This document shows positions 1 through 39,674 of a stretch of DNA of 39,674 nt, piece by piece (position 1 is the first letter of the stretch; every line of letters starts with the position of its first letter). The stretch is taken from contig JACPHN010000237.1 of NCBI GenBank assembly GCA_016188575.1, forward strand, positions 1 through 39,674. The letters run 5' to 3'. The translations under genes and the position numbers were made by a program. Under the pieces are notes generated by a model that was not told the DNA's origin, did not search any database, and saw only the letters and a program-made list of their open reading frames with translations. This stretch comes from Candidatus Schekmanbacteria bacterium (lineage in GTDB: Bacteria; CSSED10-310; JACPHN01).

Positions 1-586
1 CCGCGCGGTCCTCGATGCGCGCCAGCAGCACGTCCTCGAGGAAGTCAGCGGCGGCGCGGGTGGCCAGGGCGGCGCCGGCGAAAACGGCGGGAAATCGACG
101 GCATCGAGCCCCACCCGATCCGCGCCCGACGCCCCGGCAGCGTCCTTGACGTAGCCCCAGCGGCAGGTCCACACCCCGGCTGATACCCGGAACGCCACTT
201 GCTCCCATGGGCGCTCCCCCGACCAGCGGCCCTTCTCGTACGCCTGCCCGGAGCTGCCGACGATCCAGAACACGAGCTCGTCGCGGTCGCTCTCGCTGGA
301 GGTCGTCATCCAGAACGACACCTCGCCGGTGGTCTCGATCTCCAGCGTCACCTCGAGGATGGCGGTGGCGCTGTCGGCGAGCGGCGCGGTGCGGGCGGCG
401 TAAGTGCCCTCGGCGGCGTCCCCCGCTTCGACCCGCCACCCGTCCGGCGGGTCGCGGTGCCACGGCAGCGCCGTCGTGGTACCGCTCTCGAAGGAGTCAC
501 CCGCGGCGGCGGCCACGGTGGCGACCGCGACTAACAAGATAGAGAGAGAGAGAGAGAGAGAAGAGAAAAGCGCCGCGCTGCGTCAT
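1..586 (-). pseudogene. Secreted protein, 3'-truncated by the window edge and out of frame
   Basis: Read on the minus strand, a ribosome-binding site GGAGG (593-597) precedes ATG at 586 by 6 bases. The start gives MTQRGAFLFS and then Ser-Leu repeats encoded by a (CT)10 tract (541-560). In the present frame translation stops about 14 codons after the tract. In the +1-shifted frame the sequence continues as a signal-peptide core (ILLVAVATVAAAAG) and a beta-rich extracellular-looking domain (GEVSFWMTT, DELVFWIVGSSGQAY, WEQVAFRVSAG, WTCRWGYVKD) resembling laminin-G or MAM-type surface domains; this fold comparison is only an impression. Around 81-91 the frame appears to shift again, after which it reads AALATRAAADFLEDVLLARI. 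One extra CT unit, or two fewer, would join start and signal peptide. The gene is therefore phase-variable, decayed, or affected by sequencing errors near a contig edge. Confidence 0.6.
541..560. repeat. Dinucleotide microsatellite (AG)10 / (CT)10
   Basis: Ten perfect AG units on the plus strand lie inside the coding start of the minus-strand secreted-protein gene, between its start codon and the hydrophobic core of its signal peptide. Flanking bases (AAGAGAAAAG on the right) extend the purine run imperfectly. Tracts of this length are prone to slipped-strand mispairing, and each 2-base change moves the downstream reading frame. Confidence 0.9.
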
Positions 587-597
587 CGGCATCCTCC

Positions 598-1162
598 GGT
601 TCGCCTCACCAGCCAGCATGCTGCGGGCGAACGCGCGGCGCAAGCCAGCGATTTTCCCTCCGCGCCATTGGAGCAGAGCCTGGAGGCCGGCGACCCCAGG
701 CAGGAGAAACCAGAAAGAGCACTACGGGGCATCATGTGAAGCTGCGCGCCTGCTGGCTGGCGGACTCACCGGCGGTGCGAGTCTACGCAAGGCGGGCTGG
801 GTCGCGAGCGACGTCGCCGAGCGCCGTGTCCTTTTCGCAGGCGCGCGCACGATTGACTCGAAGGGGCCCGTCCGTTCGTCCGGCCCTGCTGGCTCGAGCC
901 GGGAGTGACACTTCCCGGGTGCGCGGACCTCCGGCCCGCATCATCGGTGCCAGGACGGCGGGCCAGAGGCCCGCGCAGCCAGGCGTGGCCGAAATCCGGG
1001 GCGACGTCACGCGAAGCGGAGCACGCCGGGCAAACCGGCGTACCGCAAAGACAGAAAGCCCGGAAAGCGCATTACGAAGACCCTCCACCCCACCTCCTCC
1101 CGCAAGCGGCGGGAAAGTGACCAATTAGGAGCCTATGCATAATAACGTGAACATTCGTACGA
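598..1162. other. Gene-free stretch with no recognisable feature
   Basis: About 560 bases with overlapping open frames on both strands, none with a convincing start, ribosome-binding site or protein-like sequence; the open frames follow from high GC. I see no RNA gene. A small AT-rich island (about 1128-1148, containing TATGCATAATAACG) lies upstream of the next gene and could hold its promoter, but no well-spaced -35/-10 pair is obvious. Confidence 0.5.
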
Positions 1163-1208
1163 TTCTCCGCAGGCAACCGCGGAGAACGCCGAGAACGCTG
1201 AGGAGGCG
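1163..1208 (+). repeat. Leader hairpin plus tandem 9-mers upstream of the GxxExxY gene
   Basis: TTCTCCGC (1163-1170) and GCGGAGAA (1179-1186) form a perfect 8-bp inverted repeat with an 8-base loop. The right arm runs into three 9-base near-repeats: GAGAACGCC (1182-1190), GAGAACGCT (1191-1199) and GAGGAGGCG (1200-1208). The last contains the ribosome-binding site of the next gene (GGAGG at 1202-1206). My recollection is that purine-rich GAG repeats often precede GxxExxY genes in many phyla; their role is not known to me. Confidence 0.65.
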
Positions 1209-1213
1209 CGCAA

Positions 1214-1603
1214 ATGGAGGTCAATGAGCTTACGGAACGCATCATTGGAGCCGCTGTTGAGGTTCACCGCGAGTTGGGCCCGGGCCTGTTGGAGTCGGCG
1301 TACGAAGCCTGTCTTGCCTTCGAGATCGCTGACTCAGGTCTTCGCGTTGAGCGGCAGGTACTGCTGCCCCTCAGGTATCGAGGCCGGTATCTGGATTGTG
1401 GCTACCGTCTGGACCTCTGGGTGGAGCGGTTGGTGGTCGTGGAAGCGAAGGCGGTGACCCGAATCGAACCCGTGCACGAGGCCCAGCTTCTGTCCTATCT
1501 CAAGCTGTCGAGCGCGAAGGTCGGCCTCATCATCAACTTCCATGTCCCTCTTCTCAAGGCCGGGATCAAGCGCATGGTCCTCGGGCTGGACGAATCGACG
1601 TAG
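1214..1603 (+). CDS. GxxExxY family protein (PD-(D/E)XK-like)
   Basis: A 129-residue protein carrying the family signature: GPGLLESAYE around residues 22-31 gives Gly-x-x-Glu-x-x-Tyr. Downstream are the conserved segments GYRLDLWVERLVVVEAKA (residues 63-80) and ISYLKLS-like LLSYLKLSSAKVGLIINF (residues 92-109). The D-x(n)-E-x-K arrangement (D68, E77/K79) resembles a PD-(D/E)XK nuclease core, which is how the family is usually interpreted; no member function is firmly established to my knowledge. The start has GGAGG 7 bases upstream. It stands alone, unlinked to its neighbours, which is typical for these often mobile, multi-copy genes. Family assignment is confident, function is not. Confidence 0.9.
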   Translation: MEVNELTERIIGAAVEVHRELGPGLLESAYEACLAFEIADSGLRVERQVLLPLRYRGRYLDCGYRLDLWVERLVVVEAKAVTRIEPVHEAQLLSYLKLSSAKVGLIINFHVPLLKAGIKRMVLGLDEST

Positions 1604-1850
1604 GTATCTCCGCGGCCTCGGCGAGCTCCGCGGTGTTCTCGACTGCCCAACCCTGATGTGTTCAGGTTGTTGTGAATAGCGTCCTTACCGTTGCGGCTGT
1701 TTCTCCCTGGCGGCCCCGGCGGCGCGCGAGCGATCCCCCGGTGCGTACCGCCAACGCCTGGGGTGTCTATCCTGCCTTCCTTCTGCTATGCTGCAGAAGC
1801 AGAGCAAGCCGGTACTGACCCGGCGGACGCCGATCTCCGCGGAGGTGCCC

Positions 1851-2315
1851 ATGATAAAGATCGAGCGAATCCTGGTTCCCATCGACTTTTCCGAGCACTC
1901 TTACGATGCGCTCTCGTATGCCGCAGAGCTGGCAAAGCTTTTTCAGGCCGAAATCCGCTTGTTCCACGCCATTGACGATGCGATATTTCTCGTTGGCGCC
2001 TCCCCCTATGCGACGCTCGCCGCAGCCAGCCACGAGAGCCTCCTTGAGGACTCGCGTGAAGCGCTGACAAGGTGCCAGCAAGCTCGCGTTCCAGAAGGCG
2101 TGAAGTCAAGCTGGGATGTCGCCTTTGGAGCCCCCGCCGAAGAGATCGTGCGGGCTGCTCAAGTTTTCGATTGCCAGTTGATCGTGATCTCGACCCACGG
2201 TCATACCGGGCTGGCGCACGTATTGCTTGGCAGCGTCGCGGAACGCGTCGTCCGGAAATCCGCCTGCCCCGTGCTTGTGGTCAAGCGACCCGTGTCGGCG
2301 TTCATGGCAAGTTGA
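1851..2315 (+). CDS. Universal stress protein, UspA family
   Basis: A 154-residue single-domain Usp protein. The N-terminal strand IERILVPIDFSEHSYDAL carries the usual Asp of the nucleotide-binding fold. The C-terminal STHGHTGLAHVLLGSVAERV matches the ATP-binding signature G-x2-G-x9-G-S, followed by the terminal strand CPVLVVKRP. It probably binds ATP and acts in general stress tolerance in the cytoplasm. I placed the start at 1851 because GGAGG lies 5 bases upstream; an in-frame ATG at 1788 would add 21 residues that do not look Usp-like. The next gene follows after about 65 bases in the same direction and could be co-transcribed. Confidence 0.93.
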   Translation: MIKIERILVPIDFSEHSYDALSYAAELAKLFQAEIRLFHAIDDAIFLVGASPYATLAAASHESLLEDSREALTRCQQARVPEGVKSSWDVAFGAPAEEIVRAAQVFDCQLIVISTHGHTGLAHVLLGSVAERVVRKSACPVLVVKRPVSAFMAS

Positions 2316-2379
2316 TCGCTTGCGTACATGTCCCGCACCGCCGCCGGAGGTTTCGCGAAGGAGGTCCGAGGCGCGCGAA

Positions 2380-5142
2380 ATGGAGCTGATTGTCTGTCAC
2401 ACGACCGCCGATTTTGACGCCCTGGGCGCTGCTGTCGGCCTGGCGGCGCTGCGGCCCGGGGCCCGAATCGCCTTGTCCGGGAGCGCCGAACCGGTAGTTC
2501 GCGACTTCTTGGCCCTCTACCGAGGCGAGTTTCCGCTGGTTGATCTGAGATCCGTGGTACCGACGCAGCTCACGTGGATCGGCGTGGTAGATACGCAGCG
2601 GCGCGAGCGTCTCGGACCCGCCGCCGCGTGGCTCGACCTTCCCGGCGTAAGCGTTACCGTGTTTGACCATCATCCCGAGATGTATGATGATATTGGCCCG
2701 GCGGAATCCCAGGTTGAACGCGTCGGCGCCGTTGCGACCTTGATTGTGGAGCGCATCCGCGCCGCGCAGATTCGCCTGACGCCCGCGGCCGCAACGGTCA
2801 TGGCGCTTGGCATTCACGCTGACACGGGATCTCTCGTCTTCGCTGACGCCACGCCGCGAGATGCGGCGGCCCTGGCCTGGCTCATGGAACAGGGCGTACG
2901 CCAAACCGTGCTATCCGACCACCTGGAGGCAGGGGTGTCTGCGGAACAGTCGCACCTTCTGGCGCAAGCGCTCGGCGCGGTCCAGGTTCACACGGTGCGC
3001 GGCAGAGCGATCGCGTGGGTGCTGGTGCGACCGCTGCGCTATGTCCCCGGTCTGGCGACCTTGGCCACCCAGCTCTTGCACCTGGTGGGCAGCGACGTCT
3101 TTCTACTCGGGTCGTGCGCCGGCGGCGACCGACTGACGCTTATTGCGCGTGCCCGCATCGGTGAAACGGGATTCTGCGAGCTGTTCAGTCGGCTCGGCGG
3201 AGGCGGCCATGTCCGCGCCGCGTTCGCCAGCCTGCGCACTCCCGAGCCGCTCGCGGTTATCCAGTCCGTGATCGATCAGCTCTCGCAAAACTTGCCATCG
3301 CTCCCCCTTGCCGGCGATCTCATGTCAACGCCGGTGCGCACCCTCCGTCCCGAGACGACCATTCGCGAGGCTCAGCGCTGCCTGCTCCGCTACGGACACA
3401 GCGGTTTCCCTGTCGTCAATGGCGCCGGAAACCTGATCGGTGTCATCTGCAGCAGGGAGGTTAACCTGGCGCTTCACCACGGATTCGGCCACGCACCAGT
3501 GCTCGCGTACATGAGCAAACCCGTGGTGACCGTGGACGTCTCGGCGACACTGAGTGATGTCGAACGGCTCATGGTCGACCACAATATCGGCCGCCTGCCG
3601 GTGATGGCATCTGGTGCCCTAGCGGGGATCGTGACTCGCAAGGATGTGCTGCGGCATCGCTTTCGTGAATCGGAGCGCGCCGGGAGCACCGCCGATCACG
3701 CGACTCCTGCGGCTCCTGCGGCCAGCCGACTGGAGCTCGACCTCCTCCGAGCGCTGCCACCGACGCTTGCGGAGGTCGTGCAGCGAGCCGCGACGGTGGC
3801 CGCGGAGAGGCAGTGGAAGCTCTATCTCGTTGGCGGCTGCCTGCGCGACCTGATGCTGCGGACCACGGGAGCGCAAGCAAGCCTGCACGACCTCGACCTG
3901 GTTGTTGAGGGAGCTCGCAACGGCGCCGGCGTCGAGCTGGCGCGCGTACTGCGGCCATCGTTTCCAGAGGCCGAGCTCCAAGTTCATGGCCGCTACCAAA
4001 CCGCTGCCCTGGTTTGGCCGAGGTCGAGCGCCGGCGGACAGCGCTGCGTCGACTTCGCCACCGCCCGGTCGGAGTTTTATGCCTTTCCTGCCGCGCATCC
4101 GGAGGTTGAAGCGAGCTCCATCTATCAGGACTTGTACCGGCGGGACTTTACGGTCAACGCGATGGCACTTCGCCTCACTGAGCCGAATCGCGGGGAAGTC
4201 CTTGACTTCTTCGGTGGCCGAGATGATCTGCGAGCCGGTCGCATCAGGGTCTTGCACGCGAACAGCTTCGTCGAGGATCCAACGAGGATCTTCCGAGCGA
4301 TCCGCTTCGCTGTTCGCTTTGGCTTTGTCGTCGACCCGCAAACCGATGATCTTATCGGCTATGCGCTGCGGACAGGATTTCATCAGCGCCTTGGGAGACT
4401 GAAAGGAAGACCTCATGCGCTCCAGACGCGCTTGAAGAAGGAGCTTCTCCTGATCGCAGCGACAAGCGATTGGCTGAGAGCCTTTCAGCGCCTGGGCGAG
4501 CTCGGGGCACTGGCGCTAATTCATCCTGCTTTCAAGTCTGACCGCGCGTTGTGGCGCCGGCTTCGGCTCGGTGACCGTCTGGTCGTGCGGACGCGCCTGA
4601 CGGTTGATCGCCCCCTGTTTCGCCTCGAGCTGCTGTTGACTGGATTGGAGCCCGCATACCGCGCCGTCGTCTGTCAGAACCTGGACCTGCCCGACTCCGC
4701 AAGCCGCCGCCTCAAGGCGCTTGCAGACGTGGAGCAGCGCTTGGGCGAAGCGCTCCCGACATGCCAGATTGCAAGTCAGGTGGGGAAGGCGGTGGACGGA
4801 ATCCCCGCCGAGCTGCTGCTGCTGGCCAGCACCGACGTGCAGCGCTCCGAGTTTCGCAAGCTCTGGGACTACTTCCGTCGCCTGGGGAGTGTCGTGATGC
4901 CGCTTCGCGGGCGCGATCTGTTGGCGCTCGGGTATCCCACCGGCAGACGAGTGGGCGAGATCCTTCACGGCCTTCGTGACGCCGTAATCGACGGCCTGGT
5001 AAGCTCGAAGGAAGAGGCGATTGCGCTTGTCCTTTCCCGGTATCCGCTCCCACCGCCCCAGGGGCGCGACGACAGTCTTCGCGATCGCGGCACTGGCGCC
5101 GGAAGCGGCAGCGACGCGCCGAGTCCCGATGGGGCGCTCTGA
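2380..5142 (+). CDS. DHH phosphoesterase - CBS pair - tRNA nucleotidyltransferase/poly(A) polymerase fusion
   Basis: A 920-residue three-part protein. Residues 1-305 are a DHH/DHHA1 phosphoesterase: HTTADFDALG at the N-terminus, FDHHPE at 95-100, a metal-binding GIHADTGS and GGGGHVRAAF near 270-280. Residues about 312-428 are two CBS domains, which in other proteins bind adenine nucleotides. From about 475 comes a class II nucleotidyltransferase head: LYLVGGCLRDLMLR, catalytic DLDLVVEG, RRDFTVNAMALRL and EDPTRIFRAIRFAVRFGF, followed by the helical tRNA-binding body. The order is known from bacterial CCA- or A-adding enzymes, where one fused protein may add all or part of the CCA end. Whether this copy adds A, CC or CCA cannot be read by eye. 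The start at 2380 begins exactly at the DHH fold; GGAGG lies about 15 bases upstream, an unusually long spacing. Confidence 0.92.
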   Translation: MELIVCHTTADFDALGAAVGLAALRPGARIALSGSAEPVVRDFLALYRGEFPLVDLRSVVPTQLTWIGVVDTQRRERLGPAAAWLDLPGVSVTVFDHHPEMYDDIGPAESQVERVGAVATLIVERIRAAQIRLTPAAATVMALGIHADTGSLVFADATPRDAAALAWLMEQGVRQTVLSDHLEAGVSAEQSHLLAQALGAVQVHTVRGRAIAWVLVRPLRYVPGLATLATQLLHLVGSDVFLLGSCAGGDRLTLIARARIGETGFCELFSRLGGGGHVRAAFASLRTPEPLAVIQSVIDQLSQNLPSLPLAGDLMSTPVRTLRPETTIREAQRCLLRYGHSGFPVVNGAGNLIGVICSREVNLALHHGFGHAPVLAYMSKPVVTVDVSATLSDVERLMVDHNIGRLPVMASGALAGIVTRKDVLRHRFRESERAGSTADHATPAAPAASRLELDLLRALPPTLAEVVQRAATVAAERQWKLYLVGGCLRDLMLRTTGAQASLHDLDLVVEGARNGAGVELARVLRPSFPEAELQVHGRYQTAALVWPRSSAGGQRCVDFATARSEFYAFPAAHPEVEASSIYQDLYRRDFTVNAMALRLTEPNRGEVLDFFGGRDDLRAGRIRVLHANSFVEDPTRIFRAIRFAVRFGFVVDPQTDDLIGYALRTGFHQRLGRLKGRPHALQTRLKKELLLIAATSDWLRAFQRLGELGALALIHPAFKSDRALWRRLRLGDRLVVRTRLTVDRPLFRLELLLTGLEPAYRAVVCQNLDLPDSASRRLKALADVEQRLGEALPTCQIASQVGKAVDGIPAELLLLASTDVQRSEFRKLWDYFRRLGSVVMPLRGRDLLALGYPTGRRVGEILHGLRDAVIDGLVSSKEEAIALVLSRYPLPPPQGRDDSLRDRGTGAGSGSDAPSPDGAL

Positions 5143-5239
5143 ACCCCTTGCGCCCAGTCCCGAATAGCTGTATCGTCTGTCGGCGCAGTGCGTCAATTGG
5201 CGACAGGTGCGAGTTGGAACCGTTGCAGGAGTGGCTACC

Positions 5240-7516
5240 ATGGCATTTAAGAAAGCGGACGCCCCAACACCGGCAGAGCAAAGCTCGGCAGACGAGAGTC
5301 CGAGAGACCCAGGAAGCCCGGCGCCCGGTACCACCGTTGCGTCCGCGCATGCCGCCGCCTGTGGGACCGTGGATATCCGACCGGACGGCATCGCTATCGT
5401 GACCCTCGACCAGCCGGACGCCAAGGTCAATACCCTGTCGCGGATGACCATGGAGTGGTTTGACAAGGTCATCAATGATCTCGCGGCGATGCCCGGACTC
5501 AATGGGGCAATCATTGCCAGCGCCAAGCAAGGAAACTTCATTGCCGGCGCCAACATCGAGGAAATGCGCGCCGTGCAAGATCGCGAAGAGCTGGTTGCCA
5601 TGACTCACGGTGCTAACCGCATCCTCGACAAGCTGGAGGCACTTCCCGCTCCGGTCGTCGCGGCGATTCACGGTTCATGCCTGGGCGGTGGGTTGGAGCT
5701 GGCCATGGCGTGCCACTTCCGCATTGCTACTGACGACCGCGCCACCAAGCTCGGCTTTCCGGAGGTCCAGCTCGGACTCTTCCCCGCAGCCGGAGGGACC
5801 TATCGAGCCCCCAGACTCGCCGGCATTGAGAGGGCGCTTGAGCTCATTCTCACCGGGAAGCAGGTTGATGCCAACAAGGCAAGGCGAATGGGTTTGGTAC
5901 ATGAAGTCGTTCACCCGGCTGACCTGCTGAAAGTGTCCCTGGAGTATGCGCTACGGAATCCGCCACAGAAGAAGAAAGGCGGATGGCTAGGGAAACTACC
6001 CGCGCTGGGCTCCGTTCTGCCATCCTTCGCAGAGGTTAAGGAGTCCGTTCTAGAAAAGGGTCCAGTCCGAACATACATTCTCAAGCAAGCTCGCGAGTCT
6101 GTTCGGAAGAGTACCGGAGAACACTATCCCGCGCCCTATGTCGCGATCGACATGGTCGAAAAAGGCCTCGCTGTTTCACGCGAGGACAGCTTCGCAGCGG
6201 TTGAGCAGACTTTTGCAGACCTGGCGTTCACAGATGTCGCGCAAAACCTGATGTCCCTGTTTTTCTTGCGGCAGGGCGCGCTGAAAACCAAAGGCGGCAT
6301 CAAGAGAGAGCTCAAGGCTCGTGAGATCCCCCGCATCGGCGTACTGGGAGCCGGGCTCATGGGCGCCGGGATCGCTCAGGCCTGCGCCTACAGCGGCATT
6401 CAGGTGCGGCTGAAGGACGTCGACATGAAGGCCGTCGGCCGCGGCTTGGCGTACTGCCGGGCCCGCTTCGACGAGATGGTAAAGCGCCAACGTCTGACTC
6501 CGGTGCAGCGAGATCTCTACATGGGGAATATCTCGGGCACCGCGGACTATGCGGGGTTCTCGCTGAACAAGCTCGTGGTCGAGGCGGTCTTTGAGGATCT
6601 CGACCTGAAACGGAGGGTTCTCCAAGAGGTGGAGAGCGCCTTGCCCGAGGATGCCATCTTTGCCTCAAATACCTCGTCTCTGCCGATTGCGGACATTGCA
6701 AAAGGGGCCAAGAGGCCGGAAAATGTCATCGGCATGCATTTTTTCAGCCCCGTTCACAAGATGCCGCTAGTCGAGATCATCCGCGCCCCGCTGACGAGCG
6801 ATCAGGCAGTTGTGGACACGCTTGCTCTTACGCTGGCCATGGGGAAGGTTCCCATCGTCGTCCGCGACTGCGCCGGATTCTTTACTACGCGAGTCCTGGG
6901 ACCCTACATGAATGAGGCCGCGTATTTGATCCAGGAGGGGGGCGACATTACCGACATCGACCGCGCTCTGGCCGAGTTCGGCTTTCCGGTTGGGCCGATT
7001 ACGCTCATGGACGAGGTCGGAATCGATGTCGGCGCCAAAGTGTGCGAGATCCTCTGGAAGGCGTATGGCGATAGGATGAAGCCGCCGGCCTCGCTCGAAC
7101 GAATCGTGCAGGACGGTCGCAAGGGACGAAAAAACGGACGGGGCTTTTTCCGGTACGATGGTGACAGGAAGGGGACGGCCGACGAGACAGTTTACGATCT
7201 GCTCCCCGGCGGCCGAAACCGCCGCTCGATACCCATTGAGGAAATCCAGGACCGCTGCTGGCTCGCCATGCTGAACGAGTGCGCGAGATCACTTGATGAG
7301 AACATCGTGTCCGACCCAGAAACCGTCGACGTCGGCGTGATCTTCGGATTCGGCTTTCCACCGTTTCGCGGCGGCATTCTCCGCTACGCGGATCGCGTGG
7401 GCGCTCGCACCGTGGTGGCCCGGCTAAGAGAGCTGGAGGATCGCTTTGGAAAGCGGTTCAAGCCGGCCGATTGCCTGCTCGAGATGGAAGCGACGGGGCG
7501 AGGTTTCTTCAAGTAG
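5240..7516 (+). CDS. fadJ: Fatty-acid oxidation complex alpha subunit: enoyl-CoA hydratase / 3-hydroxyacyl-CoA dehydrogenase
   Basis: A 758-residue FadB/FadJ-type bifunctional enzyme of beta-oxidation. After a 40-residue low-complexity N-terminus (Pro/Ala/Ser-rich) comes a crotonase domain with GSCLGGGLELAMACHFRI and KLGFPEVQLGLFPAAGG, holding the two catalytic-region Glu residues. The dehydrogenase half has the NAD-binding GVLGAGLMGAGIAQA near residue 370, ASNTSSLPI and the catalytic-His segment GMHFFSPVHKMPLVEII, then two C-terminal 3HCDH domains (DCAGFFTTRVLGPYMNEA). It converts trans-2-enoyl-CoA to 3-ketoacyl-CoA. No thiolase (FadA/FadI) gene is adjacent, so the partner lies elsewhere. 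The start at 5240 has AGGAG about 9 bases upstream. FadJ and FadB are hard to separate by eye; the family call is secure. Confidence 0.93.
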   Translation: MAFKKADAPTPAEQSSADESPRDPGSPAPGTTVASAHAAACGTVDIRPDGIAIVTLDQPDAKVNTLSRMTMEWFDKVINDLAAMPGLNGAIIASAKQGNFIAGANIEEMRAVQDREELVAMTHGANRILDKLEALPAPVVAAIHGSCLGGGLELAMACHFRIATDDRATKLGFPEVQLGLFPAAGGTYRAPRLAGIERALELILTGKQVDANKARRMGLVHEVVHPADLLKVSLEYALRNPPQKKKGGWLGKLPALGSVLPSFAEVKESVLEKGPVRTYILKQARESVRKSTGEHYPAPYVAIDMVEKGLAVSREDSFAAVEQTFADLAFTDVAQNLMSLFFLRQGALKTKGGIKRELKAREIPRIGVLGAGLMGAGIAQACAYSGIQVRLKDVDMKAVGRGLAYCRARFDEMVKRQRLTPVQRDLYMGNISGTADYAGFSLNKLVVEAVFEDLDLKRRVLQEVESALPEDAIFASNTSSLPIADIAKGAKRPENVIGMHFFSPVHKMPLVEIIRAPLTSDQAVVDTLALTLAMGKVPIVVRDCAGFFTTRVLGPYMNEAAYLIQEGGDITDIDRALAEFGFPVGPITLMDEVGIDVGAKVCEILWKAYGDRMKPPASLERIVQDGRKGRKNGRGFFRYDGDRKGTADETVYDLLPGGRNRRSIPIEEIQDRCWLAMLNECARSLDENIVSDPETVDVGVIFGFGFPPFRGGILRYADRVGARTVVARLRELEDRFGKRFKPADCLLEMEATGRGFFK

Positions 7517-7672
7517 CGATACCCGAGCCTGCCGAGCTCTGCGTCGCGTGTGGCGTCATGCATTTGTTTCAAGTTGCCCGCCAGTTCGACCGCGAATGGC
7601 TCTGGAAGCGCACCGCCAAGACCTCCTACGTCGCCCCTCGCCGGGCCGGCGATCTACGTGCGTTGATCCCTG

Positions 7673-7701
7673 TTGACATTGTGGGCCTCCCCCTGTACCA
7701 T
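7673..7701 (+). promoter_or_regulatory. Sigma-70-type promoter of the DksA/TraR gene
   Basis: TTGACA (7673-7678), a 17-bp spacer and TACCAT (7696-7701). The -35 matches the consensus fully and the -10 matches 4 of 6. Transcription would begin near 7708 and leave a leader of about 55 bases before ATG 7764. Confidence 0.65.
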
Positions 7702-7763
7702 GCTGCCGAAAATCTCCGCGCAGTAGTTTCTGCCGGATCAGCTCGTATGACGGGGAGGACCTC

Positions 7764-8120
7764 ATGGAGCAGGAACAACTGGAGTTCTTCAGGGTAGAGC
7801 TGCTAAAGAAGCGCAAAGAGCTCCTCGACGCAGCCACGCGAACGATCGGCGATGGCGGTCTCACGCAGGCTCAGGAAAACCTGACAGACTTTGCCGACCT
7901 GGCCTATAACGAAGGGTACCGCAACTTCTTGCTGCGGCTGCGGGACAGGGAGCGCAAGCTCATTCTCAAGATTGAAGAGGCTATCGAGCGCATCGACAGC
8001 GGTGGCTTTGGCGTCTGTGAAGTCTGTGGCGAGGAAATCGGCTACAAGCGCTTGATGGCGCGACCCGTTACCACAATGTGCATTGCGTGCAAGACCGAAG
8101 AGGAGCGCATGGAGGCATAA
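7764..8120 (+). CDS. DksA/TraR family zinc-finger regulator
   Basis: A 118-residue protein with an N-terminal coiled coil (about residues 1-75, Glu/Lys/Arg-rich) and a C-terminal C4 zinc finger, CEVCGEEIGYKRLMARP then CIAC (Cys-x2-Cys-x17-Cys-x2-Cys). The architecture is that of DksA/TraR proteins, which enter the secondary channel of RNA polymerase and alter initiation, often with ppGpp. E. coli DksA is longer (151 residues). This size matches the shorter DksA-like regulators common in delta-type proteobacteria. An excellent ribosome-binding site (GGGGAGG) lies upstream, and the gene has its own promoter at 7673-7701. It converges on mazG, with a hairpin between them. Acidic tip residues need an alignment to judge DksA-like activity. 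Confidence 0.9.
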   Translation: MEQEQLEFFRVELLKKRKELLDAATRTIGDGGLTQAQENLTDFADLAYNEGYRNFLLRLRDRERKLILKIEEAIERIDSGGFGVCEVCGEEIGYKRLMARPVTTMCIACKTEEERMEA

Positions 8121-8166
8121 GCGCGTCGCACCTCGTGGCGCGCGAGCCAGCGCACGCTCGAGGAGA

Positions 8167-8200
8167 AATCGCTCCGGGACCAACGGCCCCGGAAGCGATT
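8167..8200 (-). terminator. Hairpin terminator between convergent genes
   Basis: AATCGCT-CCGGG (8167-8178) pairs with CCCGGAAGCGATT (8188-8200) with one bulged base: seven plus about five base pairs around a short loop. On the minus strand the hairpin overlaps the stop of mazG and is followed by TTTCTCC, a modest T-run. Its place between convergent stops suggests use in both directions, mainly for mazG. Confidence 0.6.
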
Positions 8201-9011
8201 AGCTGCCCTGCGGGCGGGGCGCTTTTGCAGCTTCCCATAGCGCATCGAGCTCGGCTGCATTCATCTCCGCCAGACTCCGCCCCGAAGCGACGGCGCGTTC
8301 CTCGGCGAATCTGAAGCGTTCGCCAAACTTGATGCACGCGGCGCGGAGGGCGCCCTCTGCATCGATGGCAATCTTGCGGGCGACGTTGACGACCGAAAAG
8401 AGCAGGTCGCCAACCTCTTCCTCCATTTCCTCGACAGTGCCAGCCCGCTGAATCGCGAGCCGCAGCTCGCCAAGCTCTTCCTCTACTTTGGCCAGCGGAC
8501 CGTCCACGCTTGTCCAGTCGAACCCCACCCCGGCCGCGCGTTGCTGTACGCGTTGGGCTCGCGTCAGCGCCGGCAGTGCGGATGGGATTCCGTCAAGCAG
8601 AGAGTGCCTCTTTCCCCCTTCACTCGCCAGCTTGTCGCGCTCCCAATTCACCAAAACCTCATCAGCGCTCGTCACGCTGCGGGTCCCAAAGACGTGTGGG
8701 TGGCGGCGGATCATCTTGCTCGTGATGCCGTCCACGACGTCGTCCAGCGAGAAGACTCCGCGCTCTTCCGCAAAGATCGCCTGAAATACGACTTGCAGGA
8801 GGAGGTCGCCGAGCTCTTCGCGAATCTCTCCGGGCTGGCCGCCATCGATCGCCTCGACGAGCTCGTACGCCTCCTCCAGGACATAGGTCCGCAGCGACGC
8901 CGCATCTTGCTTCCGATCCCACGGGCAACCGCCAGGCGCGCGCAGGCGTTCGAGAACCCTTTTGAGCGGCATCAAGCTGCCGGTACGGTCAGGAGCAAGC
9001 TCGTCCATCAC
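8199..9011 (-). CDS. mazG: Nucleoside triphosphate pyrophosphohydrolase MazG
   Basis: A 270-residue protein close to the 263 residues of E. coli MazG, with tandem MazG domains. The first has LRAPGGCPWDRKQDAASL, EEAYELVEAI and the metal-binding REELGDLLLQVVF (E-x2-E...E-x2-D type), then MIRRHPHVFGTR. The second has VEEELGELRLAIQ and EEEVGDLLFSVVNVAR. The enzyme hydrolyses NTPs to NMP and pyrophosphate, cleaning the pool or lowering ppGpp-related signals. The start could be GTG 9011 or ATG 9008; GAGG lies just upstream. It begins 1 base after the deacetylase stop, so the two are probably co-translated. Confidence 0.95.
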   Translation of the reverse strand: MMDELAPDRTGSLMPLKRVLERLRAPGGCPWDRKQDAASLRTYVLEEAYELVEAIDGGQPGEIREELGDLLLQVVFQAIFAEERGVFSLDDVVDGITSKMIRRHPHVFGTRSVTSADEVLVNWERDKLASEGGKRHSLLDGIPSALPALTRAQRVQQRAAGVGFDWTSVDGPLAKVEEELGELRLAIQRAGTVEEMEEEVGDLLFSVVNVARKIAIDAEGALRAACIKFGERFRFAEERAVASGRSLAEMNAAELDALWEAAKAPRPQGS

Positions 9012-9012
9012 A

Positions 9013-9873
9013 CTACAGCCTCTGCAAGCAAGGGGTCGGCGCCATTGCCGCTTCTGGTTCGCGCAAAAGCTCGTCGAGCGTGACGAGTGCGAACCCGCGA
9101 CGAATAGCGCCGGCGATGATGATTTTTGTTGCCTCCACGGTGCGGCGCCGGTCCGGATCGCTCCATCTGCCGGGTTCTATCCCGTCGTGAAGGCCAACAA
9201 TGTCGCCCGGCCTGATCCGATTCAGCACCCGCGCGGCGATCGCTTCGGCATTCCTGCCACGGCGTGTATCCCCGCTGATCACTGAGCTCACCACGACCGC
9301 GTGGTCCGTGTGCAGCGCGGCTTCGCCGATGATGTGGTTCTTGAAGTTCGCTGGTGGGCGGAAAAACCGGATCTTCGCGCCCGAAATTCGGGCGATCGTC
9401 GCAGACGCTTGCGCGCATTCCCGGCGCACCTTTCGGCGCGAGTACAGGAAAGTCATGCTCAGAAAATACGGATGCGTCATCGTGTGGTTTCCGAGCGTGT
9501 GCCCCTCAGCCTGAATTCTCTTCATCACATCCGGGTAGCGCTCTGCATTGACGCCGACAACGAAAAACGTTGCCTTGGCGTCGTGTCGCGCGAGGATGTC
9601 CAGAATTTCCCCGGTAAAAGTGGGATGCGGGCCGTCGTCAAAGGTCAAGGCCAGCATTGGCTTGGACCCGCCCGACGCCACCCGCGGGCCATGGCTGATG
9701 ACGTCGACGAGTAACCGACTCCGCGGGGAAAAGATTCCCCACGTCATCAAGGCAATCTGCAGCACGATAACGACAATCAGGGTCTGTGTTACGGTGTCGC
9801 TGCCCAACAAGAATAGCGGGTACAGTGGGAACAGGACATAAGGTCCGCGGATCAAGCTCCTGAGAAAAGGCAC
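9013..9873 (-). CDS. Polysaccharide deacetylase (NodB domain), membrane-anchored
   Basis: A 286-residue protein with one or two N-terminal hydrophobic segments (LFPLYPLFLL and LIVVIVLQIALMTWGIF, residues about 12-48) followed by a NodB domain. The carbohydrate-esterase 4 motifs are present: MLALTFDDGPHP (catalytic Asp pair), GHTLGNHTMTHP (metal-binding His pair), RFFRPP and IVGLHDG. The enzyme likely removes N-acetyl groups from a periplasmic or envelope polysaccharide such as peptidoglycan or exopolysaccharide. The start is GTG 9873 with GGGAGG upstream. It lies 35 bases after the phosphatase gene and directly before mazG on the same strand, so the three may form one transcript, though their roles do not obviously connect. 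Confidence 0.9.
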   Translation of the reverse strand: MPFLRSLIRGPYVLFPLYPLFLLGSDTVTQTLIVVIVLQIALMTWGIFSPRSRLLVDVISHGPRVASGGSKPMLALTFDDGPHPTFTGEILDILARHDAKATFFVVGVNAERYPDVMKRIQAEGHTLGNHTMTHPYFLSMTFLYSRRKVRRECAQASATIARISGAKIRFFRPPANFKNHIIGEAALHTDHAVVVSSVISGDTRRGRNAEAIAARVLNRIRPGDIVGLHDGIEPGRWSDPDRRRTVEATKIIIAGAIRRGFALVTLDELLREPEAAMAPTPCLQRL

Positions 9874-9908
9874 TGGGACCAGCCTCCCGACAGATTATCA
9901 AGAGAGGA

Positions 9909-11456
9909 TCAGCGCTGCCGCTTGATCACAACGAGCGTGATGTCATCGTCGAGCGGACCGCTGCCGACAAACTGCTTTGCGTCGTTCATCAGGACTTCTA
10001 CGAGCTCGCTTGCAGGCTTGTCGATGTGATCTCTCAGCATCCCTTCGAAGCGATCGTAGTCGTACAGAGTGCCGTCCACAGCCTCGGCTTCGACTAGCCC
10101 ATCGGTATAGAGAATGAGTGCGTCCCCTGGTTCCAGGCCCGTAGACATGTTGGCGTATGATACCGAACCATCGAATCCAAGTGGTTTGCCGCCGACATCC
10201 AGCTCTTCGAGAGATTTCCTGCTCGACCGATAAACGTACGGGAAGTTGTGGCCGGCGTTCGAATAATGAACGGTTCCTGTAGGCACGTCGAGCAGGGTGT
10301 AGAAAAACGTCATGAGCAGCCGGCGCTGCGCCGACTCGGAAATCACCTTGTTCAGGGTGCCAAGGACATTGTCGGGAAGGGCCGAGCCCACCCGCACCTG
10401 TGTGCGCAAGCATGCTTTTGCCACGGCCATGATCAGGCCGGCAGCGACTCCGTGGCCATTGACGTCGCCAATCGCTACCGCGAGCTGCTCGTTGTCGTCG
10501 GTGCCACAGGTCGCAAAGTCATAATAGTCACCGCCGACCTCGCTTGCCGTGACGCACGCTCCCGCGATATCGTATCCAGGAAGCACCGGATTCTGCTGCG
10601 GCATGAGCGTCATCTGTATGGTCTTGGCGGTCTGTAGCTCTGCCTCCAGCCGCTCCTTGAGCGAGAGCTGCTCCATCTGTTTGATCAGGCTCGCGCGCAT
10701 TTCCTCGAACTTCGAGGCCAGCTTGAATACCTCATCGCGCGAGGTTGGAATGGCTACCGGGCACGTCAAATTGCCCTCAGCGATCTCTGTGGCATCGCGC
10801 ACCAGCTCCTTGATTGGGTTGGTGATGCGCCGCGACAAGGCGATGGCGACGAGGAGGCCGAGCACCACCAGAGCGACAGATTGATAGAAATTCGTGCGGC
10901 GCGCCGTTGCTATTGCTTCGATTACGCGCGCCCGCGAGAGCCCAAAGCGCACGAGCCCCCACCGCTTGTCCGTCTCCCCTCCAGGGACGAGCACGGCAGT
11001 GGCGAGATCCAGGATTGGTTCCCCATCAAAAGAAACAACCTTGATGTTCTGCCTGACCTCGTCACGCGCGCCCTTGCGGAGTGTCTCGACCACAAATGGG
11101 ATGTCGACGCGGATCGCGGAGTCCGCTGCAGTATCGTCCACGTGGAGATCGGTTTCTGTCTTTCCCTTGCGATCCGCATAAGCAATGATCTCGCCAGCTT
11201 CATTGAGAATCATACCAAAAACGACGTCTGGATCGGTCGCCGCTTGCTTGACCGTTCTGGCAAGAAAGACATAATCTCCGCCAGCGATCGCATTGGCGCT
11301 CGTCATGGAGACCAGTCGCGTCAGGAGCTTACCCTTTGCTTCCAGATTGAGGCTGAGAGTTTCCTGCTGCTTCATCGCGGCAACGTAGTTTGAGGTGGGG
11401 ACGACGATGAGCGCCACCCCCAAGATGCCGATCGTGATCTTTGTGCGAATGCTCAT
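9909..11456 (-). CDS. Membrane-bound SpoIIE/RsbU-type PP2C phosphatase with HAMP domain
   Basis: 515 residues: a transmembrane helix near residues 6-26, an extracytoplasmic sensor region (about 28-180) whose fold I cannot name, a second helix (SVALVVLGLLVAIALS, about 192-208), a HAMP domain (RRITNPIKELVRDATEIAEG), a short coiled coil and a PP2C domain from about 290. Phosphatase motifs are intact: EVGGDYYDF, VAIGDVNGHGVAAG, NAGHNFPYVY, LYTDGLVEA and DDDITLVV. Such proteins dephosphorylate anti-sigma-factor antagonists in partner-switching circuits. No STAS or kinase partner is encoded in this window. It is divergent from the 410-residue membrane protein that opens the T3SS region, so a regulatory link to secretion is possible but inferred only from position. 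Confidence 0.92.
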   Translation of the reverse strand: MSIRTKITIGILGVALIVVPTSNYVAAMKQQETLSLNLEAKGKLLTRLVSMTSANAIAGGDYVFLARTVKQAATDPDVVFGMILNEAGEIIAYADRKGKTETDLHVDDTAADSAIRVDIPFVVETLRKGARDEVRQNIKVVSFDGEPILDLATAVLVPGGETDKRWGLVRFGLSRARVIEAIATARRTNFYQSVALVVLGLLVAIALSRRITNPIKELVRDATEIAEGNLTCPVAIPTSRDEVFKLASKFEEMRASLIKQMEQLSLKERLEAELQTAKTIQMTLMPQQNPVLPGYDIAGACVTASEVGGDYYDFATCGTDDNEQLAVAIGDVNGHGVAAGLIMAVAKACLRTQVRVGSALPDNVLGTLNKVISESAQRRLLMTFFYTLLDVPTGTVHYSNAGHNFPYVYRSSRKSLEELDVGGKPLGFDGSVSYANMSTGLEPGDALILYTDGLVEAEAVDGTLYDYDRFEGMLRDHIDKPASELVEVLMNDAKQFVGSGPLDDDITLVVIKRQR

Positions 11457-11520
11457 TGCCGCTTACCTTTGACCATGTCACGCCTTTTCCGAGATGATAG
11501 GTCGTCACTTTGGTAGGCTA

Positions 11521-11549
11521 GTCGTAGCACGACGGCAACACGCCGTCAA
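11521..11549 (-). promoter_or_regulatory. Candidate promoter with a palindrome in its spacer (phosphatase gene)
   Basis: On the minus strand TTGACG (11549-11544) is followed after 17 bp by TACGAC (11526-11521), preceded by a TG-N extension. The spacer and part of the -35 hold a perfect inverted repeat GACGGC-AACAC-GCCGTC (11531-11547), which could be an operator. The -10 is weak (3 of 6). A second palindrome-like sequence, GCTCC-TCGGA-GGAGC, lies at 11572-11586. Confidence 0.4.
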
Positions 11550-11717
11550 CCGACGATGCCCTGGCAGGATTGCTCCTCGGAGGAGCCGGCGGCGTACCGA
11601 CGGCGTTTTGCGGAGGCGCGACGGTCGGTGTATGTTGGGAACATGGCGATGAGGAGCGTGTCCAACAAGGGAAGACTCCGGCATCAAGCGTGAAGACCCA
11701 GAGAGGCTCAGAAACAA

Positions 11718-12950
11718 GTGGCGAGCAGCGATGACTTGATCGAAATCGACTGGAGGGGAAGGCTCCTGGAAACTCTTGGCGTCAGCGCCGCGTCCGTTGC
11801 TGCGGCGCTCACGGCATCGGCGCTTGGGGCCGTGGCGGCGCTGGTTCTTGGACCAGGGGCGCTCGCTTCGATGGTGGGCGTGCTGGCGTACACGACCTGC
11901 TTGGGCTACCTGTGGGCGCGGCAAGAAAACAAAGAAGAACAGATCCACGGCACTGGTGTGGGCGTGCTGAGTGGAGCCGTGGCGTTGGCCGTGGCGGCGG
12001 TGAGCCCCGTGCTTGGCTATGCTTCCGGCTGTTTCATTCTGGGGGCATTCCTGCTCGGCAGGGGCCACCGGCGCGACTTGGAGCGCTTGCGCCGCTCGCT
12101 GGGGCCGATTCCGGCCGGCGTTGCCCGAGAGATTCGCCGGCACGCAGGGACGCCGCTCTTGCTGGCGCTTCGCCACGGGATGCTGGCAGGAGCGCTTGGT
12201 TCGCTGGGCATCTGGGTAGCGGCGGCCACGGCATTCCCGGCGGCGACAGCCGCGACGGGTTGGCTCAAGATGGCAGGCCTGGTCGAGCTCGGGGCAGTAT
12301 TTGGGCTCCTCCTGGGATCCGCGGGGCTGATTGATGGCCTGCAGAGGCGAATCCACCCCGGCATTGCGGCGATGGAAGCCATCAGTGGCGCCTTGCTGGA
12401 GACTCAACGAGGTCTTGCGGAGGAGGCCTTGCTGCGGTATCGCGAGTTGCGTCGGTCGGCCCGCGAGCTGTGCCTCGCCGGTGCCTTCGGGCGCGTTGTG
12501 AACCCCGCGCTACTCGGTGAGGTGGAAAAGCTTGGGGACGCGGTTTTTGGCAGGCTAGTAGGGCTGATAAGTCGTGTGGCCGAGGTCGACCGCGCACTCA
12601 CCATTCTTGTGCAGGCCGAGAGTGCCAGTCCCGGCGAGCTGCAGGCGCTGAGGCTGAAAGCGAACCGGGAGGCTGATGAGGCAGCGACGGTATCTATACA
12701 GCGCCGCCTGGCGTCCGGCGAAGCGCGTCAGCGAAGCATACAACGAGCTACTGCGAGGCGGGAGCAGTTACTGGATACCATCCGTCACCATCTTGACGCC
12801 CTGGATGGCGCGGTGTTGGCTCTTATCAACGCCAGCGTCGCGGAAAGTACCGGACCGCACGCCGAGCTCAACGACTCTGTCGAGGCGCTCAAGCAAGTCG
12901 GGCGCGAACTGTCGGACGGCGCCGACGCCTTTGGCGAGGTGGAGCTGTAG
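11718..12950 (+). CDS. Unrecognised membrane protein with C-terminal helical region
   Basis: A 410-residue protein I do not recognise. The first half is very hydrophobic, with about six possible membrane segments: AASVAAALTASALGAVAALVL, an ASMVGVLAYTTCLGYLW stretch, VGVLSGAVALAVAAVSPVLG, YASGCFILGAFLLG, and later LLLALRHGMLAGALGSLGIW and LVELGAVFGLLLGSAGLI. The second half (from about 215) is charged and alpha-helical, with heptad-like runs (EEALLRYRELRRSARELCLA, EARQRSIQRATARREQLLDT) suggesting a cytoplasmic coiled coil. Start GTG 11718 is the best available but its ribosome-binding site is weak. It is divergent from the phosphatase and convergent with the TPR/needle operon, so membership of the T3SS locus is plausible but unproven. 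Confidence 0.75.
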   Translation: MASSDDLIEIDWRGRLLETLGVSAASVAAALTASALGAVAALVLGPGALASMVGVLAYTTCLGYLWARQENKEEQIHGTGVGVLSGAVALAVAAVSPVLGYASGCFILGAFLLGRGHRRDLERLRRSLGPIPAGVAREIRRHAGTPLLLALRHGMLAGALGSLGIWVAAATAFPAATAATGWLKMAGLVELGAVFGLLLGSAGLIDGLQRRIHPGIAAMEAISGALLETQRGLAEEALLRYRELRRSARELCLAGAFGRVVNPALLGEVEKLGDAVFGRLVGLISRVAEVDRALTILVQAESASPGELQALRLKANREADEAATVSIQRRLASGEARQRSIQRATARREQLLDTIRHHLDALDGAVLALINASVAESTGPHAELNDSVEALKQVGRELSDGADAFGEVEL

Positions 12951-12988
12951 AAGCGGCGGCGCGCTTTGCTAGCGGCGCTCCGGCCCGC

Positions 12989-13405
12989 CTACTTTCTCGA
13001 GATCGTCCCTTCCTTGATGCCATCGAGAAAAAGCGTGGCAAGTTGCCCACCGTCGCCCGCGGGGTCAAGGCTGATCGCCTTCTGAAAATGGGCCGTCGCC
13101 TGCGCGTCGTCGCCATCTTCGTAGTAGAGCTCGCCAAGTTTCGCCATCGCCATGGCACTCTTTGGATTGACATCCAGAGCCCGCTTGAGGGCATCGAATG
13201 CAGCTTTGCGGTGTCCCTCGTACACCGCGACTTCACTCAGGCCGATAAGCGGAATATCCGATTCCGGACGGACCGCCGACACCCCTTCAAAGATCGTGCG
13301 GGCAGCCTCGAAGTTCTTGTTATAGGTTTCGCAATACCCGATCTCGAGAAGGAGTCGAAGGTCTTCGGCGGCGACTTGCGCCAACTCGCGTGCCATCTCA
13401 GCCAT
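12989..13405 (-). CDS. TPR protein next to the needle gene, SctG (YscG/HrpB1)-like
   Basis: 138 residues made of about three tetratricopeptide-type helix pairs: LLLEIGYCETYNKNFEAAR, then IPLIGLSEVAVYEGHRKAAF, then AMAKLGELYYEDGDDAQATA with the canonical AISLDP end. In Yersinia and Pseudomonas the gene directly after the needle gene (yscG/pscG) encodes a TPR-fold chaperone that, with YscE/PscE, keeps the needle subunit from polymerising. Here the TPR gene likewise follows the needle-like gene in one minus-strand operon. The start is placed at 13405 (AGGAG about 10 bases upstream); a longer start at 13477 would add 24 residues rich in Arg and Phe. The chaperone role is inferred from fold plus position. 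Confidence 0.75.
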   Translation of the reverse strand: MAEMARELAQVAAEDLRLLLEIGYCETYNKNFEAARTIFEGVSAVRPESDIPLIGLSEVAVYEGHRKAAFDALKRALDVNPKSAMAMAKLGELYYEDGDDAQATAHFQKAISLDPAGDGGQLATLFLDGIKEGTISRK

Positions 13406-13518
13406 GCTGACGAAACTCCTGAGGCGATACTTGGAATAGAAAAAGCGGGAGAAGCCGGGTTTCGTCTTCTCCCGCACGGCCAGAACGTGCTGGTGCAGTG
13501 AAACAAACGGAAAAAACG

Positions 13519-13764
13519 TTACTTCATGTTCCGGATCGAGTTCATCACGTTGTCGTGTTTGGTCTTCATCACGTTCGACACCATGTTGTAGCGTCGAGAT
13601 TCTTGCTGAACCATTTCCTGGTTCTGCAGCATCTCCATGTTTTGCTGCTGCATCTGTGAGAAGAAGTTTCCAAAATCGACACCCGTATTATCCGGCATGG
13701 TCGGGACGTGCGGATCGAGAACCGGATTATTGGGGTTTGCGCCACCAACGCCTGTGACTGCCAT
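13519..13764 (-). CDS. Type III secretion needle-like subunit (SctF candidate)
   Basis: An 81-residue protein of needle-subunit size. It has an Asn/Pro-rich N-terminus (NPNNPVLDPH, then a MPDN turn), followed by an amphipathic helical region with many Met and Gln, ending RRYNMVSNVMKTKHDNVMNS. The end resembles the C-terminal helix of MxiH/PrgI/YscF needles, where Tyr-x-x-x-x-Asn-x-x-K-x-x-x-D recurs. Identity to known needles is too low to prove by eye. The three-gene context (105-residue protein, this protein, TPR protein) in the order yscE-F-G is the main support. GAGGAG lies 8 bases before the ATG. An SctI-like rod is the alternative, but a better SctI is encoded at 18771. Confidence 0.65.
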   Translation of the reverse strand: MAVTGVGGANPNNPVLDPHVPTMPDNTGVDFGNFFSQMQQQNMEMLQNQEMVQQESRRYNMVSNVMKTKHDNVMNSIRNMK

Positions 13765-13866
13765 TGAGATCTCTCCTCAGGAGGGTTGTTGTTGCCGAGA
13801 CGAACCAAGTAGCCCTGCAACCCTTATCGCGCGCGCGCGACGGATGTTGCGTACCGGTCGCGCATC

Positions 13867-14184
13867 CTACGAGTTGCCCGCCATGCCTTTGAGAAAGGAA
13901 TGCCCGCGCGCATAGGCCTCCGCAGCCTTCGTGACCTGGTCTCGCTCCGGTCCCCGATAGTTGCGCGACGCCGCGCTCAGGGCCGTGGCGGTGCGATCGA
14001 GCTCATCTATCTTTTGCTGCGCGTTGGTGCTCGACAGCAGATCATTGATCGCCGGATAGGCGATCGCGGGCCCTTCGGAGCGCGGTGTCCCAGACCGGCT
14101 GCTGGGCGCCGCCGACCGCACGGCCATTCCGCCACCACGGCGAAGATCTCCGATCTTGAACGACTTCAATTCCTCACCGGACAT
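13867..14184 (-). CDS. Small protein first in the needle operon (YscE-position)
   Basis: 105 residues starting MSGEELKSFKIGDLRRGGG, with a Ser/Arg-rich linker and then a helical C-terminal half (NAQQKIDELDRTATALSAAS and RDQVTKAAEAYARGHSFLKG). It is not recognisable by sequence. It holds the position occupied by yscE/pscE, the needle co-chaperone gene just before yscF, but is longer than YscE (about 66 residues) and could be another secretion component or substrate. The start at 14184 is well supported: GGAGG lies 5 bases upstream, whereas an ATG at 14235 would add 17 residues without one. Confidence 0.6.
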   Translation of the reverse strand: MSGEELKSFKIGDLRRGGGMAVRSAAPSSRSGTPRSEGPAIAYPAINDLLSSTNAQQKIDELDRTATALSAASRNYRGPERDQVTKAAEAYARGHSFLKGMAGNS

Positions 14185-14260
14185 CCGGACCTCCACGGGG
14201 ATCGGGATGCGACAGCGTTCGCTGCCGGCTCCCACGACGTTTGCGGAAACACCACCGCTT

Positions 14261-14289
14261 TACCTAGCATTCACCGTTTCGTCTGTCAA
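14261..14289 (-). promoter_or_regulatory. Candidate promoter of the needle operon
   Basis: On the minus strand a perfect TTGACA (14289-14284) is followed by a 17-bp spacer and TAGGTA (14266-14261), preceded by TGC, an extended -10 arrangement. Transcription would start near 14254, about 70 bases before the first start codon of the operon. Confidence 0.5.
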
Positions 14290-14387
14290 CTGGCCGAGGC
14301 CGCAACGAGTTGCCCGTCCGACCCGCCCGTGACCGCCACATCGAGACGGCTTCCGCCTCGCCTGCTTCGGCATTACGATAGGACACA

Positions 14388-14404
14388 GTGAGCGTTGCGC
14401 TCAC
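14388..14404. promoter_or_regulatory. Palindrome upstream of the U32 gene
   Basis: GTGAGCG-TTG-CGCTCAC is a perfect 7-bp inverted repeat with a 3-base centre. It lies between the divergent needle operon and U32 gene, 56 bases before the U32 start and about 100 bases upstream of the needle-operon -35. Its symmetry fits a dimeric repressor site, but no regulator can be named. Confidence 0.5.
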
Positions 14405-14459
14405 GTGACCGAGTGTGCTCTGCCTCCCGGCGTCGCCTTGGGGCGCTACTCTTGATGCC

Positions 14460-17165
14460 ATGCCTGAGCTATTAGCTCCCGCGGGGGGGCGCGAACAGTT
14501 TCTCGCGGCATTGACCGCTGGGGCCGACGCCGTCTATCTTGGCCTGCGGTCGTATAACGCGCGGGCGCGCGCGGAGAACTTCGCGCTGGCTGATCTTCTC
14601 GAGCTCGTACCCCTCGCACATTCGCGGCGGATGCGCGTCTACGTGACCGTCAACGTCGTCGTGAAGGAGCACGAGCTCGAGCCGCTTTGCCGCGTGCTCG
14701 CCGAGCTGACCGCACTGGCCGTGGACGCGATAATTGTCCAGGACCTGGGCGTCATGCGGCTGGCGCGACGGCACTTCCCGACACTACGTGTGCACGCTTC
14801 GACGCAGCTTGCCGTGCACAATGTCGAGGGCGCCCGTAAGGCGGCCGCACTTGGCTGCCGGCGCGTTGTCCTGGCTCGCGAGCTCACCGCTGCCGAAATC
14901 GCGCAGATTCGCACCGCGCTTCCTGCCGAGGAGTGCGAGCTCGAAGTTTTCTGCCACGGCAGCTTGTGCTACAGCTACTCCGGTCTGTGCCTGTTTAGTG
15001 GCGCCAACGACGCCCGCAGCGGAAATCGCGGCGAGTGTGCCTACACCTGCCGGCAACCTTTCCGGATCATCGGCGAGTCGAGCCAGAGCTTCCTGTTCAG
15101 TATGCGAGACCTCGACACCAGCGCTGATGTCGAGCTGCTGGTAAAGAGCGGCGCGGATGCGTTGAAGATCGAGGGAAGGAAGAAAGACGCCCAATACGTA
15201 GCAGTTGCGGTCGCTCGCTATCGGCGGAAGCTTGCCGAGCTTGCGCCGGAATCCTGGGAACGCCGCGTCGCTACCCCTACGGGCCAGGATATCCACACGC
15301 GCCGCAGCGAGGTGGGCGCAAAACCGCTGGGTGGCGGACTTGAGCCACGCGACCGCGGAACCGGGAGCCGGCGCGACAATATCGCTTGCCCGGTCGCGGC
15401 TCCGCCGCTGTTTACCGACGACGATGCCGCACTCACCTTCCAGCGGCGATCGACATCTCTGTTTGTCCGTGGAAGGCGCGGCGCAGCCGTAATTGATCTT
15501 GACAACCCCACCCATGTAGGTGTCCCCGTCGGGGTAATCGAAGGCACCACGCCGCGCTCAATTACTGTTCGCACCGCGGTTAGGCTCGAGCGCTTCGATG
15601 GCTTGCGCATCACGCCCGCGCCGGTGGTGACCGGCCAGCCTCGCGACGAAAACGCCGGAGACGAGTGCTCGGCGCGCGCTTGCGAAGACACCCTTGCGAC
15701 CGAGGGGCTGCGCTTCTCACTTCGCTGCATGTGGGTTGGCGGCCGGCGCGTGGCCACGGCCGCGCCAGGTAGCCTGGCAGAGATCGAGCTGCCCACCCCT
15801 GCAGCGCCTCCGCCCAAGACTGGCGACTTGCTCTACAAATGCAGGTCAGCGGATCTGCTGCGGCGAACGGTGCAAGCTGCCGTGCTTCCCCACGACTATC
15901 GCCTGCGGCCGCTGCGGCCGGTGGCCATCGCCGTGGTGATCGAACAGCGCGATGGCGAGCTACGAATCTCCGCACGTTCCGCCCTGGGCGGTCGCACCCT
16001 CGCTGCGGCCGAGATCGCGACTGCGGCGCACCGGCCGCGCCATCCAGGCCGGCTTGCGAAAGACATTGGCGAGCTCTTCGATCTCTTTGGCGACTATGGT
16101 TTCTCGGCGAGCTCACTGGACCTGGTCGGGGATACCGCGTGGTTTGTCCCAATTTCGACCCTGAAGGCTTTGAAGCGGGAGCTTGGAGAGCGCACGCGAG
16201 CCGCTTGGCAGACATGGATTGACGAGATGGCCGAGGCGGCCCGAGGCGCGTTCACGGCTCCCTTCTCAGCTTCCGCGGGGGGCCCGCCGGCCACGGCCGA
16301 CGCGGCTGGCCTCTGCGTGAAGATCGATCGCCTCGAGTACTTGGCAGTCCTGCGCCGCTTCTTGGGCGCACAGACGGGATGCCGAATCATCGAGGTGATT
16401 TTTGCGCCCAAACGCGGGCTCTTGAGCGGCGACTCCGTTCCGGCGGCGCTCGATCAGCTCGACGCATTCAGCCGCGAGCTCGGCACTCCGTACCGCCTCG
16501 CGTTGCCCAACGTTGTGCGCTCTTGGGATAGCGGCTACGTGAGATCCTGGGTGAGCATCGCCCAAGAACGCGGTTGCCGGCACTTCGAGGTCGGGAATCT
16601 GGGGAGCCTCGCGCTCTTGGAGAGCCGCGGCGCGCCTGCCGACAGCTACGACCTGAGCGCCGATTTCACTCTCTACGCGCTCAACAGCCAGGCGACGCAC
16701 GAGCTTCGCGACCTGGGATTTCGAGCGGTTACTCTCAGCGTCGAGGACGATCTCGAAAACATTGCGGCACATCTCGAGCGCTGGCCGCGCGGGGTGAGAC
16801 CCATCGTTATTGTATACACAGATACGCCGCTCTTCGTGGCCGAAGCGTGCACGCTCGCGGCGCTACACGGTGGGTGCGCGGGACCGCAAGTTTGCCGATA
16901 CCGGGAGTTGGAGATCGAGAATCCCGCAGGCGAGTGCTTTGTCGTCGCGCACGAGCAATGTCGTTCGGTGGTCTACGCGCGCCGGCCGTACAGTATCGCG
17001 CATCGGCGTGCGGCCTGGCTGGCGCTTGGGGTGCGTGACTGCCGTGTGGACTTCCTAGTGCGGCGGTATGACGCTGATGAGGTTGGCGCGGTGCTGGGCG
17101 CGGTCCTGAGCGGGCGCATGGTTGCCGGCTCCCATGCCGCCAACTTTGATGGTCGCCTGAAATGA
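14460..17165 (+). CDS. U32 family protein (RlhA/YhbU-type) with long C-terminal extension
   Basis: A 901-residue protein. The N-terminal third is a classic U32 barrel: MPELLAPAGGREQFLAAL, GADAVYLGLRSYNARA, LGVMRLARR, RVHASTQLAVHN and the signature ELEVFCHGSLCYSYSGLC with SGNRGECAYTCRQPF, holding the conserved cysteines. A DALKIEGRKKDAQYVA segment follows, then a less conserved middle (DUF3656-like in position) and a C-terminal region with more cysteines (GGCAGPQVCRY, EQCRSVVY, RDCRVDF). U32 members YdcP/RlhA, TrhP and UbiU/V are now known as RNA or ubiquinone hydroxylation enzymes, not proteases. RlhA has about 650 residues, so this one is longer. It sits between the two T3SS arms. The start at 14460 matches the barrel's beginning, though no strong ribosome-binding site is visible. 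Confidence 0.88.
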   Translation: MPELLAPAGGREQFLAALTAGADAVYLGLRSYNARARAENFALADLLELVPLAHSRRMRVYVTVNVVVKEHELEPLCRVLAELTALAVDAIIVQDLGVMRLARRHFPTLRVHASTQLAVHNVEGARKAAALGCRRVVLARELTAAEIAQIRTALPAEECELEVFCHGSLCYSYSGLCLFSGANDARSGNRGECAYTCRQPFRIIGESSQSFLFSMRDLDTSADVELLVKSGADALKIEGRKKDAQYVAVAVARYRRKLAELAPESWERRVATPTGQDIHTRRSEVGAKPLGGGLEPRDRGTGSRRDNIACPVAAPPLFTDDDAALTFQRRSTSLFVRGRRGAAVIDLDNPTHVGVPVGVIEGTTPRSITVRTAVRLERFDGLRITPAPVVTGQPRDENAGDECSARACEDTLATEGLRFSLRCMWVGGRRVATAAPGSLAEIELPTPAAPPPKTGDLLYKCRSADLLRRTVQAAVLPHDYRLRPLRPVAIAVVIEQRDGELRISARSALGGRTLAAAEIATAAHRPRHPGRLAKDIGELFDLFGDYGFSASSLDLVGDTAWFVPISTLKALKRELGERTRAAWQTWIDEMAEAARGAFTAPFSASAGGPPATADAAGLCVKIDRLEYLAVLRRFLGAQTGCRIIEVIFAPKRGLLSGDSVPAALDQLDAFSRELGTPYRLALPNVVRSWDSGYVRSWVSIAQERGCRHFEVGNLGSLALLESRGAPADSYDLSADFTLYALNSQATHELRDLGFRAVTLSVEDDLENIAAHLERWPRGVRPIVIVYTDTPLFVAEACTLAALHGGCAGPQVCRYRELEIENPAGECFVVAHEQCRSVVYARRPYSIAHRRAAWLALGVRDCRVDFLVRRYDADEVGAVLGAVLSGRMVAGSHAANFDGRLK

Positions 17166-17196
17166 CCCGGAAAGCGGCGCCGGCGTCTGCCGCGCG

Positions 17197-17225
17197 TTGA
17201 CCGCATGCGCGCCTGGCACTAGACT
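17197..17225 (+). promoter_or_regulatory. Candidate promoter of the small protein/sigma factor unit
   Basis: TTGACC (17197-17202), a 17-bp spacer and TAGACT (17220-17225). The -10 is the same hexamer as in the promoter at 27062-27090. Transcription would start near 17232 and leave a leader of about 155 bases before ATG 17387. Confidence 0.55.
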
Positions 17226-17386
17226 GAATGGTACCTATTTCTCAAGGTGCTGCCGCCACCACGAAACTTCCGGCACGCGCTGTCGATAACCTTACTGAAC
17301 GCAGGACGGATGGACCAGAAGGTCGGCTCACCTGTCCAGGCAAACGAAGTCGGGGAAAGCCGCAGCCAAACCAGGTTTGGAGAAAC

Positions 17387-17791
17387 ATGAAAATCGACTC
17401 AGGAAGCAGGATACCGCAGCTCCCGGAATGGCCCGAGCTGCCGAGCGCAGAGGAAGTGCAGCGGAAGTCGGTCGGGGGAAGTTTCTCAGCGGAGCTCGAG
17501 GCACTGTCGACGGCGGAAGAGATTGGGGCGAGCGCGAGCGCAAGCCCGGGCCCGGACTTGACGGCACTTCGTGCGAAACTGGCGGCAATCGATCCGACGG
17601 TCTGCGATACCCAAGACCAGGCCGTTCAGCTCGTCGTGGAATCTGCTCTGGAGGCGCACCGGGCGCTCAACGAGCTCTCACCAGAGCAACGCCAGGATCT
17701 TCGCGAAGCGCTTGTTGAGTTTCTCGACGCGGATCCGGACATGAAGCAGAGAATCCAGCGAGTCGTCGCACGAGTGGTGCAAGAGACTTGA
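17387..17791 (+). CDS. Small helical protein upstream of the T3SS sigma factor; possible FlgM-like anti-sigma
   Basis: 134 residues starting MKIDSGSRIPQLPEWPELP, with a Pro/Ser/Glu-rich, probably disordered N-terminal half and a helical C-terminal half (AVQLVVESALEAHRALNELS, then RQDLREALVEFLDADPDMKQ). I do not recognise the family. It lies 188 bases before the FliA-type sigma factor gene on the same strand. Flagellar FlgM anti-sigma factors share this layout (MKI start, disordered N-terminus, C-terminal helices that bind sigma-28) and are exported by the secretion machine. An anti-sigma role is therefore an attractive guess, but a chaperone or substrate is equally compatible. The start has TTGGAG 4-5 bases upstream; an in-frame ATG at 17228 would lie at the promoter's expected start site. 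Confidence 0.7.
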   Translation: MKIDSGSRIPQLPEWPELPSAEEVQRKSVGGSFSAELEALSTAEEIGASASASPGPDLTALRAKLAAIDPTVCDTQDQAVQLVVESALEAHRALNELSPEQRQDLREALVEFLDADPDMKQRIQRVVARVVQET

Positions 17792-17838
17792 AGCGCACGT
17801 GTTTGCTTAGCAACAAAGGCGGCGGTAAGACGCTGCCA

Positions 17839-17867
17839 GGAGCCGCCGGGAGGTGGCTCCGCGGCGG
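17839..17867 (+). terminator. Overlapping hairpins between the small gene and the sigma factor gene
   Basis: GGAGCC (17839-17844) pairs with GGCTCC (17855-17860), and CCGCCG (17843-17848) pairs with CGGCGG (17862-17867). The two stems share bases and exclude one another. There is no T-run, so this may be an attenuator-like fold or a weak terminator. Confidence 0.35.
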
Positions 17868-17902
17868 TGTGTGCCGCGCGCGGACAGACGGTGCGCCTCC
17901 GG

Positions 17903-17931
17903 TTGCACGCGATAGGAATGGTCGATACACT
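17903..17931 (+). promoter_or_regulatory. Weak candidate promoter of the sigma factor gene
   Basis: TTGCAC (17903-17908), a 17-bp spacer and TACACT (17926-17931). The -35 matches only 3 of 6 and the -10 4 of 6. It would start transcription near 17938, about 40 bases before the sigma factor start. Confidence 0.3.
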
Positions 17932-17978
17932 GTCACTGTGCGGAGGCGAACCGGATCAGGAGAGAGGCAAAGCGTGGC

Positions 17979-18677
17979 GTGGTAGGGGTAGCCTTGATCG
18001 ACCGCGACAGAATGATTGAAGAATATGTGCCCTATGTGCGTGCAATCGCTGGAAAGGTGGCGAGCACCATATCTCGGTCAATCGACTTCGACGACTTGGT
18101 GGGATTTGGCAAGATCGGGTTGGTCGAGGCCGCGGATCGTTTTGATCCTCGCTATGGCGCCGATTTCAAGACCTTTGCCTACTATCGGATCCGGGGTGCC
18201 ATCTATGACGGCCTGCGCGGCATGGGGTGGCTGCGCCCGACCGAATACGCGCGGTTCAAGTTTGAGCGCGGCGCAGGTAACCTCATGGGAAACCTTGCCG
18301 ATCGCGGTATCTCCAGCGAGCGCGGAAGCCTTGGCGAGGAAGTTCAGGCGATCAGTGACGTCGTCCGGTCGCTTGCTTCGATCTTTGTGGTGTCGATGGA
18401 ATCGGTTGGGTGCTACGATGCTCCCGACGTTCCTGAGGGCCGGCCGGATACCATCCTGTCACGGACCGAGCTGGTGGGCTTGGTTCGCAAGGCAATTGAG
18501 GAGCTGCCGGACAAAGAGAGAGAGCTTATTCGACTCTACTACTATGAAGAGAAAACCCTGCAGGAAGTGGGAGAGGAACTGGGGCTGAGTAAGTCCTGGG
18601 TTTCCCGGCTCCACAGCCGCGCTGTCGAACGGCTAACGGCAGTGCTGAGCCAAGCCGGCGTTTACGACGCCGAATGA
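17979..18677 (+). CDS. FliA/WhiG-type (sigma-28 family) sigma factor of the T3SS locus
   Basis: 232 residues with the group 3 sigma layout. Region 2 has VPYVRAIAGKVASTI, IDFDDLVGFGKIGLVEAADR, FKTFAYYRIRGAIYDGLRGM, followed by WLRPTEYARFK. Region 4 has EELPDKERELIRLYYYEEKT and the helix-turn-helix LQEVGEELGLSKSWVSRLHS. This is the FliA signature and length (239 in E. coli), not an ECF factor. No flagellar gene is present, and the next gene, 93 bases downstream, begins the sctI-P run, so it probably drives T3SS genes. Start GTG 17979 has AGGAGAGAGG about 10 bases upstream; ATG 18012 is a possible shorter start. Confidence 0.9.
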   Translation: MVGVALIDRDRMIEEYVPYVRAIAGKVASTISRSIDFDDLVGFGKIGLVEAADRFDPRYGADFKTFAYYRIRGAIYDGLRGMGWLRPTEYARFKFERGAGNLMGNLADRGISSERGSLGEEVQAISDVVRSLASIFVVSMESVGCYDAPDVPEGRPDTILSRTELVGLVRKAIEELPDKERELIRLYYYEEKTLQEVGEELGLSKSWVSRLHSRAVERLTAVLSQAGVYDAE

Positions 18678-18770
18678 AGAACGCTTGCGGGGCGAAACGC
18701 GTACGGGTAAATTGGGAAATAGCAGGTGGCTCGGCGCCGATCGCTGCCGAGCACAGGAAGGGAGGCCATC

Positions 18771-19262
18771 ATGGTCGACATTAGTGCACTCGGCGGGCCG
18801 GCAGCGGCAGGCGTCGACATCGCGAAGCAGGCAAGCGAGCAGTCCGTCAAGGACCAATTTTCAAAGTTTGACGAGATGATGTTGCACCGGCAGGGCGAAT
18901 CGCCTGAGGTCGACCAGATCCAGCAGGCGCAGCCGCAGCAGCAGAATGAGGCAGTCGCGGCGCCGGAGCGCATCGACCAGCCCGTCGAGGAGGTCCAGAA
19001 GACGAGCGAAGCGCAAATGCAGCGCATCTCGGACACGGCGAAGAAGGACCCGATCGCCCAGGTCTTGCAGGACCTTTCCTCCGGACACCGGAAACTGGAC
19101 CGCCTCGTAGAGCTCGCGTCGAGCAATACGCAGCTCTCGCCCACGCAGATGATCGCAGTGCAGGCCGGTGTCAACAAGATCACGGAAGAGCTCGAGATGG
19201 CAAGCAAAGTCGTCGAAAACGCCGTCTCTGGCTTCAAACAGACGATGCAGCAGCAAATCTGA
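18771..19262 (+). CDS. sctI: Type III secretion inner rod protein SctI (YscI/HrpB family)
   Basis: 163 residues. The N-terminal part is variable and Gln/Glu-rich. The C-terminal 45 residues carry the rod-protein signature: SPTQMIAVQAGVNKITEELE, then ASKVVENAVSGFKQTMQQQI, the pattern in which YscI/MxiI/HrpB rods end with two amphipathic helices and a polar tail. The rod links the export gate to the needle inside the basal body. It is longer than YscI (115 residues). Start 18771 is well supported by GGAGG 5 bases upstream. It directly precedes the sctJ lipoprotein gene, as yscI precedes yscJ in Yersinia. Confidence 0.88.
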   Translation: MVDISALGGPAAAGVDIAKQASEQSVKDQFSKFDEMMLHRQGESPEVDQIQQAQPQQQNEAVAAPERIDQPVEEVQKTSEAQMQRISDTAKKDPIAQVLQDLSSGHRKLDRLVELASSNTQLSPTQMIAVQAGVNKITEELEMASKVVENAVSGFKQTMQQQI

Positions 19263-19321
19263 TTGGTCGTATCCCAAGCGTGAGCGTCTACTCCGTCATC
19301 CCGTTGTCGTTGGGGGAAGAT

Positions 19322-20185
19322 ATGCATATGTGCCAGGGAGGCAGACTCCGCCGACAATGCGTATTGCTTGTCGTCGGATTGCTGCTGGTGGTGTCGTCGT
19401 CTGGTTGCAAGAAGACCATTCAGGAAGGACTGACGGAGGAAGAAGCAAACCTCATTTTGGTGAAGCTAAAAGAGAACAACGTTCTCGGCGAGAAGATTGC
19501 GGCAGGGGAGGAGGGCTTCGCTATTCAGGTGCCAAAGGACGACATCGCATCTGCATTGAGAATCATGGAAGATTCCAATCTCCCACGCAAACCATACCTG
19601 GGAATAGCGGACGTCTTTCCGGCAGGTGACCTCATCCCCACAGAAACCACAGAGAAGTTGCGCGCGCTGATGGCACTGCAAGGTGAGCTCGCCAACACCA
19701 TCATGCGCATCGAGGGAGTGATTGACGCCAGAGTCCACGTGGCGCTGCCAGAAGCAGACCCGCTGGCTGACCCGGACAAACCTGCGTCGAAGCCGAAAGC
19801 TTCTGTTCTCGTCAAGATTCGCGAGGGAACGAGCGTGAAGGTCGACCAGATCCAGAAGATCGTCGCCAACGCCGTTGACGGTCTCGACAATGCCTCTGTG
19901 GACGTCATGCCGACAGAGATCACATCCGTGAAAGTCACGGATGGCTCGGCGGAGTCTGTTCGCGTGCTGACCATCGAAGTCTTGGTAGGGAGTGCTTCTC
20001 GCCTGCGCGTGGTGCTTATCTGTACCGCATTGCTCGTGCTTGTCGCCGGTGGTGTTGCCGTGTGGTCGGCCCTGATGATGGGAGGCGCGCGCCGCGAGGC
20101 GGCGCGGTTGCGCGCGGAACGTGAGGCGCTGCGCGCGAAAATGGGCAAGTATCTCAAGCGACCCGCTACGGAGCGCGTTTCCTGA
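19322..20185 (+). CDS. sctJ: Type III secretion inner-membrane ring lipoprotein SctJ
   Basis: 287 residues. The N-terminus has positive charges, a hydrophobic stretch (CVLLVVGLLLVVSSSGC) and a lipidation Cys at about residue 29. Two ring-building domains of the YscJ/PrgK/FliF family follow: TEEEANLILVKLKENNVLGE, GFAIQVPKDDIASALRIM, DLIPTETTEKLRALMALQGE, LANTIMRIEGVIDARVHVAL and KASVLVKIREG. A C-terminal membrane helix (VVLICTALLVLVAGGVAVW) and short cytoplasmic tail end the protein. The lipoprotein form with one C-terminal helix separates SctJ from the larger flagellar FliF, so this is a non-flagellar injectisome-type system. The start at 19322 has GGGGGAAG just upstream. Confidence 0.96.
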   Translation: MHMCQGGRLRRQCVLLVVGLLLVVSSSGCKKTIQEGLTEEEANLILVKLKENNVLGEKIAAGEEGFAIQVPKDDIASALRIMEDSNLPRKPYLGIADVFPAGDLIPTETTEKLRALMALQGELANTIMRIEGVIDARVHVALPEADPLADPDKPASKPKASVLVKIREGTSVKVDQIQKIVANAVDGLDNASVDVMPTEITSVKVTDGSAESVRVLTIEVLVGSASRLRVVLICTALLVLVAGGVAVWSALMMGGARREAARLRAEREALRAKMGKYLKRPATERVS

Positions 20186-20258
20186 GGTCGCCTACGAAAC
20201 GAACAGGGTGCGTGGCTGGGGCGGTAGTTCTGCCCGGGCGCTCCGGCGCGGACCCGCT

Positions 20259-20276
20259 TGCCGGCTGATGCCGGCA
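20259..20276 (+). other. Hairpin between sctJ and the sctK-position gene
   Basis: TGCCGGC-TGAT-GCCGGCA is a perfect 7-bp stem with a 4-base loop in the 124-base gap between the two genes. It has no T-run. It may stabilise or adjust the ratio of upstream and downstream message. Confidence 0.5.
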
Positions 20277-20309
20277 TGATAACGGGGATATTCGCGGAAG
20301 CGAGGTCCG

Positions 20310-21311
20310 GTGAGTCTCTATGGACTTTCCAGGCGGCGAGCAGCGACGCTGCTGTTCGCCGTCCTCTTTGAAGGCGATCGCGCCAAGTCACTGGTGGAGC
20401 TGCTTCCCGAACGGGAGGCGGCGATCGTCAAGGAACACGTCAAGCGCTTGCTTGACGTTCCCAAGGACCGCCGACCCTCAGTCCTGCTACAGGAAATCCG
20501 CCGCCTCGCAAATCCCGGCAGCCGTGCGTTCCTGGAAGAGTTCCACCCCTCATGGATTGCGCACCTGCTGCGCAGCGAACCGGACATGGTCCGCGCTGCT
20601 GTTCTCGCGGTGTTGCCCCACCTTGGCGGCAACGGCGAGCTTCCGCCCCCAGCGGTGTCCGTGGCCAATCTCCCGGCCGAGATCTGTGAGCTCATTCGCG
20701 GGGACTTCGCCGGCAAGTTCCCTACCTGGCTCAGCGAGCTGAGCACGACCAGCTTTGACTTCGATGCCATCATGGGCGTCAGCCTCTCCATGCGCGAGCG
20801 GTTGGTCACCGACGTTGGCATGCAGCACCTTGCCATCGCCCTGCGCGGCGTGGAAAAGGCCGATCTCGCGCGCTTCCTGCGGCGCCTCTCCGCCCCGGAG
20901 CAGCGGGATTTGCTGCAGGTGCTCCGCGAGCTCACCGACATCTCCCTGCCGCAAGTCAAGGCTGCCCAGCAAAGCCTCCTCAACATGAACCTGGACAGTC
21001 AGGCTCCCGACGACATCGTCTGGCACGTCGGACTCTACCAACTCGCCGTCTCGCTCAGCCAGTCGCCTGCGGGCTATCGGCTTGCGCTCGCTTTCCGTCT
21101 ACCCTATCGATATGGAAGCCGCCTGCTCGAGCTGGGCGAGCAAATTCCGGTTCCCACCGGATTCGATCGCGCCACGGCCCGCAACGAGTTCGTCTCAGCG
21201 TTTCAGCGCCTCTTGCAGCGAGGCGCGGCTGACAAGGAGTGGGCGGCAGCCAAGGCCTCATTTGAAGCGATTCCCGATCCTCCCAAGGGCGACCCTGCCG
21301 GAGCAGGCTAG
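20310..21311 (+). CDS. SctK-position protein of the T3SS, with FliG-like segments
   Basis: 333 residues, no membrane segment, no signal peptide. It lies exactly where yscK lies, between sctJ and sctL. It is much longer than YscK (about 209 residues). Segments recall flagellar FliG: SLVELLPEREAAIVKEHVKR, FHPSWIAHLLRSEPDMVRAA (compare the FliG EHPQTIALLL motif) and DLARFLRRLSAPEQRDLLQV, followed by SLPQVKAAQQSLL. SctK proteins are thought to link the sorting platform to the inner ring, as FliG links the C-ring to FliF, so a FliG-related ancestry would make sense. The FliG resemblance is my reading and needs a profile search. Start GTG 20310 has GAGG 5 bases upstream; ATG alternatives are absent nearby. 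Confidence 0.7.
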   Translation: MSLYGLSRRRAATLLFAVLFEGDRAKSLVELLPEREAAIVKEHVKRLLDVPKDRRPSVLLQEIRRLANPGSRAFLEEFHPSWIAHLLRSEPDMVRAAVLAVLPHLGGNGELPPPAVSVANLPAEICELIRGDFAGKFPTWLSELSTTSFDFDAIMGVSLSMRERLVTDVGMQHLAIALRGVEKADLARFLRRLSAPEQRDLLQVLRELTDISLPQVKAAQQSLLNMNLDSQAPDDIVWHVGLYQLAVSLSQSPAGYRLALAFRLPYRYGSRLLELGEQIPVPTGFDRATARNEFVSAFQRLLQRGAADKEWAAAKASFEAIPDPPKGDPAGAG

Positions 21312-21368
21312 CCGGCGCCGGCCACACCATGGAACAGGCCCTCCAAAATAGCGAAAGAGCGATAAGCG

Positions 21369-22082
21369 ATGAGTGGACGAATTCTTCGGGGTGATCAGGC
21401 AAACATCAAGCCTGCAAGTCGTGACCGCCTTTCTTCGCAGCCTGCGGGCCCGCTCACCAAAGGCGTCATCGATTCCGAGGTCTACAACGCCCTGACCGAG
21501 GCGCGAGGGATAATAGAGGAGGCTGAGCGCGAAAAGGCCGCCATTCTCAGTGAGGCGCAGAACGAGCTTACTCAGGCGAAGGCTGACGCGGAGGCGATTC
21601 GCAAGCAAGCCGAGAGCGATGGCGAAGCGCAGCGCAAGGCGGGCTTCGAAGCGGGCCGCGAGGAAGGGCTCGCGCAGGTTACTGACCTCATGTTGGCGGC
21701 ACGTGAGGAGCGCGAGAAGTTCCTCAAGGAAGCTGAGGGCGACATCCTGGAGCTCTCGATGGGAGTCGCCCGCAAGATTATCGGCTATGCGATCCAACTC
21801 GAGCAGGCCGTGATCGTGGACATCGTCAGCCAGGCCATACAAACGGTCCGTCACCAGAAGGAGCTGGTGGTCCGCGTTCATCCGGAAGATCTCGCGGCCC
21901 TGGAGACCAGCCGACCGCGGCTCATGGGACTCCTGACGCGCGCACGGGACCTCGTCATCCGCGGCGATGAAGCGATCACCCGCGGAGGCTGCATGATCGA
22001 TTCCGAGATCGGGACCATCGATGCCAGACTGTCCACACAGCTCGATGTACTCAAGAAGGTTCTCATGCGTCGCCACGCATAG
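21369..22082 (+). CDS. sctL: Type III secretion stator protein SctL (FliH/YscL family)
   Basis: 237 residues. The N-terminal 50 residues are polar, followed by a long Ala/Glu/Arg coiled coil (GIIEEAEREKAAILSEAQNE, then AEAIRKQAESDGEAQRKAGF with the typical GFEAGREEGLAQ) and a C-terminal globular domain (GVARKIIGYAIQLEQAVIVD, ELVVRVHPEDLAAL, GGCMIDSEIGTIDARLSTQL). These are the hallmarks of FliH/SctL, which binds the export ATPase and restrains it in the sorting platform, similar to the V-type ATPase stator. The ATPase gene follows after 21 bases. The ribosome-binding site is weak (AAGAG). Confidence 0.95.
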   Translation: MSGRILRGDQANIKPASRDRLSSQPAGPLTKGVIDSEVYNALTEARGIIEEAEREKAAILSEAQNELTQAKADAEAIRKQAESDGEAQRKAGFEAGREEGLAQVTDLMLAAREEREKFLKEAEGDILELSMGVARKIIGYAIQLEQAVIVDIVSQAIQTVRHQKELVVRVHPEDLAALETSRPRLMGLLTRARDLVIRGDEAITRGGCMIDSEIGTIDARLSTQLDVLKKVLMRRHA

Positions 22083-22103
22083 CGGACTCGGGAGGTTAGG
22101 ACC

Positions 22104-23459
22104 GTGGCTACAGGCCGCGTCATCAATATCCAGCAGTTTCTGGAGGCACTCGAACCCGCCTCCCCAGTCGCCGTCCGCGGCCGCGTAACCGAGGTCGTAG
22201 GACTCATCATCAAGGCCGCGGTTCCTGGCGTACGGATGGGAGAGGTGTGCCTCATTCACAATCACCACCAAAAAGAACCGCTGCGGGCCGAGGTGGTCGG
22301 CTTCAAGGATGAGCAGGCCCTGTTGATGCCGCTCGGAGAGCCGAAGGGCGTTGGTCTCGATTCAGAAGTCGTGCCGACAGGAAAACCGTTCTCCATCATT
22401 TGCGGCGACGCCATGCTTGGCCGGGTCGTCAACGGGCTCGGCGAGGCGATGGACGGGGGACCGCCACTGTTTGAGCTGCCCGGCATGGAGGAATGGGCGG
22501 TGGACCGACCCGCCCCCGACCCGATGACGCGAAAACGAGTAACCAAGCCACTTCCCATGGGCATCAGGGCCCTTGATGCCTGCCTCACGTTCGGCGAAGG
22601 TCAGCGCGTCGGACTGTTTGCGGGGTCAGGCGTAGGCAAGTCGACACTTATGGGCCAAATCGCTCGCAACGCTCTCTCCGAAGTGAATGTGATTTGCCTG
22701 GTGGGCGAGCGCGGCCGCGAGGTTCTCGACTTCATCGAGGAGTCGCTCGGCCCGGAAGGCATGAAGCGCTCGGTCGTCGTCTGTGCAACCAGCGACCGCC
22801 CAAGCCTGGAGCGGTCGAAGTGCTGCTTCGTCGCCACTGCCATCGCCGAGTACTTCCGCGATGTCAAATGCCGTAAGGTGCTCCTGATGATGGATTCGAC
22901 CACACGGTTCGCTCGCGCCCAGCGCGAGATCGGGCTCGCCGTTGGGGAGCCTCCTGCGCGACAGGGATACCCGCCTTCGGTCTTCAGCGAGCTCCCCCGG
23001 CTGCTTGAGAGAACGGGCAACAGCGACAAGGGCTCCATTACGGCTCTCTACACCGTTCTCGTTGCCGGCGGCGATATGGAAGAACCAATCGCCGACGAAG
23101 TACGCGGCATTCTCGATGGCCACATCATTCTCGATCGCGCTCTGGGCGCGCGAAACCATTGGCCGGCGATCAGCGTTCCGCCAAGCTTGAGTCGCGTCAT
23201 GAGCGGCATCGTTTCCGACAAGCACAAGAAGGCCAATGCCAAGATTCGCGAAGTGCTTGCCACGTACGATAAACAAAGAGATCTCATTCTGCTCGGCGCA
23301 TATCAGAAAGGCAGCGACCCAAAAACCGACTGGGCGATCGCCAAGATTGAGGCAGTGGAGAAATTCTTACGTCAGGGAGGGTACGAAAAGGTGACGTTCC
23401 AGCAGGTCGTCGACGGGGCGTGCGCGCTGTTTCGCGGCGATCCGGACTGGAAGGAATGA
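22104..23459 (+). CDS. sctN: Type III secretion ATPase SctN
   Basis: 451 residues, the usual size. The Walker A loop GLFAGSGVGKSTLMGQIARN is near residue 170, the Walker B strand and following signature KVLLMMDSTTRFARAQREIG near 256, and the ATPase-family motif PPSVFSELPRLLERTG near 290. GEPPARQGYP is also typical of FliI/SctN. It forms a hexamer at the inner face of the membrane that unfolds substrates and strips chaperones. The N-terminal domain (VRGRVTEVVGLIIKAAVPG) and MGEVCLI match. Start GTG 22104 has GGAGG 8 bases upstream. SctN and FliI cannot be told apart by motif alone, but the SctJ/SctI context settles it. Confidence 0.97.
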   Translation: MATGRVINIQQFLEALEPASPVAVRGRVTEVVGLIIKAAVPGVRMGEVCLIHNHHQKEPLRAEVVGFKDEQALLMPLGEPKGVGLDSEVVPTGKPFSIICGDAMLGRVVNGLGEAMDGGPPLFELPGMEEWAVDRPAPDPMTRKRVTKPLPMGIRALDACLTFGEGQRVGLFAGSGVGKSTLMGQIARNALSEVNVICLVGERGREVLDFIEESLGPEGMKRSVVVCATSDRPSLERSKCCFVATAIAEYFRDVKCRKVLLMMDSTTRFARAQREIGLAVGEPPARQGYPPSVFSELPRLLERTGNSDKGSITALYTVLVAGGDMEEPIADEVRGILDGHIILDRALGARNHWPAISVPPSLSRVMSGIVSDKHKKANAKIREVLATYDKQRDLILLGAYQKGSDPKTDWAIAKIEAVEKFLRQGGYEKVTFQQVVDGACALFRGDPDWKE

Positions 23460-23467
23460 GGTGACTC

Positions 23468-23962
23468 ATGGCCAAGCCCACGTATCGACTGCAGGTTCTG
23501 CTCGACATGAAGGAGAAGGCGGAAGATCAGGCCAAAGAGGAGCTTGCAACCGCCCAGAGAAACCTGAATGATGAGATCAAGCGGCTCGAGGCGATGAAAG
23601 TCGAGCTCAAGCGCATGCAGGACCACCGGACCGCGAAACGTGCCGAATACGACATGAAGGTCCGTTCTCGGCAGCTCAAACCACAGCAGATGCCGCAGGT
23701 CGATCAATTTCTGCGAAAGCTAGGCGAGGAGGAGAGTGCCTTTCAGGAGACGATGAAAGACCAGGAACGGCGCATTCAGGCGGCCGAGGCGGTGGTCGAG
23801 CAGGCAAAGGAAAAGCTGGTCGAAGCCGCCAAGGAAAAGAAGGCCATGGAGAAGCACAAGGAATCCTTCATGAAGCAGGCGCTGAAGGAAATGGCCGACA
23901 AGGAAGCCGATGCCCAGGATGAGCTTGGGCAGATGATCTTCATGAGCGGCCGCAACCGTTGA
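23468..23962 (+). CDS. sctO: Type III secretion central stalk protein SctO (YscO/FliJ-like)
   Basis: 164 residues, almost wholly predicted coiled coil: starts YRLQVLLDMKEKAEDQAKEE, the FliJ/YscO-type opening, and continues with alternating Lys/Glu heptads to the end. SctO is the gamma-subunit-like rod in the centre of the SctN hexamer that couples the ATPase to the export gate SctV. The gene follows sctN by 8 bases, the usual sctN-sctO arrangement, and has GAGG just before its start. Sequence of this family is poorly conserved, so the call rests on coiled coil, length and position. Confidence 0.88.
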   Translation: MAKPTYRLQVLLDMKEKAEDQAKEELATAQRNLNDEIKRLEAMKVELKRMQDHRTAKRAEYDMKVRSRQLKPQQMPQVDQFLRKLGEEESAFQETMKDQERRIQAAEAVVEQAKEKLVEAAKEKKAMEKHKESFMKQALKEMADKEADAQDELGQMIFMSGRNR

Positions 23963-24043
23963 CGCGAATTCGCGATAATTGGCTAGTGGAGCGTCGTGGC
24001 TCACCCACCGCGGTTGCTCGGTTTCGCAAGGAAGGAAACGAAC

Positions 24044-25207
24044 ATGGAGACCAAAGGCGTATCGACGACAACTTCGTCGCTAGGCGCGGCCATGCAGGCC
24101 GCCAATGATAAGCTGAAAAAATCCAAGGAGCTTGGGAAGTCCTTCGGCGAGCTGATCGACGAAGGAGGCACCGAGGGAGCGCAAGGCCTTCCACGCGGTG
24201 GCGCGGCCGTCGGGCCCAAGCCCGGCCCGATGCGCGGGGAGTCGGGGCGCGCCACCGGGGAGACACCGGCGCCTCGTTCAACTCCCTTGTACGCGGAAGA
24301 GCCGCCGCGCCAGGGTCCTGGAGGCCCTTCCCATAGCCCCGGCAAGCCCAGCCGCGACATCGGCGCGGCAGGTCTGGATCGGTTCTTGGGGTTAGGGGGA
24401 AACAAGCAGGCTGAAGCGCCGCGAAAACCAAAAGGAGGTGGCGATCTGCCGGCGCGCGGTGAAGGAACCGGTGCGACTGGCGGGTCCGAGCTTCCTCGTC
24501 TCTCCACGGAAGGCGGCAAGGGAGCGGAAAGACTGGAAGGGAAGAAAGTCCGGGATGAGGCGAAGGATCACGGGTTCAGCGAAGAGGACAAGCTGCTCGG
24601 ATTCGACAAGAAGACCGACTCTACTCGAGGCGACAGGACTGCGACCCTGAAAGATGAGGCCAGGCTGCCTGAGCAAGCCGGGCCGGCGCCCGTCGAAGCA
24701 CAGCTACAGCCGCCTTTGATAAGGGAAGCTCCCCGCGTCGAGGCGGCCGAGGCCGCACATGCTGCGGGACGCACACTGCCGCCAGACGTGATTCGGCAGA
24801 TGGTCGATCGCGCCCGGGTCCTCACGGACAGGCTGGGAAATCAGACCATGCAGATCGACCTCAGCTCGCACTTGCTCGGCGGCGGGCTGTCGCTTGACAT
24901 CAAAATCGTAGACGGCGCGGTGCAGGCCACTTTCCGTGCCGAGACTGCGGAAATCGGAGCCATGATCGAGAACACGATCCCCGAGCTCGCCAAGCAGATG
25001 GAGGCGGGCGGCATGAAGCTCGGCGAGGCGTCGGTGGACGTGGGCGGAGGGTCGGGTGGTCGCCGTGGCGAAGAGGGCGGCGAGGCGGACAATGGGGCGG
25101 GCACCGGGCCAGGTGCAGGGCACGAGGCCTCGACGCCAACCGGCGCGACGGCGGCCGACGACACACGTGGCCGGCGCTCCCCGGATACCACGGATTACGT
25201 AATCTGA
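24044..25207 (+). CDS. sctP: Type III secretion needle-length regulator SctP (FliK-like C-terminus)
   Basis: 387 residues. The first 240 are Pro/Gly/Glu/Lys-rich and of low complexity, as expected for a molecular ruler. Residues about 245-335 form a folded domain resembling the FliK/SctP substrate-switch domain: DVIRQMVDRARVLTDRLGNQ, IDLSSHLLGGGLSLDIKIVD, GAVQATFRAETAEIGAMIEN and GGMKLGEASVDVG. In that family the strand-rich domain contacts the autoprotease SctU and changes substrate class once the needle is complete. A Gly/Glu-rich tail ends the protein. The start at 24044 has AAGGAAGG upstream; an in-frame GTG at 23996 is less likely. The locus stops here: the genes that normally follow (sctQRSTU) are not present. 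Confidence 0.85.
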   Translation: METKGVSTTTSSLGAAMQAANDKLKKSKELGKSFGELIDEGGTEGAQGLPRGGAAVGPKPGPMRGESGRATGETPAPRSTPLYAEEPPRQGPGGPSHSPGKPSRDIGAAGLDRFLGLGGNKQAEAPRKPKGGGDLPARGEGTGATGGSELPRLSTEGGKGAERLEGKKVRDEAKDHGFSEEDKLLGFDKKTDSTRGDRTATLKDEARLPEQAGPAPVEAQLQPPLIREAPRVEAAEAAHAAGRTLPPDVIRQMVDRARVLTDRLGNQTMQIDLSSHLLGGGLSLDIKIVDGAVQATFRAETAEIGAMIENTIPELAKQMEAGGMKLGEASVDVGGGSGGRRGEEGGEADNGAGTGPGAGHEASTPTGATAADDTRGRRSPDTTDYVI

Positions 25208-25235
25208 CAAGCTGGTGCGTACCGGCGGTCGTGCC

Positions 25236-26411
25236 TCAGCTCTGCTCGCGCGCAACCACCGACAGGAATGCGAGAATGCGCGGCGCGACCACGGGCCACC
25301 GATAATGCCGGTCCACGTAACGCTGGCCAGCCTCACCCAGGCGGCGCCGCAATGGACGGTCGGCGAGCAGCCGGTCGAGGCACTCGGCGAATTCGCGAAA
25401 GCCCGTGTAATACAGACCTCCGCCCGACCGGATGCACTGGCCTCGGGTGACCGCGCACGCCGCGTTGACGAGGACCGGCGTTTCTGTCGACCACGCCTCG
25501 AGCAACACCATCGACAGGCTTTCGAGCTTGCTCGGCAGCACGAGAACGGAAGCGGCCGCCAGGGCGTCAAACTTTGACTTCTCCGCAAGAGGCCCGACAT
25601 CGCGAATGTGTTCGTGTCGTGGCGGCGGCAGTACCGCGTGTCCTGCGAGGACGAGCGGCACGCTGGAGCTCATGAACGAGCAGAATTCCGGATAGTAGGC
25701 GAACAGCTCGCGACAGCCCTTGTTGACGTCGAATCGACCGACATACAAGCAAAAGGTCTCGGGGAGTCCATGCTCAGCGACGAAGTGTGCTGCCTCCAGG
25801 GGGGCTGGCGTCTCGACCGCGGCACCAGCGACCAGATGCCGCACGCCCTCATTGGCAGCTTGGCGGTGGACCAGGTCCCGCTCCTCCGGCGTCAGGTACA
25901 GGATTCCGCCCGGTGCGTTGAGGACTTCCCGGGTCAGAGCGAGCTCCAAGACCGGATCATCCTCGGCGGTCGGGCATAGTACACAGCGTCTCCCTAGCTT
26001 GCGGATGACTTCGAACGACGGCCAATAGCGAAAGCAATACAGCAACACCACGTCAAGATGGCGAGCCGCCGTGACTGCCTCAACAAGCTCAGGGCAATAT
26101 GGGCCGTTCGCGCGAAACCACGCTTCCTCCTCCGCCCTTGAGCCTCCCTGCGCGAACAACCGATTTGATCGGTCCCCAAAGGCTACTGGATCGCGCTCCT
26201 CGGCGACTGGAAAGCGGTGAACTGTCAGGAGGCCGTCCGTGACCGTTCCTGCCTCGTAGTGGTTGCGCCAATGCAAGTACTCTTTGGCGCATGTCGTGAA
26301 GACCTCGACATCGGCGCTTGCGGCGAGACGCAGCGCCACGCTACGGCAAAGCACTTCCGCCCCGCCGATGATGTCGGGGCCGAATCGCTGAATGACGATG
26401 CCGATTTTCAC
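25236..26411 (-). CDS. Glycosyltransferase, GT4-like (GT-B fold)
   Basis: 391 residues. The N-terminus VKIGIVIQRFGPDIIGGAEV has the donor/acceptor glycine loop of GT4 enzymes; the C-terminal half has FCLYVGRFDVNKGCRELF, VPLVLAGHAVLPP and VLVLPSKLESLSMVLLEAWS, which carries the E-x7-E nucleotide-sugar motif. It transfers an unknown sugar, probably for a surface glycan. Start GTG 26411 overlaps the upstream stop codon as TAGTG, showing translational coupling to the 209-residue protein; longer in-frame starts would reach back into that gene. Confidence 0.9.
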   Translation of the reverse strand: MKIGIVIQRFGPDIIGGAEVLCRSVALRLAASADVEVFTTCAKEYLHWRNHYEAGTVTDGLLTVHRFPVAEERDPVAFGDRSNRLFAQGGSRAEEEAWFRANGPYCPELVEAVTAARHLDVVLLYCFRYWPSFEVIRKLGRRCVLCPTAEDDPVLELALTREVLNAPGGILYLTPEERDLVHRQAANEGVRHLVAGAAVETPAPLEAAHFVAEHGLPETFCLYVGRFDVNKGCRELFAYYPEFCSFMSSSVPLVLAGHAVLPPPRHEHIRDVGPLAEKSKFDALAAASVLVLPSKLESLSMVLLEAWSTETPVLVNAACAVTRGQCIRSGGGLYYTGFREFAECLDRLLADRPLRRRLGEAGQRYVDRHYRWPVVAPRILAFLSVVAREQS

Positions 26412-27040
26412 TAGGCTGAAGGTGATTCGCAGAGTGGCGTTGTCAGGGCGCCGATTTGGCGGCCTGCGGGGATAGTGACGCACTCGGTCGGAAGGTCTTC
26501 CGTCCGATACTCAACCAGCTCCTCGAGCATCCGCTCGCGATCGACAAGTTGGGCCAACTGATCTTCGAGGACTTCGACCCGATGGCTGAGCCGCGCGCGC
26601 TCGACCTCAAGTTTGGTGACTTCACGCACCACATTATGCAATAGGTGAAGAGAGTAGAGGTTTAGCTGCGCCTGTCTATACAGGATGTGATCCGTGTACA
26701 GGCGAATGAGCGGCCGGACCACCTTCTTCAGGAGGACGATGAGCTGTCCGGCCAAGCCCGGACGGTGGGTGCGGATCGCGTAGTCCGGTGAGATGTTCCA
26801 GCCTTGCCCGGGCGCCCATATTCGGTCAAGCAGCTCGGCGCCGATTTCTCCAGGCTCGCAAAGGATCTGCAGCCGCTGCCGCGCGAGATCCTCGATTTCC
26901 GCATCCGTGTAGATACCGGCGGCGCGCTTGCGGCGAATCTCGGCGCGGATTTCCTCCATCACGGCCTCGACGTCGACGGGTTCGGCTCCGTCGTCCTCGT
27001 GTTCGCGTTGTCCGCAATCGCCTTCAGTGACAGTCGCCAT
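26411..27040 (-). CDS. Coiled-coil protein coupled to a glycosyltransferase
   Basis: 209 residues I cannot name. An acidic N-terminus is followed by a helical segment (AVMEEIRAEIRRKRAAGIYT, DAEIEDLARQRLQILCEPGE), then a mildly hydrophobic amphipathic region (GLAGQLIVLLKKVVRPLIRL), then a heptad-rich coiled coil (KLEVERARLSHRVEVLEDQL). The layout resembles helper segments found beside or fused to glycan methyltransferases and glycosyltransferases, which may anchor or measure the glycan chain; that is inference. Its stop overlaps the glycosyltransferase start (TAGTG). GGGAG lies 9 bases before the ATG. It is divergent from the inositol-monophosphatase gene. Confidence 0.75.
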   Translation of the reverse strand: MATVTEGDCGQREHEDDGAEPVDVEAVMEEIRAEIRRKRAAGIYTDAEIEDLARQRLQILCEPGEIGAELLDRIWAPGQGWNISPDYAIRTHRPGLAGQLIVLLKKVVRPLIRLYTDHILYRQAQLNLYSLHLLHNVVREVTKLEVERARLSHRVEVLEDQLAQLVDRERMLEELVEYRTEDLPTECVTIPAGRQIGALTTPLCESPSA

Positions 27041-27061
27041 CGGTGTTTACTCCCACACGCA

Positions 27062-27090
27062 TTGACACGGCGCAAACGGGTCATTAGACT
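27062..27090 (+). promoter_or_regulatory. Promoter of the inositol-monophosphatase gene
   Basis: TTGACA (27062-27067), a 17-bp spacer and TAGACT (27085-27090). The -35 is perfect, the -10 matches 4 of 6 and repeats the hexamer at 17220. Transcription would start near 27097, about 45 bases before GTG 27141. Confidence 0.65.
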
Positions 27091-27140
27091 CAGCGCGGAT
27101 TCTAGGAGGTGCGCGACTTGGTGTCAAAGGGAGATCTCGC

Positions 27141-28028
27141 GTGGGATTGTTCGATGTCGCCGTCAAGGCTGCGTCGCTTGGCGGACTAGTCCTCAGGCAG
27201 GAGTTCCGCAGGCCAGGCCTGCCAGTCGAGAAGAAAGGCGAGATTGACCTCGTGACGCTCGCCGATCGCCGCGCCGAGAGCGCAATCGTGGAGTGCATTG
27301 CGCAGGACTATCCGGAGCACCGCATTATTGCCGAGGAAGGTGGCAGCCGGGGTGGCCTGCGCGAGGACGAGCCGCTTTGGCTCGTGGATCCGCTGGACGG
27401 CACAGTGAACTTTGCTCACGGCTACCCGTGTTTCTGCGTATCAGTAGCATTGCGGGAGGGTGTGAGCACGGTCTTGGGTGTGGTCTTGGAGCCCATTCGC
27501 GGCATCTGGTTCTGGGCGGAAGCCGGCCAGCCGGCGTGGCGCGCTCATCTTCGGGCGGACCACTGGAGCCGCGAGACGTCGGGCGCCGAGATCACCGCGG
27601 AGCTGATCGCGCATTCCGAACCCATGCGCGTTTCCGGCGGCGAGCGGCTCGCAGGCAGCCTGATTGGCACGGGCTTTCCGTATCGCCTCCGCGAGAAGCC
27701 CGCACAGCTCGTCTATCGATTTGCGCGCGTGCTGCTCGGCAGCCGGGCGGTGCGCAGGGACGGGTCCGCGGCGCTTGACCTGTGTCAGGTTGCGAACGGT
27801 GTTTTTGACGGCTACTGGGAGCAGGACCTGTTCCCTTGGGATGTGGCGGCAGGAGCTCTGATCGTCGAGCGGGCAGGCGGTTTGGTGACGGACTTTTGCG
27901 GTGAGGCGTTCGACCCTTTTGGAGCGGAAATCCTGGCGTCCAACGGCACGATCCATCGCGAGCTGTCCGCGCTGCTTGTAGGCGACCCGGAGTGGGAGCG
28001 TATTGACAGGATGGTTGGACCACCGTAG
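27141..28028 (+). CDS. Inositol monophosphatase family protein
   Basis: 295 residues with all family motifs: IIAEEGG (metal-binding Glu), LWLVDPLDGTVNFAHGYPCF (motif A, catalytic Asp residues) and LFPWDVAAGALIVERAGG (motif B, third metal ligand). Members are Mg-dependent phosphatases for inositol phosphates, histidinol phosphate, or 3'-phosphoadenosine 5'-phosphate; the sequence does not say which substrate. Start GTG 27141 has GGGAG 6-7 bases upstream. Two candidate promoters for the next gene lie at and just after its 3' end. Confidence 0.93.
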   Translation: MGLFDVAVKAASLGGLVLRQEFRRPGLPVEKKGEIDLVTLADRRAESAIVECIAQDYPEHRIIAEEGGSRGGLREDEPLWLVDPLDGTVNFAHGYPCFCVSVALREGVSTVLGVVLEPIRGIWFWAEAGQPAWRAHLRADHWSRETSGAEITAELIAHSEPMRVSGGERLAGSLIGTGFPYRLREKPAQLVYRFARVLLGSRAVRRDGSAALDLCQVANGVFDGYWEQDLFPWDVAAGALIVERAGGLVTDFCGEAFDPFGAEILASNGTIHRELSALLVGDPEWERIDRMVGPP

Positions 28029-28031
28029 CAT
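28003..28031 (+). promoter_or_regulatory. Sigma-70-type promoter upstream of khpA
   Basis: TTGACA (28003-28008), a 17-bp spacer and TAGCAT (28026-28031). It spans the end of the inositol-monophosphatase gene. The predicted start near 28038 falls inside the second candidate promoter at 28031-28057. Confidence 0.55.
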
Positions 28032-28057
28032 AAAGTGGGAAAATTCGCCGCCGTTAT
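28031..28057 (+). promoter_or_regulatory. Sigma-28 (FliA)-like promoter upstream of khpA
   Basis: TAAAGTGG (28031-28038), exactly 11 bases, then GCCGTTAT (28050-28057). The enterobacterial sigma-28 consensus is TAAAGTTT-N11-GCCGATAA, so each half matches 6 of 8 with the right spacing. It lies about 88 bases upstream of the khpA start. It is the best such match I found by eye, and the window encodes a FliA-type sigma factor at 17979. Confidence 0.5.
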
Positions 28058-28144
28058 TTTCACGAGTGATGCGATAAGAGGTTTATGCGGGCGGTGCCAG
28101 CGCGCAGTTGTTGAAGAACTCCATGTGAGTTGGGAGGAGTGGAC

Positions 28145-28375
28145 ATGAAAGAGCTTGTTGAGCTTATCGCGAAAGCCATCGTTGATTATCCAGAGCAAGT
28201 GAATGTGCGTGAGGTAGTTGGGCAACAGTCCACTGTTGTGGAGCTCGAGGTGGCGAAGAATGATCTTGGCAAGGTGATTGGTCGCGCCGGGCGCACGGCA
28301 TCCGCAATCCGCACTATCCTCTTTGCGGCGGGGAGAAAGAACAACCGCCGAGTCGTTCTGGAGATCTTGGAGTAG
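28145..28375 (+). CDS. khpA: KH-domain RNA-binding protein KhpA
   Basis: 76 residues, the standard KhpA size, consisting of one KH domain: [40 protein letters not shown] (with the G-K-V-I-G-R-x-G-R loop that binds RNA), [20 protein letters not shown] and VVLEILE. KhpA forms complexes with KhpB/Jag in some bacteria and binds many RNAs. In most genomes it lies between rpsP and rimM; here it is apart from ribosomal genes. The start at 28145 has GGGAGGAG about 5 bases upstream. Confidence 0.93.
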
Positions 28376-28478
28376 GGGTGCGCTCGGGCTCTGTCGATAG
28401 AGCACGGCGCAATCCCCGCTACCTGTGGATCGCCTCCCGGTTCCGGTCGGTTTGCGGCCTGCCGATTGCGGAGCGCCA

Positions 28479-29192
28479 ATGGACCACCGCAGCATCGCCA
28501 AATTTCTTGTCAACCTGCTGACCGCCTGCGGTGGCGGTGCTGCTGCCGCTTCCCTCGTCCCGTCGTTCTCCGGCCAGCCACGCGTCGCCCTGGTGCTGCT
28601 GTTCATTGCCACAGCCATCGACAGTGTGGACGGGACGCTGACGCGTGGCCTGAGGCTGAAAGGCGCGCTCCCTCAGTATGACGGCGGCAAGCTCGACGAG
28701 TACGCGGACCTCGTCACCTTTGTCGTCGGACCCCTGGGGTTCGCATGGGGGAGCGGGGTCCTTCCCACCGGGCCACTCGGACTGCTCGCCGGTGGCATGG
28801 TCTGCGCGGCGTCCTGCCTCGGCTTTTCATACGAATACGCCAAGACGGACTGCGCCTTTTGGGGATGGCCCTCGTACTGGAACATTCTCTTTCTGTACGC
28901 GTGGTTGCTCGAGCTCAGTCCGCGCGCCATGGTGGTGGCATGCGTGTTACTGAGCTTGGCCGTCTTCTTGCCGGTACCCTTTGCGTATCCCTCGCGCTTG
29001 CCCAGGCTCCGCGGCCTGACTTGGGGCCTCGGAGTATCCTGGTCCATCGTTCTCATCGCCGCAATCGTCTGCACGAGCGTGCCGCGCGCGATCGTCTGGG
29101 CTTCGCTCCTCTTCCCGGCCTACTACTTTTCGCTCACCGTCGTCCTTTGGGACACGTTAATACGCAAGCCAGCACCGCGCGCCGGAGGCTGA
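28479..29192 (+). CDS. CDP-alcohol phosphatidyltransferase, phosphatidylcholine synthase-like
   Basis: 237 residues, close to bacterial Pcs (about 241). It has seven to eight hydrophobic helices and the CDP-alcohol active-site arrangement DSVDGTLTRGLRLKGALPQY followed by DGGKLDEYADL: the Asp residues of D-x2-D-G...G-x3-D-x3-D are present, while the usual Ala-Arg is Thr-Arg. The Pcs-type features LDEYADLVTFVVGPLGFAW and AKTDCAFWGWPSYWNILFLY (the conserved PSYWN) point to CDP-diacylglycerol-choline O-phosphatidyltransferase, which makes phosphatidylcholine in one step in the inner membrane. The start at 28479 has GGAG about 6 bases upstream; an earlier ATG at 28425 adds 18 residues. Substrate needs an alignment with proven Pcs enzymes. 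Confidence 0.82.
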   Translation: MDHRSIAKFLVNLLTACGGGAAAASLVPSFSGQPRVALVLLFIATAIDSVDGTLTRGLRLKGALPQYDGGKLDEYADLVTFVVGPLGFAWGSGVLPTGPLGLLAGGMVCAASCLGFSYEYAKTDCAFWGWPSYWNILFLYAWLLELSPRAMVVACVLLSLAVFLPVPFAYPSRLPRLRGLTWGLGVSWSIVLIAAIVCTSVPRAIVWASLLFPAYYFSLTVVLWDTLIRKPAPRAGG

Positions 29193-29232
29193 GGCAACCT
29201 CTCCTGCCCCTCACTCACCACTTCGCGCCTGC

Positions 29233-30600
29233 TCACAGGACGTAGCGACTGAGATCCTTGTTCTTGACGAGGTCCGCAAGCTTCTCGCGCACGTACTCGG
29301 CGGTTACCGTGATGCGCTTCGGTGCGATGTCCGGGGCATCGAAGGACACTTCTTCCAGCAGCTTTTCGAGAATCGTGTGCAACCTTCGCGCGCCGATGTT
29401 CTCGGTGGCCTCGTTGACTTCTGCCGCTAGGGAGGCAATCTCGTCGATCGCCGAATCGCAGAAATCGACATCTAGCCCTTCGGTCTGCAACAGCATCCGA
29501 TACTGCAATGTAAGCGCGTTTCTGGGTTCTTTGAGGATGCGAACAAAGTCGTCTCGATCGAGGTTTTGTAGCTCAACGCGAATCGGGAAGCGACCCTGCA
29601 GCTCGGGAATCAGGTCCGAAGGCTTGGAGACGTGAAAGGCCCCGGCAGCAAGGAACAGGATGTGGTCGGTGCGGACCGGCCCGTACTTGGTGGTGACAGT
29701 CGAGCCCTCGACGATGGGCAGAATGTCTCTCTGCACTCCCTCGCGCGACACATCCGGGCCGTGGGTGGATTCCCGTCCGGCGATCTTGTCGATTTCGTCA
29801 AGGAAGATGATGCCGTCCTGCTCGACCCGCGCCAGTGCTTCTCGCACGACCTGGTCCATGTCGATCAGCTTCGCCGCCTCCTCGCCGGCGAGCTGCTTGA
29901 GCGCTTCCTTTACGTTCATCTTGCGTTTCTTACCGCCGCGGTTGCCGAACATTCCTGGCAGCATGTCTTTCATCTGCATACTGATTTCTTCGAGCCCGGA
30001 CCCTGTGAAGATTTTCATCAGCGGCACGTTGCTCTCGGTGACCTCGAGCTCGACCAGACGGTCGTCGAAGCGGCCTTCCTTCAGGCGTGCGCGAAACTTC
30101 TCACGCGTGTTGGAGGCTTGGGGGTCGCGCGTGACTTCGATGCCCGCACTGGACAACTCCTCGGTGCCGGGGCGGCCCGGCGGCAAGAGCAGGTCGAGCA
30201 ACCGCTCTTCCGCGAGCTCAGCGGCTTTGTCCGCGACTTCCTGCTGCTTCTCCTCCTTGACCATGTTCACGCCAAGCTCGCACAAGTCGCGAATCATGCT
30301 TTCCACGTCGCGGCCGACATAGCCGACCTCGGTGAACTTTGAGGCCTCGATCTTCAGGAACGGTGCCTTGACGAGGCGCGCCAGGCGGCGCGCGATCTCT
30401 GTCTTGCCGACACCTGTCGGTCCAATCAGGATGATGTTCTTCGGCAGAATTTCCTCGCGCATCTCCTCCGAGAGCTGTTGGCGACGCCAGCGATTGCGGA
30501 TGGCGACGGCAACCGCGCGCTTTGCCGAGGATTGCCCGACGATATATCGGTCCAGCTCGTCGACGATTTGGCGGGGCGTAAGATCTTGGGAGCTGCTCAT
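29233..30600 (-). CDS. hslU: HslUV protease ATPase subunit HslU (ClpY)
   Basis: 455 residues, similar to E. coli HslU (443). Walker A is [20 protein letters not shown], Walker [13 protein letters not shown], the pore loop [14 protein letters not shown], and the I-domain lies between about 110 and 240. The AAA+ sensor region [11 protein letters not shown] and [15 protein letters not shown] are typical. The C-terminus ends DLSRYVL, the tail that inserts into HslV and activates it. It unfolds substrates for the HslV chamber. Its ATG overlaps the hslV stop (ATGA), so the two are translated together. Confidence 0.98.
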
Positions 30601-31151
30601 GATTTGCTGCCGGATAGCGTTTCTAGCGTGATCTGATCATTGGTGTAAATACACACCTCTGACGCGATTCGCAAGGCTTCGGTGACGATCTCCTGCGGCG
30701 AGAGCTCCGTATGCCGCAACAGAGCCCGCGCCGCCGCAAGTGCGTACGGTCCTCCAGAACCGATGCACACAACGGCATCATCGGGCTCCAAGACGTCGCC
30801 GGTGCCCGAGATTAGCAGTGAGCTCTCGGCATCGGCAGCGATGATCATGGCTTCCAGCCGCCGCAGCAGCCGGTCGGTCCTCCAGTCCTTTGCCAGCTCG
30901 ACCGCCGCTCGCCCGAGCTGCCCATGGTATTGCTCCAACTTGGCTTCGAATCGCTCCAGAAGCGCGAAGGCGTCGGCGCTAGACCCGGCGAAGCCGACCA
31001 GAATTCGGTCCTGATAGAGCTTGCGGACCTTTCGCGCTGTGGCCTTCATTACGGTCTTGTCGAACGTCACCTGGCCATCGGAAGCCATGGCCACAATGTT
31101 GCCCCGGCGAACACAGGCCACTGTGGTTGCCGTCACTTTAGCGGATGACAT
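30597..31151 (-). CDS. hslV: HslUV protease peptidase subunit HslV (ClpQ)
   Basis: 184 residues. After a short leader (MSSAKVTA) comes [20 protein letters not shown], which aligns with the mature start TTIVSVRR of E. coli HslV, making Thr9 the probable catalytic nucleophile after processing. [38 protein letters not shown] and [17 protein letters not shown]-like segments follow. B. subtilis ClpQ also has an N-terminal leader before the nucleophile, so the extra residues are probably a propeptide. Start ATG 31151 lies 16 bases inside the 3' end of xerC; an upstream in-frame extension lies inside xerC and is not real. Confidence 0.97.
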
Positions 31152-32161
31152 TTTCTGTAGACCTCCATGAGATATTCGGCGTCCAGGTTCGTGTAGCGCT
31201 GGGTCGTGGCGAGTCGTGAATGTCCAAGCAACTCCTGAATCGTGCGCAGATCGGCACCGGCGCCGAGCAGGTGAGTGGCAAAAGAGTGGCGCAACGTGTG
31301 AGGGTGGACATCGCCATCCAGTCCTGCGGCGACGCCGGCAAGCTTTACCAACCGCCGCATGGACCGGTCCGTGAGGCGCTCGCCGAAGCGATTGAGAAAC
31401 AGCGGTGCGAGGCTCGGCGGCCGGCTCTCTCCACCTGCCCGCCTGCGCAGGGCGTCGCGGAAAGGAAGGTACTGCTGAATCGCCTGGAGCGCCACGTGTG
31501 TCATCGGCACGAAGCGCTCTTTTCTCCCCTTGCCGCAAACGCGCACGGTGCGCCGCAGGATGGAGACGTTTCCGAGGTTGAGGGCGGCAACCTCGCCGAC
31601 GCGCAGACCGCATCCATAAAGCAACTCGACGATGGCGTGGTTACGGTGTTCAAGCGCCGGATCGTCGCTCTGCACGCCATCTTCCTCGACCAAACGAGCC
31701 GCTTCGTCGATGGACAGGCTCGCCGGCAAGTGTCTTGGTACTTTCGGTGACGGCACCGCGGTGCTCGCGTCGATTTCGATCCGGCCGTGCCGCGCTTGAA
31801 ACACGAGGAATCCCCGCAGTGCACTGGCGCGCCGCGCCACGGTGGCGGGCCGCATCCGGCGCCGGTAGAGAACGCCAAGGTAGGCGCGGGCCGCGGCGTT
31901 GACAATCTTCGCCGGCGGCGGTGCGGCCTGGTCACGGGGCAAGGGGCCGTCGCCGAGCAGCACCGTAATTTCTTCTCGCCCCACGAGTGCGTGTTCGACG
32001 AGGACTGAAAAAAAGTCGAGCAAGTCGGCGCGGTAGGCCCGCAATGTATGGACCGAAGCGTCTCGTTCCGCAGCAAGCTCGCGTACGTAGGCATCGATAA
32101 CTGCTGCTGCTCTTGTCAGGAGGCTGTCGCAGTCGCCGCCGCCGTCGTCGACTGCCGTCAC
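31133..32161 (-). CDS. xerC: Tyrosine recombinase XerC
   Basis: 342 residues. The N-terminal SAM-like core-binding domain (about 12-135) is followed by the catalytic domain with all active residues: first Arg in [15 protein letters not shown], Lys in [27 protein letters not shown] (His-x-x-Arg), [16 protein letters not shown] (His and the nucleophile Tyr). It resolves chromosome dimers at dif with XerD. Position between topA and hslV is the conserved place of the codV/xerC gene in Bacillus, where trmFO lies between topA and xerC; trmFO is missing here. GTG start overlaps the topA stop by 4 bases (GTGA). Confidence 0.95.
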
Positions 32162-34410
32162 TGATTCACGCTCTTTTCAAGAGTTGAATCCGCCGCGGAT
32201 TCCCGCTTGTCAAGGTTCTCCGTGTGCTTGCACTTGGGGTAGTTGCGGCAGCCGACGAACGGACCGCGCTTACCCGTGCGCACGAGAAGGGTTCCTCCAC
32301 ACTTTGGGCAAGGGCGCTCCAGCTCGCGGAAACCGGTCTGCACCTGCCCTGCTCCGTCCTTGTATGCCGACACCGTATTCTTGCACTTGGGGTAGGCGCT
32401 ACAGGCCAGAAACGACCCGAAGCGACCCGTTCGCAGGATCATCTTGCTGCCGCACTGATCGCAGATCTTGTCTACCTCTTCCGGCAGGCGCGGCACCGGC
32501 TTGCCGTCAGGGGCGCGCTGAAAATCCGCCGTGAAGCGGCACTCGGGATAGCCTTCACAGGCGAGGAACTCGCCCTTGGTGCCCCACTTGACCACGAGCT
32601 TCTTGCCGCAACTGGGACACGGCAGGTCGGTCTCCTCGGTCAGGATCTTGACGCGGGCGCCCTTCTTCGCGGCTTCCAGATCGAGCACGAACGCTTGGTA
32701 GAATCGCGAAATCAGCTCGTGCCAGTCTCGCGTACCTTCCTCTACACCATCGAGATTCTCCTCCATGTCAGCGGTGAAGCGCACGTCTAATATGGCGGGG
32801 AAGCTCTCCACCAGGAGATCGGTCACGGTGAATCCCAGCGGGGTGGGGGAGAATCGGCCCTTCTCCTTCATGGTGTAGCTGCGGTCCTGAATCTTGGCCA
32901 TGATTGTGGCGTAGGTGCTGGGCCGGCCGATGCCGAGCTGTTCGAGCTCCTTGACGAGGGACGCTTCGTTGTAGCGCGGAGGTGGTTGCGTAAAGTGCTG
33001 CTCGGGCTCCAGTTTTCGCAATCGCAGGGTCTCTCCGGAGCTGACCACAGGAAGAATCAGATCCTTGTCATCCGACTCTGCGTCACTGGCGTCAGCTCGC
33101 CGCACTTCGTCGGTGTCACGCGACACGTTGTAAACCTTCAGGAATCCCTCGAATCTCAGGATGGAGCCGGTGGCGCGCAACCCGTAGATGCCGTTGGCGA
33201 TATCTATGTTCGTCGCATCGAAGAGAGCGTTGGCCATTTGTGACGCCACGAAGCGCTTCCACACCAGGTCATACAGACGTTCCTGCTCGTCCGTCAGTTG
33301 CCCGCGCAGCGACTCGGGCGAGCGCGTGACATCCGTTGGCCGAATGGCCTCATGTGCATCCTGAGCTGACTTTGCGTTGCGATAGGAACGCGGGCGTTCG
33401 GGCACGTAGGCTTTCCCGTAGCGATCGGAGACCAGGGCACGGACAGCTTCCACGGCCTGGTCGCTGACGCGCGTGGAGTCCGTCCGCATGTAGGTGATCA
33501 GGCCCACCGGACCCTCGTCGCCGAGCGGGAGGCCCTCATAGAGCTGCTGCGCAACGCGCATCGTGCGCTGCGTGGCAAATCGCAACTTGCGGAAGGATTC
33601 TTGCTGGAGGGTGCTGGTGGTGAAAGGAGGGACCGGCTGGCGCTGCTTCTCCCGCATCGTCACCCCGGATACGGTGAAGCTGCCCGCCTTGAGCTCATCG
33701 ACGATGCGCGCCGCGGTTGCGCCGTCGCTGACTTCGGCCTTTTCCTTGCCAATGCGAATGAGCTTGGCAAGGAAAGCGGGAGGATTGGCGGCCTGAAGCT
33801 GGGCTTGAATGGTCCAGTACTCCTTGGCGACGAAGGCCGCGATCTCGCGCTCGCGGTCGCAGATCAGCCGCAGCGCCACAGATTGGACCCGCCCGGCCGA
33901 CAGCCCCCGCCGAACGCGCTCCCAGAGGAGCGGGCTAATGCGATAACCGACCAGTCGGTCGAGAACGCGGCGAGCCTGCTGGGCATTGTACTTGTCCTGA
34001 TCCAGGGCTCGGGGGTGGGCCAGCGCCTCGGCGACGCCATGCTTGGTAATTTCGTGAATCAGAACTCGCTGGATGTTCGCGTTCGAGGTCTTGCAGATCT
34101 CTTCCGCGATATGCCAGGCAATTGCTTCCCCCTCGCGGTCAGGGTCTGCTGCCAAGAACACTGTGGTTGCGTCTATTGCCGCCTTTTTGATACGCTTGAC
34201 GATTTCCCCTTTGCCGGGAATTAGCTTGTACTGGGGTTTGAACTGGTCTTCGATGTCAACGCCGAGCTCGCGCTTCGGTAGGTCTTTGATATGACCCACT
34301 GATGCCTCCACTTGATACCCGTTGCCCAGGTATCGCTTCAGCGTGCGCGCCTTCGCCGGCGACTCGACGATGACAAGCGACGACTCTTGCTCAGTCTTCG
34401 TCTTTGCCAT
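32158..34410 (-). CDS. topA: DNA topoisomerase I TopA
   Basis: 750 residues. Toprim domain: SLVIVESPAKARTLKRYLGN and FLAADPDREGEAIAWHIAE (Asp-x-Asp-x-Glu). The nucleophile is Tyr307 in GPVGLITYMRTDSTR. The core ends near residue 590, then three C4 zinc modules follow: CPSCGKKLVV...CEGYPEC, CDQCGSKMIL...CSAYPKC and CPKCGGTLLV...CRNYPKC, all with four cysteines. It relaxes negative supercoils. It lies downstream of dprA and overlaps xerC, as in the widespread dprA-topA-xerC order. Confidence 0.98.
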   Translation of the reverse strand: MAKTKTEQESSLVIVESPAKARTLKRYLGNGYQVEASVGHIKDLPKRELGVDIEDQFKPQYKLIPGKGEIVKRIKKAAIDATTVFLAADPDREGEAIAWHIAEEICKTSNANIQRVLIHEITKHGVAEALAHPRALDQDKYNAQQARRVLDRLVGYRISPLLWERVRRGLSAGRVQSVALRLICDREREIAAFVAKEYWTIQAQLQAANPPAFLAKLIRIGKEKAEVSDGATAARIVDELKAGSFTVSGVTMREKQRQPVPPFTTSTLQQESFRKLRFATQRTMRVAQQLYEGLPLGDEGPVGLITYMRTDSTRVSDQAVEAVRALVSDRYGKAYVPERPRSYRNAKSAQDAHEAIRPTDVTRSPESLRGQLTDEQERLYDLVWKRFVASQMANALFDATNIDIANGIYGLRATGSILRFEGFLKVYNVSRDTDEVRRADASDAESDDKDLILPVVSSGETLRLRKLEPEQHFTQPPPRYNEASLVKELEQLGIGRPSTYATIMAKIQDRSYTMKEKGRFSPTPLGFTVTDLLVESFPAILDVRFTADMEENLDGVEEGTRDWHELISRFYQAFVLDLEAAKKGARVKILTEETDLPCPSCGKKLVVKWGTKGEFLACEGYPECRFTADFQRAPDGKPVPRLPEEVDKICDQCGSKMILRTGRFGSFLACSAYPKCKNTVSAYKDGAGQVQTGFRELERPCPKCGGTLLVRTGKRGPFVGCRNYPKCKHTENLDKRESAADSTLEKSVNQ

Positions 34411-34489
34411 GAGATTCTACCTGCGAGGAGAGAGAAAATTTACGTAATGGACTGCATATTGGGGATTGGCGACCCCTGCTCATCATTAT

Positions 34490-35551
34490 TCAAATCGGTA
34501 GCGACCGCGGATCCCCTGAGTCGGCGATCTGGTCGGGGGCGTCGCCGGGGCGGCTGCCTCTCGGCGCCGGTGGGGTGAACCGCCGGATACGTGGTTCCAA
34601 GACACTAATGATGTCGCGGAAATCCTCTACGAGGTAGGCGCCGTCCTTGATGAGGCGGTTGCTTCCGATAGAGTTGCGTGACGTCACGTTGCCGGGGATG
34701 GCAAACACGTCGCGTCCCACGTCGATGGCTTCCCGTGCCGTGATGAGCGCGCCACTGCGCTCCGGCGCCTCAACGACCACGACTCCCAGCCCGAGCGCGG
34801 CAATGATGCGATTGCGGCGCGGAAAATGGCCGGGCCGCGGGGGGGTAGATGGCAGGAGCTCCGACAGAATCGCGCCGTTTTCAGAGATCCTCTCGGCGAG
34901 CTCGGCATGCTCCGTCGGGTACAGCTTCCCGAGACCACTCCCGAGCACTGCGATGGTCCGCCCTCCTTTTGGCCGGAGGGCGGCGCTGTGCGCTTCCGCG
35001 TCGATTCCCCGGGCGAGCCCGCTGACGATGGTAATGCCCAGTGCCGACAACTCGGCGGCGAGCTTGCCCGCGACGAGCCGACCGTACGCCGTGGGCCAGC
35101 GGGTGCCCACGATAGCGACGGCAATGGGATCCCGTGCCGGTTCGTAATCGCCCTGGGCGAAAAGGAGCTCAGGAGGGTCGTAGAGCTCTTGCAGAGACGG
35201 CGGGTAGCGGCGCTCGCCGCGTAACACGATAGAAGCACTGTGTGCCTCGAGCAGGCGGTACTCGGTCGCAAGTCTCTCCGCCGTGGCTGAGCACGGGGTC
35301 GCGGACAGAGCGTCAGCGATGTCCACCAAGAGCCGTCCGGGAATTCCCTCCACAACCCGGAGCTGCGCGACGGCGGCGGGGGGGACGCGGTCAAGTGGGC
35401 CGAGGCATCTGCGCAGGCGACGAATCGCGGCCCAACCGATTCCAGGGACGGTCATGATTCGCAAAATTGCGGCGGCTTCGGCACTAGGAGACCGGCTACT
35501 GGCGCTGCGGCGGTCCGCAGAGCCCCTGTCATTGATGCGCTGTCTGTCCAT
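34490..35551 (-). CDS. dprA: DNA processing protein DprA/Smf
   Basis: About 353 residues with this start. N-terminal helix-hairpin-helix-like segment (ILRIMTVPGIGWAAIRRLRR), then the Rossmann-type DprA core: YPPSLQELYDPPELLFAQGD, VAIVGTRWPTAYGRLVAGKL, GITIVSGLARGIDAEAHSAA, TIAVLGSGLGKLYPTEHAEL, FPRRNRIIAALGLGVVVVEA, RDVFAIPGNVTSRNSIGSNR. The C-terminal tail is low-complexity and lacks a clear winged-helix domain. DprA binds single-stranded DNA and loads RecA in transformation. The start is uncertain: 35551 has a weak AGG; 35617 would add 22 residues. Confidence 0.93.
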   Translation of the reverse strand: MDRQRINDRGSADRRSASSRSPSAEAAAILRIMTVPGIGWAAIRRLRRCLGPLDRVPPAAVAQLRVVEGIPGRLLVDIADALSATPCSATAERLATEYRLLEAHSASIVLRGERRYPPSLQELYDPPELLFAQGDYEPARDPIAVAIVGTRWPTAYGRLVAGKLAAELSALGITIVSGLARGIDAEAHSAALRPKGGRTIAVLGSGLGKLYPTEHAELAERISENGAILSELLPSTPPRPGHFPRRNRIIAALGLGVVVVEAPERSGALITAREAIDVGRDVFAIPGNVTSRNSIGSNRLIKDGAYLVEDFRDIISVLEPRIRRFTPPAPRGSRPGDAPDQIADSGDPRSLPI

Positions 35552-35782
35552 GACCTGTGCGAGATTCGGTCGCTGAGATTCCCGCGTGTACTTGTGGCCG
35601 GACATGGCCGCTGTCAAGCGCCGCCTCGGCTGCGCGGGAAAAGTGCGGTGTCGTTATACACGGAGCGGACCCCATCGCGCAAGCGACACCGCGACGTTGC
35701 TCATTGCCACGCGTGTGGGGCTTTACCTGCGCGGCGCGCGGAACTATGAAACGCCCATCAATCTGGTGTGGGCGATGGAGTG

Positions 35783-36700
35783 ATGCTGACCTTCATTCTG
35801 CGACGGCTGCTGTGGATGATCCCAGTCCTTGGGATTATTGCCACGATCACGTTTTTTTTCGTCAAGTCCGTTCCCGGCGGTCCCTTCGACGCGGAGCGGC
35901 GGCTGCCCCCGGCAATCGAGCGGAACATTCGCGCCAGGTACAAGCTCGATGATCCCATCGCGAAGCAATACGTTCGCTACATGGGAAACCTGCTGCGGCT
36001 GGATCTGGGGCCATCATTCAAGTATCGGAGCCGCAGCGTCAACGAGATCATCATCCAGGCATTCCCTGTTTCCGTGACGCTCGGTGTCGCTGCCATGACC
36101 ATTGCGCTACTGGTCGGGCTATCGGCTGGGGTCGTCGCCGCGGTCCGGCACAACACGGCGATCGACTACGCCGCCATGGCGGTCGCCATGATCGGTGTTT
36201 CGATACCCAATTTTGTGCTGGGCCCCATTCTCCTGATCTTGCTCGTGTTTCTTGCTGGGGCCTTGCCGGTGGCTGGATGGGGGACACCAAGCCACGTCGT
36301 GCTCCCGGCGATGGCACTGAGCGCGCCGTACGCAGCCTATGTCGCGCGCCTGACGCGAGCCGGCATGCTCGAAGTCATTCGCAAGGACTACATTCGCACC
36401 GCGTGGTCGAAGGGGCTCGACGCGCGGCGTGTAGTTCTTGGACACGCACTGAAGAATGCAATCCTCCCCGTCATCAGCTACCTTGGGCCGGCGAGCGCCG
36501 GCATCGTTACCGGATCGCTCGTCGTCGAGCGTATCTTCCACGTTCCGGGGATTGGGACCTTTTTCATCAATGGCGCTCTCGCCCGAGACTACACCGTAGT
36601 CATGGGGACCACTCTGTTGTACTCCTCGCTTCTGGTGTTTCTTAACCTCGTCGTGGATATCGCTTATGCCTACGTTGACCCCAGAATCGAGCTCGGCTAA
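35783..36700 (+). CDS. Oligopeptide-type ABC transporter permease (OppB/DppB family)
   Basis: 305 residues with six membrane segments and the usual opening MLTFILRRLLWMIPVLGIIA. The periplasmic loop has VRYMGNLLRLDLGPSFKYRS, and the cytoplasmic coupling loop LTRAGMLEVIRKDYIRTAWS then KGL is the EAA motif. The end, MGTTLLYSSLLVFLNLVVDI and YVDPRIELG, is standard for OppB. It probably imports oligopeptides or nickel-type ligands. No binding protein or ATPase gene is in the window. Start ATG 35783 overlaps a TGA (TGATG) of a short open frame of doubtful reality. The next permease gene overlaps its end. Confidence 0.95.
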   Translation: MLTFILRRLLWMIPVLGIIATITFFFVKSVPGGPFDAERRLPPAIERNIRARYKLDDPIAKQYVRYMGNLLRLDLGPSFKYRSRSVNEIIIQAFPVSVTLGVAAMTIALLVGLSAGVVAAVRHNTAIDYAAMAVAMIGVSIPNFVLGPILLILLVFLAGALPVAGWGTPSHVVLPAMALSAPYAAYVARLTRAGMLEVIRKDYIRTAWSKGLDARRVVLGHALKNAILPVISYLGPASAGIVTGSLVVERIFHVPGIGTFFINGALARDYTVVMGTTLLYSSLLVFLNLVVDIAYAYVDPRIELG

Positions 36701-37616
36701 AGCGCCAGTGCAGGCCGATGCGGCGGGTCGCCTGGCCGTGCCTGCCGTCGCGCGAGCTGGAGCGTCGCTGTGGCGGGACGCGTGGCGAAGATTGCTTCGC
36801 AACCGGGCCGCGGTGTTCGGTGCGGTGGTGATCGCCTTCTTGATCGCCATCTGCCTCGCGACCCCGTATCTCGCTCCCTACAGCGACGAGGAGCAGGACT
36901 TTGCGGCACAGTTCCAACCCCCATCGGCGAAGCACCTCTTTGGGACAGACATCAAGGGGCGCGACCTGCTCACTCGAGTGATGTATGGTGGCCGCATTTC
37001 ACTGGCCGTAGGCGTGGTCGCTACATTCGTTAGCATGCTGATAGGCATTGCCTGGGGATCGGTAGCCGGCTACGTTGGGGGGAGAACTGATGAGGTAATG
37101 ATGCGCATAGTAGATATCCTGTATTCCATTCCATTCATTTTCTTCGTCATCTTGCTGATGCTGTACCTGGGGCGAAGCCTGGTCAATATCTTTCTTGCGC
37201 TCGGAGCCGTGCAATGGTTGACGATGAGTCGCATCGTGCGCGGGCAGATTCTTTCCCTCAAGCACAAAGAGTTCGTCGAGGCTTCGCGGGCGCTCGGCGC
37301 TGGACCGGCGCGCGTCCTGACCAGTCATCTGATCCCGAATCTTCTCGGACCCGTCATTGTCTATGCCACGCTGACCGTGCCCATGGTCATGCTCGAGGAG
37401 GCATTCCTGTCCTTTCTGGGGCTGGGTGTGCAAGCGCCGAGAACGAGCTGGGGATCGCTGGCCGCGGACGGCGCCGCCAACATCAATCCCGTCCGCATCT
37501 ACTGGTGGTTGATCGTCTTTCCTGGCATGGCGCTCGCGGCTACGCTCTTTTCGCTCAACTTCCTCGGCGACGGCCTGCGTGACGCTCTCGATCCGCAACT
37601 GAAGGACAAGGCATGA
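36666..37616 (+). CDS. Oligopeptide-type ABC transporter permease (OppC/DppC family)
   Basis: 316 residues. After a polar N-terminus comes WRDAWRRLLRNRAAVFGAVV with the first membrane helix, then HLFGTDIKGRDLLTRVMYGG, the OppC hallmark, and the coupling loop KEFVEASRALGAGPARVLTS. The end FLGDGLRDALDPQLKD is typical. It pairs with the upstream OppB-type permease to form the membrane channel. The start overlaps the preceding gene by 35 bases; a later GTG at 36708 is possible. The stop overlaps the next gene (ATGA). Confidence 0.95.
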   Translation: MPTLTPESSSAKAPVQADAAGRLAVPAVARAGASLWRDAWRRLLRNRAAVFGAVVIAFLIAICLATPYLAPYSDEEQDFAAQFQPPSAKHLFGTDIKGRDLLTRVMYGGRISLAVGVVATFVSMLIGIAWGSVAGYVGGRTDEVMMRIVDILYSIPFIFFVILLMLYLGRSLVNIFLALGAVQWLTMSRIVRGQILSLKHKEFVEASRALGAGPARVLTSHLIPNLLGPVIVYATLTVPMVMLEEAFLSFLGLGVQAPRTSWGSLAADGAANINPVRIYWWLIVFPGMALAATLFSLNFLGDGLRDALDPQLKDKA

Positions 37617-38158
37617 CCCCGGATAGCGGACTCTCAATCGGTGAGCTCCTGCGCATCATCCCGCACCGATATCCGATGCTGATGATCGACAGGGTGGTCA
37701 CCTGCCAACCTGGTCGATACGTGCGCGCGAGAAAGAACGTCAGTGCCGGCGAGCCGTACTTTCAAGGGCATTTTCCGGGCCATCCAATCATGCCTGGCGT
37801 GCTAATTGTCGAGGCCATGGCTCAGGCCGGCGCGGTACTCGTGCTTACCAAGCTCGCCGAGAACGCCCGGTCCGCCGACGATGGGGCCGCCGCCGGCACA
37901 AACCTGGACGAGGTCTGGCGCAGCCCGTCATGGAGCGGTGAGCGGCCAATGGTATACCTCCGGGCGATCGAGCGGGCGCGCTTTCGCCGTCCCGTGTCTC
38001 CGGGGGACGTGCTGGACCTGGAGGTAACGCTGGTTTCCCAGCGAAGCGAGCTCTGGAAGGTCAGCGCCAAGGCCCATGTGGACGAGGCACTGGTGGCGTC
38101 CGCGGAGCTCGGCGCAGTGGTGGTGTGGACGCCGCTTCCGCGCTGTCAAGACCCATGA
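37613..38158 (+). CDS. FabZ-like (3R)-hydroxyacyl-ACP dehydratase
   Basis: 181 residues, longer than the usual 140-155. It has the FabZ opening LLRIIPHRYPMLMIDRVVTC and the active-site segment GHFPGHPIMPGVLIVEAMAQ with the catalytic His and Glu. An extra polar stretch of about 30 residues (near 85-115, NARSADDGAAAGTN followed by a Trp/Ser-rich part) lies between the central helix and the strand VYLRAIERARFRRPVSPGD. FabZ dehydrates 3-hydroxyacyl-ACP. It overlaps the oppC-type stop by 4 bases, so it is co-translated with the permeases, an odd combination. No lpxA/lpxD neighbours are present; a specialised or LpxA-unlinked copy is likely. Confidence 0.85.
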   Translation: MTPDSGLSIGELLRIIPHRYPMLMIDRVVTCQPGRYVRARKNVSAGEPYFQGHFPGHPIMPGVLIVEAMAQAGAVLVLTKLAENARSADDGAAAGTNLDEVWRSPSWSGERPMVYLRAIERARFRRPVSPGDVLDLEVTLVSQRSELWKVSAKAHVDEALVASAELGAVVVWTPLPRCQDP

Positions 38159-38251
38159 TTGTGCCGTTCCTCACGCTATGGCGTCGAGTCGAAGCGCACG
38201 TCATCCAAGGAAGAGCGGTGGATCTGCCAATTTACCGAAGAAGTGGAAGTG

Positions 38252-38976
38252 ATGCACCGTGGAATTCAGTTCTTCATCGCCTCGTTGCTGCTAGTTGTTG
38301 TTTTCCCCTTGTGAGGATGTGCTGGAGCGCGGCTACCTGAAGAATATTTCCAGAAGGAGCGCACGGTCGATGTGTATGAGCGTGCGCCTGGGGTAGCCAC
38401 CTACTACTGGTGGTTCAGTCAAGTGCCCGCAGGGGATCAGCATCTCGTACCCGTCGACGAGAGTGGTGTCTCTCGCGTACTTCTTTTGATTTCAGGGGAT
38501 TTCCAATCGGAGCTCCAGACGTGGTTTCCTTATCAGCGGAAACTACGGACGCCTCCGGATCTACTGTCGGGGGTTTTCTCTGCCGGGCTCGCGCGAACAC
38601 TGGAGACCTCCGGCTTCTTGCGTGTTCGGGGTCCCGTAAAGCTGGCGGCGAAGCAAGCCGCGGAGAACCCAGAGGGTGGCGTGAATGTGGGATTAGGGAA
38701 CGCTACCGCTGCCATCCCGAGTCATGCGCGCAGCGCTATGAGAAACCTTGGCTCACGGGTCTACAAGATCCGGCAGACATGCTCTTGATTCTTGACATCT
38801 CTACATATGGCTTCTACCGGAGCGCACCATATTCCGGACAAGGCGGACTCATCGCCGTGTTGGTCGACAAAGCTATTCCAACCCCGGTTAGCTGGACAGG
38901 TGTCGTAGTTTTCCACCGGCTACGCCGACCCGCGCCGGATGAAACGGACGACCTAACAACGTGGATTTCCTACTAG
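38252..38976 (+). pseudogene. Decayed lipoprotein gene with stop codon in its lipobox
   Basis: ATG 38252 begins MHRGIQFFIASLLLVVVFPL, a lipoprotein signal peptide, but a TGA (38312-38314) follows directly, then in the same frame GCAGARLPEEYFQKERTVDV. The lipobox would be L-[stop]-G-C, so a Ser, Trp or similar codon has become TGA. The same frame reads convincingly on to about 38500 (YYWWFSQVPAG, VSRVLLLISGDFQ). Protein-like sequence then continues in the +2 frame (GAPDVVSLSAETT; later QDPADMLLILDISTYGFYRS and VVVFHRLRRPAPDETDD) to a stop at 38974. The gene thus carries at least one nonsense and one frameshift change. I do not recognise the family. Local GC is lower than around it. Confidence 0.6.
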
Positions 38977-39212
38977 CGACCCTGATACGATGTCAGGACA
39001 CAACGCGTGATCGCTGTGCCCCGCTGCAGAGCCTTTCTTGACCGCTCGGCGGGACGCGAGAGAGTCTTACTGAATGCGGATTTCGTATTGGGCCAGTCCG
39101 GCTTGTGCGCTGCTTGGTTGCATGGCAGTCTCCGATCGACGCCGTCGCGGCTATGGCGGGCCAATCCAGCGCCGCCCGCTGGGCACCGGTCACTCGATGG
39201 GAGGAATCGAAC

Positions 39213-39674
39213 ATGAGAACCCGCGCTCTGTCGTGTCTGTTCGCCGCCTGGTCGGCATCGGCCCTGCTCGCCGGACCGGCCTTCGCGGAGGACGCCCCGC
39301 CGCCGCTCGGAACTGCCACCGCTGTGGGCGCGCCGCTGCTCCTTTCCCCCGCCGCCACCGACACCGTCGCCCCGGCCTGGCCGGACGGCGGCCGGCTCAC
39401 CGCCGCCTTCGTCGCCATGGAGGAAGTCACGCTCGAGTGGACCGCCGCGACCGACGCGGAGGCCGTCACCGCCTATCGGATCTACCGGAACGGGCGGCTG
39501 CGCGACACCGTGGCGTCCGAGGAGCGGCGGTACGCTTCGCCGCTGGCGAAAATCAGGCCATCTGTGCCGGCCAGAAGTCGACCAGGGTGCGAATCCGAAA
39601 TTTCAACTGGGTCGCGGTTTCACGGGAGCATCAGGCAATCAAGAGCGACGGGAAAGGGCCTTGGCAACGGTCCG
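39213..39674 (+). CDS. Secreted protein with fibronectin-III-like segment, truncated at the window edge
   Basis: The start MRTRALSCLFAAWSASALLA followed by GPAFAEDAPPP is a clear Sec signal peptide with cleavage near AFA-E. GGAGGAATCGAAC (GGAGG about 8 bases before the ATG) supports the start at 39213. A segment EEVTLEWTAATDAEAVTAYR then IYRNGRLRDTV resembles the B-C strands of a fibronectin type III domain. From about 39545 the sequence changes character and the frame stops looking like the same domain; a protein-like frame (AICAGQKSTRVRIRNFNWVA) continues offset by one base. The gene is cut by the window end and may be frameshifted or joined to another sequence there. Confidence 0.6.
   Translation, partial: MRTRALSCLFAAWSASALLAGPAFAEDAPPPLGTATAVGAPLLLSPAATDTVAPAWPDGGRLTAAFVAMEEVTLEWTAATDAEAVTAYRIYRNGRLRDTVASEERRYASPLAKIRPSVPARSRPGCESEISTGSRFHGSIRQSRATGKGLGNGP

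What the first reader, a model, noticed from the sequence alone, without database searches (positions are those of the whole stretch)
17979..18677. A FliA-type sigma factor dedicated to a non-flagellar T3SS
A complete sigma-28 family factor lies directly before sctI, with no flagellar genes around. Known injectisomes are mostly controlled by AraC-type activators, ECF sigma factors (HrpL) or two-component systems, so a flagellar-type sigma factor inside an injectisome locus is unusual. It could be an ancestral trait shared with flagella or a recruitment.
Basis: partly seen in the sequence, partly recalled or inferred. Interest (0 to 1): 0.7.

Follow-up and report, generated by a model that had tools for sequence, protein, structure and literature searches.

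The report
Flagellar-type sigma factor for predatory secretion
A gene-switch protein of the kind that normally turns on flagella has become a dedicated switch for a different machine, the myxobacteria-type secretion system used to break open prey bacteria, and the DNA signals it probably reads point to that machine's missing list of injected enzymes.

Summary
A scan of 84,980 genomes gave 65 relatives at 39-50% identity. All 65 lie in T3SS loci of one kind, the 'Myxo' or 'needleless' T3SS* that Myxococcus xanthus uses to lyse prey. They form one clade apart from flagellar FliAs (100/99 support) with a swapped -35 recognition helix (SKSWxSR for xESRVxQ). A matching promoter, GCAAC-N16-18-CGATAA, has sigma-28 geometry and -10 element with a new -35. 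It lies upstream of T3SS genes in most of these loci (75 hits against 1 in shuffled sequence) and is enriched genome-wide where the sigma occurs. In M. xanthus and in this genome it sits before genes for proteins without Sec signals, several with peptidoglycan-degrading or -binding domains: candidate T3SS* effectors, which reviews call unknown. Best reading: a dedicated sigma-28 subfamily that switches on the T3SS and its effectors. Direct binding is untested. A conserved gene just upstream is a possible secreted anti-sigma (speculative).

The parts
17979..18677 (+). FliA/WhiG-type sigma factor of the T3SS (regions 2 and 4; divergent region 3; recognition helix SKSWVSRLH)
17387..17791 (+). conserved gene directly upstream of the sigma gene (134 aa from ATG 17387): disordered N-terminus with an SFxxxL motif, helical C-terminus; candidate anti-sigma or T3SS substrate (speculative)
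   Evidence: homologues a few bp upstream of (or slightly overlapping) the sigma gene in most myxobacterial loci; alignment A2, 17-29% identity to the window protein; no Pfam match; AlphaFold model helical at 58-133, mostly disordered before
18771..19262 (+). sctI (inner rod), by position and family profile
   Evidence: conserved in T3SS loci; no Pfam hit
19280..20185 (+). sctJ, inner-membrane ring lipoprotein
   Evidence: PF01514 2e-26, TIGR02544 145 bits
20310..21311 (+). FliG_C-domain protein at the sctK position
   Evidence: PF01706 7e-12; 11 of 12 homologues match FliG_C
21369..22082 (+). sctL/FliH stator
   Evidence: PF02108 7e-22
22104..23459 (+). sctN ATPase
   Evidence: TIGR02546 598 bits, just under its 604.75 cut-off
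23468..23962 (+). sctO/FliJ-like stalk protein
   Evidence: PF16789 3e-22
23952..23978 (+). sigma-28-like promoter GCAAC-N16-CGATAA directly before sctP
23996..25207 (+). sctP/FliK-like length-control protein (probable start ATG inside the ORF)
   Evidence: PF02120 1e-9
13824..13850 (-). sigma-28-like promoter GCAAC-N16-CGATAA, 59 bp before the small T3SS gene
   Evidence: same place in 42 of 54 relatives
13519..13764 (-). small T3SS-locus gene 'X81' (81 aa; C-terminal 50 residues conserved in these T3SS loci)
12989..13477 (-). TPR protein, LcrH/SycD-like chaperone of the T3SS
   Evidence: TPR models; conserved next to X81

Best explanation
The gene encodes a sigma-28 (FliA/WhiG) subfamily sigma factor that belongs to the myxobacterial-type, needleless T3SS (T3SS*). 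It most likely joins core RNA polymerase and starts transcription at a dedicated promoter class, GCAAC(T)(TT)-N11-GCCGATAA (variants with 1-2 more bases of spacer). This promoter keeps the sigma-28 -10 element and geometry but has a new -35 element, matching the changed recognition helix. Its targets are T3SS operons and a scattered set of genes for proteins without Sec signals, several with peptidoglycan-degrading or -binding domains, probably the T3SS substrates that lyse prey. In myxobacteria the promoter precedes the run X81-TPR-up-sigma-sctI-sctJ, so the sigma gene is probably in its own regulon. Flagellar FliA and FlgM in the same genome are separate. Shown: gene, linkage, phylogeny, motif, motif position. 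Inferred: that this sigma reads the motif, and that the target proteins are secreted.
For: 1) Linkage: all 65 relatives at 39-50% identity lie in T3SS loci, 62 of 63 complete ones with sctI directly downstream. T3SS loci of the same broad group without the sigma (L080, L081, L082) also lack the motif. 2) Own clade: 100/99 support, separate from 32 FliA/WhiG-type rows including the genome's own FliA. 3) Most carriers are not flagellated: 32 of 37 genomes have no rod genes; M. xanthus AM003 has no other FliA-type match at E<=1e-15. In G067, G084 and G095 a second FliA lies in the flagellar cluster, and flagellated carriers have FlgM. 4) Recognition helix: K, W and R are invariant in 35 of 35 T3SS sigmas where FliA/WhiG have E (27 of 32), R (32 of 32) and Q (32 of 32). 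5) Promoter: 75 exact GCAAC-N16-18-CGATAA hits in 1.19 Mb of T3SS loci against 1 in shuffles; within 250 bp upstream of X81 in 42 of 54 loci. 6) Genome-wide: 734 sites against 49 for the reversed pattern in 25 carriers; 128 against 56 in 21 non-carriers; Mann-Whitney P 2e-6. 7) Targets: in M. xanthus 9 of 12 sites, and in this genome 9 of 16, are within 100 bp upstream of an ORF, against 4% expected. They include sctU on another contig (PF01312 2e-106) and PG_binding_1 proteins, an Amidase_2 protein in M. xanthus, and LysM-SLT and CHAP proteins in Citreicoccus; these peptidoglycan-directed proteins have no hydrophobic N-terminus. 8) T3SS* is needed for prey lysis (PMC12075869) and its effectors are called unknown (PMC10433427).
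Against: No binding, transcription or secretion data. The motif was found in T3SS loci, so T3SS sites are not independent support. In G000 the raw count (16 against 6) is no better than in non-carriers (128 against 56); only the positions support it there. G060 (20 against 11), G084 (4 against 2) and G097 (8 against 3) are weak. Gene calls are by a simple script. In the small 'Deltaproteobacteria' genomes 23-96 sites per genome include some doubtful targets, and one of them (G067) also has a flagellar FliA. M. xanthus has a published sigma factor SigF linked to social motility (cited in PMC9548883); whether it is this gene could not be checked, because the paper is not held.
Confidence: 0.82

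Rival explanations
1. The promoter motif is read by another regulator or by the flagellar FliA; the T3SS-linked sigma controls something else or little.
For: Binding is not shown; G000 and five of the 37 other carriers searched are flagellated; some non-carriers have a modest excess of the pattern (G011 12 against 1, G007 16 against 2).
Against: Motif enrichment follows the sigma, also in genomes without flagella or any other FliA-type match at E<=1e-15 (M. xanthus, G088, G096, G075). The -10 and spacing are those of sigma-28, and the -35 change goes with the helix change. Relaxed scans of the own flagellar loci found no convincing promoters of this class.
Confidence: 0.08
2. It is a second flagellar FliA that merely sits in a T3SS locus and still serves flagella.
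For: FliA-family sequence; the genome is flagellated.
Against: A separate FliA sits with flhBAFG and FlgM with rod genes; 32 of 37 carrier genomes have no rod genes; own clade.
Confidence: 0.02
3. It is the counterpart of M. xanthus SigF and mainly controls type IV pilus (social) motility, with the T3SS only a side target.
For: AM003 has only one FliA-type sigma at E<=1e-15; SigF is linked to S-motility and rises during predation (PMC9548883; PMC10849154).
Against: SigF's sequence family is unverified here (paper not held). Motif targets read in M. xanthus are the T3SS and candidate effectors, with no evident pilus gene among them. Carriers include lineages far from Myxococcus.
Confidence: 0.08

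Closest known systems
FliA (sigma-28) of flagellated bacteria
   Same: Regions 2 and 4; -10 GCCGATAA and -35/-10 geometry of its promoters; serves a type III export machine and its substrates
   Different: Lies in a non-flagellar T3SS locus; recognition helix K/W/R instead of E/R/Q; -35 GCAAC(TTT) instead of TAAA(GTTT); region 3 divergent; no recognisable FlgM in the non-flagellated carriers searched
WhiG (Streptomyces) and other non-flagellar FliA-type sigmas
   Same: FliA/WhiG family member put to a non-flagellar task
   Different: WhiG falls among the FliA rows, not with the T3SS clade; the T3SS sigma is linked to one secretion system
Chlamydia sigma-28
   Same: FliA-type sigma in a T3SS-bearing bacterium
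   Different: ChIP-seq finds only hctB and tsp as targets (PMC12282069); not a T3SS-wide regulon
HrpL (ECF sigma of plant-pathogen T3SS; from general knowledge)
   Same: Functional analogue: one alternative sigma for T3SS and effector genes
   Different: HrpL is an ECF sigma with a different promoter (hrp box); a different subfamily
Myxo 'long' NF-T3SS / needleless T3SS* (mxan_2434-2464)
   Same: The machine this sigma belongs to; gene order sctI-J-K-L-N-O shared
   Different: The papers read here do not mention the sigma or its promoter, and call the effectors unknown; in G000 the genes are spread over at least three contigs

Membership tests
FliA/WhiG sigma family (TIGR02479) | Sigma-70 regions 2 and 4 and best match to FliA/WhiG models | tested here: met
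FliA/WhiG sigma family (TIGR02479) | Curated score cut-off (189.6 bits) | tested here: not met
   145 bits: relative or divergent subfamily, not a curated member
Flagellar FliA | Encoded with flagellar genes | tested here: not met
   the flagellar FliA is elsewhere
Flagellar FliA | FliA recognition-helix signature ESR(V/I)xQ | tested here: not met
   0 of 35 T3SS sigmas; SKSWxSR instead
Flagellar FliA | Sigma-28 promoter: -10 GCCGATAA, N11 spacing, -35 TAAAGTTT | tested here: inconclusive
   -10 and spacing kept, -35 replaced by GCAAC(TTT) in the linked motif; binding itself not tested
Flagellar FliA | FlgM anti-sigma partner | tested here: not met
   FlgM above cut-off only in flagellated genomes, 5 of 15 searched
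Myxo NF-T3SS (T3SS*) | sctI, J, L, N, O, P in conserved order, R-S-T-U and V present | tested here: met
   SctV on C195, R-S-T-U on C227
Myxo NF-T3SS (T3SS*) | No secretin and no canonical needle | not tested
   No secretin or needle family hit among the window ORFs scanned; rest of genome not searched
Myxo NF-T3SS (T3SS*) | Role in contact-dependent prey lysis | not testable with these tools
   Known for M. xanthus (PMC12075869)

The most novel reading that the evidence does not exclude
The T3SS runs a complete flagellum-like checkpoint of its own. The small conserved protein encoded just upstream of the sigma (17387-17791) would hold the sigma inactive and be exported through the T3SS (it carries an N-terminal FxxxL motif like those in SctI, SctP and X81), releasing the sigma to express effectors once the machine works: a FlgM-type switch built from an unrelated protein. 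The promoter class would then list the whole T3SS* effector repertoire, including prey-lysing peptidoglycan hydrolases.
Probability: 0.2. Interest if true: 0.92.

Novelty: new variant of a known kind. Interest (0 to 1): 0.8.

Why it matters
The Myxo T3SS is placed at the base of non-flagellar T3SSs (Abby and Rocha 2012, PMC3459982). A conserved sigma-28-type factor and a FliG-like protein in it make the link to flagella more concrete, at the level of regulation too. In practice, T3SS* is needed for prey lysis but its effectors were unknown as of 2023. The promoter GCAAC-N16-18-CGATAA gives a short gene list in myxobacterial carriers (12 sites in M. xanthus AM003), containing an unsignalled peptidoglycan amidase and other unsignalled proteins, which turns that open question into a direct experiment in a laboratory strain.

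Tried and rejected
E. coli-type TAAA-N15-GCCGATAA promoters in T3SS loci: no perfect hits, one-mismatch hits at shuffle level; two-mismatch hits pointed to the real motif. FlgM homologue for the T3SS sigma: none above cut-off outside flagellated genomes; the upstream protein has no FlgM or other convincing Pfam match, and its fold search gave nothing (best E 2.2). E. coli-like FliA promoters in the own flagellar loci: none convincing, so the flagellar FliA's own promoter was not defined. SigF identity in M. xanthus: paper not held.

Full report
WHAT IS THERE. The ORF at 17979-18677 (+) is a complete sigma factor: Pfam regions 2 and 4, best curated models FliA/WhiG, WhiG and FliA, all below their cut-offs, nearest solved structures FliA and WhiG. 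Downstream on the same strand are sctI (by position and profile), sctJ, a FliG_C-domain protein at the sctK place, sctL, sctN, sctO and sctP. On the minus strand, 12989-13764, are a TPR (LcrH/SycD-like) chaperone and a small protein (here X81) whose C-terminus is conserved in the T3SS loci of this group. The rest of the machine is on other contigs: sctV on C195, sctR-S-T-U on C227.

FLAGELLA IN THE SAME GENOME. The genome (9.2 Mb, 275 contigs, 94% complete) has rod genes, a flhB-flhA-flhF-flhG-fliA run on C164 and FlgM beside rod genes on C117. The flagellar FliA is 40% identical to the window protein.

DISTRIBUTION. The two best relatives outside the genome were both next to sctJ. A profile of the three found 67 loci in 84,980 species genomes. 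Two are weak unrelated hits (26% identity); the other 65 are 39-50% identical, all with T3SS genes around them, and 62 of 63 complete ones have sctI directly downstream. They are mainly Myxococcota (Myxococcus xanthus, Corallococcus, Archangium, Hyalangium and others) and 'Deltaproteobacteria' MAGs. The locus is the Myxo NF-T3SS of Abby and Rocha (PMC3459982), known in M. xanthus as T3SS* (mxan_2434-2464; PMC12075869); the match of locus to mxan numbers is by gene content, not by locus tag. Neither text holds the word FliA, and neither links a sigma factor to the system. In 37 carrier genomes, 32 lack rod genes, and M. xanthus AM003 has no other FliA-type sigma at E<=1e-15. In three flagellated carriers whose second match was read (G067, G084, G095), that FliA follows flhA-flhF-flhG. 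T3SS loci of other types in these lineages (L080, L081, L082) have neither this sigma nor the motif.

PHYLOGENY AND SIGNATURE. In a 67-row tree all 35 T3SS sigmas form one side of a branch with 100/99 support, and in all 200 bootstrap trees examined; the own flagellar FliA and WhiG are outside. The tree cannot be rooted safely (long branches noted by the program), so ancestral trait versus recruitment is undecided. The region 4.2 recognition helix reads SKSWxSRLH in 35 of 35, against E (27 of 32), R (32 of 32) and Q (32 of 32) at the K, W and R places in the FliA/WhiG rows; region 2.4 also has a fixed G where FliA has D (29 of 32).

PROMOTER CLASS. Aligning sequence upstream of X81 in 22 myxobacterial loci showed two conserved blocks, GCAAC and CGATAA, at near-fixed spacing. 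GCAAC-N16-18-CGATAA occurs 75 times in 1.19 Mb of T3SS loci and once in shuffles that keep dinucleotide frequencies, and within 250 bp upstream of X81 in 42 of 54 loci. With N16 the geometry is 8+11+8, that of the known sigma-28 promoter (TAAAGTTT-N11-GCCGATAA, general knowledge): the -10 is kept and the -35 is new, as the changed helix would lead one to expect. In the window it lies 59 bp before X81 (13824-13850, -) and directly before sctP (23952-23978, +). A copy with GAAAC for GCAAC stands 15 bp before the ORF that follows sctV on C195.

REGULON. Genome-wide, the pattern outnumbers its reversed control 734 to 49 in 25 carriers and 128 to 56 in 21 non-carriers (Mann-Whitney on per-genome log ratios, P 2e-6). 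The excess in non-carriers shows that the reversed pattern is an imperfect control, and in G000 the count alone (16 to 6) proves nothing. Position does carry weight: 9 of 16 sites in G000 and 9 of 12 in M. xanthus AM003 lie within about 100 bp upstream of an ORF in the right orientation, against 4% expected. Leaving out the two window sites, 7 of 14 in G000 still do. The G000 targets outside the window are sctU (PF01312), two PG_binding_1 proteins and four unknown proteins; four of the six non-sctU proteins begin with a probably disordered stretch that holds a D-x-Y(E/S) motif (motif read by eye). The M. xanthus targets include a PG_binding_1 plus Amidase_2 protein and a protein with a weak alpha/beta-hydrolase match; those of Citreicoccus include LysM-transglycosylase and PG_binding_1-CHAP proteins. 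The peptidoglycan-directed ones have no hydrophobic N-terminal stretch. T3SS* is required for prey lysis (PMC12075869) and its effectors were stated to be unknown in 2023 (PMC10433427). These genes are therefore good effector candidates (inference).

HOW IT PROBABLY WORKS. The sigma starts transcription of T3SS operons and scattered substrate genes from this promoter class. In myxobacteria the promoter precedes the whole X81-TPR-up-sigma-sctI run, which would mean positive autoregulation. What keeps the sigma off is unknown. FlgM is confined to the flagellated genomes. A small gene just upstream of the sigma (a few bp away in most myxobacteria) encodes a protein with a disordered N-terminus and a helical C-terminus and an N-terminal SFxxxL motif that resembles short F-motifs in SctI (FDEMM), SctP (FGELI) and X81 (FGNFF). 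An exported anti-sigma is an attractive but unproven idea.

COMPARISON. FliA is the nearest known kind in sequence and in logic (one alternative sigma for an export machine's substrates). The protein fails the FliA tests of locus, recognition helix and FlgM partner, so it is a new subfamily rather than a FliA. Chlamydia sigma-28 is the nearest precedent of a FliA-type sigma in a T3SS bacterium, but its regulon by ChIP-seq is hctB and tsp only (PMC12282069). HrpL does a similar job for plant-pathogen T3SSs with an unrelated ECF sigma (general knowledge).

LIMITS. No experiment; gene calls by a simple script; exact pattern only; AM003, not DK1622, was scanned; the library holds only open-licence papers, so an earlier description of this sigma (possibly as SigF) cannot be excluded.

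Noticed in passing
20310-21311 (+) and homologues in L078, L083, L079, L110 and others: A FliG_C-domain protein sits at the sctK place; 11 of 12 homologues match FliG_C, 5 FliG_M, 2 FliG_N. Abby and Rocha state that Myxo systems lack FliG. It could be an intermediate between the flagellar switch protein and SctK.
   Followed up: partly
13519-13764 (-) and L078, L079, L080, L081, L082: Small protein family 'X81' with a conserved C-terminal stretch of about 50 residues next to a TPR chaperone in most T3SS loci of this group, no convincing Pfam family; two copies in L078. Possibly the missing needle- or YscX-like component.
   Followed up: partly
G061, G067, G075, G085, G088, G096 and similar genomes (loci L219-L262): In small 1.4-3.7 Mb 'Deltaproteobacteria' genomes the promoter occurs 23-96 times, with three spacer classes (N16, N17, N18); targets, judged by eye, include a transglycosylase-like protein with an SFSEEL N-terminus, a patatin-like protein and a metallopeptidase-like protein. 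A very large candidate substrate regulon.
   Followed up: partly
L017 10428-15471 (C195 of the genome): TPR chaperone, SctV, then a 762-aa protein of unknown family with a GAAAC-N16-CGATAA site 15 bp upstream; possible large T3SS substrate or translocator.
   Followed up: partly
L107 (BNCN01000014.1, 'Comamonas sp. KCTC 72670'): The record carries a Myxococcus-type T3SS locus with a 46% identical sigma; the genome is probably mislabelled or contaminated.
   Followed up: no
9909-11456 (-): HAMP-SpoIIE phosphatase gene a few kb from the T3SS genes; SpoIIE-type phosphatases often control anti-sigma switches. Conservation of its linkage was not checked.
   Followed up: no
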